This document shows, piece after piece, positions 1 through 47,647 of a DNA stretch of 47,647 nucleotides. How positions within the stretch are numbered: position 1 is the first letter of the stretch; every line of letters starts with the position of its first letter. A program made the position numbers and the translations under genes. Source of the DNA: Candidatus Eiseniibacteriota bacterium (lineage in GTDB: Bacteria; Eisenbacteria; RBG-16-71-46; CAIMUX01; WJJG01); the NCBI GenBank assembly GCA_023129715.1, contig JAGMBO010000110.1, forward strand, positions 1-47,647. Reading direction: 5' to 3'. Under the pieces are notes generated by a model. The model had not been told where the DNA came from. It was given only the letters and a program-made list of their open reading frames with translations, and made no database searches.

Positions 1-1240
1 TCTCCGCCAGCCCGGTCTGGGCACGACCAAACGCCCGCGCCGCCCCGCGGGCGCGTCCGGCACGCGCCAGGGCGGTGCCGATCAGACGCCACGCCTGCGC
101 CGCTTCCCAACGGGCTCCGGCGCTGGCCGCCCTGCGGCGCGCCCTCCAGGCGACGGCCACAGCCTCCCGCGGCTGCCCCAGCACAAGCGCCAGGGTCGCC
201 TTCCGCAGTTCGAGTTCGATGGCCAGATCCCCATCCGGCGCCAGCCGCGCCGCGATGCGCCCGCCGCAGCGAATCGCCCGGGCAGCCTTCTGGGCCTCCC
301 CCGCGAGCAGGTAGCACTCGGCAAGATACTCGCACGCGAGTCCCTCCTCGCGCGGCAGGGCCATGCGGCGCGCGGCGCGCCAAGCCGCGAGCAGACGCCG
401 CCGTCCCTCCTGAAGCTCGCCGCCGCGAACGGCGACCCATCCGAGCCCGAGTTTGGCGAGCAGGGCGGTCGTCGTCCGCTGCAGGGCATCCGCCTGGATC
501 TGCGCCTCTTCGAACAGGCGCCGGGCGTGGGGCAAGAGGCCGATCAACCCGACGGCCCATCCGCGGTTGAGCAGCACCGTCGTGTGCCCGGCGACGTCAC
601 CCGCTTGCCAGTAGTGCTGGGCCGCCTGGGCATAGAGACGATTCGCCTCTGCGAGAGCTCCCTTGCGCCGGGCGACGATCGCCAGCAGGGCGTAGGCATC
701 CCCCTTGAAAATCTCGCTGCCCGCGTCGCTCGCGTGCCGTGCGGCAGCAAGCCCCCAACGCTCGGCGGCATCTTCATCGCCGCGCACCGCGGCGATCCGC
801 GCCTGCAGGAGCGCCAGCCGCGCACGAGTGGCCGGCGCCGTGCGCGGAAGGATCTCGGTTTCCAACGCGTCGAGCAGGAACGCCGCTCTCGCATACCGGC
901 CCCCGCGCGTTTCCTCCTGGGCCAGCGTGAGGGTCGCCAGGGCGAGCGCCTCGGGGTCGCGCACCTGGCCGGCGTCGATCGCATCCCGAACCCATGGCAC
1001 GCCGGTCCTCAGGTGGTCACGATGGTTGAGTCGCGCACAGGCACTCAGCAGCAAACAGAGTCCTTCGACCGCGTGGGGCGGGATCTCCGCGGCGATCCAA
1101 TGGGATGAGATCGCCGGCCAGAGCAGATCATGCACCGACTGCCAGGCCCCGGCGGAGAGATACTGGCGCGCCCCGGCGCAGAGTGGTTTCCACTCCGTCG
1201 CCGAGCGCACGCGTGCCTTGTCAGAACCGCTGGCCGGCAT
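1..1240 (-). CDS. TPR-repeat protein, N-terminal part (runs off the left edge)
   Basis: The minus strand stays open from an ATG at 1240 to the window edge (413 codons). The product begins MPASGSDKARVRSATEW and is almost entirely helical, with tetratricopeptide-like pairs such as GDAYALLAIVARRKGALAEA and HTTVLLNRGWAVGLIGLLP. Ala/Leu/Arg-rich helices recur about every 34-40 residues. No enzyme motif is visible in the part present. A weak GGCGGAG lies upstream of the ATG. TPR arrays of this kind act as peptide or protein sensors in regulators; here they could be the N-terminus of a TPR regulator whose output domain is off the window, which is inference. The same strand carries the small exported repeat peptide 145 bp upstream, so the two may be co-transcribed. 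Reading in the other minus-strand frames gives Arg/Pro-rich low-quality peptides, which supports this frame. Confidence 0.72.
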   Translation of the reverse strand, partial: MPASGSDKARVRSATEWKPLCAGARQYLSAGAWQSVHDLLWPAISSHWIAAEIPPHAVEGLCLLLSACARLNHRDHLRTGVPWVRDAIDAGQVRDPEALALATLTLAQEETRGGRYARAAFLLDALETEILPRTAPATRARLALLQARIAAVRGDEDAAERWGLAAARHASDAGSEIFKGDAYALLAIVARRKGALAEANRLYAQAAQHYWQAGDVAGHTTVLLNRGWAVGLIGLLPHARRLFEEAQIQADALQRTTTALLAKLGLGWVAVRGGELQEGRRRLLAAWRAARRMALPREEGLACEYLAECYLLAGEAQKAARAIRCGGRIAARLAPDGDLAIELELRKATLALVLGQPREAVAVAWRARRRAASAGARWEAAQAWRLIGTALARAGRARGAARAFGRAQTGLAE

Positions 1241-1385
1241 GCATAGGGCTCCGCCATTGACCGTGGCAAGTGTGCGCGCTGCCGTATCCCGATGCGCTGG
1301 GAGCAAAAGGCAGCCCGTCCGCCGCCACGGAGGACAGTCTGAGAGCGTCTGTTGTGAATCCGCTACGGGGATGCGTCAGGGGGGA

Positions 1386-1685
1386 CTACTCGGGGAATTC
1401 CTCGCCGAGGGCGTCACCGGTGTCCTTCGAGGTCGACTTCTCCGGAAACTCCTCACCCAGTCCGTCGTCGAAGATCCAGAGTACTAGAACTGAAATCTTC
1501 AGCCCGACGGCGGCCAGAACCGGCCCCAGGACAACTTCGGGGAATTCCTCTCCCAGCGCATCGGTGGAGGATCCACCCTTACTGCTTCGGCAACCGTCGG
1601 TTGCTTCTGCACTCGCCGGGATGCTCCCGATCGTGAGAAAAGCGAGCAGGACAGCCAAGATCCAGGGCTGGTGCCGTTTCTTCAT
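1386..1685 (-). CDS. Small exported peptide with three LGEEFPE repeats
   Basis: A 99-residue protein with an N-terminal signal peptide (basic MKKRHQP, hydrophobic ILAVLLAFLTIG, likely cleavage after ASA near residue 26). The mature part has three copies of a nonapeptide, (D/G)ALGEEFPE or DGLGEEFPE, the last at the extreme C-terminus. A hydrophobic stretch (VVLGPVLAAVGLKISVLVLW) separates copies one and two. The copies use different synonymous codons (GGC/GGT/GGA, TTC/TTT, CCC/CCG, GAG/GAA), so the peptide rather than the DNA is conserved. The start has a clear GGAGGCG Shine-Dalgarno 5-6 nt upstream. The gene directly precedes the TPR protein on the same strand. I do not recognise the family. 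A secreted signal-peptide precursor read by the TPR protein is a hypothesis; a small envelope protein is the plain alternative. Confidence 0.7.
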   Translation of the reverse strand: MKKRHQPWILAVLLAFLTIGSIPASAEATDGCRSSKGGSSTDALGEEFPEVVLGPVLAAVGLKISVLVLWIFDDGLGEEFPEKSTSKDTGDALGEEFPE

Positions 1686-2279
1686 CGTACGCCTCCGTGC
1701 GTATCCTGTTTTCCGGCTCGCAGACCGCTCCGGGCCGCGAGCCCCTCTTCATGGCTGCATGAAAAGGCTAGGTTCAGCCACTGGGAATTGTCAACTGGTT
1801 ATTCTCAACCAGGCAGGACGGAAGAGGCCGGCGGGCGGCCCGGCCGAATTGCCGGATACCAGCCTAGATGATTATCGGGCAACTGCTTAGTGGATTCTGG
1901 GCACGTGGGCACGCGATCCGTCAACCATGGTGGAGCGACGGAGCGCTGGCGCCGGTGCGGAAGGGGCGGAATCAGGCCTTCGGGAGCGTCGGAGAAGAGC
2001 GAAGGACAATCAAGAAAGCCGCACAGATGCAGCATTACTGCATCTGTGCGCGTATGCGGGGGGCGTGGAGGGGAGCGATGATCGACGGTCAGCTACGGCG
2101 CCGGCCACCGGCTCACCAAATGAGGGGCAGAATCACTTCGCCTGATTCGGCACAGTCCAATGGGACGAGCGGACCGGATCAGACCGGCGGGACCGGCGCG
2201 CACCGGAGCAGACCCTTTGCCGCAGCGCGTGCCTTGGGTCCGCTCGCCCCCGGCACGTTGGAGATTCGTGCAAAACCAT
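1686..2279. other. Non-coding interval between two minus-strand genes
   Basis: I see no convincing gene here; the open frames lack ribosome sites and have Arg/Gly/Pro-rich translations. It contains the strong hairpin at 2020-2050 and a weaker 6-bp inverted repeat (CTGGTT/AACCAG) near 1795-1812. The promoter of the repeat-peptide gene should lie in 1690-1780, but no clear -35/-10 pair is visible. Confidence 0.5.
2020..2050 (-). terminator. Perfect 13-bp hairpin with 5-nt loop
   Basis: The arms CGCACAGATGCAG (2020-2032) and CTGCATCTGTGCG (2038-2050) are perfectly complementary around the loop CATTA. It lies downstream of the 136-aa minus-strand gene. The minus strand continues into a pyrimidine-rich stretch (GGCTTTCTTG) but has no full U-tract. 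It could be a terminator or a dyad binding site; the sequence alone does not decide. Confidence 0.45.
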
Positions 2280-2690
2280 TCAGACCCCCGAGGCAAAGAG
2301 CGATTGGCTGACTTCCACGCGACGAGCCAGATCGAGGGTCTTCCAGACGCCGATCAGTTCCCCACGCGCTCGCTCCCGCACCTCGGCCGGCACGGTATAG
2401 AGATCCTCATCGGAGAGGCGCGCGAAGGCGCGCGCAATCGTCGTCAGGTTGCGACAGATGCAGATCGCCTCGTCATCTTCGGAAGGACGGAGGGGATGCA
2501 CGGTCCGGTCGCAGAAGCGCTCCTCCACCCTCTCCGTAGACCGATCTTCTTCCCGCTCGTCCGACTCGCCGCTTCCTGCAAACGGCAGGGTCCGCAGAAG
2601 CGCGACGATCTTTCCGAGCAAGGCCTCATCCGAGCCGCCCGCTCCATGATCGCCCCCCGGATCCGGCATTGTGCGCAGCTCTGATGACAT
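2280..2690 (-). CDS. Hypothetical 136-aa protein
   Basis: The start is supported by a strong Shine-Dalgarno (AGGAGG about 7 nt upstream of the ATG at 2690). The product has an acidic, Gly-rich N-terminus (MSSELRTMPDPGGDHGAGG), a charged linker rich in Glu/Asp/Arg, and a helical C-terminal half (TIARAFARLSDEDLYTVPAEVRERARGELIGVW, split here by reading order). It has no signal peptide, membrane segment or catalytic motif. I do not recognise it. It is transcribed away from the kinase-AAA-TPR gene and shares its upstream region, so a regulatory partner role is possible but unproven. Residue composition and codon use match the neighbouring real genes. Confidence 0.65.
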   Translation of the reverse strand: MSSELRTMPDPGGDHGAGGSDEALLGKIVALLRTLPFAGSGESDEREEDRSTERVEERFCDRTVHPLRPSEDDEAICICRNLTTIARAFARLSDEDLYTVPAEVRERARGELIGVWKTLDLARRVEVSQSLFASGV

Positions 2691-2890
2691 CGTTCACACC
2701 TCCTCATGTCGTGTTTACTTGATCGTCTCTGAACCGGCCTGACGCCCGTCCGCGGGCAGGCTGGTGCAGGAGCCGTGCCAGCCGCACCGTCCCGCGGACC
2801 GTCGGTCACGCCAACGCCGCAAATGACGGCAGCGGCGGCTCTGGTGGTCGCGATGGTGTGCTCTACCACGCGCCCGCACTCGGATGGGAT

Positions 2891-2950
2891 TGTCTCATTC
2901 CATCTCATTGAGTCTCATTCGGTCTCAATGACTCTGATTCCGTCTCATTC
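2891..2950. repeat. Six 10-bp direct repeats (TCTCATT core), helically phased
   Basis: Six consecutive 10-bp units share the core TCTCATT at the same position in each unit (variants TCTCAAT and TCTGATT in units four and five). The 10-bp period puts every core on the same face of the helix. The array lies about 160-220 bp upstream of the predicted kinase promoter and downstream, in the minus sense, of nothing known. Direct phased heptamers resemble an activator-binding array, which is inference. Confidence 0.75.
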
Positions 2951-3004
2951 GCGTTGACCATCCCATCCGCTCTCGATCAGTTCCCCCCGATCTCAGTTGT
3001 GTGA

Positions 3005-3105
3005 CCGGCTCGCCCTCCGGCTGAGCGCCCTCCGGCTGAGCACACCTTCCGGCAGAGCGCCCTCCGGCAGAGCACACCTTCCAGCAGAGCGCCCTCCGGT
3101 AGAGC
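3005..3105. repeat. Alternating 15- and 17-bp direct repeats next to promoter
   Basis: A 12-bp partial unit is followed by CCGGCTGAGCGCCCT (15 bp), CCGGCTGAGCACACCTT (17 bp), a second 15-mer, a second 17-mer, a third 15-mer and a partial unit. This gives a 32-bp higher-order period. The array ends 4 bp before the -35 element of the kinase-gene promoter. It may be a protein-binding array or a slippage-prone minisatellite. Confidence 0.8.
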
Positions 3106-3108
3106 AAA

Positions 3109-3137
3109 TTGCCCCATTCGGACAAGTGTGCTATATT
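3109..3137 (+). promoter_or_regulatory. Sigma70-type promoter of the kinase-AAA-TPR gene
   Basis: TTGCCC (3109-3114), a 17-bp spacer and TATATT (3132-3137) give four of six and five of six consensus matches at ideal spacing. Transcription would begin near 3144, which rules out the upstream GTG at 3128 as the translation start. The -10 region shares AAGTG..CTAT with the promoter candidate at 16980-17007. Confidence 0.55.
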
Positions 3138-3262
3138 GGTGCAATCTAGACTTGCTGTCTCGCACCAGTCGTGGAGAGACCGAACCGCCGCCGAGAGAGT
3201 GCTCTCCGGCGCACCAGCGCTCGGACGTGATGTCCGTCCGCTCCGCTGAAGGCAGCATCACC

Positions 3263-6200
3263 ATGCCCCTTGCCGACCTGAGGTATGAACCGCTGCGCGA
3301 ACTCGGCCGTTCCCCCGAGCGCGCCACGACCGCCGCGCGCGATCACTTGACCGGGGCCTCGATCGTCTTGAAAACCGGCTCCCCCAACTCGCTCGGCCGA
3401 GAGTTGGGCGTCCACCTCGCCCTCCCGCCGGGGATTGCCCCGACGATCTGCGACGCGTCGTGGACCCCGGATCAGCGCCTGGTGCTCGCCCTAGAGCACC
3501 TCTCCGGGGAGACCCTGGGCGCTGCCGCCGGCCGCGTCCCCCCCCGTGAGCGTCCTGCCCTCGTCTTTGCCATCGCCGATGCGCTCGCCCAGATGCACCG
3601 CGGCGGTGTCATTCACGCCGATCTCTCTCCGGAAAACATCTTCCTGCTCGAGACACCCCAAGGAACTGCCGTGCGCCTACTCGACTTCGGCTCCGCCTTC
3701 GGGCCCACGACGGACGCGCCGCTGCAGGAGCAAGAGCGCGGCGCAACCCCGGGCCTCGTCGCCCCTGAGCTCCTGCAAGGGTGGATCATCGACGAACGGG
3801 TCGATCAGTTCTCCCTGGCGGCAACCCTGCGCGCGTGCTGGCCCGAACTGGAGCGAGACTCCCAGTGGGCGCCGCTCATCGAGCAACTCTCCGATCCCGT
3901 GCCCGCCCGCCGCTTCCCTGAAATGGCCGCGGTCTGCCGGGCACTCGCTTCACGGTTCGCGCTGCCTTGCGGCGCACCTTCCCCGCCGCGTTTCCCTGCG
4001 GGTGCGTTGCGCGGCCGCCGGGCCCTGATCGAGGAGCTGTGCCGGCGTGCCACGGCGGCACCCGGAACCCGTCTTCTGCTCCAGGCGCGACCCGGCGTGG
4101 GTCTCACCCGGCTTCTTCTAGAGGCGGTCGGCGCGTTGGCCGCGGCGGGTGCCCGCCCCGCGCGCATCATCGATCTGGCGACTCCGCGTCGAGCTCCGCA
4201 GCCGCGCGCGGCGCTCGCCCTGATGCGCGCGGCCACGGAACGCGAGGAGACCCTGCTCTGCGGTGTGGCCGATCCGTCCCCCGATCTCCGTGGTTGGCCC
4301 ACGCCGTTCGCCGCTGACTTGTGCGACGAGCTGCGTGCCGACTCCTGGAAACGCATCGCCGTCCTGCCGCTCGAAGCCTCCGACATCGAGGAATTGCTCG
4401 TCGATAGCCTGGGAGGCGCGGGCGAGGGCGTTGAGCAACTCGCGGCCCAGCTCGCCGAGCGCACCGCGGGCGACTTGCACCTCTGCGCCCAAGGCTTCGC
4501 CAGGGCCATCGCGCGCGCCGGAGAGGCGGATGGTCTCGCCTGGAACCTCGATCCGGCCAAGGCCGCCGCAGCGATCGCTGATTGGGATGTTCCGGCTTAT
4601 CCCCCGAGTCTCCACAACCTGCCCACCCGCCTGCGGGCTGGGTTGCAGCTCTGCGCCCGCGCGGGCCCCGAGATGCCGCGCGTCGTGGCGCAGGGACTCA
4701 TCGAGCACTGCCTGCCGCCTGAGGATTTCCACCTGCTCTGCGCCCACGGTCTGCTCGCCGCCAGGCGAGCAGACCGGGTCGCCTTCGCAACCGAGCGGCT
4801 GTGGCGCGAAAGCGAACTCGCCGGTTCCCCCGACTTACCTCACCAGCGCGATACCGACCGGATGGTCGATGCCTGGTTGCACGAGCACTGGCCTCCCGAC
4901 CCGGCTAGAACACAAGAATCGGCGCGCGCCGCCCGCCGCGCGGCATCCTTGGATGATGTGGATCGCGAGGCCGCCTATCTCGCCGCCGCCCTGCAGCGCG
5001 CCTACGTCGAACAACGCTGGGGTCAGATCCGCATCCTGCTCGCCTACCCCGATGATCCCCCCACCACCTGGGCCCTTGACCCCACCCTGGTCCGCGTACG
5101 CCGGTTGCACGAACGCCTGCGGGGTCGCTGGAGCCGGGCAGGCCTACTCCTCGCCGCAGCCCGGGGGATTCGCCCCGTGGCCCGCGCCATCGGCGATCGG
5201 CTCCTCGTCCACCTGGCCGACGCGCACGAGGTCGCCGAGTCACAGGAAGCATTGATCCTGCTCCTCGATCACACGGTCAACGACCGTCGGGCAACGTCAC
5301 GCTTCGAAACCTATGCTCAGCGTCTCGAAGCCGCCCGGCCGCAAGATGAAGATGCCCTGGCCGGCGTCCTCGACTTCTATCGCGCCCAGCGCGCGCTCGG
5401 CGCCGGTGAGACGGCAGCCGCCGGCCGCCTGGCCCGGCGCGCCGCCGAGCGCCTGCGTGGCAGCGGCCGCCGCCAGGAAACTCTCAGTCTGCAGATGCTT
5501 GCGATCCTCGGCTACGCGCGCAATCCGGAGCAGTCGATCGCCCAGCTGCACCACGCCGTCGCCCAGGCGCCCGATGCGGAACTCGAGGCCCTGCTCCGCC
5601 GCAACCTCTCTCTGATGCATGCCCGCCACGGCGATCCTGCGGCGGCGGCGGAGTGTGCCGAGCAGGGCATCCATCGTCTCTGGGGCCGAGTTTCCCCGAA
5701 GCGGCTGACCGGATTGCGCATTCAGCGTGCGCTCGCGTGGGCGGATCTCGATTACACGATGCGCGCGCTCGACGAAGCCCTGCAGCTGCAGCGCCTCGCC
5801 GGCGTGCGCCGGCACCGCGACCATCGCATCACCGTGCGGCTGCTCCTGGGCACCTGTCTCATGGTGCGCCACGCCTCCCGCGCCGCGCTGCGCGAAATCG
5901 CCTCGGCCTGGGAAGAAACCGCCGCCGGCTGCAATCCCGGGCTGCGCAGCGACGCCTTACGCTGCCTGATCGAGGCGATCCTCGACCGGGAGGACTGGTC
6001 CTTCGCCGCGACCTACGCGGATCGGCTGCGGCTCGAGGGCGTCTCGCGGGACAACGAGGACCCAACCGTGAAGGCGCGGGCCGGAGCGTTGCACGCCCAG
6101 GCAACCGGAGACCTGCCCCGGGCTGCCGCGCTTCTAACCGCCCGCCTCGCGGAGGCGCGCGCGCTGGTTCAACACCTGGCGGCCGCGCGTTTCCTCCATC

Positions 6201-6559
6201 ATCTGGGGGTTGTACATCTGGAACTGGCCCGGCAAGCCGCCGGGAGCCGGCGCCAACGACATGCCCGCATCGCCGGCGAGTTCTTCGGCGAGGAAACCGG
6301 CCGCCTCGTTACCCGCGGGCATGGCTACTACCGGGCCCGCGCCTTGCTTGGCTTCGCCCGCGCCCGGGCGCTGCTTGCCGACCCCGCGGGGGCGGCCACG
6401 GCGGTCAATGAGGCAGTTGAGATCGCTCGCCGCAGCGAGAGTCTCGGCTTACTGACCGAGTGCTTGCAGGCGCGCGTGGAGCTGCAGGTTTCGTCCGACA
6501 GGGGTGCGGGGGATGAACCGCTGCGCGCAGGATCGCCTGCGTCGCCCCCCCGCGGATAG
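3263..6559 (+). CDS. Ser/Thr kinase-like / AAA-like ATPase / TPR regulator
   Basis: About 1098 residues from the ATG at 3263, chosen because it lies downstream of the predicted promoter and has GAAGG about 10 nt upstream; ATG 3230 is an alternative. Residues 8-230 are a protein-kinase fold: candidate ATP lysine in IVLK (37), catalytic loop HADLSPEN (118-125), DFG (141-143) and an APE-like VAPE. Ser replaces the usual Lys of the catalytic loop, as in other bacterial DxSPxN kinases. Residues 245-500 look like a STAND/AAA ATPase, but the P-loop reads ARPGVGLTR, with Leu for the essential Lys. The rest, about 550 residues, is TPR-like helices. The architecture resembles PknK-type regulators. It is followed 21 bp later by the GAF-AAA-Fis gene, a likely operon partner. 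Kinase activity is plausible; NTP hydrolysis by the middle domain is doubtful. Confidence 0.85.
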   Translation: MPLADLRYEPLRELGRSPERATTAARDHLTGASIVLKTGSPNSLGRELGVHLALPPGIAPTICDASWTPDQRLVLALEHLSGETLGAAAGRVPPRERPALVFAIADALAQMHRGGVIHADLSPENIFLLETPQGTAVRLLDFGSAFGPTTDAPLQEQERGATPGLVAPELLQGWIIDERVDQFSLAATLRACWPELERDSQWAPLIEQLSDPVPARRFPEMAAVCRALASRFALPCGAPSPPRFPAGALRGRRALIEELCRRATAAPGTRLLLQARPGVGLTRLLLEAVGALAAAGARPARIIDLATPRRAPQPRAALALMRAATEREETLLCGVADPSPDLRGWPTPFAADLCDELRADSWKRIAVLPLEASDIEELLVDSLGGAGEGVEQLAAQLAERTAGDLHLCAQGFARAIARAGEADGLAWNLDPAKAAAAIADWDVPAYPPSLHNLPTRLRAGLQLCARAGPEMPRVVAQGLIEHCLPPEDFHLLCAHGLLAARRADRVAFATERLWRESELAGSPDLPHQRDTDRMVDAWLHEHWPPDPARTQESARAARRAASLDDVDREAAYLAAALQRAYVEQRWGQIRILLAYPDDPPTTWALDPTLVRVRRLHERLRGRWSRAGLLLAAARGIRPVARAIGDRLLVHLADAHEVAESQEALILLLDHTVNDRRATSRFETYAQRLEAARPQDEDALAGVLDFYRAQRALGAGETAAAGRLARRAAERLRGSGRRQETLSLQMLAILGYARNPEQSIAQLHHAVAQAPDAELEALLRRNLSLMHARHGDPAAAAECAEQGIHRLWGRVSPKRLTGLRIQRALAWADLDYTMRALDEALQLQRLAGVRRHRDHRITVRLLLGTCLMVRHASRAALREIASAWEETAAGCNPGLRSDALRCLIEAILDREDWSFAATYADRLRLEGVSRDNEDPTVKARAGALHAQATGDLPRAAALLTARLAEARALVQHLAAARFLHHLGVVHLELARQAAGSRRQRHARIAGEFFGEETGRLVTRGHGYYRARALLGFARARALLADPAGAATAVNEAVEIARRSESLGLLTECLQARVELQVSSDRGAGDEPLRAGSPASPPRG

Positions 6560-6580
6560 ACGACGAAGGGAGTGCCCTGA

Positions 6581-8374
6581 GTGTCCAAGAACGTCGCTGA
6601 CGAAGATCCCCGGCGCCGTGCGCCCCGGCCCTCGCCGCGGGCCGACTTGGAGGAGGCCGAGGGTCTGCTCCAGGACTTGGAACGCGTGCGCCGGAAGCCC
6701 TCTACCGCCCAAAAACGCAAACACCAGCAGCACCTGCGCAGGCAGGTCGCCCGCTGGAGCACCCAGCGGGCGCTCGATGCCTTCTCCGAGCTAGCGGGGG
6801 CGATGGGCACAGCCACCGGCCTTCACAGTCTGGGCCGCAGCATTCTCGATACCGCGATTCGGTCGCTGGGTCTTGAGCGGGGAATCCTCTTCCTCGGACG
6901 CGGAGACGAGGGCGGGCTGGTTGCCATGGTCAGCACGGATATCCATGGCAACGAGCTGGGCGAGATCGAGCGCGTCAGCACGACCATCCTGCGACGCGGC
7001 CATCGAGGCGAGGTGATCGTCAGTGCCGATGCGGCCGCCGATCCCCGCTTCCGCAATGCGCCCAGCCTGCGGGTCAAGGGCATGCGCACGGTGCTCTGCG
7101 CCCCACTGATCGTCCAGGCTGAGCCAGTCGGCGTACTCTACCTGGACGCACCTGCCCAATCGGTCCGGCTGCCGGAGGATGCGGCCCACTTCCTGATCGC
7201 CTTTGCGCGCCTTGCCGCCGCAGCTGTCGACCAGGCGCGCCAGGCCAACGACGTCATCCGAGAAAACGCCCGGCTCCGCGGGCGCCTGCAAGCGCTCGAG
7301 GCCTTGGGCACCCTGCCGGTGGCTAGCGAGACGATGCACCGCGTGCTCCAGCGCGCCCGCCTCGTGGCCCAAGCCGATCTTCCCGTCCTGATCGTCGGTG
7401 AACCCGGGACCGAGAAGGAGGCGCTCGCACGCGTTATCCACCAGGCTGGGCCGCGCGCACTCCACCCCTTCGTCCCCCTCGCCTGCAGCGTGCCGCCCCC
7501 GGAGATGATCGAGGCAATGCTCTTCGGACGACGCCGGCCCCAACCTCATGATGACCGTCCGGGGGGCGCACCCCCCCCATCGATAATCGGCCTGCTGCGC
7601 CAAGCGAATCACGGAATCCTCTTCCTCGACGAGCTCGATGCGCTCGACCTCGAGATTCAGGCCAAGCTCACCGAAGTGCTTGGCTACGGCCGCGCGGTTC
7701 CCGAGGGAGGGCGCAAGGGATACCAAATCGATACGTTGTTCATCGCGACGAGCTCTCGCCGCGGCACATCGGACGAGCCCGACAGCCCGCTGCTCAATGC
7801 CTTGATCGGAAAGGCCGGGGGCTGCGAGCTGCACATCCCACCCCTGCGCGAGCGACCCGAGGATGTCGCTCTGTGGGTCGACTACCTCCGCCGCAGCCAA
7901 AGCCTCGAGTCGCCCGGACAGGCTCCGGGACGCTTCACCGCCGATGCCATCGCCCTGCTGAGCGCGGAGCCCTGGCCGGGCAATGTCCGTCAGCTCGCCG
8001 GCGTCGTGGCGCGCGCCTTGCTTCTGCCGCATCGCCGGATCGACGCGGCCGCCCTGCGCACCCTGATCGCCGGCAGCGCCGGGCCGCCCGAGGAGCCGCG
8101 ACGCGCTGCAGCCCCGCCCACTCAACCGGTGCGGCCCTTCGTGGAGCTCGAACGCGAGGCCCTGCGTCAGGCACTGACCCGCGCGCGGGGCAACAAGTCA
8201 AAGGCCGCCAGGATCCTCGGATTGCATCGCAACACCCTCATGCGGCGCCTGCGCAAGTTCGGTCTCAGCGACGATGGACAAGCGCCCCGTACAAAGGACC
8301 CCGGCGAATCCATGACCCGAGCTCACCCGGCAAGGAGGGGACGCGCTGGAAGGAAACCACCGCGGAACCGATGA
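6581..8374 (+). CDS. GAF-AAA-Fis regulator of the sigma54-activator type, degenerate
   Basis: It has a GTG start with GAAGGGAG about 8 nt upstream and codes for 597 residues. Residues 20-60 are charged helix, 75-220 a GAF sensor domain, and 245-480 an enhancer-binding-protein AAA module. Residues 525-565 are a Fis-type helix-turn-helix (NKSKAARILGLHRNTLMRRL). The P-loop reads GEPGTEKE (273-280) instead of GESGTGKE. Walker B is ILFLDELD (346-353). The GAFTGA loop that contacts sigma54 is absent, replaced by a Pro/Arg/Gly-rich insert (about 317-335). Proteins without this loop cannot activate sigma54 polymerase by the normal route, so it probably acts as a sigma70-type activator or repressor. 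The operon position suggests it is the output of the upstream kinase-TPR protein. Its stop codon lies in the first unit of the tandem repeat. Confidence 0.85.
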   Translation: MSKNVADEDPRRRAPRPSPRADLEEAEGLLQDLERVRRKPSTAQKRKHQQHLRRQVARWSTQRALDAFSELAGAMGTATGLHSLGRSILDTAIRSLGLERGILFLGRGDEGGLVAMVSTDIHGNELGEIERVSTTILRRGHRGEVIVSADAAADPRFRNAPSLRVKGMRTVLCAPLIVQAEPVGVLYLDAPAQSVRLPEDAAHFLIAFARLAAAAVDQARQANDVIRENARLRGRLQALEALGTLPVASETMHRVLQRARLVAQADLPVLIVGEPGTEKEALARVIHQAGPRALHPFVPLACSVPPPEMIEAMLFGRRRPQPHDDRPGGAPPPSIIGLLRQANHGILFLDELDALDLEIQAKLTEVLGYGRAVPEGGRKGYQIDTLFIATSSRRGTSDEPDSPLLNALIGKAGGCELHIPPLRERPEDVALWVDYLRRSQSLESPGQAPGRFTADAIALLSAEPWPGNVRQLAGVVARALLLPHRRIDAAALRTLIAGSAGPPEEPRRAAAPPTQPVRPFVELEREALRQALTRARGNKSKAARILGLHRNTLMRRLRKFGLSDDGQAPRTKDPGESMTRAHPARRGRAGRKPPRNR

Positions 8375-8486
8375 ACCGATGAACCGATGAACCGATGACC
8401 AATGAACCGATGACCAATGAACCGATGACCAATGAACCGATGACCAATGAACCGATGACCAATGAACCGATGACCAATGAACCGAT
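8365..8486 (+). repeat. Tandem repeat: 4 x 8 bp then 6 x 15 bp, ATGA stop/start ladder
   Basis: Four copies of GAACCGAT (8365-8396) are followed by six copies of GACCAATGAACCGAT (8397-8486). The TGA stop of the regulator gene is in the first unit. Every unit reads ATG AAC CGA TGA, and in the 8-bp part each stop overlaps the next start (ATGA). In the last unit TGA is changed to TCA, so that mini-frame (ATG at 8477) runs on in frame into the exported-protein gene. Confidence 0.9.
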
Positions 8487-8524
8487 CACCCGATCGCAGC
8501 ATGCTTCGATCGAGGGGGGAAACC

Positions 8525-8995
8525 ATGAAGGCCAAGAAATCGATCCTGATCCCAATCGCCCTACTGCTTTGCCTGGGCATCGTCGTACTCGCCCCGCAGC
8601 CGGCCCTCGGCTTCACCCGCGCAGAGTGCCCCACGCCCCTGAAGCTCAAGGTTCAGGAATGCAAGGGACCTTGGCTGCCCAACGTGCCGGTCAGCGTCAC
8701 CATCGTGCGCCCCGGCGATCCGGCGCGGAAACTCCCCGATGCCCGTGACCATACCGACCGGGACGCCTACGTCGAGTTCATCCTCGTGAACCTTGAGGAT
8801 GGTGACCAAGCCGAGGTGCGCATCACCGCCGCCACGGGGCAGTTCTACGATTCCGTGCATCGGTATCTCTACGTCATCGCCCCCGGCAATCAGATCGGAG
8901 GCTGGGAGTTGACCGAGGATCCCGTCGGCCCTTGTGTCGACAGCTGGTACGACGAGGAACAGACGATCATCCACTGCCAGCCCTGGAGCAAGTAG
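8525..8995 (+). CDS. Small exported protein, unknown function
   Basis: The start ATG at 8525 has a GGGGGGA ribosome site. An in-frame ATG at 8477 inside the tandem repeat would add 16 residues. The product is 156 aa with a signal peptide (MKAKKS, hydrophobic ILIPIALLLCLGIVVLA, probable cleavage near PALG). The mature part is beta-rich, with four Cys (in AECPTP, QECKGP, GPCVDS and IHCQPW), consistent with one or two disulfides. VPVSVTIVRPGD and DAYVEFILVNL look like strands of a carboxypeptidase-regulatory or Ig-like sandwich, a low-level resemblance only. It follows the regulator gene across the repeat, so it is a candidate member of the same transcript. No function can be assigned. Confidence 0.7.
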   Translation: MKAKKSILIPIALLLCLGIVVLAPQPALGFTRAECPTPLKLKVQECKGPWLPNVPVSVTIVRPGDPARKLPDARDHTDRDAYVEFILVNLEDGDQAEVRITAATGQFYDSVHRYLYVIAPGNQIGGWELTEDPVGPCVDSWYDEEQTIIHCQPWSK

Positions 8996-9041
8996 GGCAG
9001 CTCCTCCTCCGCGGGACCGGAGCCGAGGCGGAGAGGGGCCA

Positions 9042-9692
9042 TCAGGGCTTCCAGACAGTCTCTTCGATCCCCGCCAGCCGATTGCAGGTGCGCGCCAGGC
9101 AGAAGAGATAGTCGGAGAGACGATTGAGATAGGCCAGCGCCACCGCCTCGGGAGAGCCGGCGCCGGATGTCTTGCGATCGTGCGACGCTGAGACCTCCAA
9201 CGCGAACAGCCGCACCACGCAGCGTTCCACACGCCGGCACACGCAGCGCGCCACATGGCTCCAGGCCGCCGCCGGAGCTCCTCCCGGAAGGATGAAGTCG
9301 CGCAGCGGCGCGAGGTCTCCCTCCAGTCGGTCGATCGCCGCCTCGAGGGACGCAACCTCCCCGTCAGACAACGGCGGCAGGGCCTCCCGCGCCTCAGCCT
9401 GCGGAGTCGTGGCCAGCAGCGCACCGATCTTCAGCAAATTCCCCTGAATGGCGGCGATCTCCGCACCGAGTCCCGCGGGTGTGACGGGAGGGCCCGCATC
9501 CGCATCCCGGCCGTGCGAGGCCGAAAAACCCTGGGGCACGAGGCGCGCGATCTCCGCCGTCAGCACCCCCAACAGGGAGTTCAGTTCGTCGAGATCCCCG
9601 TAGGCTTCGATGCGATCGTGCGACTTCGCCACCCGCTCCCCGCTCAAAAGGCTCGTTCTTCCCCGATCTCCGCCCCGTGTGTAGATCTTCAT
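9042..9692 (-). CDS. pduO: Cob(I)alamin adenosyltransferase, PduO/MMAB type
   Basis: It transfers the adenosyl group of ATP to cob(I)alamin to make coenzyme B12. The start at 9692 (MKIYTRGGDRG) has GGAGGCG 6 nt upstream; reading further upstream gives no family match. The product is 216 aa, within the usual 180-220. Family signatures are the N-terminal TRGGDRGRTSLLSGERV ATP-binding region, GDLDELNSLLG, the late CRRVERCVVRL with its Arg/Glu pair, and LNRLSDYLFCLAR near the C-terminus. A short Gly/Pro-rich insert (SASHGRDADAGPP) lies after the first helix. The hybrid kinase gene is 107 bp upstream on the same strand; a shared transcript is possible, but no functional link is evident. No cobalamin riboswitch was seen. 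Confidence 0.93.
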   Translation of the reverse strand: MKIYTRGGDRGRTSLLSGERVAKSHDRIEAYGDLDELNSLLGVLTAEIARLVPQGFSASHGRDADAGPPVTPAGLGAEIAAIQGNLLKIGALLATTPQAEAREALPPLSDGEVASLEAAIDRLEGDLAPLRDFILPGGAPAAAWSHVARCVCRRVERCVVRLFALEVSASHDRKTSGAGSPEAVALAYLNRLSDYLFCLARTCNRLAGIEETVWKP

Positions 9693-9799
9693 GTCTCGCC
9701 TCCAGCGATCGCGCGGATACTCTACCGAGATCGAAGATGCGTGGCAAGAACGCGGCGGGACGCCGCGGGCCATCGACGGCGGCGACCGCAGAGGAGCAA

Positions 9800-12604
9800 C
9801 TAGGCAGCCTGGCTCCCGGACTCGGCCGCCAGGGCCGCTTGCAGACGCTCAAGGGCGGCTGCGAGATCGGATTGCAGCGCCGCAATCGCTGCCTCCTCCG
9901 GCTCGAGGGCGGCAGCCTCGAGGCAGTGAGCGACGGCGGCAGCCTCGAGTGCGCTGATATTGGCCAACGAGCCGCGCAGGCGGTGTACGGCGGCAACGAG
10001 CTCCGACCAGTCGCGCCTCTCCGCGGCTTCGCAAATCCTAGCCTGCATCTCGGGCAAACACTGGCCGAAGAGCTCGATCAGCTCCCGGGCCAAGCTCTGG
10101 TCCCCACCGACGCAGGCCAGCAACTCGCTCCACTCGAGCACGGGCAAGTCGACCGGCGCGGGCAGCGACGTCGGTCTCTCCGCCTCATCGGGACCCGGCG
10201 TCTGAGAGGAACTCGCCGCTTCAGGCACAGCCCCGAGAATGGCAGTGAAGAGATCATCCGCCTTGATCGGCTTCTCCATGTAGCCGTCCATGCCGCCCTC
10301 GAGGCAACGCTCGCGAACCCCGGGAATCACATCCGCCGTCAAGGCAAGGATGGGAAGACGCCCGCCGGCGCCTTCCTCATAGACACGGATGGCCGCCGTC
10401 GCCTCAAGGCCGCCCATCTCGGGCATGTGCAGATCCATCAGGGCGAGATCGAACGACTCCCGCTGCACGGCGGCAACCGCCTCACGGCCGTTTTCCACGA
10501 GAACGACTGCGTGGCCCTCTCGCTCCAGGAGACGGACGGTCAGGCGCTGATTGACCGGGTTATCCTCGGCCAGCAGCACCCGCAGCGGGCGCATCCGCCC
10601 CCGCCGGGGGCCATCCGCGGCGTCCCGTGCGTCGCCGGCCGGGCCGGCGGCTGCCTCCCCACCCGGCGACGCCAATCCCAGAGCCCCGAGCACGGCGTCA
10701 CGCAGATCGCCTTCGCGAATCGGTTTGCGCACACAACCGGCGACCCCCCGCTCACGATAGCGCGCCGCAAGTGAGGAGGGCTCTCCCATCGGCAGGGCCA
10801 CTAGGATCACCTCGGGCGAGCGGCCTAGATGCGCCAGCTGGTCCAGAACGGCAAACCCATCTCCAGGGGGCAGGTCGGCATCCAGCACAAGCAGAGTGAC
10901 CGGCGGCTCTCCGACGGCATCCGCATCGAGCGCCGCCCCCACTTGGGCCACGGTGCTCGTCACCGAGACCTCGAAGCCCCAAGCCGCCAGGTAGTCGCCG
11001 AGCGCCGCACGGCAGGCGGGCGAGTCGTCCGCCACGATTGCCCGGCAGTGCGCAGCCTCCGCAATCGGCTCGACCCCTGCGGCGCACCCCTCCACTCGCC
11101 CAAAGATCGCGTTGAACGAGAAGGTGCTCCCCTCGCCCGCTTTGCTCTCGACGGCGATCTCCCCACCCATCATTCCCACGAGTTGCTGGGAAATCCCGAG
11201 ACCGAGGCCCGTTCCACCAAAACGCCGGGTCGTCGAGCCATCGGCTTGAGTGAAGGCCTCGAAGATTTGAGCCTGCTTCTCCAGCGGGATACCGATTCCG
11301 GTGTCGCTGACGGCAAAGGAGAGCCGCACCTCGTCTCCGTCGACCCTGACAAGGTCGACGCGCAGGACGACTTCCCCTTGCTCGGTGAACTTGATCGCGT
11401 TGCCGACGAGATTGATGACCACCTGCTGCAGCCGGCCCGGATCTCCCACGACCCGGCCCGGAACGCGCGGGCGGATGTGAGCGACGAGTTCGAGGCCTCT
11501 CTGTCGGGCGCGGATCCCGAGCGCCTGAATCGTATCCTCGAGAATCTCACGCGGATCGAAGGGGGTTTCCTCCAGCATCAGACGCCCAGCCTCGATCTTG
11601 CTGAGGTCGAGGATGTCATTGATGATGTTGAGTAGTGAATCGGCCGACGTCCGTACCAGCGACAGGTACTCGCGCTGCTCGGCGGTGAGCTCGGTTTCCA
11701 GAGTCAGGTCGGTCATGCCCATGATGCCATTCATCGGGGTGCGGATCTCGTGGCTCATGTTGGCGAGGAACTGGCTCTTCGCCTCGGCGGCCGCCTCGGC
11801 CCGTTCCATCGCCTCGCTGAGTTCCGCGTTGATGCGGGTCAATTCCCTGGTGCGGGCGGCGACCTCTTCCTCCAGATGGTCCCGATGCTGCGCCAGTTCC
11901 CGGTCGCGCTTCTGGATCTGGCTCAGCATCGCATTGAAGTGGTCGATCAGCCGGCCGCTCTCATCCCGCCCGTGCGGGGTCGCCCGCAGCGAGTAGTCCT
12001 GCTCGACTGCCACCTTGTTGGCAGTTTCGGTAAGGTGCAGGATCGGACGCGAGATGAACCGCTGCGACCAGGAGGCAATCAGGAACACGATCAGCATCGA
12101 GGCCAGCAAGACGATTGCAACGATGCTGGCGGACTGGATCATGCGGGCGCTGATCACGCCCAGGTCCGAACGTAAGTAGAGCGTACCCACCGCCTCACTG
12201 CCGAGTCCGATCGTACGATAGAGGTGGAGGGAACCGCCCTCGAATTGGTGGCTGCTCGGTTGCGGGTGCGGCGGAATGAAGGCTGCTTTCTCTCCCACGC
12301 GACGGTAGAGCGCGAACGGTTCGCCATCGACTCGGTAGATGCAAGCCCCGACGATATGTTGGTCGACCTCCAGCGCGGCAAGCATCTCCTCTGCTGAGAT
12401 TCGATCGTCGAAGACCAACGCCGCCGTACTGTTGTTCCCGATGATGTCGGCTTGGATCGTGAGGTTGGCGACCATCTCTTGCCGCAGGGTGATCCGCTCA
12501 TAGGAGATGAAAGCGGCGGCCGTGAGCAGCAGGGCGACCCCGCTGGTCAGCATCATGAGCAGCGTCAGCTTGCGCCGGATGCTAATGTCGACGAAGGCTC
12601 TCAT
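9800..12604 (-). CDS. Hybrid histidine kinase: CHASE8-like sensor, HisKA, HATPase, two REC, HPt
   Basis: 934 residues from ATG 12604 (GGAGAG upstream); further upstream translation is not protein-like. The first membrane segment is about 13-33, an extracytoplasmic CHASE8-like sensor 35-158, and the second membrane segment 160-180. HAMP (181-235) and a coiled coil (235-275) follow. HisKA has [12 protein letters not shown] with His285. The HATPase shows N-box VGNAIKF, DTGIGI and GTGLGLGIS. Receiver 1 keeps the acidic pair (ADDS), an acceptor Asp in [11 protein letters not shown] and the Lys, but has lost the conserved Thr. Receiver 2 is canonical ([26 protein letters not shown]). The C-terminal HPt has [13 protein letters not shown], with Arg for the usual Lys. 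It is an inner-membrane BarA/ArcB-like phosphorelay. The cognate regulator is not in the window. Confidence 0.93.
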
Positions 12605-13445
12605 CGGGCGCGCTCTCCGGCGGGCCAATGTCCCACTGCGCGGGCCAGACTGAGTGAATTCGCGCTCAGCTCTAGTCCTGCCTCTCCGACGGCTTCCCCA
12701 TCTTGGGAATTGGAAACGAGCGACGGCCAGAACCCCGGACGAGCAATCACGCCCCAAGCCTTCTGGCGCCGGTCATGTTCCTGCTCGCAACCGCGGAACC
12801 ATATCGGCGTATTCGTCCCCGTCCCCAGAACGGGTCGATGAACCCAAACCACTTGCTTCTCTAGCAGATAGGTCGGTCGAGAGGAGGCACATCCTTAGGC
12901 GCTCGGCAGAGGGGCTTGGATTGGGCGGAGTCGAGGTTCGGGAAGGGCCGGCAACCGCCACGCCTGACAGGTCACTCGAGAGGAAGTCAGCTAAGTGGCC
13001 ATGTCATAGTCACCTAGAACGCTCGACCGCAGGCGAGGAGAACGAACAGACGCGCTGCCAGCGACCCTCGCAGTTGAACCCCGAGGAGGAATCCCCCCAG
13101 GGCGGAGGCGCAGATCAGCAACCCGGTGGTCGGAGACAACCCAGAGGCGGCGGGAGTGCACCCCGCGCCCCGAGCGATCCCGCCGACGGAGGTGCTATCG
13201 TGATCTGCATCCCGAAGCCGTCGAATCCTCAAGGCGCCCTGGACCGGGATCTCCGAAGCCGCCGCCCAGACAGCGGTCGCCGTCGCGGCAACCCTCCCGG
13301 CGGTGGCCGCGTAGGTCCGATCAGCTCTCCATGCGCTCGCCCATCCCCCAGGGGCGGCAGAAGTGCTGAAACGCCCGATCCTGCGGATCGAAGAACCAAT
13401 GATGCTCGTGGTGTCGCGGGCAGGAACAGGAGAGGGACCCTCGCG
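12605..13445. other. 841-bp non-coding interval between divergent genes
   Basis: It separates the minus-strand hybrid kinase from the plus-strand DUF5916 gene, so it should contain both promoters. An open frame runs through it into the DUF5916 gene, but its translation is Arg/Pro/Ser-rich and lacks ribosome sites, so I do not call it. A short inverted repeat (CGATCC/GGATCG) lies near 13376. Nothing else is recognisable. Confidence 0.5.
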
Positions 13446-16148
13446 ATGAAGTCGGCTCGAACCCTACCAGGACTCGCCGCGGTCCTCGGCTTGATCGTGG
13501 GCTTGGGATCGACGTTGGCGCTCTCGCCCATTGCGGGCTGGGCTTCGACGCCGGCGGAACACCCACAACGCGTCTATACGACCCAGCACATCGATGCCGA
13601 GTCGCTGATCCTCGACGGGCGCCCCGATGAACCAGCATGGGAGCGCGTCCCCTGGTCGGGGGATTTCGTCCAGCGCTCGCCCTATGAGGGAGAGCCCCCC
13701 TCGCAGGCGACGGAGTTCAAGGTTCTCTACGACGACGAGGCGCTCTACATCGCCTACCGCGCCTGGGACCAGAAGCCCGATCGCATCGAGAACCAATTGG
13801 CCCGCCGCGACTACTTCCCCGGCGACTGGGTCGAGATCAACATCGAAAGCCGCGGGGATTACTGCACCGCCTTCTCATTCACGTCCAGCGTCTCAGGCGT
13901 GCGGGGCGATGAGTTCATCTCCCTCGACGGACGCAGCTGGGACACCAATTGGGATCCGATCTGGGAATCCCACACCGCGTTCGATGATCAGGGATGGACC
14001 GCGGAGGTGCGCATCCCGCTGAGCCAATTGCGTTACAGCGGGGCCGAAGAGCAAGTCTGGGGCATCCAGGTCACGCGCCGCCTCTTCCGTCACGAAGAAC
14101 GCTCGGTTTGGCAGTTCATCGCCCAGGACGCCCCTGGTTGGGTCAGTCGGTTCGGCGAGTTACGCGGCCTGCGAGGATTGCGCAGCCAGCGGCCTATCGA
14201 GCTGCTCCCCTATGTCGTCGCCCGCGCCGAGCGCTTCGCCGCCGAGCAAGGCAACCCCTTCCTCGACGGCCGTGCCGAGGATGTAGACGCCGGCCTCGAC
14301 GGCAAGCTCGGCCTGACCGGGAATCTGGTTCTCGACTTCACGGTCAACCCCGACTTCGGTCAGGTCGAGGCCGACCCGGCCGAAATCAATCTGAGCGCCT
14401 TCGAGACCTACTTCAGCGAGAGGCGCCCCTTCTTCATCGAGGGCAGCAACATCTTCCGCAACCGGCTCGCCGACGCAATCACCGGCGGCCGCTTCCGCCT
14501 CGACAATCTCTTCTACTCCCGCCGCATCGGCCGCCCCCCGCAGGGATACCCCGACACAGGTGCGGGCGAGGCGGTCGACCTGCCCCACAGCACGACAATC
14601 CTCGGCGCGGCCAAGCTCTCCGGCAAGACCTCCCACGGCCTCTCCCTGGGAATCCTCGAGAGCGTCACCGCCGAGGAACGCGCCCGGATCGACGGCGCCG
14701 GCTCCCGTCGTGAGGAAACGGTCGAACCACTGACCAACTACTTCGTCGGACGGGTCCAGCAGGATTACCGTCGCGGAGCCACGCAGATCGGTGCAATGCT
14801 GACCGCCGTCAATCGCAATGCGGACGGGAAAACCATCACCTTCCTCCATCGGGCCGCCTATGCCGGCGGCCTCGACCTCCATCACCAGTGGCACGACCGG
14901 ACCCACTACGTCCTGGCCAAGGGGTTCTTCAGCCACGTTCGCGGCGAGCCAAGCGCGATTGAGCAGACCCAGAGCTCCTCGGCCCACTGCTTCCAGCGCC
15001 CCGACGCCGATCATGTCTCCCTCGATACGACGCGTACTTCGCTAACGGGCCATGCCGGTTCGCTGCGTCTTGGACGGCGGGGCAATGGGCGCATCCGCTT
15101 CGAGACCGGTCTCGCCTGGCGCTCCCCGGAATTCGAGATCAACGACCTTGGCTACATGCGCGGCGCCGATGAGATCAATCAGTTCACCTGGGCGGGCTAC
15201 TACGTCGACGATCCCTTGTGGCTTTTCCACAGCTTCGCATTCAACACCAATCAGTGGGTCAACTGGGACTTCGGCGGCGGACACACCTCGAACAGCTTCA
15301 ATGCAAACACCAACATGACCTTCAAGAACCGCTGGTCGGTCCACGCGGGGATCACGCGCACACCCGACTACGTTTCCAATACCTCCCTGCGGGGCGGCCC
15401 CTCGTCCAGATGGCCGGGTGACATCGACCTCAACATCCAGCTCAACTCCGACCGCCGCAAGAAGATCTCTATCGGACTGGGAACCTACGCCGGAATCGCC
15501 GACGAGAACGCGTACGCGACCCACGAGGGTTGGGCGGAAGTGACCTATCGGCCGGCCAACGCGGTGCGTCTGAGTCTTAATCCTTCCTACACCAAGACGG
15601 ACACGGACGTGCAATACGTCACCGAGGAATCCTACGGCGACGAGGCACGCTACATCTTCGCCCACATGGTCCGTGAGACCGCCGCGCTGACCCTGCGTAT
15701 CGACTATTGCATCACCCCCAACCTGACTGTGCAGTATTATGGCCAGCCCTACATCACAGCGAGCACCTACGACGCCTTCCGGCGGATCACCGATCCACGT
15801 GCCGCGCGGTACACCGATCGCTTCCACATCTTCGCTGCCGGCGACGGACCCGAGGCCGAGGTTTCCTACGAGCCGGATGAAGACGCCTACGGCGTCGATG
15901 AGGATCGTGACGGTGTGGAGGACTACTCGTTCGACAACCCTGACTTCAACTACAAGGAGTTCAACTCGAATCTCGTCGTCCGCTGGGAGTACTGGCCCGG
16001 ATCGCTGCTCTACGTGGTCTGGAGCCAGGGACGAGTGGGCGTGACCGGGGCCGGTGACTTCATGCTACGCGGGGATACGCAAGACCTCTTCGACATCCAC
16101 CCGCACAATGTCTTTCTGATCAAGGTCAGCCGCTGGTTCACCTGGTAG
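13446..16148 (+). CDS. DUF5916 outer-membrane-type protein with CBM9-like N-domain
   Basis: 900 residues from ATG 13446, which has GGAGAGGGA upstream and starts a signal peptide (MKSARTLPGLAAVLGLIVGLG). Residues about 40-250 match the CBM9-like module that precedes DUF5916: LILDGRPDEPAWERVPW, ALYIAYRAWD, WTAEVRIPLSQLRYS. The DUF5916 region follows, with LTGNLVLDFTVNPDFGQVE, FFSERRPFF-type text (here YFSERRPFFIEGSN) and LFYSRRIGRPP. The remaining half has alternating aromatic strands typical of an outer-membrane beta-barrel. It ends in the barrel-like NVFLIKVSRWFTW with a C-terminal Trp. A six-residue Asp/Glu-rich insertion (DEDAYGVDEDRDGVED) may bind calcium. Function in this family is unproven; envelope transport or substrate binding is likely. 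A second member is encoded at 21221-23764. Confidence 0.88.
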   Translation: MKSARTLPGLAAVLGLIVGLGSTLALSPIAGWASTPAEHPQRVYTTQHIDAESLILDGRPDEPAWERVPWSGDFVQRSPYEGEPPSQATEFKVLYDDEALYIAYRAWDQKPDRIENQLARRDYFPGDWVEINIESRGDYCTAFSFTSSVSGVRGDEFISLDGRSWDTNWDPIWESHTAFDDQGWTAEVRIPLSQLRYSGAEEQVWGIQVTRRLFRHEERSVWQFIAQDAPGWVSRFGELRGLRGLRSQRPIELLPYVVARAERFAAEQGNPFLDGRAEDVDAGLDGKLGLTGNLVLDFTVNPDFGQVEADPAEINLSAFETYFSERRPFFIEGSNIFRNRLADAITGGRFRLDNLFYSRRIGRPPQGYPDTGAGEAVDLPHSTTILGAAKLSGKTSHGLSLGILESVTAEERARIDGAGSRREETVEPLTNYFVGRVQQDYRRGATQIGAMLTAVNRNADGKTITFLHRAAYAGGLDLHHQWHDRTHYVLAKGFFSHVRGEPSAIEQTQSSSAHCFQRPDADHVSLDTTRTSLTGHAGSLRLGRRGNGRIRFETGLAWRSPEFEINDLGYMRGADEINQFTWAGYYVDDPLWLFHSFAFNTNQWVNWDFGGGHTSNSFNANTNMTFKNRWSVHAGITRTPDYVSNTSLRGGPSSRWPGDIDLNIQLNSDRRKKISIGLGTYAGIADENAYATHEGWAEVTYRPANAVRLSLNPSYTKTDTDVQYVTEESYGDEARYIFAHMVRETAALTLRIDYCITPNLTVQYYGQPYITASTYDAFRRITDPRAARYTDRFHIFAAGDGPEAEVSYEPDEDAYGVDEDRDGVEDYSFDNPDFNYKEFNSNLVVRWEYWPGSLLYVVWSQGRVGVTGAGDFMLRGDTQDLFDIHPHNVFLIKVSRWFTW

Positions 16149-16187
16149 GTCCCATGCACGCGAGCGCTCCGCTGGAACAGCATGGAA

Positions 16188-16204
16188 CGACCGCGCGCCG
16201 GTCG
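16188..16204. terminator. Short GC hairpin between convergent genes
   Basis: CGACCG and CGGTCG pair around the loop CGCGC in the 63-bp gap between the DUF5916 gene and the convergent minus-strand gene. There is no U-tract. It could serve both directions. Confidence 0.35.
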
Positions 16205-16211
16205 CTGCATA

Positions 16212-16694
16212 TCAGCGGAACAGCGCCTTGATCCACGCCCAGGTCGAAGGCGGCGCTGGTGTCGGCTGGCAGTAGGCGGTCATCGTCTTGGTATCATCGA
16301 AGAACGGATTGCCCGGCTCGTCCTCATAGTAGGCAACCATGCGATAGGGATAGATTCCCACCGGCACGGGTTCCTCAGAGCCCTCCGGGAGACCAGCCCA
16401 CCCGGCCTGGTGATGGCCGGCCACGAGCACCTCGTCGACCAGCGTCTTGAGCACGGCCGTCATCGGCGCGTTCCAGACCTGCAGCTCGACATGGGCCGCC
16501 TCGGCAACGCTGAAAAGGATCATCGTGGTCTCGAGCCCGGGACAGAAGGGCTCGGGTTGATTCTCACCCAGCTCCCAGCCGGGCGGTGGCGGCCCCCCCT
16601 CGGCGGCTGCGATACCCGGCAGGCCGCAAGCCAGCATGCCGATCAGCAGGAACCAGAGCAGTCGGGGAGTCGCCGCAAGGAGGCTGACACGCAT
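16212..16694 (-). CDS. Exported stand-alone FlgD Ig-like domain protein
   Basis: The start ATG 16694 has an ideal AAAGGAGG ribosome site 7 nt upstream. The product is 160 aa with a signal peptide (MRVSLLAATPRLLWFLLIGMLACG, cleavage near IAAAEG). The mature protein is essentially one FlgD-type Ig-like sandwich: MILFSVAEAAHVELQVWN, then VLVAGHHQAGWAG and PVGIYPYRMVAYYE, matching the GxHxxxW and PxGxYxYR core. In the other large exported proteins of this window the same fold is the C-terminal domain; here it stands alone, with a Cys (YCQP) and a short helical tail. It may be an adaptor or surface component. LACG resembles a lipobox but lies early in the hydrophobic core, so a lipoprotein is possible. 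Confidence 0.75.
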   Translation of the reverse strand: MRVSLLAATPRLLWFLLIGMLACGLPGIAAAEGGPPPPGWELGENQPEPFCPGLETTMILFSVAEAAHVELQVWNAPMTAVLKTLVDEVLVAGHHQAGWAGLPEGSEEPVPVGIYPYRMVAYYEDEPGNPFFDDTKTMTAYCQPTPAPPSTWAWIKALFR

Positions 16695-16773
16695 CGTGAT
16701 CCTCCTTTCAAAGACGCACGCTTCGGGGAATCCCGACGCTCGGCAGGATTCCTCACCAAGTGTCTCGCAATCC

Positions 16774-16803
16774 AGGGTACTCCGCACCCGGGCTCGGAGT
16801 CAA
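16774..16803 (-). promoter_or_regulatory. Possible promoter of the stand-alone FlgD-domain gene
   Basis: On the minus strand TTGACT (16803-16798) is followed after 18 bp by TACCCT (16779-16774). The -35 is good and the -10 is poor. Confidence 0.28.
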
Positions 16804-16979
16804 ATCGACCCCCGGCAACGTGGGCTTCAATAGGAGAGGAGCACCCCACTCGCCGCCGGGGTCGAATGCCGCCCACCAGAAGACACAACAGCCCCCAGCC
16901 CATCATTCTGTGCAGAAGCCGTTTAGGCCGCCCACTTGAAGTCAGTTCACAAGCGGTGACATCCATTCCAGCGATCTCC

Positions 16980-17007
16980 TTGGGGATCGGCGAAAAAGTG
17001 CTATCAT
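16980..17007 (+). promoter_or_regulatory. Probable promoter of the M14 carboxypeptidase gene
   Basis: TTGGGG (16980-16985) and TATCAT (17002-17007) are separated by 16 bp, with AAAAAGTGC just before the -10. The AAGTG..CTAT context is shared with the promoter at 3109-3137. The rest of the 411-bp divergent interval 16695-17105 shows no gene. Confidence 0.42.
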
Positions 17008-17105
17008 TAGGGTAAGGTTCGGGTTCCACCAGCGTCCGGCGGGCACCACTCCGGGGTGAGGGGCGTCCAGGGCCGGGCCTTTCCATGCATCCAGGGAGGT
17101 CAGAC

Positions 17106-19445
17106 GTGTCTTGGAACAATCGGCTTGCGCTTTCCAATACCTCTGCGCCCGTGGCGGCGTTCTTCTTCGCCGCGGCGCTCCTCTTCCTGACGGCTCAGGC
17201 CGTCACGGCGACCGTCCAGCTCATCGAGGTAACCCCGGTCGACAAGGCGGACTATCAGCATCTGTTGCGCTCGGTTCCGGAAACCCGCGCCGAGGGATTG
17301 AGCACGTCGGGTGAGGCGGTGCGTTTTCCCGTCGAGGCGAGCCGCACCGAGGAGATCCGTGCGCTGGGATTCTCCGTCGCGGTTGTGATTCCCGACCTGG
17401 CCCAGCACTATGCCGCCCGGCTCGGCACTCGCGATCAGGACTACGGCGCCTACCACACGCTGGACGAGGCGATCGCGGCCATGGATGCCCTGGCGGCGGC
17501 GCACCCCACGATCATGACGCCGAAGCAGAGCATCGGACAGTCGATCGAAGGCCGGGATCTATGGGTCTACAAGATCTCGGACAATCCGGGCATCGACGAA
17601 GACGAGCCCGAGGTCTTCTTCAACTCGTACATTCACGCCCGCGAGCCGATCACCGTCGAGGTGATGATCGATCTGGCCGAGCACCTGGTGACCAACTATG
17701 GCAGCGACCCGCGGGTGACCGCCATGGTCCAGGACCGCGAGATCTGGATTCAGCCGGTCGTTAACCCCGATGGGGTCGAATACAATCACCTGACCGATCC
17801 GGAAGGCGGCGGCATGTGGCGCAAGAACCGGCGCAACAACGGCGACGGCACCCACGGCGTCGATCTCAATCGCAACTTCGGCTACCAGTGGGGCTATGAC
17901 GACTACGGTTCCAGCCCGAGTCCCTCCAGTGAGGTCTACCGCGGCACCGCTGCCTTCAGCGAACCCGAGACGGCCGCGATGCGCGACTTCGTCATCGATC
18001 GCGGTTTCTCAATCGCGATGAACTACCACTCCTATTCCAACATCAACCTGATGGTCTTCGGCTACGAGACGATCCACTGCGACGACTACGACGAGATGTT
18101 CATCCTGGCCTTGGAGCATGCGGCCACCAGCAACTACTCCCCCGGCTGCGGCTGGGAGTTTCTCTACTCGGTCAACGGCGATGCGGTCGACTGGATGTAC
18201 GGCGATCAGGTCTCGAAGCCTAAGATCCTTGCCTTCGTCACCGAGGTCGGATCAAGCGACGATGGCTTCTGGCCGCCCGAGTCCCGCATCCCCGCTCTCG
18301 TTCTCGATAACCGCGAGGGCAACCTGCGGATGATCGAGCTCGCCGACAATCCCTATCGCGTACTCGCCCCGGGTGTCGCCTTCGTCGATGATACCGAGCG
18401 GGCGGTCGGGCCCGACTTCACCCTCACCTGGAGCGTCCCCGCTCCCGACCCCGACAACCCGGCCGTCACCTGGAACCTGAGGGAAGGCACCGGCCACTAC
18501 GTCGGCGCCGATGACCTCGAGGGGGACAACCAGGAACGCTGGGAGTCCTTCGGCTGGATTTACAGCAGCACGCGATCCCATTCCGCCAGCCACAGTTTCT
18601 ATACCGGCGAGGACGACAAGCTCAATCGTACGCTGACATCGCGCCGCGGACATCTGGTCGCGCCCGGCGAGGATCTGCGCTTCTGGACCTGGTTCAACAT
18701 CGAGGAGGACTGGGACTACGGCTACGTCGAACTGACCACCGACGGGCGGGATTTCGTCACCCTGCCCGGCACGATCACCACCGACTATGATCCCAACGAC
18801 CGCAACCTCGGCAACGGTGTCACCGGCGGTTCGGGGAGTTGGCAACAGGCGATCTTCGACCTCTCCGCCTACGAGGGTGAGGTCATCTGGGTGCGCTTCC
18901 GCTACAACACCGACGGCTACCTGACCGAAGAGGGCTGGTATGTCGACGACATCGAACCCGCCGACCTCTTCGCCACCGAGACGGTCGTCGCCACCGCTCT
19001 TGGCAATGCCGAGCACACCTTCAATGACCACCCGGAGGGGACCTTCTCCTTCCTGGTTCAGGCAGTCGATGTCGAGGATGACGCGGCCGTCTGGGGCCCT
19101 CCCCGAAGCGTCGAGGTCAGCGGTCCCTCCGGCATCGCCGAGGGTGCACCCCCGCAGGGCGCATGGCGCGGTCTCGAGCTGCTCGGCAGCAATCCCTTCG
19201 CGGGAGCCGTGCCCATGCGCTTCGCCTTGCCCGACGGGCTGGGCGGAGACGAGCGTGTCGCGCTCTCGATCCATGATGCCAACGGGCGCCTGATCAAGAA
19301 CTTGCAGGCCGGCCCGGCCGGCGCGCTGGGAGCCACTCAGATCACCGCCGTCTGGAAGCCGGGCGAGCTACCCGCGGGCCTCTACTTCGCCCGCCTGCAA
19401 GTCGGCCGGCGGCTCTCTCACCAACGTTTGATTCTGATGCGGTAA
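17106..19445 (+). CDS. Secreted M14 zinc carboxypeptidase with MAM-like and FlgD-like domains
   Basis: It hydrolyses C-terminal residues from peptides outside the cell. GTG 17106 is chosen as start because GGGAGG sits 7 nt upstream; the in-frame ATG 17085 lies before that site. A signal peptide (about residues 15-33) precedes a propeptide. The M14 domain (about 120-425) has the zinc ligands in YIHAREP (His, Glu) and NYHSYSN (His), the substrate-binding VDLNRNFGYQWG, and the catalytic Glu in FVTEVGSSDD. It is closest to the carboxypeptidase T type. Residues 450-640 form a jelly-roll like MAM/immune-inhibitor-A modules (RFWTWFNIEEDWDYGYVEL, WYVDDIE). The last 90 residues are the FlgD Ig-like domain, ending GELPAGLYFARLQVG and RLILMR. 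Total 779 aa. Confidence 0.93.
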   Translation: MSWNNRLALSNTSAPVAAFFFAAALLFLTAQAVTATVQLIEVTPVDKADYQHLLRSVPETRAEGLSTSGEAVRFPVEASRTEEIRALGFSVAVVIPDLAQHYAARLGTRDQDYGAYHTLDEAIAAMDALAAAHPTIMTPKQSIGQSIEGRDLWVYKISDNPGIDEDEPEVFFNSYIHAREPITVEVMIDLAEHLVTNYGSDPRVTAMVQDREIWIQPVVNPDGVEYNHLTDPEGGGMWRKNRRNNGDGTHGVDLNRNFGYQWGYDDYGSSPSPSSEVYRGTAAFSEPETAAMRDFVIDRGFSIAMNYHSYSNINLMVFGYETIHCDDYDEMFILALEHAATSNYSPGCGWEFLYSVNGDAVDWMYGDQVSKPKILAFVTEVGSSDDGFWPPESRIPALVLDNREGNLRMIELADNPYRVLAPGVAFVDDTERAVGPDFTLTWSVPAPDPDNPAVTWNLREGTGHYVGADDLEGDNQERWESFGWIYSSTRSHSASHSFYTGEDDKLNRTLTSRRGHLVAPGEDLRFWTWFNIEEDWDYGYVELTTDGRDFVTLPGTITTDYDPNDRNLGNGVTGGSGSWQQAIFDLSAYEGEVIWVRFRYNTDGYLTEEGWYVDDIEPADLFATETVVATALGNAEHTFNDHPEGTFSFLVQAVDVEDDAAVWGPPRSVEVSGPSGIAEGAPPQGAWRGLELLGSNPFAGAVPMRFALPDGLGGDERVALSIHDANGRLIKNLQAGPAGALGATQITAVWKPGELPAGLYFARLQVGRRLSHQRLILMR

Positions 19446-19482
19446 ACGCGCGCAACCGACCTCCGGCGCAAAGCCCATTGCG

Positions 19483-19510
19483 CGGCCCTCCCGAGCACCC
19501 GGGAGGGCCG
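19483..19510 (+). terminator. 11-bp hairpin after the carboxypeptidase gene
   Basis: CGGCCCTCCCG (19483-19493) pairs perfectly with CGGGAGGGCCG (19500-19510) around a 6-nt loop, 38 bp after the stop codon. It is followed by CCTCCCTTA rather than a U-run. It is probably the transcript end of the carboxypeptidase gene. Confidence 0.5.
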
Positions 19511-19592
19511 CCTCCCTTAGCAGGCCGCCGCTTCCCACCGCAGCACGACCTCCCTCCCTTAGCAGGCCGCTGTTTCCCGCCGCAGTACGGCC
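19511..19592. repeat. Two tandem 42-bp direct repeats
   Basis: CCTCCCTTAGCAGGCCGC begins at 19511 and again at 19553. Over 40 bp the copies differ at five positions, all transitions. The pair lies directly after the carboxypeptidase hairpin and before the beta-propeller gene, in an otherwise empty 295-bp interval. Confidence 0.8.
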
Positions 19593-19740
19593 GCGCCCCT
19601 CGCGCCGGATTGGCACCGACTTGCAGTTAGGCCCCACACGGCTGAACATCTCCCCCACTCCATTCGTCCTATATGACGAGCGGTCCGGTGGGACGATCCG
19701 CAAGAGACACTAAACGGCACGGAACAGGAGGGAGATGACG

Positions 19741-21018
19741 ATGCACGCAACCCCCCAGCAACCTCGCCCGCGGCGCCACTTGGCGGCGGCGATGACGCTC
19801 AGCTTGTCACTCTTGGGGCTGATCGTGGTTTCTGCTCGAGCAGAGTCCCCAGAGCCCCTCAAGAGTGCCGGCGTTCCCCACATTCAGAACGGCACCACTC
19901 CCGCGGATGGCCGGGTGGTATGGACGCTCGAAGAGCAGTGGCGGATCGGCGCCGACGAGGAAGATATCCTGCTCGGTCTGATCACCGCGGTCGGCAGCGA
20001 CCGGGCCGGAAACATCTACCTACTCGACCGCCAGCTGACGCAAGTCCTGGCCCTTGCACCCGACGGCCGGTTTCTCCATTCGCTCGGCCGCGAGGGCGGA
20101 GGGCCCGGGGAGTTCCAGTATCCGACCGACCTGATCGTCCTGCCCGACGGCCGCGTCGGCGTTCTCCAGGCGATGCCGGGCAAAATCATCCTCCTCAATC
20201 CCGAAACCGGCGATCCGGCGGGCACGATTACGATCGGTGGCGAGAACCCCACCAGCGGGGGCTTCAACATGGCCCAGGAGGTCTCGAGCCGCGGGGAACA
20301 CCTGGTGGCGGTGGGGCGCAGAATGACGCCCGGTGAGAACGGCTTCGAGCGGCGGCTCTATCTATCGAGTCTCGATCCGGATGGGACCGAGCGCATCTGC
20401 TTCCTCGAGCGAAATGCCCCCGACAACCTCGCCCGCGGGGAATTCGTCGAAAGCGAGGAGTACTTCGTCGACCAGGGGCGCTGGACGCTGGGCCCCACCG
20501 GGGAAGTCTACGCGGCGGCCGAGCGCGATCGCTATGCGGTCCATGTCTACGCCGCCGACGGCGCGCTCCTGCGGGTGATCGAGCGTGAGTTCGAGTCCTG
20601 GAAGCGCACCGCGGAGGAGAAAGGCCGCGTTGGAGAGGGCATCCTCATCGTCGTCAACGGAGAACGAGTCCAAATCGAAGCCCAGGCGGAGGACCGCGAT
20701 CCCTGCATCGCCGGCCTGCATGTCACCGATGGCGGGGAGCTCTGGGTCCTCCACAGTCGCAGCCGCCGCGAGCAACCCGAAGGTATCCTGCAGACCTATG
20801 ATGTCTTTGATCCCGAGGGACACTTCGTCCGCCAGGTCTCCTTTGCCGTCGCGGGTGATCCCGAGCGAGACCGCCTCTTCCTCCTCGGAGACAACCGGGC
20901 CGTCGTGGTGACCGGATTCCTCAATGCCGCACGCTCGATGACCGGCTCGGGCGAGGAGGACTCACAGATGGATGCCGCGCCGCTCCAGGTGATCGGCTAC
21001 TCGATCGTCCCGGGCTAG
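19741..21018 (+). CDS. Secreted six-bladed beta-propeller protein
   Basis: ATG 19741 lies 9 nt after AGGAGG and fits better than ATG 19735 (3 nt). About 425 aa with a signal peptide (hydrophobic MTLSLSLLGLIVVSARA). Propeller strands recur as NIYLLDRQLTQVLALAPDGRF, LIVLPDGRVGVLQ, EVYAAAERDRYAVHVYAADG and ELWVLHSRSR, each ending in an Asp/Gly turn. The GREGGGPGEFQYPTDL segment is the hallmark of the 6-bladed/NHL-like family common in Bacteroidota and related phyla. No catalytic residues are evident; such propellers usually bind proteins or carbohydrates at the surface. The downstream neighbour is convergent, so the gene is probably monocistronic. It has no FlgD-like tail, unlike the nearby exported enzymes. 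Confidence 0.85.
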   Translation: MHATPQQPRPRRHLAAAMTLSLSLLGLIVVSARAESPEPLKSAGVPHIQNGTTPADGRVVWTLEEQWRIGADEEDILLGLITAVGSDRAGNIYLLDRQLTQVLALAPDGRFLHSLGREGGGPGEFQYPTDLIVLPDGRVGVLQAMPGKIILLNPETGDPAGTITIGGENPTSGGFNMAQEVSSRGEHLVAVGRRMTPGENGFERRLYLSSLDPDGTERICFLERNAPDNLARGEFVESEEYFVDQGRWTLGPTGEVYAAAERDRYAVHVYAADGALLRVIEREFESWKRTAEEKGRVGEGILIVVNGERVQIEAQAEDRDPCIAGLHVTDGGELWVLHSRSRREQPEGILQTYDVFDPEGHFVRQVSFAVAGDPERDRLFLLGDNRAVVVTGFLNAARSMTGSGEEDSQMDAAPLQVIGYSIVPG

Positions 21019-21220
21019 GTCGCCGCTCGCATCTGCTGCCTGCGTGGGCACAACAAGGGCCTGACTCGGGTTTCCCGAGCCGGGCCGGCGAGGATCGCGG
21101 CGCGCGCCCGCCGAGCCCGATCAGATCACTTCGCGCGCTGCCCCCTGCACGCTCGAGATCGTGCAAGGTCATTCGGCTGATTCCTCTGGCAGACCGTGGC
21201 GGAACTCCTGCCACGGGGTG

Positions 21221-23764
21221 CTAGAGACCGAGACGATAACTCGCCTTGACCAGGAACAGATTCTCGCCCCCATCGGAGAACCAGCGCCCTGCATCGCGTC
21301 CCGGAACCAAGACATTGGCAGTCTCGTCGACATCCGCGTGCGCCCTGGTCCAAACGAGGTAGAGCGTGCTGCCGGGACGGTATTCCCAGCGCACCAAGAA
21401 GGTCGAATTCAACGCCGTGTAGCTGTAGTCATGATCGTATCCCGGCTCCGGCGCGCCGTAGCGATCGCCGCCCAGGTACGGACGGTAGTCCCGGTAGTCG
21501 AGCCCGCTCATCAGCCCCCGCGCTGAGAGCTGGCAGGAGAGATCCCGGTTGAGCATGACGCTCGCCGTGGCGTCCAGGCTGACGATATCTTGATCTTTGC
21601 GGGCAAAGATGGTCGTCGAGTCGTCCGGGTTTTCCACCCACATCAACTGCCCGAAATCATGCGTGTAACTGGCCTGGGCGGAGAACTCCATGTATGAGAG
21701 GGGACGATAGCGCACCAGGAATTCCCCGCCCCACCAAGGACTCGTTCGGCTATCACCGGAGTTGAAGTCGAACTCGAGCGACAGGGGCCGGCGCTCATCG
21801 GTATCCAGCCAGATCCAGGCATTCCAGGACTCGGGCTGCCGCCACGCGCCGTGACCACGGGTTTCCCGGTCGCTGTACTCCGCCAAGCTCTGACCGAATC
21901 CCATTCCGCCGGTCCAGTTGTTGGTGAACTCGATAGCGTTGTTGACGTTCCAGTTCTTGCTGATGTTCTCCCCCGCATAGTTCCACCCGGCATTGGCATT
22001 CAGGTTGTTCCAGCTGTTGCGCACGATCCACCAATCGTCCGAGGTGCGATACTGTAGCCAGAACCAACCGCTGCGCCAGTCATTGCGGCTTGTGTAGCCG
22101 AGGTTGTTGATCTGCAGCTGCCGATCCTTGATCACCGTCCCGATCGCCCCCCGGAGATGCCGGCCGGCCTCCTTGCGAAATGTGGCATCCGTCGCGAAGC
22201 CGACCTGCTCGTCGTCGACACGACTGAAGACCGATTGCCCATGGAAGCACCAGACGCCGTTGTTCGTGAGCAATCGCCAGTCGCCCGCCCCGGTCACGGC
22301 CGGGTGGCGGCCGTCCTGGCTCGCCACGGTCACCAGCGTGCCGACATTCGAATTGCGGAGCACATCCTGCTTCAAGCGGAATACCGAGTAGTTGGCCATC
22401 GGCGCGACAACCCCTGCGCGCTTCTCCCCCGAGGCGGTACGATAGGTCGCCTGCTCCTCATCGGTCACCGCCGTCAGCCAGGCGATGTTGGTCCCCCTGC
22501 CGATCTTGCCGGTGAGCTTGGCCGCACCGAGGATCGTGGTTGCCGAAGGGTAGTCGAGATACTCCTCGAACTGGTCGTCGTCGACATGGCCACTCGGCGC
22601 GCGCCCGATGCGCCGGCTGTAGAAGAGATTGTACTCGGACTGGAAGAGATCGTTGCCTTCGAGGAAGAAGGGTCGCTTCTCGGGAAAGTAGGTCTCGTAG
22701 GTCGAGAGGTTCAGAACCGGGCGGTCGAGTTCGACTTGGCCGAAGTCGGGATTGATCGTTGCGTCCAGGATGAGATTCGAGGCCAGGCCGATCTTGACAT
22801 CCAGGCCGATGTTCTCTCGATCGCGAAGACCATCGGGATTGCCGGCGGTCGACGACTCGGTTTCCAGGCTGGCGACCGCATACGGCATCAGTTCCACATG
22901 GCGCCCCGGCTTGATGCCGGTCAGGCCGGTCAGGTGGCCGAAGTTCGAGGCCATCCCCCCGTCGCCGATCGGGGTGTAGGACCAGCGCGACGCCTCCGAC
23001 TTGCGGCTGATCAGCCTGGCAAAATCGGCGCCCCACGTATGGACCTCTTTCTCCGCGAAGCGTAGGCACTGGTAGGGAATGCGCATCTCGACCGCGTAGC
23101 CCCAGGAGTGAATCGCCGCCGCGCTCTCCCAGACTGCGTCCCATGAGGTGTCGATCCAGTCATCGTTATAGATCCGGTAGTCCCGTTGGACGTTCGCCGC
23201 ATTGACTTCGAAGCCATAGCCCGCCTGGTGGTCATGATAGGGATCGAGACGCACCGCGATGTAATCGGCTTCCGAGTAGCGGTCGCGACGGACCAAGAGG
23301 CGACTGATCTTTTCCGGCTCGGCGTCGAAGCACCAGAGAGCGACATAGATCGCATCATCATCGTACCCGACGGCGACCTGCGTCGATTCACTGGCCGCGG
23401 CGCCTTCATCGGGGTCGCGCTGGCGGAAGTCTCGCGCCCGCGGCAATCCCGCTCGACACCAGATTTCATCGGTTAGTAGCCCGTCGATGCGGGGGGCATG
23501 GGGATTGGTGCGGACGGCTCTCAGCTCCGGCACCACCCGCTCGCTTTCCACTCCCCCGGCCCCGACGCGATCAGAAGCGTCGTCGCCGGAGATGGCGCCC
23601 TCATCTCCCATGGCGGCGCCTGCCGCAGCGCAGGCGGCCACCAACGCCAGGAGAAGTTGCCAGTGCTCCCTTCTCGGCATGCCCCGGGATTCGGCCATCC
23701 GTGGCCGCAACCGCCGACCTCCACGATTGCCGGTGCAGACTATGTCTCTAGACTCTGGTGGCAT
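21221..23764 (-). CDS. Second DUF5916 outer-membrane-type protein
   Basis: 847 residues from ATG 23764, which has GAGGAG 6 nt upstream. This gives a long basic N-region before the hydrophobic signal (HWQLLLALVAACAAAGAAMG); ATG 23699 would give a shorter leader but has no ribosome site. The CBM9-like module spans about 80-260 (PRIDGLLTDEIWCRAGL, AIYVALWCFDAEPEKI, YAVEMRIPYQCLRF). DUF5916 follows, with NLILDATINPDFGQVE, YFPEKRPFFLEGNDLFQ and LFYSRRIGRAPSGH. The C-terminal half is a putative beta-barrel, ending NLFLVKASYRLGL. It is clearly paralogous to the protein at 13446-16148, with the same motif order but low overall similarity. It lies on the opposite strand and is not in an operon with it. 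Confidence 0.88.
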   Translation of the reverse strand: MPPESRDIVCTGNRGGRRLRPRMAESRGMPRREHWQLLLALVAACAAAGAAMGDEGAISGDDASDRVGAGGVESERVVPELRAVRTNPHAPRIDGLLTDEIWCRAGLPRARDFRQRDPDEGAAASESTQVAVGYDDDAIYVALWCFDAEPEKISRLLVRRDRYSEADYIAVRLDPYHDHQAGYGFEVNAANVQRDYRIYNDDWIDTSWDAVWESAAAIHSWGYAVEMRIPYQCLRFAEKEVHTWGADFARLISRKSEASRWSYTPIGDGGMASNFGHLTGLTGIKPGRHVELMPYAVASLETESSTAGNPDGLRDRENIGLDVKIGLASNLILDATINPDFGQVELDRPVLNLSTYETYFPEKRPFFLEGNDLFQSEYNLFYSRRIGRAPSGHVDDDQFEEYLDYPSATTILGAAKLTGKIGRGTNIAWLTAVTDEEQATYRTASGEKRAGVVAPMANYSVFRLKQDVLRNSNVGTLVTVASQDGRHPAVTGAGDWRLLTNNGVWCFHGQSVFSRVDDEQVGFATDATFRKEAGRHLRGAIGTVIKDRQLQINNLGYTSRNDWRSGWFWLQYRTSDDWWIVRNSWNNLNANAGWNYAGENISKNWNVNNAIEFTNNWTGGMGFGQSLAEYSDRETRGHGAWRQPESWNAWIWLDTDERRPLSLEFDFNSGDSRTSPWWGGEFLVRYRPLSYMEFSAQASYTHDFGQLMWVENPDDSTTIFARKDQDIVSLDATASVMLNRDLSCQLSARGLMSGLDYRDYRPYLGGDRYGAPEPGYDHDYSYTALNSTFLVRWEYRPGSTLYLVWTRAHADVDETANVLVPGRDAGRWFSDGGENLFLVKASYRLGL

Positions 23765-23864
23765 GGTCCGCTCCTCACAGTCGATCGACGACATCTGGAT
23801 GCGACGGTCCTGAGGCCTACTGCGGCCCCAACCGCCCGCCTCCACGACTGCCGATGCAGACCAT
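23703..23864. repeat. Degenerate 41-bp direct repeat around the start of the DUF5916 gene
   Basis: The segments 23703-23743 (inside the gene, residues about 8-20) and 23824-23864 (upstream) match at about 35 of 41 positions. The upstream copy, read on the minus strand, begins with ATG but soon hits a stop. It looks like a partial duplication of the gene's 5' end that has decayed. Confidence 0.55.
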
Positions 23865-24055
23865 CAACCGGCACGGCCGGGTCTGCGCTGAGGCCGTCTG
23901 GACGAGAAAGGGGGGGGGCATCCGCATGTTTAGACACCCGAGGCCGCCAGAGGTTACGCAGCAGGGTTATTCCACTGCTGCGCGACTCCTGCTGATCCTC
24001 TAGGATTCGCCTCCGTCGGCCAGATAGACCCTTACCGTGCGGCGAGGAGGAGACC

Positions 24056-24898
24056 ATGCCTCGGAATTGCCTCTCGCGCGAAGAGATCATTGCCGCCCTG
24101 CGCACAGCCCTGGAGAACGATCCCGATGTTTTGGCAGCATGGCTTGGCGGCAGCGATGCCACCGGGCGGACGGATGAGTACTCCGACATTGATCTGCAGA
24201 TCATCGTCGATGACGAGAAGGTCGAGGCGACCTTCGAGCGACTCCATGAAACCCTCGAGCGCCTCTCGCCGATCGCCCATTGCCACCGCTTCCCCGAACC
24301 GACCTGGCATGGACACTCCCAGGAGCTACTGCAACTCCGGGACGCAGACCCCAATCACTTCCTCGATCTGGTGATCATGAGGCGCAGTATCCCCGATCGC
24401 CTGCTGGAACGGGAGCGGCACGGCAAGCCACTGGTGCTGATCGACCGCGCCAATCTCCTGCAGGCGCCGCCCCTCGATTGGCCTGCCCATCTGAAGAAGA
24501 TGGAGCATCGCTTTGCCGAGATGCGCAGCCGCTTCCCGCTTCTCCAACCGCTGGTCACCCGCGGCATTCATCACCGGCATCTCGCCGAGTCGGCCTATGC
24601 CTATCAGGTGCTCACCCTGAAGCCGCTGATCGACCTGCTGCGCTTACGCCACTGCCCGGAACGCTTCGACTTCGGCCCCCGCTACCTCGATCGCGACCTG
24701 CCCCATGAGTGGCGCATCGAGATCGAGCGGCTCGCCTATCCCCCCTCGCCCGAGGCGTTGCTCGAGTTCCAGACCACCGCCGCGCGGCACTTCGGCGAGC
24801 AGATCGCCGCGTTTGATCAGGGGGAGTGGCAATTGAGGCGTCCGCGCGGCCCGGGCGATCAGCGGAAGTCCTCAACGAGGACGAGATCGCTCGAGTAG
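24056..24898 (+). CDS. Nucleotidyltransferase-fold protein, aminoglycoside-transferase-like
   Basis: 280 aa with a GAGGAGGAG ribosome site before ATG 24056. The N-terminal half has the polymerase-beta-type nucleotidyltransferase signature WLGGSDATGRTDEYSDIDLQIIV (given by its key residues GGS and DxD), with a third acidic residue likely in FLDLVIM. The C-terminal half is helical, as in proteins annotated as aminoglycoside or oligoribonucleotide nucleotidyltransferases (AadE/ANT(6)-like, nucleotidyltransferase-domain family). The tail after residue 265 (RGPGDQRKSSTRTRS) is basic and probably disordered. It has no signal peptide, so it is cytosolic. The substrate cannot be inferred; resistance is only one option. 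It is divergent from the DUF5916 gene, and a 291-bp interval with a run of nine G separates them. Confidence 0.78.
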   Translation: MPRNCLSREEIIAALRTALENDPDVLAAWLGGSDATGRTDEYSDIDLQIIVDDEKVEATFERLHETLERLSPIAHCHRFPEPTWHGHSQELLQLRDADPNHFLDLVIMRRSIPDRLLERERHGKPLVLIDRANLLQAPPLDWPAHLKKMEHRFAEMRSRFPLLQPLVTRGIHHRHLAESAYAYQVLTLKPLIDLLRLRHCPERFDFGPRYLDRDLPHEWRIEIERLAYPPSPEALLEFQTTAARHFGEQIAAFDQGEWQLRRPRGPGDQRKSSTRTRSLE

Positions 24899-24935
24899 TT
24901 GCTGGGTGGATCGATGAGGTCTACCTATACCGACT

Positions 24936-24967
24936 GGCGGCCGGTGATGCACAGGTCACCGGCCGCC
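24936..24967. terminator. Perfect 12-bp hairpin between convergent genes
   Basis: GGCGGCCGGTGA (24936-24947) and TCACCGGCCGCC (24956-24967) pair fully around an 8-nt loop. It sits midway between the stops of the nucleotidyltransferase and the lipoprotein gene and probably ends both transcripts. It lacks a U-tract. Confidence 0.55.
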
Positions 24968-24994
24968 TGGTGGTCGTCGACTGAGCCGGGATGC

Positions 24995-25909
24995 TCACTC
25001 ACCCGTGCCGCAGTCATCGATCGTGAAGGGCTGGGCGGTCTCCGCCTGGCAGCCGCACTCCAAGTCGGTGATCCGGAGGCCGTAGCCCTCCGGTTCGCCG
25101 GCGCAGGGCGCGACCGCTTCCCATTCGAATTCCCCGTCGTTGGGCGCAGCGGCGCTGAGCGTCTGGCAGGGTTCACCGGCGAAGAGCAGTTCGATGGACA
25201 CGGAATCCCCGCAGACCTCCACCGGCTCCCAGAACACCAGGTAGGTATTCCCGATGCACAGCGTTTCCCCTCCCAGCGGCCAGAGGAAAACCAGTTCGCA
25301 GCCCGGCTGCGACTCGCATGCCTGCACGACGTATTCGAAACTCCTCTTCCCCGGCCGACTCAGTGCAAGCAGATCACGCGCCCAGGCAGAGAGACGCGCG
25401 GGTCCCGGCCGCACCGCCAGAACATTGCTCACCAGCGCCTGGACACTCACTATGAGCGTCTCACCAGGTGCGAGCCGGGCCGCCGCCAAATCAAATTCAT
25501 GAACATGTTGCTCGACGGGCGGCTTGTGCAGCGCCATCAGGCGCAGCCCGCCGGCCCGGGTCAACCCGGGCGGCACCCCCACCGGTGCGCCTCCCGCGGA
25601 GACGATCTTGGCCTGCGTCCTGTGCATGACCCAGCCATCGGTCGTACGGATCTCGATCCACAGGGTCGCCCCATCGTTGGCGACCGTCACTTCTCCGACC
25701 GGTGTGTCGCGCCCCGCGATCAGCGTGACCGTGCGCGCCTCGCCGCAGATGGCGATCTCCGAGGTGAAACCCGGCGCCGCCGTGATCCCGTCCGGGAGCA
25801 CCGTGCCGTCCGGCGCTTGCGGCCCGGTCGGCACGGGCGACTCGGAGCAGCCCTGGATCCATGGCCCCAGGATCAGGAACACCATGATCGTTACGACGTG
25901 TAGCCGCAT
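24995..25909 (-). CDS. Lipoprotein, Cys-rich, unknown function
   Basis: 304 aa from ATG 25909 with AAGGGGG upstream. A lipoprotein signal peptide, MRLHVVTIMVFLILGPWIQG followed by Cys21, fits SPase II cleavage. Residues 22-45 are a Pro/Gly linker. The rest is beta-rich (ARTVTLIAG, TLWIEIRTTDGWVMH, TLIVSVQALVS). The C-terminal third has ten Cys, including CESQPGC, VCGD, EPCQTL and LECGCQ, which suggests disulfides. LVFLWPLGGETLCIGNTYLVFW resembles the Kre9/KNH-like Ig module often seen in such surface proteins (by its GGE...G..Y.V.W pattern). It is anchored in the outer or inner membrane. No partner is encoded next to it. The function is unknown. Confidence 0.78.
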   Translation of the reverse strand: MRLHVVTIMVFLILGPWIQGCSESPVPTGPQAPDGTVLPDGITAAPGFTSEIAICGEARTVTLIAGRDTPVGEVTVANDGATLWIEIRTTDGWVMHRTQAKIVSAGGAPVGVPPGLTRAGGLRLMALHKPPVEQHVHEFDLAAARLAPGETLIVSVQALVSNVLAVRPGPARLSAWARDLLALSRPGKRSFEYVVQACESQPGCELVFLWPLGGETLCIGNTYLVFWEPVEVCGDSVSIELLFAGEPCQTLSAAAPNDGEFEWEAVAPCAGEPEGYGLRITDLECGCQAETAQPFTIDDCGTGE

Positions 25910-26482
25910 GTCGACCCCCTTCGTTGCAACCCTCCCAACCCTCCCCAGTGAAGGTCCGGGATTCCCCGGACCCCCGTAGGGGCATCGTGGGGAGTCAGGG
26001 TCGCGTCAGCCCGGCAACTGGGAGAGACGATGGCGACAGGCGGAAGTTCTGGGGTCGCCATCCACCAGCCGCCGGTGGCTGCCTGATCGGCGCATGGCCC
26101 TGCGGGGCCGCGCCCGGCAGCAGACGCTCCCCCCCCCGGAACAAGCGGTGCACGAAGCATGCCGGTCCATGCGGGTCGCGGCTCTAACGGATTCTCTGAA
26201 CGTCAGTTACTGTGTTACCCGATGTTCCTTGCCGCCATCAGGCGCGGGCACAATGCACTCCGTCCGTGCAATCGCCGGCGATGGGACACGAAGGCAAGCA
26301 ACCACACGAAGGCAAGCAACCACATGAAGGCAAGCAACCACATGAAGGCAAGCAACCGCATGAAGGCAAGCAACTAGAGGCAAGGCGACACCCAGCCCTA
26401 CAAACACAGGCAAGGGAACACTCGGCCATGGTTCCGTGGGGAGCGAGGGGACCATCCGTGCTGATGGCCCCGCCGTTCCATA
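25910..26482. other. 573-bp non-coding interval with an 18-bp tandem repeat
   Basis: It lies upstream of the lipoprotein gene and downstream of the M1 peptidase gene, both on the minus strand, so it should hold the lipoprotein promoter. Apart from the tandem repeat at 26287-26376 I see no gene with a ribosome site. Confidence 0.5.
26287..26376. repeat. Five 18-bp tandem repeats (plus frame HEGKQP)
   Basis: Five units of the type CACGAAGGCAAGCAACCA. Differences within the first four units are CAC/CAT and CCA/CCG, all silent in the plus frame HEGKQP; unit five ends CTA. An ATG at 26281 opens this frame, which continues to 26511, but there is no Shine-Dalgarno, so I list it as a repeat rather than a gene. 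Confidence 0.85.
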
Positions 26483-29200
26483 TCAGTGTACCAGGACAAG
26501 CGGCCGACTGATTTGGGCTGCGCCCTCTCGCAGCAAGACGTAGTAGCGACCTGAGGGGACCGACAGGCCGCATGTGCCCCGCCCGTCCCAGGTCAGGTGA
26601 TGCTCACCCGCCGGCCAATCTCCATCAGCCAGGTCCCGGATGATGCGTCCCTGGCTGTCGAGGATCACCAAGCGGATCACCCCTGCCCGCGGGAGTGAGA
26701 AGCGCATCGGCGTCTCGCCATGCACCGGTGAGGCCAGACGCAAGTCGAGCCGCGGGCGTACCGCGTTCGACGCCTCGGGAGCGTCGGCCCAGGCATCTTG
26801 GAACCAGCCGATGATCGTCTCGACATTCGCCGCCAGATCAGCGTGATCCCAACGATACGGCCGGCCGCTCAGGAAGGCGAATTGCCCACCCTTCGGATTA
26901 TGGCTCCCTCCTTCCGCGGGGACCCGCAGCACACCGATGCCGCGATCGGGCGTGTAACCGCTGCGCGCCTCATAGAGCAGCGTGCTGGTCGCCTGGCCCA
27001 GGCTACGATCGAAGGTCATGCAATAGCTCTGCGTCCCGATGCGGGAAATCGTCGAGAGGTCGGGGTGCACTGAAACGCAATCATAAAGATAGCCGGTGCC
27101 GAGCACGTCGATCCCCAGGTAGTCGCCCAGGTCAGCGTCGAGGAAATCGTCTCCCCTGCGTGTCATCAGCAACACGTTGCCGCCCGCCTCGAGGTAAGGC
27201 AGCACCGAGGTGTTCACCCACCCGTCGATGTCACCGTTGTAGTTGTTCCCGATCCAGATCACCGCCAGGTAGTTCCCGAGCACGTCGGAGGGCACCCGTC
27301 CATGTCCCAGCGGCTCGGGCAAGGTCGCCGGATAATCTCCCGTGTTGTCGAAGTAGTCCCAGAAGTCGATCTCGAGATCGCCCCAGAAGGCCCGGTTCTC
27401 GTAAGCCTGCACGATCTCGCTGCCGTAGGTATCCCAGTGGACGCCGTTGACCAGCAGAATTCCCTCCCGGAAACTCGGATCGACCACCGCCTCCTGCACC
27501 CGCCTCAGAATCCAGTCGTCCGGATCGAGCTCGACCTGCTCGGCGGGACCCGAGAGCGATAGGACGTACTCCTCGTGCGCAAGGGCGTTGTCGATCACGA
27601 ATTCCTCACTGCCCCCACCGACGAGCCCGACCCGGATCTCGATCGGCATATGAAAGGGCCCCGTGTTGGTCTGAGTCTGGTCGATCGCCAGGTGCAGCTC
27701 GTGGCCGTCACGCACAATGACGTCTTCCCAGGCGAATTCGTAGAGCGGGTAGTACTCGCCGTAGATCCACTGCTGGAAGAAGTCGTCGAGATCGAGACCC
27801 GAGACGCTCTCGGCGACCGCCTGGAGACCCGCGGTCGTCGCTGCCCCGTACGCGAACGCCGTCCGGTAGGCCGTTAGAAACGCGAAGAAATCCTCCTCCC
27901 CCAGAACCCCACGCAACATATGTACGACCCAGGAGGCCTTGTTGTAGCTCAGGCCGGTGTGGAAAATCCGACCCCAATCGCCCAAGTCGGGGACATAGAT
28001 CGTGCCCTCACCATAGTAGCGAGTGGAGTTCATCTTATCCCAGTACCCCGTCGGACCGTAGTTGTGCTCCAGCCACAGCGCCTCGGAATAACGCGCAAAG
28101 CCCTCGTTGAGCCAGATGTGGTGGAAGTCGGCGCAGGTCACCATGTCGCCCCACCACTGATGGGCGAGCTCGTGGGCGACAATCGACTCGTAGAACGCCC
28201 CCAGGCTGGTGCAGGTCTGATGCTCCATCCCACCGCCCCAGAGGAACTCGGCGTGTCCATACTTCTCTTCCTTGAACGGATAGTCGCCATAGACATCCGA
28301 GAAGTAACCGATCATGTCCTTGGTCATCGCATTGACGTCGTAGAAGTCATCAACGTGGTCGGGGAAGATGTAGAATTGTATCTCGAGGGAGTCATCCGGC
28401 GCAGCCACATAATAGTCCGAATAGACCGTATAGGGGTGGATGGCCAGCGAGACCAGGTAGGTTGCAATCGGATACTGCTCGTGCCACCAGTAGGTCTCGG
28501 TGCCGCCATGGTCGGTGATCGCACGCAGGGAGCCGTTCGAGGCCACGACGAGTCCGGCGGGCACCGTGATGTGCAGATCGAGCGAGTCGGCCTTGTCGTC
28601 CGACCAGTCGTCACACGGCCACCAGGAGCGCGCACCGAACGGCTCGCTGAGCGTCCAGATCATCGGCTCGCCCCCGTAGGTATCGAAACCGAAAGCGCCG
28701 TAGGAGCTGGGCGGTGTCCCACTGTAGGTTACCGCAACCTCGACCTCCTCGCCCTGGGTGTAGATGCGATCGAGGGTGATCGCGACGACATCCCCGCTGT
28801 GGGTGTAAGAGGCTGGGAACCCCCCAAGGGTCACCGCATCGACGCTGAGTTCATCGGCCAGATCGAGATCGACCTGCTGCACCTGCGCCGCGGTCACCTG
28901 CAGGCGCGCGGTGAGCGTGCCGGCGACCGTCTCCGCGACCGGATCGATCGTCAGCGCGAGATCGTAGTAACACGCGTCCAGCGCCAACTGGTTGGCGGTC
29001 GGCTCCTCACCCGCGCGGGTCAGCTTCTCGTAGAAGGCGATCTTGCGCGCCGCCTCATCCACCGCGGCGTCGAAGTCCGCAGGCTCCCCGGCAAGCATCT
29101 GGGAAAGCGCCGGGACGGCCGATACCCACAGCAGCGTCACTCCGATCAGCAGTGCCGCCGCGCTGTCCCTTCTCATCGCTTGCCATCTGATGGCCTTCAT
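26483..29200 (-). CDS. Secreted M1-family metallopeptidase with FlgD-like C-domain
   Basis: An aminopeptidase-N-like enzyme that removes N-terminal residues from peptides outside the cell. ATG 29200 has AAGGAGG 6 nt upstream. 905 aa with a signal peptide (SAAALLIGVTLLWVSAVPALS). The N-terminal beta domain spans about 70-270. The exopeptidase motif reads GGGMEH (322-327), a variant of GAMEN. Zinc ligands are HELAHQWWG (His343, His347) and Glu366 in LNEGFARYSE. The M1 core ends near residue 530. A Rossmann-like module of about 230 residues (620-820: ILLVNGVHWD, VIWIGNNYNGD, GGNVLLMTRRGDDF) looks like a GATase1/ThuA-type fold. The last 80 residues are the FlgD Ig-like domain ending PSGRYYVLLREG and RPLVLVH. 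It lies 217 bp after the metallophosphoesterase gene on the same strand. Confidence 0.92.
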   Translation of the reverse strand: MKAIRWQAMRRDSAAALLIGVTLLWVSAVPALSQMLAGEPADFDAAVDEAARKIAFYEKLTRAGEEPTANQLALDACYYDLALTIDPVAETVAGTLTARLQVTAAQVQQVDLDLADELSVDAVTLGGFPASYTHSGDVVAITLDRIYTQGEEVEVAVTYSGTPPSSYGAFGFDTYGGEPMIWTLSEPFGARSWWPCDDWSDDKADSLDLHITVPAGLVVASNGSLRAITDHGGTETYWWHEQYPIATYLVSLAIHPYTVYSDYYVAAPDDSLEIQFYIFPDHVDDFYDVNAMTKDMIGYFSDVYGDYPFKEEKYGHAEFLWGGGMEHQTCTSLGAFYESIVAHELAHQWWGDMVTCADFHHIWLNEGFARYSEALWLEHNYGPTGYWDKMNSTRYYGEGTIYVPDLGDWGRIFHTGLSYNKASWVVHMLRGVLGEEDFFAFLTAYRTAFAYGAATTAGLQAVAESVSGLDLDDFFQQWIYGEYYPLYEFAWEDVIVRDGHELHLAIDQTQTNTGPFHMPIEIRVGLVGGGSEEFVIDNALAHEEYVLSLSGPAEQVELDPDDWILRRVQEAVVDPSFREGILLVNGVHWDTYGSEIVQAYENRAFWGDLEIDFWDYFDNTGDYPATLPEPLGHGRVPSDVLGNYLAVIWIGNNYNGDIDGWVNTSVLPYLEAGGNVLLMTRRGDDFLDADLGDYLGIDVLGTGYLYDCVSVHPDLSTISRIGTQSYCMTFDRSLGQATSTLLYEARSGYTPDRGIGVLRVPAEGGSHNPKGGQFAFLSGRPYRWDHADLAANVETIIGWFQDAWADAPEASNAVRPRLDLRLASPVHGETPMRFSLPRAGVIRLVILDSQGRIIRDLADGDWPAGEHHLTWDGRGTCGLSVPSGRYYVLLREGAAQISRPLVLVH

Positions 29201-29417
29201 GGAGTCCTCCTTGGATACCTTCCTCTGGAAGTCCCGCGCACACCGGCCGCGTCGCCGACCAGGACCATGGGGATGCTGAATACAAGAGGTCGGCCGATCT
29301 CTCCCCCCGGAGTTCCGGGCGGGCGGAGATGCACGCATCAATTGTCTCATGTTGGGTTACCTGGAGACAAGCCGACCAAGTGGCCCACGGGTCGAAACCG
29401 CACCGCCCTGAGAGAGG

Positions 29418-31643
29418 CTAACCGATCAGCACCAGCCGCAACGGCGCGCTGACTTCTCCCCCGGCGGTCACCCGGGCGAAATAGACGCCCTTGCCGAGAG
29501 GGGTTCCGCTGTGGCCGCGGCCATCCCAGAAGATCTCGTGATGGCCGGGCGGCAAGTGTCCTATCGCCAAGGATCGGACCAGCCGTCCCTGGGCGTCATG
29601 AATGCGCGCCTCGACTTGGGCGAGCGCTGCGGCCGACGTGAAGGTGATGCGCGTCCCGCCACGGAATGGGTTCGGCTCTCCGCGCAGCGCCCCGAGCATC
29701 ACCTGCGCATCGAGGTCTGCTCCCCGGCCCGCTTCAGCGGTCGCCGCAGCCGCCTCTTCGGTAAGGCTCCAGGAGTAGATCGTCTCCGGAACATAGTCGA
29801 CGATCGCCGGACCGCCCCCGCCTGCAGGGAACTGCTGCACCGGGATGACGTTCGTCGAGTACGCCTCGGGCCTCGTGGGAATCGGTTGCCGGTAGTAGTC
29901 GCTTCCCGCGGGCGCCTGGAAGAAGTTGTGAATCGCTGCCTCACGAACACTGCGCACCCCATCCACATCGCGGGGCACACGCGCGACCACCACGCGGTCG
30001 CTGGATACATTGGAGTAGCTTCGCCCCGCCCAGCATTCCAGCCAGTCGCGCTGCGGATGGTCGAGATTGAACTCGCACGGGCCATTGGGACGGAACGAGA
30101 ATCCTGTCCGGATCCACTCCATGCGCACCTCATGGGGACTGACCCGGAAGCGAACATACCCAAGCACCGTGTGGAGCTGTTGGATCCAGCTCTGATCGTG
30201 GCCCTGGCGAATCACATTGCCATACGAACTGAGCGTCCCCTTCTTGTTGAACCAGGGGTTGAGGTAGGTCGGGCGACCGCAACAGACGTAGTGGACCCCG
30301 TCCCAAACGCTGTGACAGAAACAGTGGTCGTGCCCATAGACGAAGAACTGCACGTCATGCCGCTTCATCAGCCCATGAATCACCGCCTGCTCCGTATCAC
30401 CCCGGGCAGCCTCGACCCCACTGCCTCGCCCGTATGCCCGGCCCTGCCCATCGACGGTCGGCTGCCCGTCGATGCCGATCAGGCCGCCCCCCACCTGGTG
30501 GTGTGCAAAGATGAACTTCCAGCGGCACGACGAATTGGCAAGCGTCTCGGCGAGCCAGGCGAGCTGGGTCGGTCCCAGCGTCCAGTCGCTGGGCGAGGTC
30601 GTGGCCCTGAACTTGCCGGGCAGCGTGTAGCGATACGGGTCGAGCACCACGCACAGCGCATCCCCCCATGTCCAAGCATAGAAGTTCTGCAGATTCTCGC
30701 GCTCGCCGTCATTCCACGGATCGGTCCCGGCCGCCCACTCCGCGGAGGTGTCCACGCCCGGAGCCCCCTCGCCGCCCTCGGGGTAGGTGTCACCCCGGGG
30801 ATTGGGAATGAACGTCAGGCGAGCGTGGGTCGCCCACTTCTGCTGGTATTGATCGGGGGCCAGGTGGTTACCCAGCGGCATCGTCGAAATCGTGCCGTCG
30901 TCGCCGCGTTGATTGAAGCCGCACTCCTGCTCGTGGTTGCCGAGCACATAGAAGACCGGCATCTTGCGCATCAGAGGGGCCATCACCCGCCGATACTCCG
31001 CGTAGCGGCGCAGCGCATCCTCCTGGGAGTCGGTGCCCACCAGGTAAGTCGAATCTCCGAGATCGACGCAGAAGTCCGTCTCGCCATCCTTCAGGACCTG
31101 CCGCAGACACTCAGCCGCGTTGTACCCCCAGGCCGAACTCATCTCGAAATCGAAGTCCCGATGGCCCCAGTGGGCATCGGCCACGAGACAGAAATCGAAC
31201 GTCTCTCCCCCTGGGCGTTGCGAACGGAACTCGCCGAGTTCGTCGAAGGTCTGCCAATGATCCGGTGCGTCCGCCGTGGTGAACTCCACCCGATACACAT
31301 AGCGGGTGCTCGGCTCCAGACCGGTGAGCACAAGCTCGATGCGCTCGTTGGGCGACTCCGTGGTGGCCACCGGCGAGACCGACTGGCTCCCGGGCACCCC
31401 GGCCTCGCTCGTGCTCCAGCGGACGCGGCAGCGGAGGCAGGTCGTGAGGTTCTCGGCGGTCACCAGACTGACGATCGCCCTCTCGCCTGTCACGCGCCCG
31501 ACCATGTTGATTGCTCGAAAGTAGTCCGCCTCCTTGGATCCGGGGCGAGCAGATTGAAACGGGAGTGCGTGAGCGGCGCGCCAAGCCGCCGCCGCCGCCA
31601 GAGCCGAGCCCTGCATAAACGAACGTCGAGTGAGTGTGCCCAT
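29418..31643 (-). CDS. Tat-exported metallophosphoesterase with FlgD-like C-domain
   Basis: 741 aa from ATG 31643 with GGAAGGAG upstream. The N-terminus TRRSFMQGSALAAAAAW is a twin-arginine signal, so the protein is folded and metal-loaded before export. Residues about 45-155 are a fibronectin-like or purple-acid-phosphatase-type N-domain (LVLTGLEPSTRYVYRVEF). The calcineurin-like core has DAHWG (D-x-H), VDLGDSTY, LGNHEQE, FAHHQVGGG and YGHDHCF, giving all metal ligands of a dinuclear phosphoesterase. The final 85 residues are the FlgD Ig-like domain (HLPPGHHEIFWDGRGHSG, LGKGVYFARVTAG). Its likely role is phosphate release from organic esters at the cell surface. Phosphodiesterase activity cannot be excluded. 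Confidence 0.92.
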   Translation of the reverse strand: MGTLTRRSFMQGSALAAAAAWRAAHALPFQSARPGSKEADYFRAINMVGRVTGERAIVSLVTAENLTTCLRCRVRWSTSEAGVPGSQSVSPVATTESPNERIELVLTGLEPSTRYVYRVEFTTADAPDHWQTFDELGEFRSQRPGGETFDFCLVADAHWGHRDFDFEMSSAWGYNAAECLRQVLKDGETDFCVDLGDSTYLVGTDSQEDALRRYAEYRRVMAPLMRKMPVFYVLGNHEQECGFNQRGDDGTISTMPLGNHLAPDQYQQKWATHARLTFIPNPRGDTYPEGGEGAPGVDTSAEWAAGTDPWNDGERENLQNFYAWTWGDALCVVLDPYRYTLPGKFRATTSPSDWTLGPTQLAWLAETLANSSCRWKFIFAHHQVGGGLIGIDGQPTVDGQGRAYGRGSGVEAARGDTEQAVIHGLMKRHDVQFFVYGHDHCFCHSVWDGVHYVCCGRPTYLNPWFNKKGTLSSYGNVIRQGHDQSWIQQLHTVLGYVRFRVSPHEVRMEWIRTGFSFRPNGPCEFNLDHPQRDWLECWAGRSYSNVSSDRVVVARVPRDVDGVRSVREAAIHNFFQAPAGSDYYRQPIPTRPEAYSTNVIPVQQFPAGGGGPAIVDYVPETIYSWSLTEEAAAATAEAGRGADLDAQVMLGALRGEPNPFRGGTRITFTSAAALAQVEARIHDAQGRLVRSLAIGHLPPGHHEIFWDGRGHSGTPLGKGVYFARVTAGGEVSAPLRLVLIG

Positions 31644-32208
31644 GGAAACTCCTTCCCTGTCCCCGAACTGACGGCGCCATGTGCGCGCGCCCTATCGACG
31701 CACCCTTGCAGATGCGCACTCCGACACGGACACCGCGGCGCCTCCAGCCGGCGCACGGCTCGCGGTGCAGATCACCTCGGAGGGGGGCGCACTCAGGAAT
31801 CGTACGTTAGGAATTCCGGGCGATTGGTGGGAACCGGTCTACCCCGGTCTGGTCGTTCGGCGGCGGGCAGGCTGAAGGAGGGCCATCGGTGTCCGGGTAT
31901 GCGAATCACTCGGCATGCACGACCTCGGCGTTGATGTGTCCCCTCGCACTGCCTGCCATCAATCTGTAGATCGGCGTGATTATGCGGCCTGTGAGTTCCC
32001 GGCGCAATCGAAACCCCGGCGTCCACTCGGAGCGCCGCGCCGTCGTTCAGGAAACGCCGACACCCCAGCATCTCGACCCACCATGCGATTCCTGTTCCAT
32101 CCTGTGATTCCGCTCTCTCTCCGACCTCCCCTCCTGCCCGGGCCGGCCTCAGGCTGGAAACGTCCAGGAGATCGTGGTTCAATGCGTCTGTCACCAAGGA
32201 GGAATCCG
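31644..32208. other. 565-bp non-coding interval between divergent genes
   Basis: It holds the promoters of the metallophosphoesterase and the D-glycerate dehydrogenase genes. The reading frame ahead of the dehydrogenase is open from 31915, but its translation is unlike the family and the ribosome site supports 32209. No RNA gene or repeat was recognised. Confidence 0.5.
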
Positions 32209-33258
32209 ATGCCGGCAGGAAGTATCTTCGTCACCAGGCCTATTCTGGAGGAGGGCATCGAGCTGCTGTGCGGCAGCGGCGCCACGCTGCGCGTGGGCCA
32301 AGCCGACGGCAACGCCCCGATCGAACGCGCAGCGTTGCTCGACGGGGTCCGTCAGGCAGACGTGCTCGTCAGCCACCTCTCAGAGACAATCGACAGGGAA
32401 GTCCTCGGGGCGAATCCCGCGCTGCGCGGCGTGGCAACCTACGCCGTCGGCTACAACAACATCGACATCAAGGCCGCCAACGAACTGGGAATTCCTGTGA
32501 GCAACACTCCCGACGTGCTCACCGACGCAACCGCTGATCTCACCTGGGCCCTGCTGCTTGCCGTCGCACGCCACATTCCCGCCGCACATCGATTCACCGT
32601 CGAGGGGCACTTCGCCATCTGGAATCCCGTTCTCTTTCTCGGCGCCGACGTCGGCCCGGGCGGCAGCGGCCGCAGAAAGGTGCTAGGCATCATCGGCTTC
32701 GGACGTATCGGACAAGCAGTTGCCCGCCGGGGTCAGGGGTTCGAGATGGAGATCCTCGCCCACGATCCGAGCAAGCGCGAGGAGATCACTGCCAACCCCG
32801 ATGTCGCCTGGGCGGAGATCGACGAGCTGCTCGAGCGCAGCGACTTCGTCTCGCTCCATGCGCCACTGACCGAGAAGACCCGTCACCTCATCGGCACGCC
32901 AGAGTTGCAGGCGATGAAGCCAAGCGCCTACCTGATCAACGCCGCCCGCGGCCCGATCGTCGATGAGAAAGCCCTCGTGCGCGCGCTGCGTGAGGATTGG
33001 ATCGCCGGCGCGGCCCTCGACGTGTACGAGAATGAGCCACAATTGGCTCCGGGCCTCGCCGAGTTGCCCAATGTCGTTCTGGCGCCGCACATCGGCAGTG
33101 CGGCCCGAGAGACACGGGCGGCAATGGCCAGAATCGTGGCCCGTAACGCCATCGCCCACCTGCACGGGGAACCTGCCCCGGAAGTCGTCAATGCGGAAGT
33201 CTATGCCGGAACCGCGTGGCGGTCGCGTCGCAAGGCCTGGCAAGGGGCAGACGGCTAG
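32209..33258 (+). CDS. D-glycerate dehydrogenase / glyoxylate reductase
   Basis: It interconverts hydroxypyruvate and D-glycerate, or glyoxylate and glycolate, with NAD(P)H. ATG 32209 follows AAGGAGG by 5 nt. 349 aa, a little longer than the usual 320-330 because of a Ser/Arg-rich C-terminal tail (WRSRRKAWQGADG). D-2-hydroxyacid dehydrogenase features are VATYAVGYNNID for substrate binding, the Rossmann loop GIIGFGRIGQAVA, the catalytic Arg in NAARGPIVDE, the Glu in LDVYENEP and the His in APHIGSA. The closest group is GyaR/HprA. The glycerate 2-kinase gene starts 22 bp downstream, so together they convert hydroxypyruvate or glyoxylate to 2-phosphoglycerate. The cytosolic location and operon partner make this assignment strong. 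Confidence 0.94.
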   Translation: MPAGSIFVTRPILEEGIELLCGSGATLRVGQADGNAPIERAALLDGVRQADVLVSHLSETIDREVLGANPALRGVATYAVGYNNIDIKAANELGIPVSNTPDVLTDATADLTWALLLAVARHIPAAHRFTVEGHFAIWNPVLFLGADVGPGGSGRRKVLGIIGFGRIGQAVARRGQGFEMEILAHDPSKREEITANPDVAWAEIDELLERSDFVSLHAPLTEKTRHLIGTPELQAMKPSAYLINAARGPIVDEKALVRALREDWIAGAALDVYENEPQLAPGLAELPNVVLAPHIGSAARETRAAMARIVARNAIAHLHGEPAPEVVNAEVYAGTAWRSRRKAWQGADG

Positions 33259-33280
33259 ACCCGCGGGAGTGGAGCGGGGC

Positions 33281-34666
33281 ATGAGATCCGAACAGGCACT
33301 GCGCACCGATCTCCTGGCCTGTCTGCACCGGGGGCTGGCGGCCGTGGATCCCGCACGGTTGGTGACTGCGGCGCTGCGTCGCGAGAGTGATTCCCTCCCC
33401 GCCGACACTCCGATCACCCTGATCGCCTTCGGCAAGGCAGCCGCCGGCATGGCGGCCGCCGCCCATGAGGTCCTCGGAACCCGGCTCGCCGAGGGGCTGC
33501 TGATCGTCCCCGCCGGTCAGGCGTGCTCTTCGCCCCCGGGCATGCGCATCGTCGCCGGCGGGCATCCCCTGCCCGATGAGGGCAGCGTCACCGGAGCAAC
33601 CGCCGCAGCCGCCCTCGCACAGAAAACCGCCGCGCGCGGGGGAGCGATCCTCTGCTTGATCTCCGGGGGCGGTTCCGCACTGCTGACCCTCCCCGCCCGC
33701 GGCGTGACTGTCACGGACCTCCGCGCCGTGACGTGGAAGCTCCTGCAGCATGGCGCCACCATCGCGGAGCTCAATGCGGTGCGCAAGCACCTCGAGCAGC
33801 TCAAAGGGGGAGGTTTGGCATTCCGCGCCCAGCCGGCCCCCATGCTCGCCCTGGTCCTCTCGGATGTCGTCGGAGATTCCCTGGAGGTGATCGCCTCCGG
33901 CCCGGTCGTTCCCGATCACACGGCCTTCCAAGACGCCGTCGACGTCTTGAAGCGCCATCGGTGCTGGGCCGATGCCCCCTCCGCTATCCGCCGCCGGCTC
34001 GAGCAGGGACTCCACGGCGAGGCGGCAGAGACGCCCCGCCCCGGCGCGCCCTGCTTCCGTCATGTCCGCACGCTGATCGTCGGCAGCGTCAGGGAGGCAG
34101 TCACTGCCGCCGCCCGGCAGGCTGCGGAGCTCGGCTATTCAGCGCGCGTCCTCGATCTCGCGCTGACCGGTGAGGCCCGCACCGCGGGCCGTTGGCTTGC
34201 CCGGCGGGCCTGCGAGGCGCAAGCCGCTGAAAGCAGCGTCGCGGGGGCCGCCGCGCTCTTCACGGCCGGAGAGACGACGGTCACCGTTCGCGGAGCGGGC
34301 CGAGGGGGGCGCAACCAAGAACTCGTCTTGGCGGCCGCCTTCGAGATCGACGGGCGCGAGGGGATCGCCATCGGATCGCTGGGCACCGACGGCATCGATG
34401 GCCCCACCGACGCCGCCGGCGCGGTTGCCACGGGAACCAGTCTCTCACGCGCCCGGGCCGTCGGGCTGGATGCCGCGGTCCTGCTCAACGAGAACGACAG
34501 CTATCACTTCTTTGCCGCGCTCGGCGATCACATCAAGACCGGCCCGACCGGCACAAATGTGATGGACCTACAGGCAGCGCTGATTGCTCCGCGGGCGGAC
34601 GAGACATCCAGTGCACAGTGCCCTCCGCATCGTTGGGCCGGGGGGGACGAACGATTCCCACGCTAG
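33281..34666 (+). CDS. Glycerate 2-kinase, GckA/MOFRL family
   Basis: It phosphorylates D-glycerate to 2-phosphoglycerate with ATP. ATG 33281 has GGAG upstream. 461 aa, normal for the family. The N-terminal DUF4147 domain shows ITLIAFGKAAAGMA, GGHPLPDEGS, the phosphate-binding LISGGGSALLTLP and NAVRKHLEQLKGGGLA. The C-terminal MOFRL domain has FTAGETTVTVRGAGRGGRNQE (by its core AGETTV and GGRNQE) and the hallmark GTDGIDGPTDAAGA. It lies 22 bp after the D-glycerate dehydrogenase gene and is probably translated from the same mRNA. The pair serves serine, glyoxylate or hydroxypyruvate assimilation. The last 25 residues (SSAQCPPHRWAGG) are an unusual extension with no obvious role. Confidence 0.95.
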   Translation: MRSEQALRTDLLACLHRGLAAVDPARLVTAALRRESDSLPADTPITLIAFGKAAAGMAAAAHEVLGTRLAEGLLIVPAGQACSSPPGMRIVAGGHPLPDEGSVTGATAAAALAQKTAARGGAILCLISGGGSALLTLPARGVTVTDLRAVTWKLLQHGATIAELNAVRKHLEQLKGGGLAFRAQPAPMLALVLSDVVGDSLEVIASGPVVPDHTAFQDAVDVLKRHRCWADAPSAIRRRLEQGLHGEAAETPRPGAPCFRHVRTLIVGSVREAVTAAARQAAELGYSARVLDLALTGEARTAGRWLARRACEAQAAESSVAGAAALFTAGETTVTVRGAGRGGRNQELVLAAAFEIDGREGIAIGSLGTDGIDGPTDAAGAVATGTSLSRARAVGLDAAVLLNENDSYHFFAALGDHIKTGPTGTNVMDLQAALIAPRADETSSAQCPPHRWAGGDERFPR

Positions 34667-34768
34667 CCGAACCCAGGCGCTGCCGCTATACTCTCCCTTT
34701 CCCATCTCTGTCCCGGATTGGGCCAGAGGCCTAGCAGAAGACCCTGGCTCGTCAGGAGATCCCCAGCG

Positions 34769-35698
34769 ATGAATGCGATTGAACTGCGCGGCATCACCAA
34801 GACCTTCGGCCGGACCGTCGCCGTCGACGCCCTCGACCTGGCGATCCCTCACGGTGCGGTCTACGGCTTCATCGGCCCCAATGGCTCGGGGAAGACGACC
34901 ACGCTGCGCATGATCATGAACATCATCTTTCCCGACCGCGGTGAGATCCGCCTTCTGGGGGCTCCCCTCTCGTCCGCGACCAAGGATCGCCTCGGCTATC
35001 TGCCCGAGGAGCGCGGTCTCTACAAGAACATGCGTGTCCGCGATCTGCTCAAGTTCTATGCCGACTTGAAGAACGGCAAGGACATCGATGCCGAGATCGA
35101 CTACTGGTTCGCGCGACTCGAGATGGCCGGCTGGGCCAAGATGAAGGTCAATGAACTCAGCAAGGGCATGAGCCAGAAGGTCCAATTCCTGGCCACGATT
35201 GTCGCCCGCCCCGAGCTCCTGATTCTCGACGAGCCCTTCAGCGGCCTCGACCCCGTGAACACCGAGGCCTTGAAAGACGCGGTCCTTGAGATCCAGCGTC
35301 GGGGAACGACGGTCCTCTTCAGCACCCACGACATGCACATGGCCGAGAAGCTGTGCGACTTCATCTTCATGATCCACGAAGGCCGCAAGGTGCTCGATGG
35401 CACCTTGAGCGCCATCCAGGATCGCTACGGCAGCGATATCCTCAGGGTGCGCACGGAGGAGGGGGCGGCTGCGCTCACCGGCCTCTCCAAGATCGAAAAG
35501 ATCAACGACTTCGGCAATCTACAGGAGTTGCGCGTGGCACCGGGCTGCGACCCACAAGTCGTGCTGCGTGAGATCCTGGCGCGCACCAAGGTGTATGGCT
35601 TCGATATCGTCAAACCCTCGCTGGAAGACATTTTCGTGCGCATCGCCGGGCCGCAGGCACGACCGGCGACCGCCGCAGGGGAGCAGGAGAATGCGTAA
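34769..35698 (+). CDS. natA: ABC transporter ATP-binding protein, NatA-like
   Basis: 309 aa. The start ATG 34769 has AGGAG about 11 nt upstream. Motifs in order are Walker A GPNGSGKTTT, Q-loop region YLPEERGLYKNMRV, signature LSKGMSQK, Walker B LLILDEPFSGLD and the H-loop STHDMHMA. The EERGLY Q-loop and the about 80-residue C-terminal domain (ILRVRTEEG to PSLEDIFVRIAG) are typical of NatA/YhaQ-type exporters. It energises the permease encoded next, with which its gene overlaps by 8 bp (stop at 35698, permease ATG at 35691). A CTATACT sequence at 34686-34692 could be part of a promoter. Sodium or drug/peptide efflux is likely; the substrate is unknown. Confidence 0.93.
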   Translation: MNAIELRGITKTFGRTVAVDALDLAIPHGAVYGFIGPNGSGKTTTLRMIMNIIFPDRGEIRLLGAPLSSATKDRLGYLPEERGLYKNMRVRDLLKFYADLKNGKDIDAEIDYWFARLEMAGWAKMKVNELSKGMSQKVQFLATIVARPELLILDEPFSGLDPVNTEALKDAVLEIQRRGTTVLFSTHDMHMAEKLCDFIFMIHEGRKVLDGTLSAIQDRYGSDILRVRTEEGAAALTGLSKIEKINDFGNLQELRVAPGCDPQVVLREILARTKVYGFDIVKPSLEDIFVRIAGPQARPATAAGEQENA

Positions 35699-37007
35699 GG
35701 TCTTCAAACTCGCGCAACGTGAGTACTTGGCTGCAGTGCGCACCAAGGGGTTCATCATCGCCCTGGTCGTCGTGCCGATCATGATGAGCGGCAGCGGGCT
35801 CGCGATGGCCCTGCTCAAGGACCGCATGGATACCGATGACAAGCGGATCGCGATTCTCGATCGCTCCGGGATCGTCGCCCAGGCGCTTATCCAAGCCGCC
35901 GAACTGCGCAATGCCGAGGTTGCCTACGACCAGGAGACAGGCAAGCAGGTCAAGTCCCGCTACATCCTCGAGGCGGTCGACTCGACCGGCGACGACATCC
36001 CCGCCATGCGGCTGGAGCTCTCCGACCGGGTTCGCGAAGGCGAGTTGCATGCCTTCCTCGAGATCGGCCCCGAGGTTCTCCATCCCGGCGAGGAGCAGGA
36101 ACACTGGCGCATCGCCTACCACGCGCCCAACGCGGTGCTCGACGACATCCGCCGCTGGCTCGGCGGGCCGATCAACAACCACCTGCGCAGCAGCCGGCTG
36201 CGTGATCTTGGCGTGGCGGAGGAGGCCGTCGGGGACCTCTTTCACTGGATCTCCGTCGACGCGCTGGGACTCGTCACCCTCGATACCGAGACGGGTGAGG
36301 TCAAGGACGCCCGTCATGCGGGCAAGGCCGAGACGCTCATCGTACCGATCGTCCTGCCGATGCTGATGTTCATGATGTTCATGATGGCGGCGCTGCCCCA
36401 GATCAGCGCGGTCATGGAGGAGAAAACCCAGCGCATCGCGGAGGTTCTGCTCGGCTCGGTCGGGCCCTTCCAGTTCATGATGGGCAAGGTCCTCGGCGGG
36501 GTCGGCGTCTCGTTGACCGGGGTGGCGGTCTATGTGATCGGCGGGATCCTCACCTTGCGTTGGACGGGAAATGAGGAGTTCATCCCCTATGCGGCCCTGC
36601 CCTGGTTCATCGCCTTCCTCGCCTTCGCGATTCTCATGTTCGGCGCGATGTTCGCCGCCTTGGGGTCCGCCTGCAACGACGCGAAGGAAGCCCAGTCCGT
36701 AACCTTCCCGGCGATGTTCCCAATGATGATCCCCATGTTCCTGCTGATGCCCATCCTCCAACATCCCCTCTCTCCTTTGGCGACGGCTCTCTCGCTGATC
36801 CCCCCGTGCACTCCCATGGTCATGGTCTTGCGCATCGCCAGCCCGGTCGGGATTCCCGCATGGCAGCCATGGGTTGCTCTTGGGCTCCTTCTCCTCAGTA
36901 CGGTTTTCACCATCTGGGCGGGCGGGCGGATCTTCCGGATCGCCATCCTGATGCAGGGCACGCCCCCGAAACTCGCCAACCTCGTGCGCTGGGCGATTCG
37001 CGGCTAG
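35691..37007 (+). CDS. natB: ABC-2 type permease, NatB-like
   Basis: 438 aa membrane subunit of the exporter. The start overlaps the end of the ATPase gene by 8 nt, so the two are translationally coupled. One N-terminal membrane helix (GFIIALVVVPIMMSGSGLAMALL) is followed by a large extracytoplasmic domain (about 45-215). Then come five hydrophobic segments, from PIVLPMLMFMMFMMAALPQ to WVALGLLLLSTVFTIWAGG. The cytosolic coupling motif MEEKTQRIAEVLLGSVGPFQFMMGK (recognisable by EEKTxRIxEVLLxS) is the signature of the ABC2_membrane_3/NatB group. Met-rich helices (LMFMMFMMAA, MFPMMIPMF) are notable but common in this family. It forms the exporter with the preceding ATPase. There is no further subunit gene. 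Confidence 0.93.
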   Translation: MRKVFKLAQREYLAAVRTKGFIIALVVVPIMMSGSGLAMALLKDRMDTDDKRIAILDRSGIVAQALIQAAELRNAEVAYDQETGKQVKSRYILEAVDSTGDDIPAMRLELSDRVREGELHAFLEIGPEVLHPGEEQEHWRIAYHAPNAVLDDIRRWLGGPINNHLRSSRLRDLGVAEEAVGDLFHWISVDALGLVTLDTETGEVKDARHAGKAETLIVPIVLPMLMFMMFMMAALPQISAVMEEKTQRIAEVLLGSVGPFQFMMGKVLGGVGVSLTGVAVYVIGGILTLRWTGNEEFIPYAALPWFIAFLAFAILMFGAMFAALGSACNDAKEAQSVTFPAMFPMMIPMFLLMPILQHPLSPLATALSLIPPCTPMVMVLRIASPVGIPAWQPWVALGLLLLSTVFTIWAGGRIFRIAILMQGTPPKLANLVRWAIRG

Positions 37008-37037
37008 GAATGCAGCATCCGGAGTAGGCCCGAGCAT

Positions 37038-37151
37038 ATGGCATGGTTCGCCACTCTGCTCTGTGCGATCAGCGGGGTCTTCCAGTCCCGAGCATCCCTC
37101 CAGATCGAGAACCTGGCGCTTAGACATCAGCTGGCCGTGATGCGCCGGTAA
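37038..37151 (+). pseudogene. Transposase N-terminal remnant
   Basis: A 37-codon frame, MAWFATLLCAISGVFQ then SRASLQIENLALRHQLAVMRR and a stop. The SRxxLxxENLALRHQLAVLRR block is the usual N-terminus of a large group of integrase-core (rve) transposases. Everything after it is missing, and downstream frames show no DDE core. It is a decayed insertion sequence at the start of the mosaic region. Confidence 0.7.
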
Positions 37152-37909
37152 CGCACTTCAGACCGGCAAAGCGCGGCCGTCGGCGCTTCCCATCCCCCCA
37201 TACAATCCGTCCACGCTTAGCCCGTCAACCTCACCCCAATGGCCGGATCACATCGGCGCCGAGAGCCACGGATGTAGTGTTCCGGACGGACAGCATCTCG
37301 TCCGAGCATGTCCTGTCATTGACGGCACAGATTGATGACATGGGCTCCTCCCGCAGCATGTGCGGCATCATGGTTTTCGGGACGCACAGGTTCCCCTGTC
37401 GGACCGGCCAACCCTCTGTCATGAGCAACTATAGCAACGGCACAAAGGTGGAGCTTACGGGACAGAGAACTTGTTGGCTTCATCTGAGCTTCAGATTCTC
37501 TTGCGTTTCACGGAGCCGCGCGGTAGTCTGTTGAAGGATCCCCGAAAGGCAAGTGTCCCTGTAGCTCTCGTGACATGTGGGTCGCCGGACCAACACCGTG
37601 CGAACCGGACGCTAGCGCGAGCGCCCGATCGCCGCGTGATTGACTCACACCGATCTCACGATTCGCGAACCCAGGGGCCTTCTGGTCGTTGGACTTCGCA
37701 GTCCACCGCCGGGAGGGTGACATGCTCCGGGTACGGGCGATCCGCAGTTGCCGGGATTTTCATTACCCCCGAGCGCGGATAGACAGGCTTGCGCGTTCGA
37801 TGTGGATGGCGATCACCCCGCCGCTACTCCCAGCCATCGCCTTCCAGTGCGACCAGGCACCGTGCCTGGTCGTTCCGTCTCTCACTTCTCCCCGGAAAAG
37901 GAGGATCCA
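37152..37909. other. 758-bp mostly non-coding interval after the transposase remnant
   Basis: Base composition is more mixed than in the flanking genes and no strong gene is seen. A minus-strand frame at 37231-37428 (65 aa, Cys/Met-rich) has no clear ribosome site. A small plus-strand frame at 37722-37913 is listed separately. The 23-nt palindrome at 37850-37872 and the promoter of the exported-protein gene lie in the last part. Confidence 0.45.
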
Positions 37910-37913
37910 ATGA
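37722..37913 (+). CDS. Possible 63-aa upstream open reading frame
   Basis: ATG 37722 has GGAGGG 5 nt upstream. The frame ends with a TGA that overlaps the ATG of the next gene (ATGA at 37910-37913). The peptide (MLRVRAIRSCRDFHYPRARI...) is Arg- and Cys-containing with no recognisable domain and an unusual ATA codon. It could be a coupling leader for the exported protein or a chance frame; the downstream gene has its own strong ribosome site. Confidence 0.25.
   Translation: MLRVRAIRSCRDFHYPRARIDRLARSMWMAITPPLLPAIAFQCDQAPCLVVPSLTSPRKRRIQ
37850..37872. promoter_or_regulatory. 23-nt perfect palindrome upstream of an exported-protein gene
   Basis: The arms CGACCAGGCAC (37850-37860) and GTGCCTGGTCG (37862-37872) are perfect inverse complements around a single C. 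The site lies 38 nt before the start codon. Such an odd-length, near-gapless dyad fits a homodimeric repressor operator. As RNA it could form a 10-bp hairpin with a 3-nt loop covering the leader. Confidence 0.55.
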
Positions 37914-40282
37914 GGTTCCCCACACTTGTTGCGGTGCTTATGGCTGCTGCGCTTCTCTCGGGATTCGCGGCGACACTATCTCCATCCGCCTGGGCGCAGG
38001 GGGAGGTAGCGATCTACAGCGAGGACTTCGAGAACGGCCCCGGAGGCTGGGTGCCTGTCGATCTGACCGAGCAGTCGGCTTACTGGCATCACGACATGTG
38101 GCAGGGTTCTTCGGTTGCCTGGTGCGGTACCGATGACCCCAGCTTTGCCACCCCGCCAGGGTATGGAAACTTCTGGGTGCAGGATCTCACCAAGGCCTTC
38201 ACCGTTCCCTTCTTGGATCCGAATCTCCGCTTCAGTATCCAGTTCGACACAGAGGTGGCGTATGATTTCATCCGACTTCAGCTCTCCAACGATGGCGGAG
38301 TCACCTTCGAGGATCTGCACCTGGACGGTCCGTCCTTCCAAGGGTGGTGGTGGACTGGAGAGACCTGGTGCAATGGGTGGTATGACGATTGTTGTCCCGA
38401 TCGCGCCGGTTGGCTGCACGGGGACTCCCAGGGCTTTCAGGAACACACGGTGGATCTACGGCTCGATGCCGGCCAGGAGGTTCTGCTTCGATTCCGGTTC
38501 TTCTCAGACGGTGCCTGGAGTGACGAGGACGGTATCTTTGACACCGATGGCGCCTGTCGACTCGACTGGGTCAGGCTGGGCGCCGGCCCCCTAGACGACT
38601 TCAACGGTAGTCTGGATGGCTGGGTGGCCTCGGGCGGGGGCGTGGGTGGCGGGCCTTACAGACTCGAGACCGACCTGGGGGGCAATCCCAGTCACGCATG
38701 GGCCGCCTACGATCTCGATGGCCCTCACGCCGGCCAGTTCCCGTGGACCCCCGAGGAGGACGCGGAGATCGGACGCCGAGTACGGATCGGCATCGAATCT
38801 CCGGTGATCTCCATTCCTGCTGATCAAGAAGCGTACATCCTCGAGTTCGACGTCTACCGCGACCTCCCCCTCGATGAATGGATCTTCTACGATTTCCAGA
38901 TCGCGACCCCTGCTCCCGAGGACGGGGGGAGCTGGAGGTCCGACGGCTACGTCTACTACGCTCCGGACGATCCTCCCGTATGGGATACGTTCCGCATCGA
39001 TCTGACGAACGTCTACCTCTACTCCGACGCGGGTAATCCAGTCTACGGAAGCCTCATCGAGCCGGGGGCGACCTCCATGAAGATCCGACTGCATTGTCAC
39101 GAGTATCCCTATCCCTTGGGCATTCCCTTCATCGGCTGGCATCCGCCTGGACCCTTCTTCGACAACGTACGCTTTCTGGTTCCGGGGGGCCCGGGCATCC
39201 TGGCAGGAACTGTGTACGCCGACTGTCCGACTCCGGATACGCCTCTCTTCGGCGTGAAGCTGGCGCTGTACGATACGAACGGCGCCGAGGTTGGAACAAT
39301 GGTGACCGACGCCGGCGGCGCGTTTGAGATGGAAGTGCTTGCCGGAGCGTACACTCTGTCCCTGATCACGCCCCTGGGGTACAGCGCCGTGCCCGCCGAG
39401 TACCTGGTCGATGTAGCTGTCGGCGGCACTACCGTACAGGACTTCTCCCTGACGTGCCTGGACATCGCAAGCAGTCCGCGGTCCATCGGCTACTGGAAGC
39501 ACCAGGTGAGCGTGGCTACCGGTGGTGGAGGCAAGGGTCAGGGCCATCGCATCAAGCCGCGCAAGGGAGACCCCGAGGAGGAGGCCGGGGACGTCACCTC
39601 TCCGGTGTGTGACTATCTCGATCTGATCGCCGATCACTTCAACGGCAACATGGTCAATCAGGTCCTCGTCTACGAGCCGCCTGGCTCTGAGCTCTGCGTG
39701 GACAAACTGGCCGTGGCAACGATGCTGCTCAATCTGCATGGCCGGCAGGAGATGATCGCTCGTGCCCGGCAGCAGCTGGTGGCGCTGCTGCTCAATGTGG
39801 CAGCTGGCAATATTCACCTGATGGAGGTGATCAGCGAGGATGGGGCGACGGTATCGCAGGCAATTACCTACTGCGACAACCTGATCGATGATCCCGTTGG
39901 TGACCACGAGACCGCCAAAGACATCGCCGACCTGGTGAACAACGGGCTGCCGGTCCCTGCCGGGGTCATCCCGGAGGACACGGACAATATCGCCTACCGG
40001 CATGCGATCGAGCCGCCTGCGGCTCAGCTCTTCGAGAGCCAGGCGAATCCCTTCATTCCCGGCACGCCGATCAGGTTCTCGCTGGCGAACGCTAGTCCCT
40101 ATCGCCTCATGATCCATGACATCGCGGGGCGGCTGGTGAAGACGTTCGACGGCCAGGGTCACAAGGGAGAGAACGCGATTGCATGGGATGGCCTGGATAT
40201 CGGGGCTAAGTCAGGCACCTACTTCTTGAGTCTTGAGACAGACGGACTCAAGGATGCGAAGCGGATTGTGGTTCTCAAGTAG
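37910..40282 (+). CDS. Large exported multidomain protein with FlgD-like C-domain
   Basis: 790 aa from ATG 37910, with an ideal AAAAGGAGG about 6 nt upstream. Signal peptide: MRFPTLVAVLMAAALLSGFA, cleavage near SAWAQG. Two jelly-roll modules of the MAM/choice-of-anchor type follow (about 30-225: FENGPGGWVPVDL, ILRFRFF-like strands; 225-430: DDFNGSLDGWVASGG). Next is a CNA-B/SdrD-like module (about 430-515: GTVYADCPTPDTPLFGVKLALYD). Residues 525-700 begin with SIGYWKHQV, the GYWK motif seen in many surface proteins of uncultured bacteria, and continue as a helical domain. The last 85 residues are the FlgD Ig-like domain (YRLMIHDIAGRLVKTFDG, SGTYFLSLETDG, RIVVLK). No catalytic motif is seen; a surface adhesin or scaffold is likely. 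Confidence 0.88.
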   Translation: MRFPTLVAVLMAAALLSGFAATLSPSAWAQGEVAIYSEDFENGPGGWVPVDLTEQSAYWHHDMWQGSSVAWCGTDDPSFATPPGYGNFWVQDLTKAFTVPFLDPNLRFSIQFDTEVAYDFIRLQLSNDGGVTFEDLHLDGPSFQGWWWTGETWCNGWYDDCCPDRAGWLHGDSQGFQEHTVDLRLDAGQEVLLRFRFFSDGAWSDEDGIFDTDGACRLDWVRLGAGPLDDFNGSLDGWVASGGGVGGGPYRLETDLGGNPSHAWAAYDLDGPHAGQFPWTPEEDAEIGRRVRIGIESPVISIPADQEAYILEFDVYRDLPLDEWIFYDFQIATPAPEDGGSWRSDGYVYYAPDDPPVWDTFRIDLTNVYLYSDAGNPVYGSLIEPGATSMKIRLHCHEYPYPLGIPFIGWHPPGPFFDNVRFLVPGGPGILAGTVYADCPTPDTPLFGVKLALYDTNGAEVGTMVTDAGGAFEMEVLAGAYTLSLITPLGYSAVPAEYLVDVAVGGTTVQDFSLTCLDIASSPRSIGYWKHQVSVATGGGGKGQGHRIKPRKGDPEEEAGDVTSPVCDYLDLIADHFNGNMVNQVLVYEPPGSELCVDKLAVATMLLNLHGRQEMIARARQQLVALLLNVAAGNIHLMEVISEDGATVSQAITYCDNLIDDPVGDHETAKDIADLVNNGLPVPAGVIPEDTDNIAYRHAIEPPAAQLFESQANPFIPGTPIRFSLANASPYRLMIHDIAGRLVKTFDGQGHKGENAIAWDGLDIGAKSGTYFLSLETDGLKDAKRIVVLK

Positions 40283-40316
40283 GAACTCAAGTCCGGTAAT
40301 GTCCCTGCATGAGAGG

Positions 40317-40348
40317 TGGGGGGGGCCCGCTTGATGGGGCCACCCCCA
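40317..40348 (+). terminator. GC-rich imperfect hairpin after the exported-protein gene
   Basis: A run TGGGGGGGG-CCC pairs with GGGGCCACCCCCA across a 7-nt loop, with two bulges, 34 bp after the stop. No U-tract follows. It is probably the transcript end, just outside the IS3 element. Confidence 0.4.
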
Positions 40349-40438
40349 TACTCCAGATTTCGATGGTCTCCTCGTGCGCTGCCGGCTGTGAATCGCCCCG
40401 GGATTGCCGGAGACTCCATTTCTTGAGAGGATGGGGTT

Positions 40439-41399
<961 letters not shown>

Positions 41400-41659
41400 G
41401 GGGCGGTTGGGCGATGGAGCGTTGCGTGGGGCGCTCAGGCGGGCAATCGAGGGTCAATGGCTGTGGGCCCGCCCCCTCCCCGCCGAAACGGGCGAGGGGC
41501 GAGAGCCGGGCGCGTCTTATCACCCCACGCATGTATTCCACTTGGACCTGGCTCTCCAACCTCGCGGTACTGGCCGGATCAGACGCACGCTGAGAGCCAC
41601 CGATGGGATTCTCGGGGCCGACTGTGTCTCAATCAGTCTGACAGGCGACAATCCTCCCG

Positions 41660-42625
41660 TCACCGGCTCTCCACGCGATTGATGAAGTCTCGCACCGTCT
41701 TCAGATATGCATCCGGCTCCTCCATATGCGGCGTATGCGAACTCTGCTCGAAGACGACCATCTCCGAACCGGGCAAGAGACTCTGATACCATTTCACCGT
41801 CTCCGGCGGAGTCTCATCATATCGGCCGCACGTAAGAAGGGTCGGAACAGCTATTTCTCCCAGGCGGTCGGTCCGCTCGTAACTCCTGAGAGTTCCCGTA
41901 CAACAGAACTCACTTGCCCCCCACATGAAGGCATAGACGTCGTCACCGCTCCCGGCGAGTGCTCTGAGTCCGTATTCCGGCCACGGATCCAAGCGACAGA
42001 TATGACGATTCCAAAACGCCATTACCGCTGCCTGATACTCTTCGGAATCAGTGGTCCCTGCTTCCTCGTTTCGCGCGACCACCTGCCTCAGACTGTCGGG
42101 GAAAGCAGCAAGAAGCCTTGTCTGATCCTCGGTCCATCGGCGATTACTCAAATACGGTCCGGCAAGGATCACACTCTCCACGCCCTCCGGCTCCGTCAGC
42201 AAGTAATCGACGGCCAACGTGCCGCCCCATGAGTGCCCAAGGATGTGCACGCGGTCTAGTTCCAGGGCCGCGCGGACTTTGGCAACTTCTGTCACAAAAC
42301 GTTCGACCGTCCAGAGTGTCGAATCCTGAGTGCGATCCGACTTGCCGCAGCCGAGTTGATCGTAGAAAACGACCGGTCTCTCATCGGCCAACCCGGCCAG
42401 TGGTTCAAGATAGTCATGCGGAACCCCTGGCCCCCCGTGGAGCACGAGCAGAGGGACAGCATTCCCGGATCCAATGATCTGATACCACACCCGGCCACCA
42501 TCCACCGCTATGAAACCCTCGCGGGCTTCCTGAGAAGCTGGGAGTTCACTCTCTTGTTGAGCCAGAACGCAGTTTACGATTAGTGAGGAGAGCAGTATCA
42601 GGAACCAGATTCGATACTCCTTCAT
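41660..42625 (-). CDS. Exported proline iminopeptidase-like alpha/beta hydrolase (S33)
   Basis: 321 aa from ATG 42625 with GGAAGGAG 6 nt upstream; the longer frame upstream has no ribosome site. A signal peptide is visible (YRIWFLILLSSLIVNCVLA). The alpha/beta-hydrolase core has the oxyanion region LVLHGGPGVPHDY, which is the HGGPG motif of proline iminopeptidases, and VVFYDQLGCGKSD, the DQxGxGxS family motif. The nucleophile is in GHSWGG (Ser), with the acid in CGRYDETPP (Asp) and the His in SSHTPHMEEP. It probably releases N-terminal proline from peptides in the periplasm or outside. Its richer A/T content and its position between the 42-bp repeats mark it as accessory. Confidence 0.92.
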   Translation of the reverse strand: MKEYRIWFLILLSSLIVNCVLAQQESELPASQEAREGFIAVDGGRVWYQIIGSGNAVPLLVLHGGPGVPHDYLEPLAGLADERPVVFYDQLGCGKSDRTQDSTLWTVERFVTEVAKVRAALELDRVHILGHSWGGTLAVDYLLTEPEGVESVILAGPYLSNRRWTEDQTRLLAAFPDSLRQVVARNEEAGTTDSEEYQAAVMAFWNRHICRLDPWPEYGLRALAGSGDDVYAFMWGASEFCCTGTLRSYERTDRLGEIAVPTLLTCGRYDETPPETVKWYQSLLPGSEMVVFEQSSHTPHMEEPDAYLKTVRDFINRVESR

Positions 42626-43269
42626 CCTATTCTCCTTCCATTCGGGTTTCCCAGATGAACTCGCACTCGCGACTGTCTCTTCGGAAAACTCCATCGCCCG
42701 GCAATCCCAGGAGTTGTCTGGTGGGCGCGACCGCCCGGAATGGCCTGTCTGAGACCCCAGTGCTCGTCCAGCGCAGCCGTTCCGCGAACTTCACGTGATG
42801 ATCACAGTCAATAGTCGATCAACACCAGGATACCAGCATCCAGAGTAGCTGAGGCCCGCCCATCCGGCTAGCTGGGACAGGCGGGTATGGCCAGGTGTCG
42901 TATCACTTCACCACCACCACCCTCCCCGCGCCGGACTCGAAGGAAGCTTGTAGGATGCGGCGTGGCACGCCTTCTCCAGCAGTATGGACCATGAGCGAGG
43001 TCAATTCCAGGAACTCGGCCGCTTTCAGGCCCGAAGAGCCACGAGGGACCAGGCAAGACATGGATCGCTCGGCAGATGCGGGTCCCGGAACAGACAGCTA
43101 CTTGACGTCAGCCCCTGGCAGTGGTGCCATAGGCGCAGTGCCTCTGGTCCTCGATGCTTGACACCCCTATCGGCGTCAGTGCACGCAAACGCGCGGTGCC
43201 AATCGTCGGTGACCAGCACCGTAGGCCGCGGGAGCAACCTCGACACGCTCTGGTCAGAAAGGACACAAG
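42626..43269. other. 644-bp interval with one gene remnant
   Basis: It separates the hydrolase from the small-gene cluster. It contains the decayed FlgD-domain tail at 42903-42992 and nothing else I can support. The hydrolase promoter must lie near 42640-42720 on the minus strand, but no clear boxes are seen. Confidence 0.45.
42903..42992 (-). pseudogene. Remnant of a FlgD-domain gene (C-terminal tail only)
   Basis: The minus-strand frame ends RRILQASFESGAGRVVVVK and a stop. This matches the last strand and basic tail of the exported proteins in this window (for example TDGLKDAKRIVVLK). The rest of the domain (GxHxxxW, GxYxxxL) cannot be followed upstream in this frame. It is probably a truncated gene end. 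Confidence 0.4.
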
Positions 43270-43458
43270 ATGATTCTCGACGCGAAGCTCGATGAAGAAG
43301 CCGGAACGCTGACTCTCGTCTTGAGGCTTCAGGAACCGACGCCAAGTGCGAGCGGGAAGACTCTCGTCGTCGCCTCTACGCATGGCAATGTCCCGGCGGG
43401 GGTCAAGCTGAATGGCCAGGATGTCATCGTGGGCGCGAACGCCTACGTCAGGAAATAG
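43270..43458 (+). CDS. Hypothetical 62-aa protein
   Basis: ATG 43270 has AAAGGA 7 nt upstream. The peptide (MILDAKLDEEAGTLTLVLRL, then ASGKTLVVASTHGNVPAGVK and LNGQDVIVGANAYVRK) looks like a real small beta-rich domain with alternating strands. It has no signal peptide and no motif I recognise. It is the first of three very small genes in the same orientation, each with its own ribosome site, between the two 42-bp repeats. Chance coding is unlikely given the hydrophobic/polar alternation and start signal. Confidence 0.7.
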   Translation: MILDAKLDEEAGTLTLVLRLQEPTPSASGKTLVVASTHGNVPAGVKLNGQDVIVGANAYVRK

Positions 43459-43548
43459 ACACCCCAGTGTGGCGAATCCCGGTCGCTGCTATTGTTGCAA
43501 TGGACGTGTCAAGACCAATGCGGAAGAACTCTCAAAGGGAGGTGCGAG

Positions 43549-43662
43549 ATGGGAGACAAAGGCGGCAAGAAGGACAAAGACAAGGGTAAGAAACAGAAGG
43601 CAAGCAAACAGGACAAGAAAGAGAAAAGGAAGCTGGAGAGACAGCCGAAAAAGACCCCGTGA
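43549..43662 (+). CDS. Lysine-rich 37-aa protein
   Basis: ATG 43549 follows an excellent AAAGGGAGGTG ribosome site. The product begins MGDKGGKKDKDKGKKQK and ends KRKLERQPKKTP; about 16 of 37 residues are Lys. Similar tiny MGDK-type basic proteins occur widely in bacteria without known function. The codon choice (AAG, AAA, GAC, GGC mix) and ribosome site support expression. Nucleic-acid or ribosome association is a guess from charge alone. Confidence 0.7.
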   Translation: MGDKGGKKDKDKGKKQKASKQDKKEKRKLERQPKKTP

Positions 43663-43785
43663 CTGAACCCGGTCGGGTCGAGGACTGGCGCGGTGACGAC
43701 AGGCCGGGGCGGGGCGTGATTCGGATCAACCCCACAGCCCCACCTACAGCCTCAGGGGCAACAGGGTCTCGAGAAGGAACCACCC

Positions 43786-44016
43786 ATGATCCACCCGTAC
43801 GACAACGCCACGCAGACCCGCTGGAACCGAGGCGAGTTCAAGGTCCAGCTCAACCTGCCGGACAATCCACGGCCCATAGGATTCTGCGACGGCAGCCCCG
43901 AGGACGTCGCCGAGCTCATCTCCATTGCTGAGGCCGAGGGTGCCGACGACGCGAAAATCCACAAGAAGCACCTCAAGAACGGACGCGAGGTCTGGACCCT
44001 AGGGGGACCGGGCTGA
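43786..44016 (+). CDS. Hypothetical 76-aa protein
   Basis: ATG 43786 has AGAAGGAA 7 nt upstream. The peptide starts MIHPYDNATQTRWNRGEFKV and continues with an acidic helix (EDVAELISIAEAEGADDAKI) and a basic end (HKKHLKNGREVWTLGGPG). It has no signal peptide, membrane segment or known motif. It is the third small gene of the cluster; 123 bp separate it from the lysine-rich gene, so they may share a transcript. Compact size and clean amphipathic character suggest a folded small protein. Confidence 0.68.
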   Translation: MIHPYDNATQTRWNRGEFKVQLNLPDNPRPIGFCDGSPEDVAELISIAEAEGADDAKIHKKHLKNGREVWTLGGPG

Positions 44017-44869
44017 GTGACGCACGCCGACAGCAGCCGTTTCGCCCTCCCCTCGCCTCGCCCCCCGAGATGGTGAAGTGCGTTGAACCACTCTGGCCTT
44101 AAGAACAGAGAGCGGGGAGAACTTCGGCGGTCTTGGCAGGAGAGCGGCTCGACAGCGATGTTGGCAGGCCATTGAAGGTCGAGACCAGAGAACCCGACCT
44201 TCCTCCCGACCTCGCAACTGTCTACCCCCGTGCGGGATCTGCGCGGGGCAGGCAGCGACCTCCACCAGTCCCTCCGTCAAACACCCACGCCGCCCCCAGC
44301 CGGAGCACCTCCTCTCGCCTCCCCGAGACGAGGTGGGTACAACTGTTCTCCACTCTCGCGATGTCACGTCTGTGTCTGTCATCGGTGGCACCCCCAGCGG
44401 CCGCGTGGGATCAACTGAGCGAAGACGCGGGATGTCCACCCAATCGACCATGGCGCCGCATCCGCGCTGCCCGTGATGGGCGACCTGCATCTCCACTACG
44501 ATCACACGACGGCTTGACGGGTAAGGTCGCGCTCTGCACACCCCTCAATGCCCCCGTGCATCCAGCCACTTTCTGTCGACGCCACTGGCCCCGCGACTCC
44601 GTGCTCGGGTCTGCTTCCCCTTGGTTGATCGGGGCCGGTTCGCGCTCTCTATCCAGCTGGCTGCGGCGTCGGATGGGTCTTCGGGATAGACGCCATCAAG
44701 CCGATTGCTCCTGGCGCCCGGCGTCAACGCGGTGTAAAATCTGGTTAGGAAATCAGTTCCGTTTCGCGTCTGTGAGTCGAAGTTTCCATGCTTTGCCCCG
44801 ATCTGCCATCGGGCGGTTTGAACGTCGCCCGCTCAGGGAACCGCGATCACGACTGATTGGAGGGTGCCC
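44017..44869. other. 853-bp interval containing repeat copy 2
   Basis: No supported gene; open frames on both strands give Arg/Pro/Ser-rich peptides without ribosome sites. It holds the 42-bp repeat at 44083-44124. A TAAAAT at 44735-44740 is a candidate -10 for the beta-helix gene, but no -35 is found at proper spacing. Confidence 0.45.
44083..44124 (+). repeat. 42-bp direct repeat, copy 2
   Basis: It differs from copy 1 (41358-41399) at two positions, A/T and C/G. There is no transposase frame before it. Together the copies bracket 2.7 kb that holds the hydrolase and the three small genes. Confidence 0.85.
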
Positions 44870-47584
44870 ATGGATCCCAGATCTTCGTCCCTCGTCCTGC
44901 TCGCCCTCTGCCTGGCAACGTTTCCCATGGCCCAGGCGACCATCTATGTGATCGCACCGGATGGAAGCGGCGACTTCGCCACGATCCAGGAGGCGATCGC
45001 CTTCGCCACGGCAGACGACATCATCGAACTCACCGATGGGACCTTCACGGGTCCCGGAAATCGTGATCTCGACCTGCTGGGCAAGCAGATCACGGTCCGC
45101 TCCCAATCCGGAGACCCCGAGGCATGCATCATTGATTGTGATGGGAGTGCGGCGACACCGCATCGCGGGATCACCTGTGGAACCAGCGAGGGAGCGCTCA
45201 CCAGGGTCGAGGGCATCACCATTCGCAACGGCTGGGTCGCCGGCGACGAACCGGCGACCTCCGGCGGGGGCATCCGGTGTCTCGAAGCCTCCCCCACGCT
45301 TCACAATCTCATCCTGGAGAACAACGCCTCGGGCGAGGACGGCGGCGGCTCCGGCGGCGGGATGTACTGCACGGGATGTACATCGACTTTGACCGAGATC
45401 GTCTTCCAATCGAACACCGCTGGCGGATACAGCGCCACGGGGTCTGGCGGCGGGCTCTACTGCTTCAACTCCACGCTTACTCTCGAGCAGGTCAGCTTCC
45501 TGAACAACGTCACCGGAGGCTACTACGGATCCGGCTATGGAGGCGGCCTGTATGCCGCATCCAGCAGCGTCACGATCATCGGCGCCGAGTTCTCGGACAA
45601 CACCGCCGGCGGCAGCGACTACGTCTCCGGTGCTGGCGGAGGCCTCTATGCCTCCACATCGACGGTGGAGGTGGATCAGGCCCGGTTCGAGGGCAACTTC
45701 GCGCGCGATGCCGGCGGCGGCATGTATGTAACGAGCTGCGACCTGCGGGTCGGGCACAGCCAGCTCGTCAGCAACACTGCCGGCTTCCCTTCTGGTGCCG
45801 GCGGGGGGTTCTACGAGGGCAACCCGACGGCCACGCTCCTGGAATACGTGACCTTCGCGGATAACTACGCCTACGAGGGCGGCGGGATGACGTGCTCCGG
45901 GGATGCCGTCTTGAGTTACTGCACATTCTACGCAAACTACTGCGCCTTTGAGGCGCCTGGCGCGGCAATGTCCTGTTACAGCGATCCACAAATCGATCAC
46001 ACGATCTTCGCCTTCCAGCTCGGCGAGCCCGTTGTCGGGGGGGCGCCTGCGCTCTCCTGCTGCGATGTCTACGGCAACCTCTATGGCGACTATGTCGGCC
46101 CGCTCGCGGGGCAGGAGGGGGTCAACTTCAACATCTCCGCCGACCCGATCTTCTGCCGCTCGCTGCTGGAGGTCGAAGGCTACTACCTCGAGGCAGAGTC
46201 GCCCTGCGCCGCCGAGAACAGCCCCGACGGCGGGCAGATCGGCGCCTGGCCGATCGGCTGCGAGGTGATCTTCGTCAATCCGGACGGCTCGGGAGATTAC
46301 GCGACGATTCAGGAGGCCGTCGATGCGGCGGGAGACGGGGCGGTCGTCTTCCTGGGCAACGGGACCTACGTCGGGGAGGGCAATACGGACGTCAACTTCA
46401 GGGGTCGCGCGATCATCCTGCGCACACAGACCAGAGGGCGCTCATCGGTCGTGATCGATTGTCAGGGCCTGCGGCGGGGGTTCACCTTCAACACCGGAGA
46501 GGGGCCCGGCAGCGTGATCGACGGCATCACGGTGATCAACGGCGTCGCGCCGTATGGCGGCGCCGTGTTCTGCTCGACAGGGACCTCCCCCACCCTTATG
46601 AACTGCACCTTCGAGGCCGACAGCGCGGGCTTCGAAGGCGGGGCGATCGCCTGTTGGGGTGATGCCAGCCCGACGATCACCAACTGCGTGTTCCGCTCCA
46701 ATCGGGCTCCGTACGGGGCCGGCCTCTGCTGCGACGATGAAGCCGCGGCACAGGTGACGCACTGCGAGTTCATCGCCAATCGAGCAGGGAATGTCGGCGG
46801 AGGGGCCTATTGCGCCTACGAGTCGCAGCCGGTCTTCGAGTACTGCACCTTCGTCGAAGACTCCGCACTCGCGGGTGGCGCGATCTATTGCGAGCCCGAC
46901 GCGGCACCAACACTCAGGCACTGCACGCTGGCACTGAACGATGCGCCAGCGGGCGGAGGGATCAGCGCCAGTGGAGGCTTGCCCATTCTGGAGAACGTGA
47001 TCATCGCGTTCAGCACGCACGGCGCGGCCGTCGCTGGCGGCGGCAGCATCTCGCTCTCCTGCTGCGACCTCTACGGCAACGCGGGCGGTGACTGGACCGG
47101 GGCGATCGCTTCCCAACTGGGGGCCAACAGCAACATCTCGATGGATCCCGAATTCTGCAACCCAGGTCTCGGTGACTTCCATCTGTGGAACTACTCCCCA
47201 TGCAATCAGACGGCATGCGGGTTGATCGGCGCCTGGTCCCTGGGGTGTGAGGATCCTGCCGGGGTCCGTCCGGATCGCTCGGACGAGCGTCCGTCGCCGC
47301 GTCTCCTGCCTGCGGCAATCCGCCCGAGCCCGGCGAGCGGCCCCGTGCGAATCGCCTATGAGCTTCCGGCGGGGATCGGGCCATCTGCGGTTCGGCTGCA
47401 GGTTCTCGACGTCACCGGACGTGCGGTGCGCACCCTGGTCAACGGCCCGCAATCGGCGGGAACGCACGTGCTCCAGTGGACCACCGAGGGGGACGATGGG
47501 CAACGTCTGCCCTGCGGGCTCTACTTTTGCCGCCTCTCGTGCGGCGGCCAGCGCGTGGTCAGCCGTGTGATGCTGGTGCGATGA
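44870..47584 (+). CDS. Exported double beta-helix protein with FlgD-like C-domain
   Basis: 904 aa from ATG 44870 (GGAGGG 5 nt upstream). Signal peptide: PRSSSLVLLALCLATFPMAQA. Two right-handed parallel beta-helix regions of the Pel/Chlamydia-Pmp type each begin with the same cap: IYVIAPDGSGDFATIQEAI (about residue 26) and IFVNPDGSGDYATIQEAV (about 467), which suggests internal duplication. Coils repeat as SGGGIRCLEASPTLHNLILENN, GGGLYCFNSTLTLEQVSF and GGAIYCEPDAAPTLRHCT (by GGG(I/L/M)YC...N). Both halves end in a SCCDxYGN...DP.FC...PC motif with many Cys. The last 85 residues are the FlgD Ig-like domain (VRLQVLDVTGRAVRTLVNG, GTHVLQWTTEGDDG, CGLYFCRLSCGG, VMLVR). It is likely a surface adhesin or polysaccharide-active protein; no catalytic residues can be named. 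Confidence 0.9.
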   Translation: MDPRSSSLVLLALCLATFPMAQATIYVIAPDGSGDFATIQEAIAFATADDIIELTDGTFTGPGNRDLDLLGKQITVRSQSGDPEACIIDCDGSAATPHRGITCGTSEGALTRVEGITIRNGWVAGDEPATSGGGIRCLEASPTLHNLILENNASGEDGGGSGGGMYCTGCTSTLTEIVFQSNTAGGYSATGSGGGLYCFNSTLTLEQVSFLNNVTGGYYGSGYGGGLYAASSSVTIIGAEFSDNTAGGSDYVSGAGGGLYASTSTVEVDQARFEGNFARDAGGGMYVTSCDLRVGHSQLVSNTAGFPSGAGGGFYEGNPTATLLEYVTFADNYAYEGGGMTCSGDAVLSYCTFYANYCAFEAPGAAMSCYSDPQIDHTIFAFQLGEPVVGGAPALSCCDVYGNLYGDYVGPLAGQEGVNFNISADPIFCRSLLEVEGYYLEAESPCAAENSPDGGQIGAWPIGCEVIFVNPDGSGDYATIQEAVDAAGDGAVVFLGNGTYVGEGNTDVNFRGRAIILRTQTRGRSSVVIDCQGLRRGFTFNTGEGPGSVIDGITVINGVAPYGGAVFCSTGTSPTLMNCTFEADSAGFEGGAIACWGDASPTITNCVFRSNRAPYGAGLCCDDEAAAQVTHCEFIANRAGNVGGGAYCAYESQPVFEYCTFVEDSALAGGAIYCEPDAAPTLRHCTLALNDAPAGGGISASGGLPILENVIIAFSTHGAAVAGGGSISLSCCDLYGNAGGDWTGAIASQLGANSNISMDPEFCNPGLGDFHLWNYSPCNQTACGLIGAWSLGCEDPAGVRPDRSDERPSPRLLPAAIRPSPASGPVRIAYELPAGIGPSAVRLQVLDVTGRAVRTLVNGPQSAGTHVLQWTTEGDDGQRLPCGLYFCRLSCGGQRVVSRVMLVR

Positions 47585-47647
47585 TATGGAACGACCCCGT
47601 AGTGTACCAGAACCCAGCCGATATCACGCGGCCGCCGATAGTAGTTG

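Follow-up and report, generated by a model that had tools for sequence, protein, structure and literature searches.

In Candidatus Eisenbacteria and in other phyla, a small gene for an exported precursor protein lies directly upstream of a gene for a sigma54 activator with an N-terminal TPR sensor (a TPR-bEBP). The best explanation of the whole, and one in which we place about even confidence, is a TPR-gated sigma54 switch whose ligand comes from the exported precursor. The precursor's short acidic motif, which is LGEEFPE in the window (the whole stretch of 47,647 nt analyzed here) and GDPDxP in most relatives, would be this ligand or part of it and would be read by the TPR superhelix. Once bound, the ligand would gate the AAA+ domain and with it sigma54-dependent transcription at promoters near the activator gene; in several families, these promoters would drive an undescribed structured RNA. 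The window's clade would have multiplied the ligand unit within the precursor, one copy lying at the very C-terminus, a layout that recalls multi-copy pheromone precursors. The steps that we infer are export, processing, either re-entry or capture in the cytoplasm, binding, and the sign of regulation, and the switch would report either cell density or the cell's own export status.

If true, TPR-read peptide signaling would extend to Gram-negative lineages and to sigma54 control. The module names the peptides, the receptor domain, and the promoters, which makes the question directly testable, and the work also brings to light downstream RNA elements outside any Rfam family. The window comes from a Candidatus Eisenbacteria metagenome-assembled genome (MAG) that is 96% complete, and the named relatives of its TPR part are likewise Candidatus Eisenbacteria MAGs.

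The precursor and its LGEEFPE units

The precursor gene occupies positions 1386–1685 of the minus strand and encodes 99 aa from an ATG start, as read from the ORF translation and from homologues. The first-pass annotation had drawn it too wide (1241–1685), including a 145-nt gap; the next gene starts at about 1240. Its account of the protein, namely a signal peptide followed by three repeat units of which the last is C-terminal, holds up. The predicted signal peptide MKKRHQPWILAVLLAFLTIGSIPASAEA (1602–1685) was called from composition (MKKRH, a hydrophobic core, and an A-E-A site) rather than with a dedicated predictor. Pattern matching places the units at 1536–1556 (aa 44–50), 1440–1460 (aa 76–82), and 1389–1409 (aa 93–99), all on the minus strand, and the third runs right up to the stop codon. 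After MKKRHQPWILAVLLAFLTIGSIPASAEA, the mature part thus reads TDGCRSSKGGSST-DALGEEFPE-VVLGPVLAAVGLKISVLVLWIFD-DGLGEEFPE-KSTSKDTG-DALGEEFPE, giving an extended nonapeptide D[A/G]LGEEFPE.

The codons of the three copies vary while the peptide stays constant, as had been proposed: summed over pairs, there are 13 differences at third codon positions and none at first or second positions. Across 11 unit copies from four genes, the mean differences per pair are 0.18, 0, and 3.8 at codon positions 1, 2, and 3, respectively. Nearly all variation among the unit codons is at third positions, and the LGEEFPE unit is therefore selected as a peptide. At the DNA level, the exact LGEEFPE pattern turns up 10 times, always inside such a precursor, in 3 of the phylum's 47 genomes. 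A fourth LGEEFPE-like match in the window's genome (C137) was discarded as chance, being GTGEEFPE in an unrelated 250-aa frame.

A search for LGEEFPE-like repeats beside TPR genes in related genomes, as the first-pass annotation had suggested, found them in three genera of the window's family, where the unit is conserved at one, two, three, or five copies. The G001 precursor has five units, of which the first three occupy the residue positions seen in the window's protein, and G003 has a two-unit precursor (C741) and a second one with the single unit LGEEFPD (C149). Each LGEEFPE precursor gene is followed directly by that of a TPR-sigma54 activator, and wherever two or more units are present the final one is C-terminal. 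Other acidic motifs are found upstream of activators of the same family: GGADEWPS and GGLEDWPA in G002, DGDIDDYP in G004, and GGSWPES on C4 of G003. LGEEFPE is the window clade's version of a wider acidic motif class. A single change on the TPR tree suffices to account for the LGEEFP bearers, with modest support for their grouping (69/75). The precursors (44 members compared) are without a family assignment in Pfam or NCBIfam, apart from one marginal DUF2946 match.

The partner activator and its linkage to exported precursors

The gene downstream of the precursor (1–1240, minus strand) encodes the N-terminal TPR sensor of a TPR-sigma54 AAA+-HTH activator and is cut by the start of the contig. 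The assembly break falls inside the gene: positions 1–150 repeat, base for base, the final 150 bases of contig C183 of the same genome (G000). On C183, the reading frame goes on to encode an AAA+ domain of the sigma54-interacting type and a Fis-type HTH, with a Walker A motif (GESGTGKD), a Walker B motif (LFFDEIADL), and the sigma54 loop GAYTGA. From the overlap, the two contigs (C14 and C183) very likely join within the activator gene; the join is called very likely rather than proven because such overlaps also arise at assembly branches. Intact relatives of the window's activator share its TPR, AAA+, and HTH architecture, with Sigma54_activat matches at E-values of 1e-46 to 4e-50 as well as AAA lid and Fis HTH domains. 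When a GAFTGA-like pattern was searched for, 16 of 88 TPR-bEBPs gave no match. The window's genome has two rpoN genes. Of the earlier description of the next gene as a TPR array, the TPR superhelix stands and the plain array does not, as the sigma54 AAA+ domain and the HTH are also present.

The TPR part is modeled as a superhelix of ten TPRs (pLDDT 95). In a Foldseek comparison with the PDB, the top TM-scores among the 50 matches listed belong to apo NprR (0.66 by query, 0.75 by target), a Bacillus RRNPP quorum sensor. The best E-values among the matches listed go to the TPRs of LGN/Pins, mostly solved with peptide partners, and the 60 PDB sequence matches listed include no RRNPP chain.

We examined linkage in 88 TPR-bEBP reading frames from the Eisenbacteria phylum. 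With a fixed signal-peptide cut-off, a small exported ORF lies just upstream on the same strand in 68 of the 88 and on the opposite strand in 2. Under relaxed criteria (GTG or TTG starts and lower hydrophobicity allowed, plus inspection by eye), about 83 of 88 have an upstream signal-peptide ORF. Such ORFs number 1.25 per kb within the 600 nt upstream vs 0.011 per kb elsewhere on the strand. By a comparable criterion, an upstream exported ORF was found for none of 191 other neighboring genes and for none of five bEBPs or kinases lacking this TPR architecture. The linkage also reaches other phyla, where all 19 testable loci have an upstream exported ORF (three with GTG or TTG starts), in a set of 20 loci from eleven genomes that was picked by strongest TPR match and is not random. 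The activator itself aside, no gene family recurs in more than 3 of 20 neighborhoods. The first-pass annotation had named, as what would speak against the pair, related genomes in which the peptide gene is absent or unlinked or the repeats are not conserved. This was checked and did not turn out so: the pairing is phylum-wide and extends to other phyla, and the unit is conserved in three genera.

These data also bear on the suspicion that the precursor is due to chance or is an annotation artifact, i.e., a spurious ORF with a fortuitous repeat. Spurious ORFs are indeed numerous in a high-GC genome, but the codon-position pattern, the homologues in three genera, the phylum-wide linkage, and the zero matches among controls already refute this reading, which we regard as extremely improbable.

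Most precursors carry a short acidic motif of the GDPDxP type, which in most relatives is single and internal. GDPD is present in 39 of 84 precursors vs 0.35 in shuffles, and motifs in other phyla include GDPDIPEA, GDPDNPVP, GDPEYPEG, GDPDWP, and GGEEYPWG. Orthologous precursors differ most at third codon positions. At one locus (L083:1677-1988 and 2203-2514), two near-identical GDPD-type precursors stand in tandem ahead of one TPR-bEBP. The precursors of most relatives end in a basic-aromatic tail (e.g., WMWRLRTVFRALPSVYLRF), which the window's clade does not have. With the acidic motif single and internal and the C-terminus basic-aromatic in most relatives, the active part could be another segment.

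It had also been suggested to check whether repeat and TPR sequences co-vary. Precursor similarity does track the TPR part better than the AAA+ domain (rho 0.22 vs 0.16; partial correlation 0.18 vs 0.08), and none of 300 permutations came as high. The correlation of precursor with TPR part is weak; linkage explains a share of it and could even be its only cause.

A search for an Opp/Dpp-type binding protein, covering SBP_bac_5 alone among importers, gave no match in the 96%-complete genome, with controls positive in 11 of 14. In-silico docking was tried on an AlphaFold fusion of the five-unit G001 precursor with its TPR domain, in which the one stop codon between the two genes was read through; pLDDT was mostly <50 over the units, and none was confidently placed. 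RRNPP-style signaling is so far, for these two reasons, something that we infer. The same two results make capture of the unexported precursor a serious rival. The TPR-bEBP would then bind the precursor in the cytoplasm and read the state of Sec or of export or, in a variant, the state of the membrane via the basic-aromatic C-terminus. The conservation of that C-terminus in most relatives agrees with such a sensor, as does the position of the precursor gene directly upstream of the activator, with its stop codon often beside the activator's frame. The window's clade, however, has multiplied LGEEFPE, kept the signal peptide, and does without the tail; in this one clade, dosage of a released peptide is the easier fit. 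All in all, we consider an export sensor, its membrane variant included, rather unlikely.

Sigma54 sites and RNA elements beside the activator

Sites of the TGGCA[CT]-N6-TGC type, with at most one mismatch allowed, cluster downstream of the activator genes. Within 700 nt downstream, they occur at 31 of 80 loci of the phylum (1.06 expected from shuffles) and at 7 of 20 loci in other phyla (0.12 expected). Elsewhere, same-strand sites are found upstream of the activator in 4 of 87 cases and inside the gene in 1 of 88. The activators probably act through sigma54 promoters next to their own genes.

Sigma54 autoregulation of the precursor was considered and dropped: precursors as a whole show no excess of -24/-12 sites in front of them, and a conserved one was seen only in a small group of family f9 (L107, L120, L133). 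The window's precursor has a sigma70-type promoter, TTGACA-18-TAGCCT (1765–1794, minus strand), which was read by eye and agrees with that of the G001 homologue (TTGACA-18-TAGTCT). With both precursors under sigma70-type promoters, the precursor-activator unit looks sigma70-driven, and the activator would have its targets elsewhere. A strong terminator-like hairpin of 14 pairs, CGCACAGATGCAGTAATGCTGCATCTGTGCG, lies upstream of the precursor's promoter region (2018–2050, minus strand).

The position of these sites matters for the possibility that the precursor is a secreted product (a coat, adhesion, or antagonistic factor) merely co-located with the regulator, whose repeats bind an extracellular partner while the TPR domain senses something else. 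A product that acts outside the cell or on membranes could have a signal peptide and a basic-aromatic C-terminus, and the fused model without docking fits as well. Against this, the sigma54 sites lie beyond the activator, with no enrichment in front of the precursor genes, and the sigma70-type promoter of the window's precursor is in line with its homologue's; this places the precursor on the input side. We accordingly find a co-located secreted product unlikely.

For the switch proposed here, the window itself offers one local candidate. Its own activator has no sigma54 site downstream. On the minus strand, a sigma54-like site with one mismatch (TGGCACGGCTCCTGCA, 2765–2780) lies 75 nt before an ORF of 136 aa at 2280–2690, which is on the same strand as the precursor and has a strong Shine-Dalgarno sequence and no Pfam family. 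This site is one of two sigma54-like sites in the 47.6-kb window and the only candidate near the activator. The ORF, which is window-specific among the loci compared, is a possible local target. Further on (3128–8374), the window holds a gene for a protein kinase with a long C-terminal part and then one for a GAF-sigma54 activator, on the opposite strand and divergent from the peptide-TPR pair.

The loci of family f10 have, after their downstream sigma54 site, an RNA element of about 450 nt with a covarying 3' domain, in which 10 of 28 pairs are changed on both sides (0 of 500 shuffles reached as many). Fourteen genomes have a single copy each of this element, on contigs carrying a TPR-bEBP (L121:1647-2126 and L162:456-935 on the minus strand, L125:5664-6143, L158:5291-5770, and nine more). 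Within the element, the segment AATACGCCCGGTCAACGAAG hardly varies, and the end looks like a terminator; on one side lies the TPR-bEBP and, in many cases, on the other a tRNA cluster. Family f9 has a second, different conserved RNA-like element of about 330 nt that starts at the sigma54 site (L204:12780-13115, L207:12462-12820, L132:4305-4660), directly downstream of a class of TPR-bEBPs of about 1030–1074 aa. Its model gives weaker matches downstream of orthologous activators in f7 (L108, L111, L114, L143, L148) and f11 (L155), and a weak one, again downstream of an orthologous activator, in f6 (L134). Neither element matches anything in Rfam at the gathering threshold, ARAGORN finds no tmRNA in them, and no element of either kind was found for the window's activator. 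Past the TPR-bEBP and the RNA element, perfect sigma54 sites TGGCACACGGCTTGCT (L204:13320) and TGGCACACCGCTTGCA (L207:13070) lie 28 and 6 nt, respectively, before an exported lipoprotein-like gene.

Taken at its widest, the module could be a widespread, undescribed class of peptide signaling in Gram-negative candidate phyla: a secreted precursor with an acidic unit, a TPR-gated sigma54 activator just downstream, and, for several families, a sigma54-driven structured RNA as the first target, the unit being multiplied (one, two, three, or five copies) in the window's clade. We put this forward tentatively, as possible and still somewhat doubtful.

Comparison with known systems

Our literature search, with most subscription journals outside its reach, found nothing on peptide signaling in Eisenbacteria or on a TPR-sigma54-peptide pairing. 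The combination of an exported peptide and a TPR regulator is known; its pairing with a sigma54 activator looks undescribed.

The nearest relatives in design are the RRNPP/RRNPPA systems, whose members are Rap, Rgg, NprR, PlcR, PrgX, and AimR. As in these, a small exported precursor gene adjoins the gene of a TPR regulator, and the receptor domain is a cytoplasmic TPR fold, here the ten-TPR model that leads to NprR by TM-score among the matches listed. RRNPPA receptors have an N-terminal HTH or a Rap three-helix bundle plus the TPR domain and no other output domain, whereas the output here is a sigma54 AAA+ domain with a C-terminal Fis-type HTH. Further differences are the precursor's position upstream of the receptor, the non-Firmicutes host, and the lack of an SBP_bac_5 match for re-import by Opp. 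RRNPPA has been described within Firmicutes (PMC9765709), as has peptide signaling via cytoplasmic TPR receptors in general (PMC9765709, PMC10075063), and some Phr precursors contain internal identical repeats or pseudo-repeats (PMC11343458). Because its output domains differ, the module is not an RRNPP member and at most works like one. The RRNPP-type likeness first proposed thus survives for the exported precursor paired with a TPR protein; the Rap- or PlcR-like partner gives way to a one-component sigma54 activator.

In the LuxO-Qrr quorum-sensing arm of Vibrio, a sigma54 activator drives sigma54 promoters of regulatory RNA. Here, structured RNAs with a putative regulatory role follow the TPR-bEBP in several families. 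LuxO, a homologue of NtrC (PMC11407668), has a phosphorylated receiver domain, in contrast to the TPR input and linked exported protein seen here. The RNAs are also distinct in lying outside Rfam, and none was seen for the window's own activator.

Lastly, bacterial enhancer-binding proteins (bEBPs) with N-terminal sensor domains include the NtrC, NorR, and DmpR types. The present activators share with them the Sigma54_activat, AAA lid, and Fis HTH domains, the Walker motifs, and the GAYTGA loop. They differ in using a TPR superhelix as sensor and in the nearly constant presence of a small exported protein encoded just upstream.
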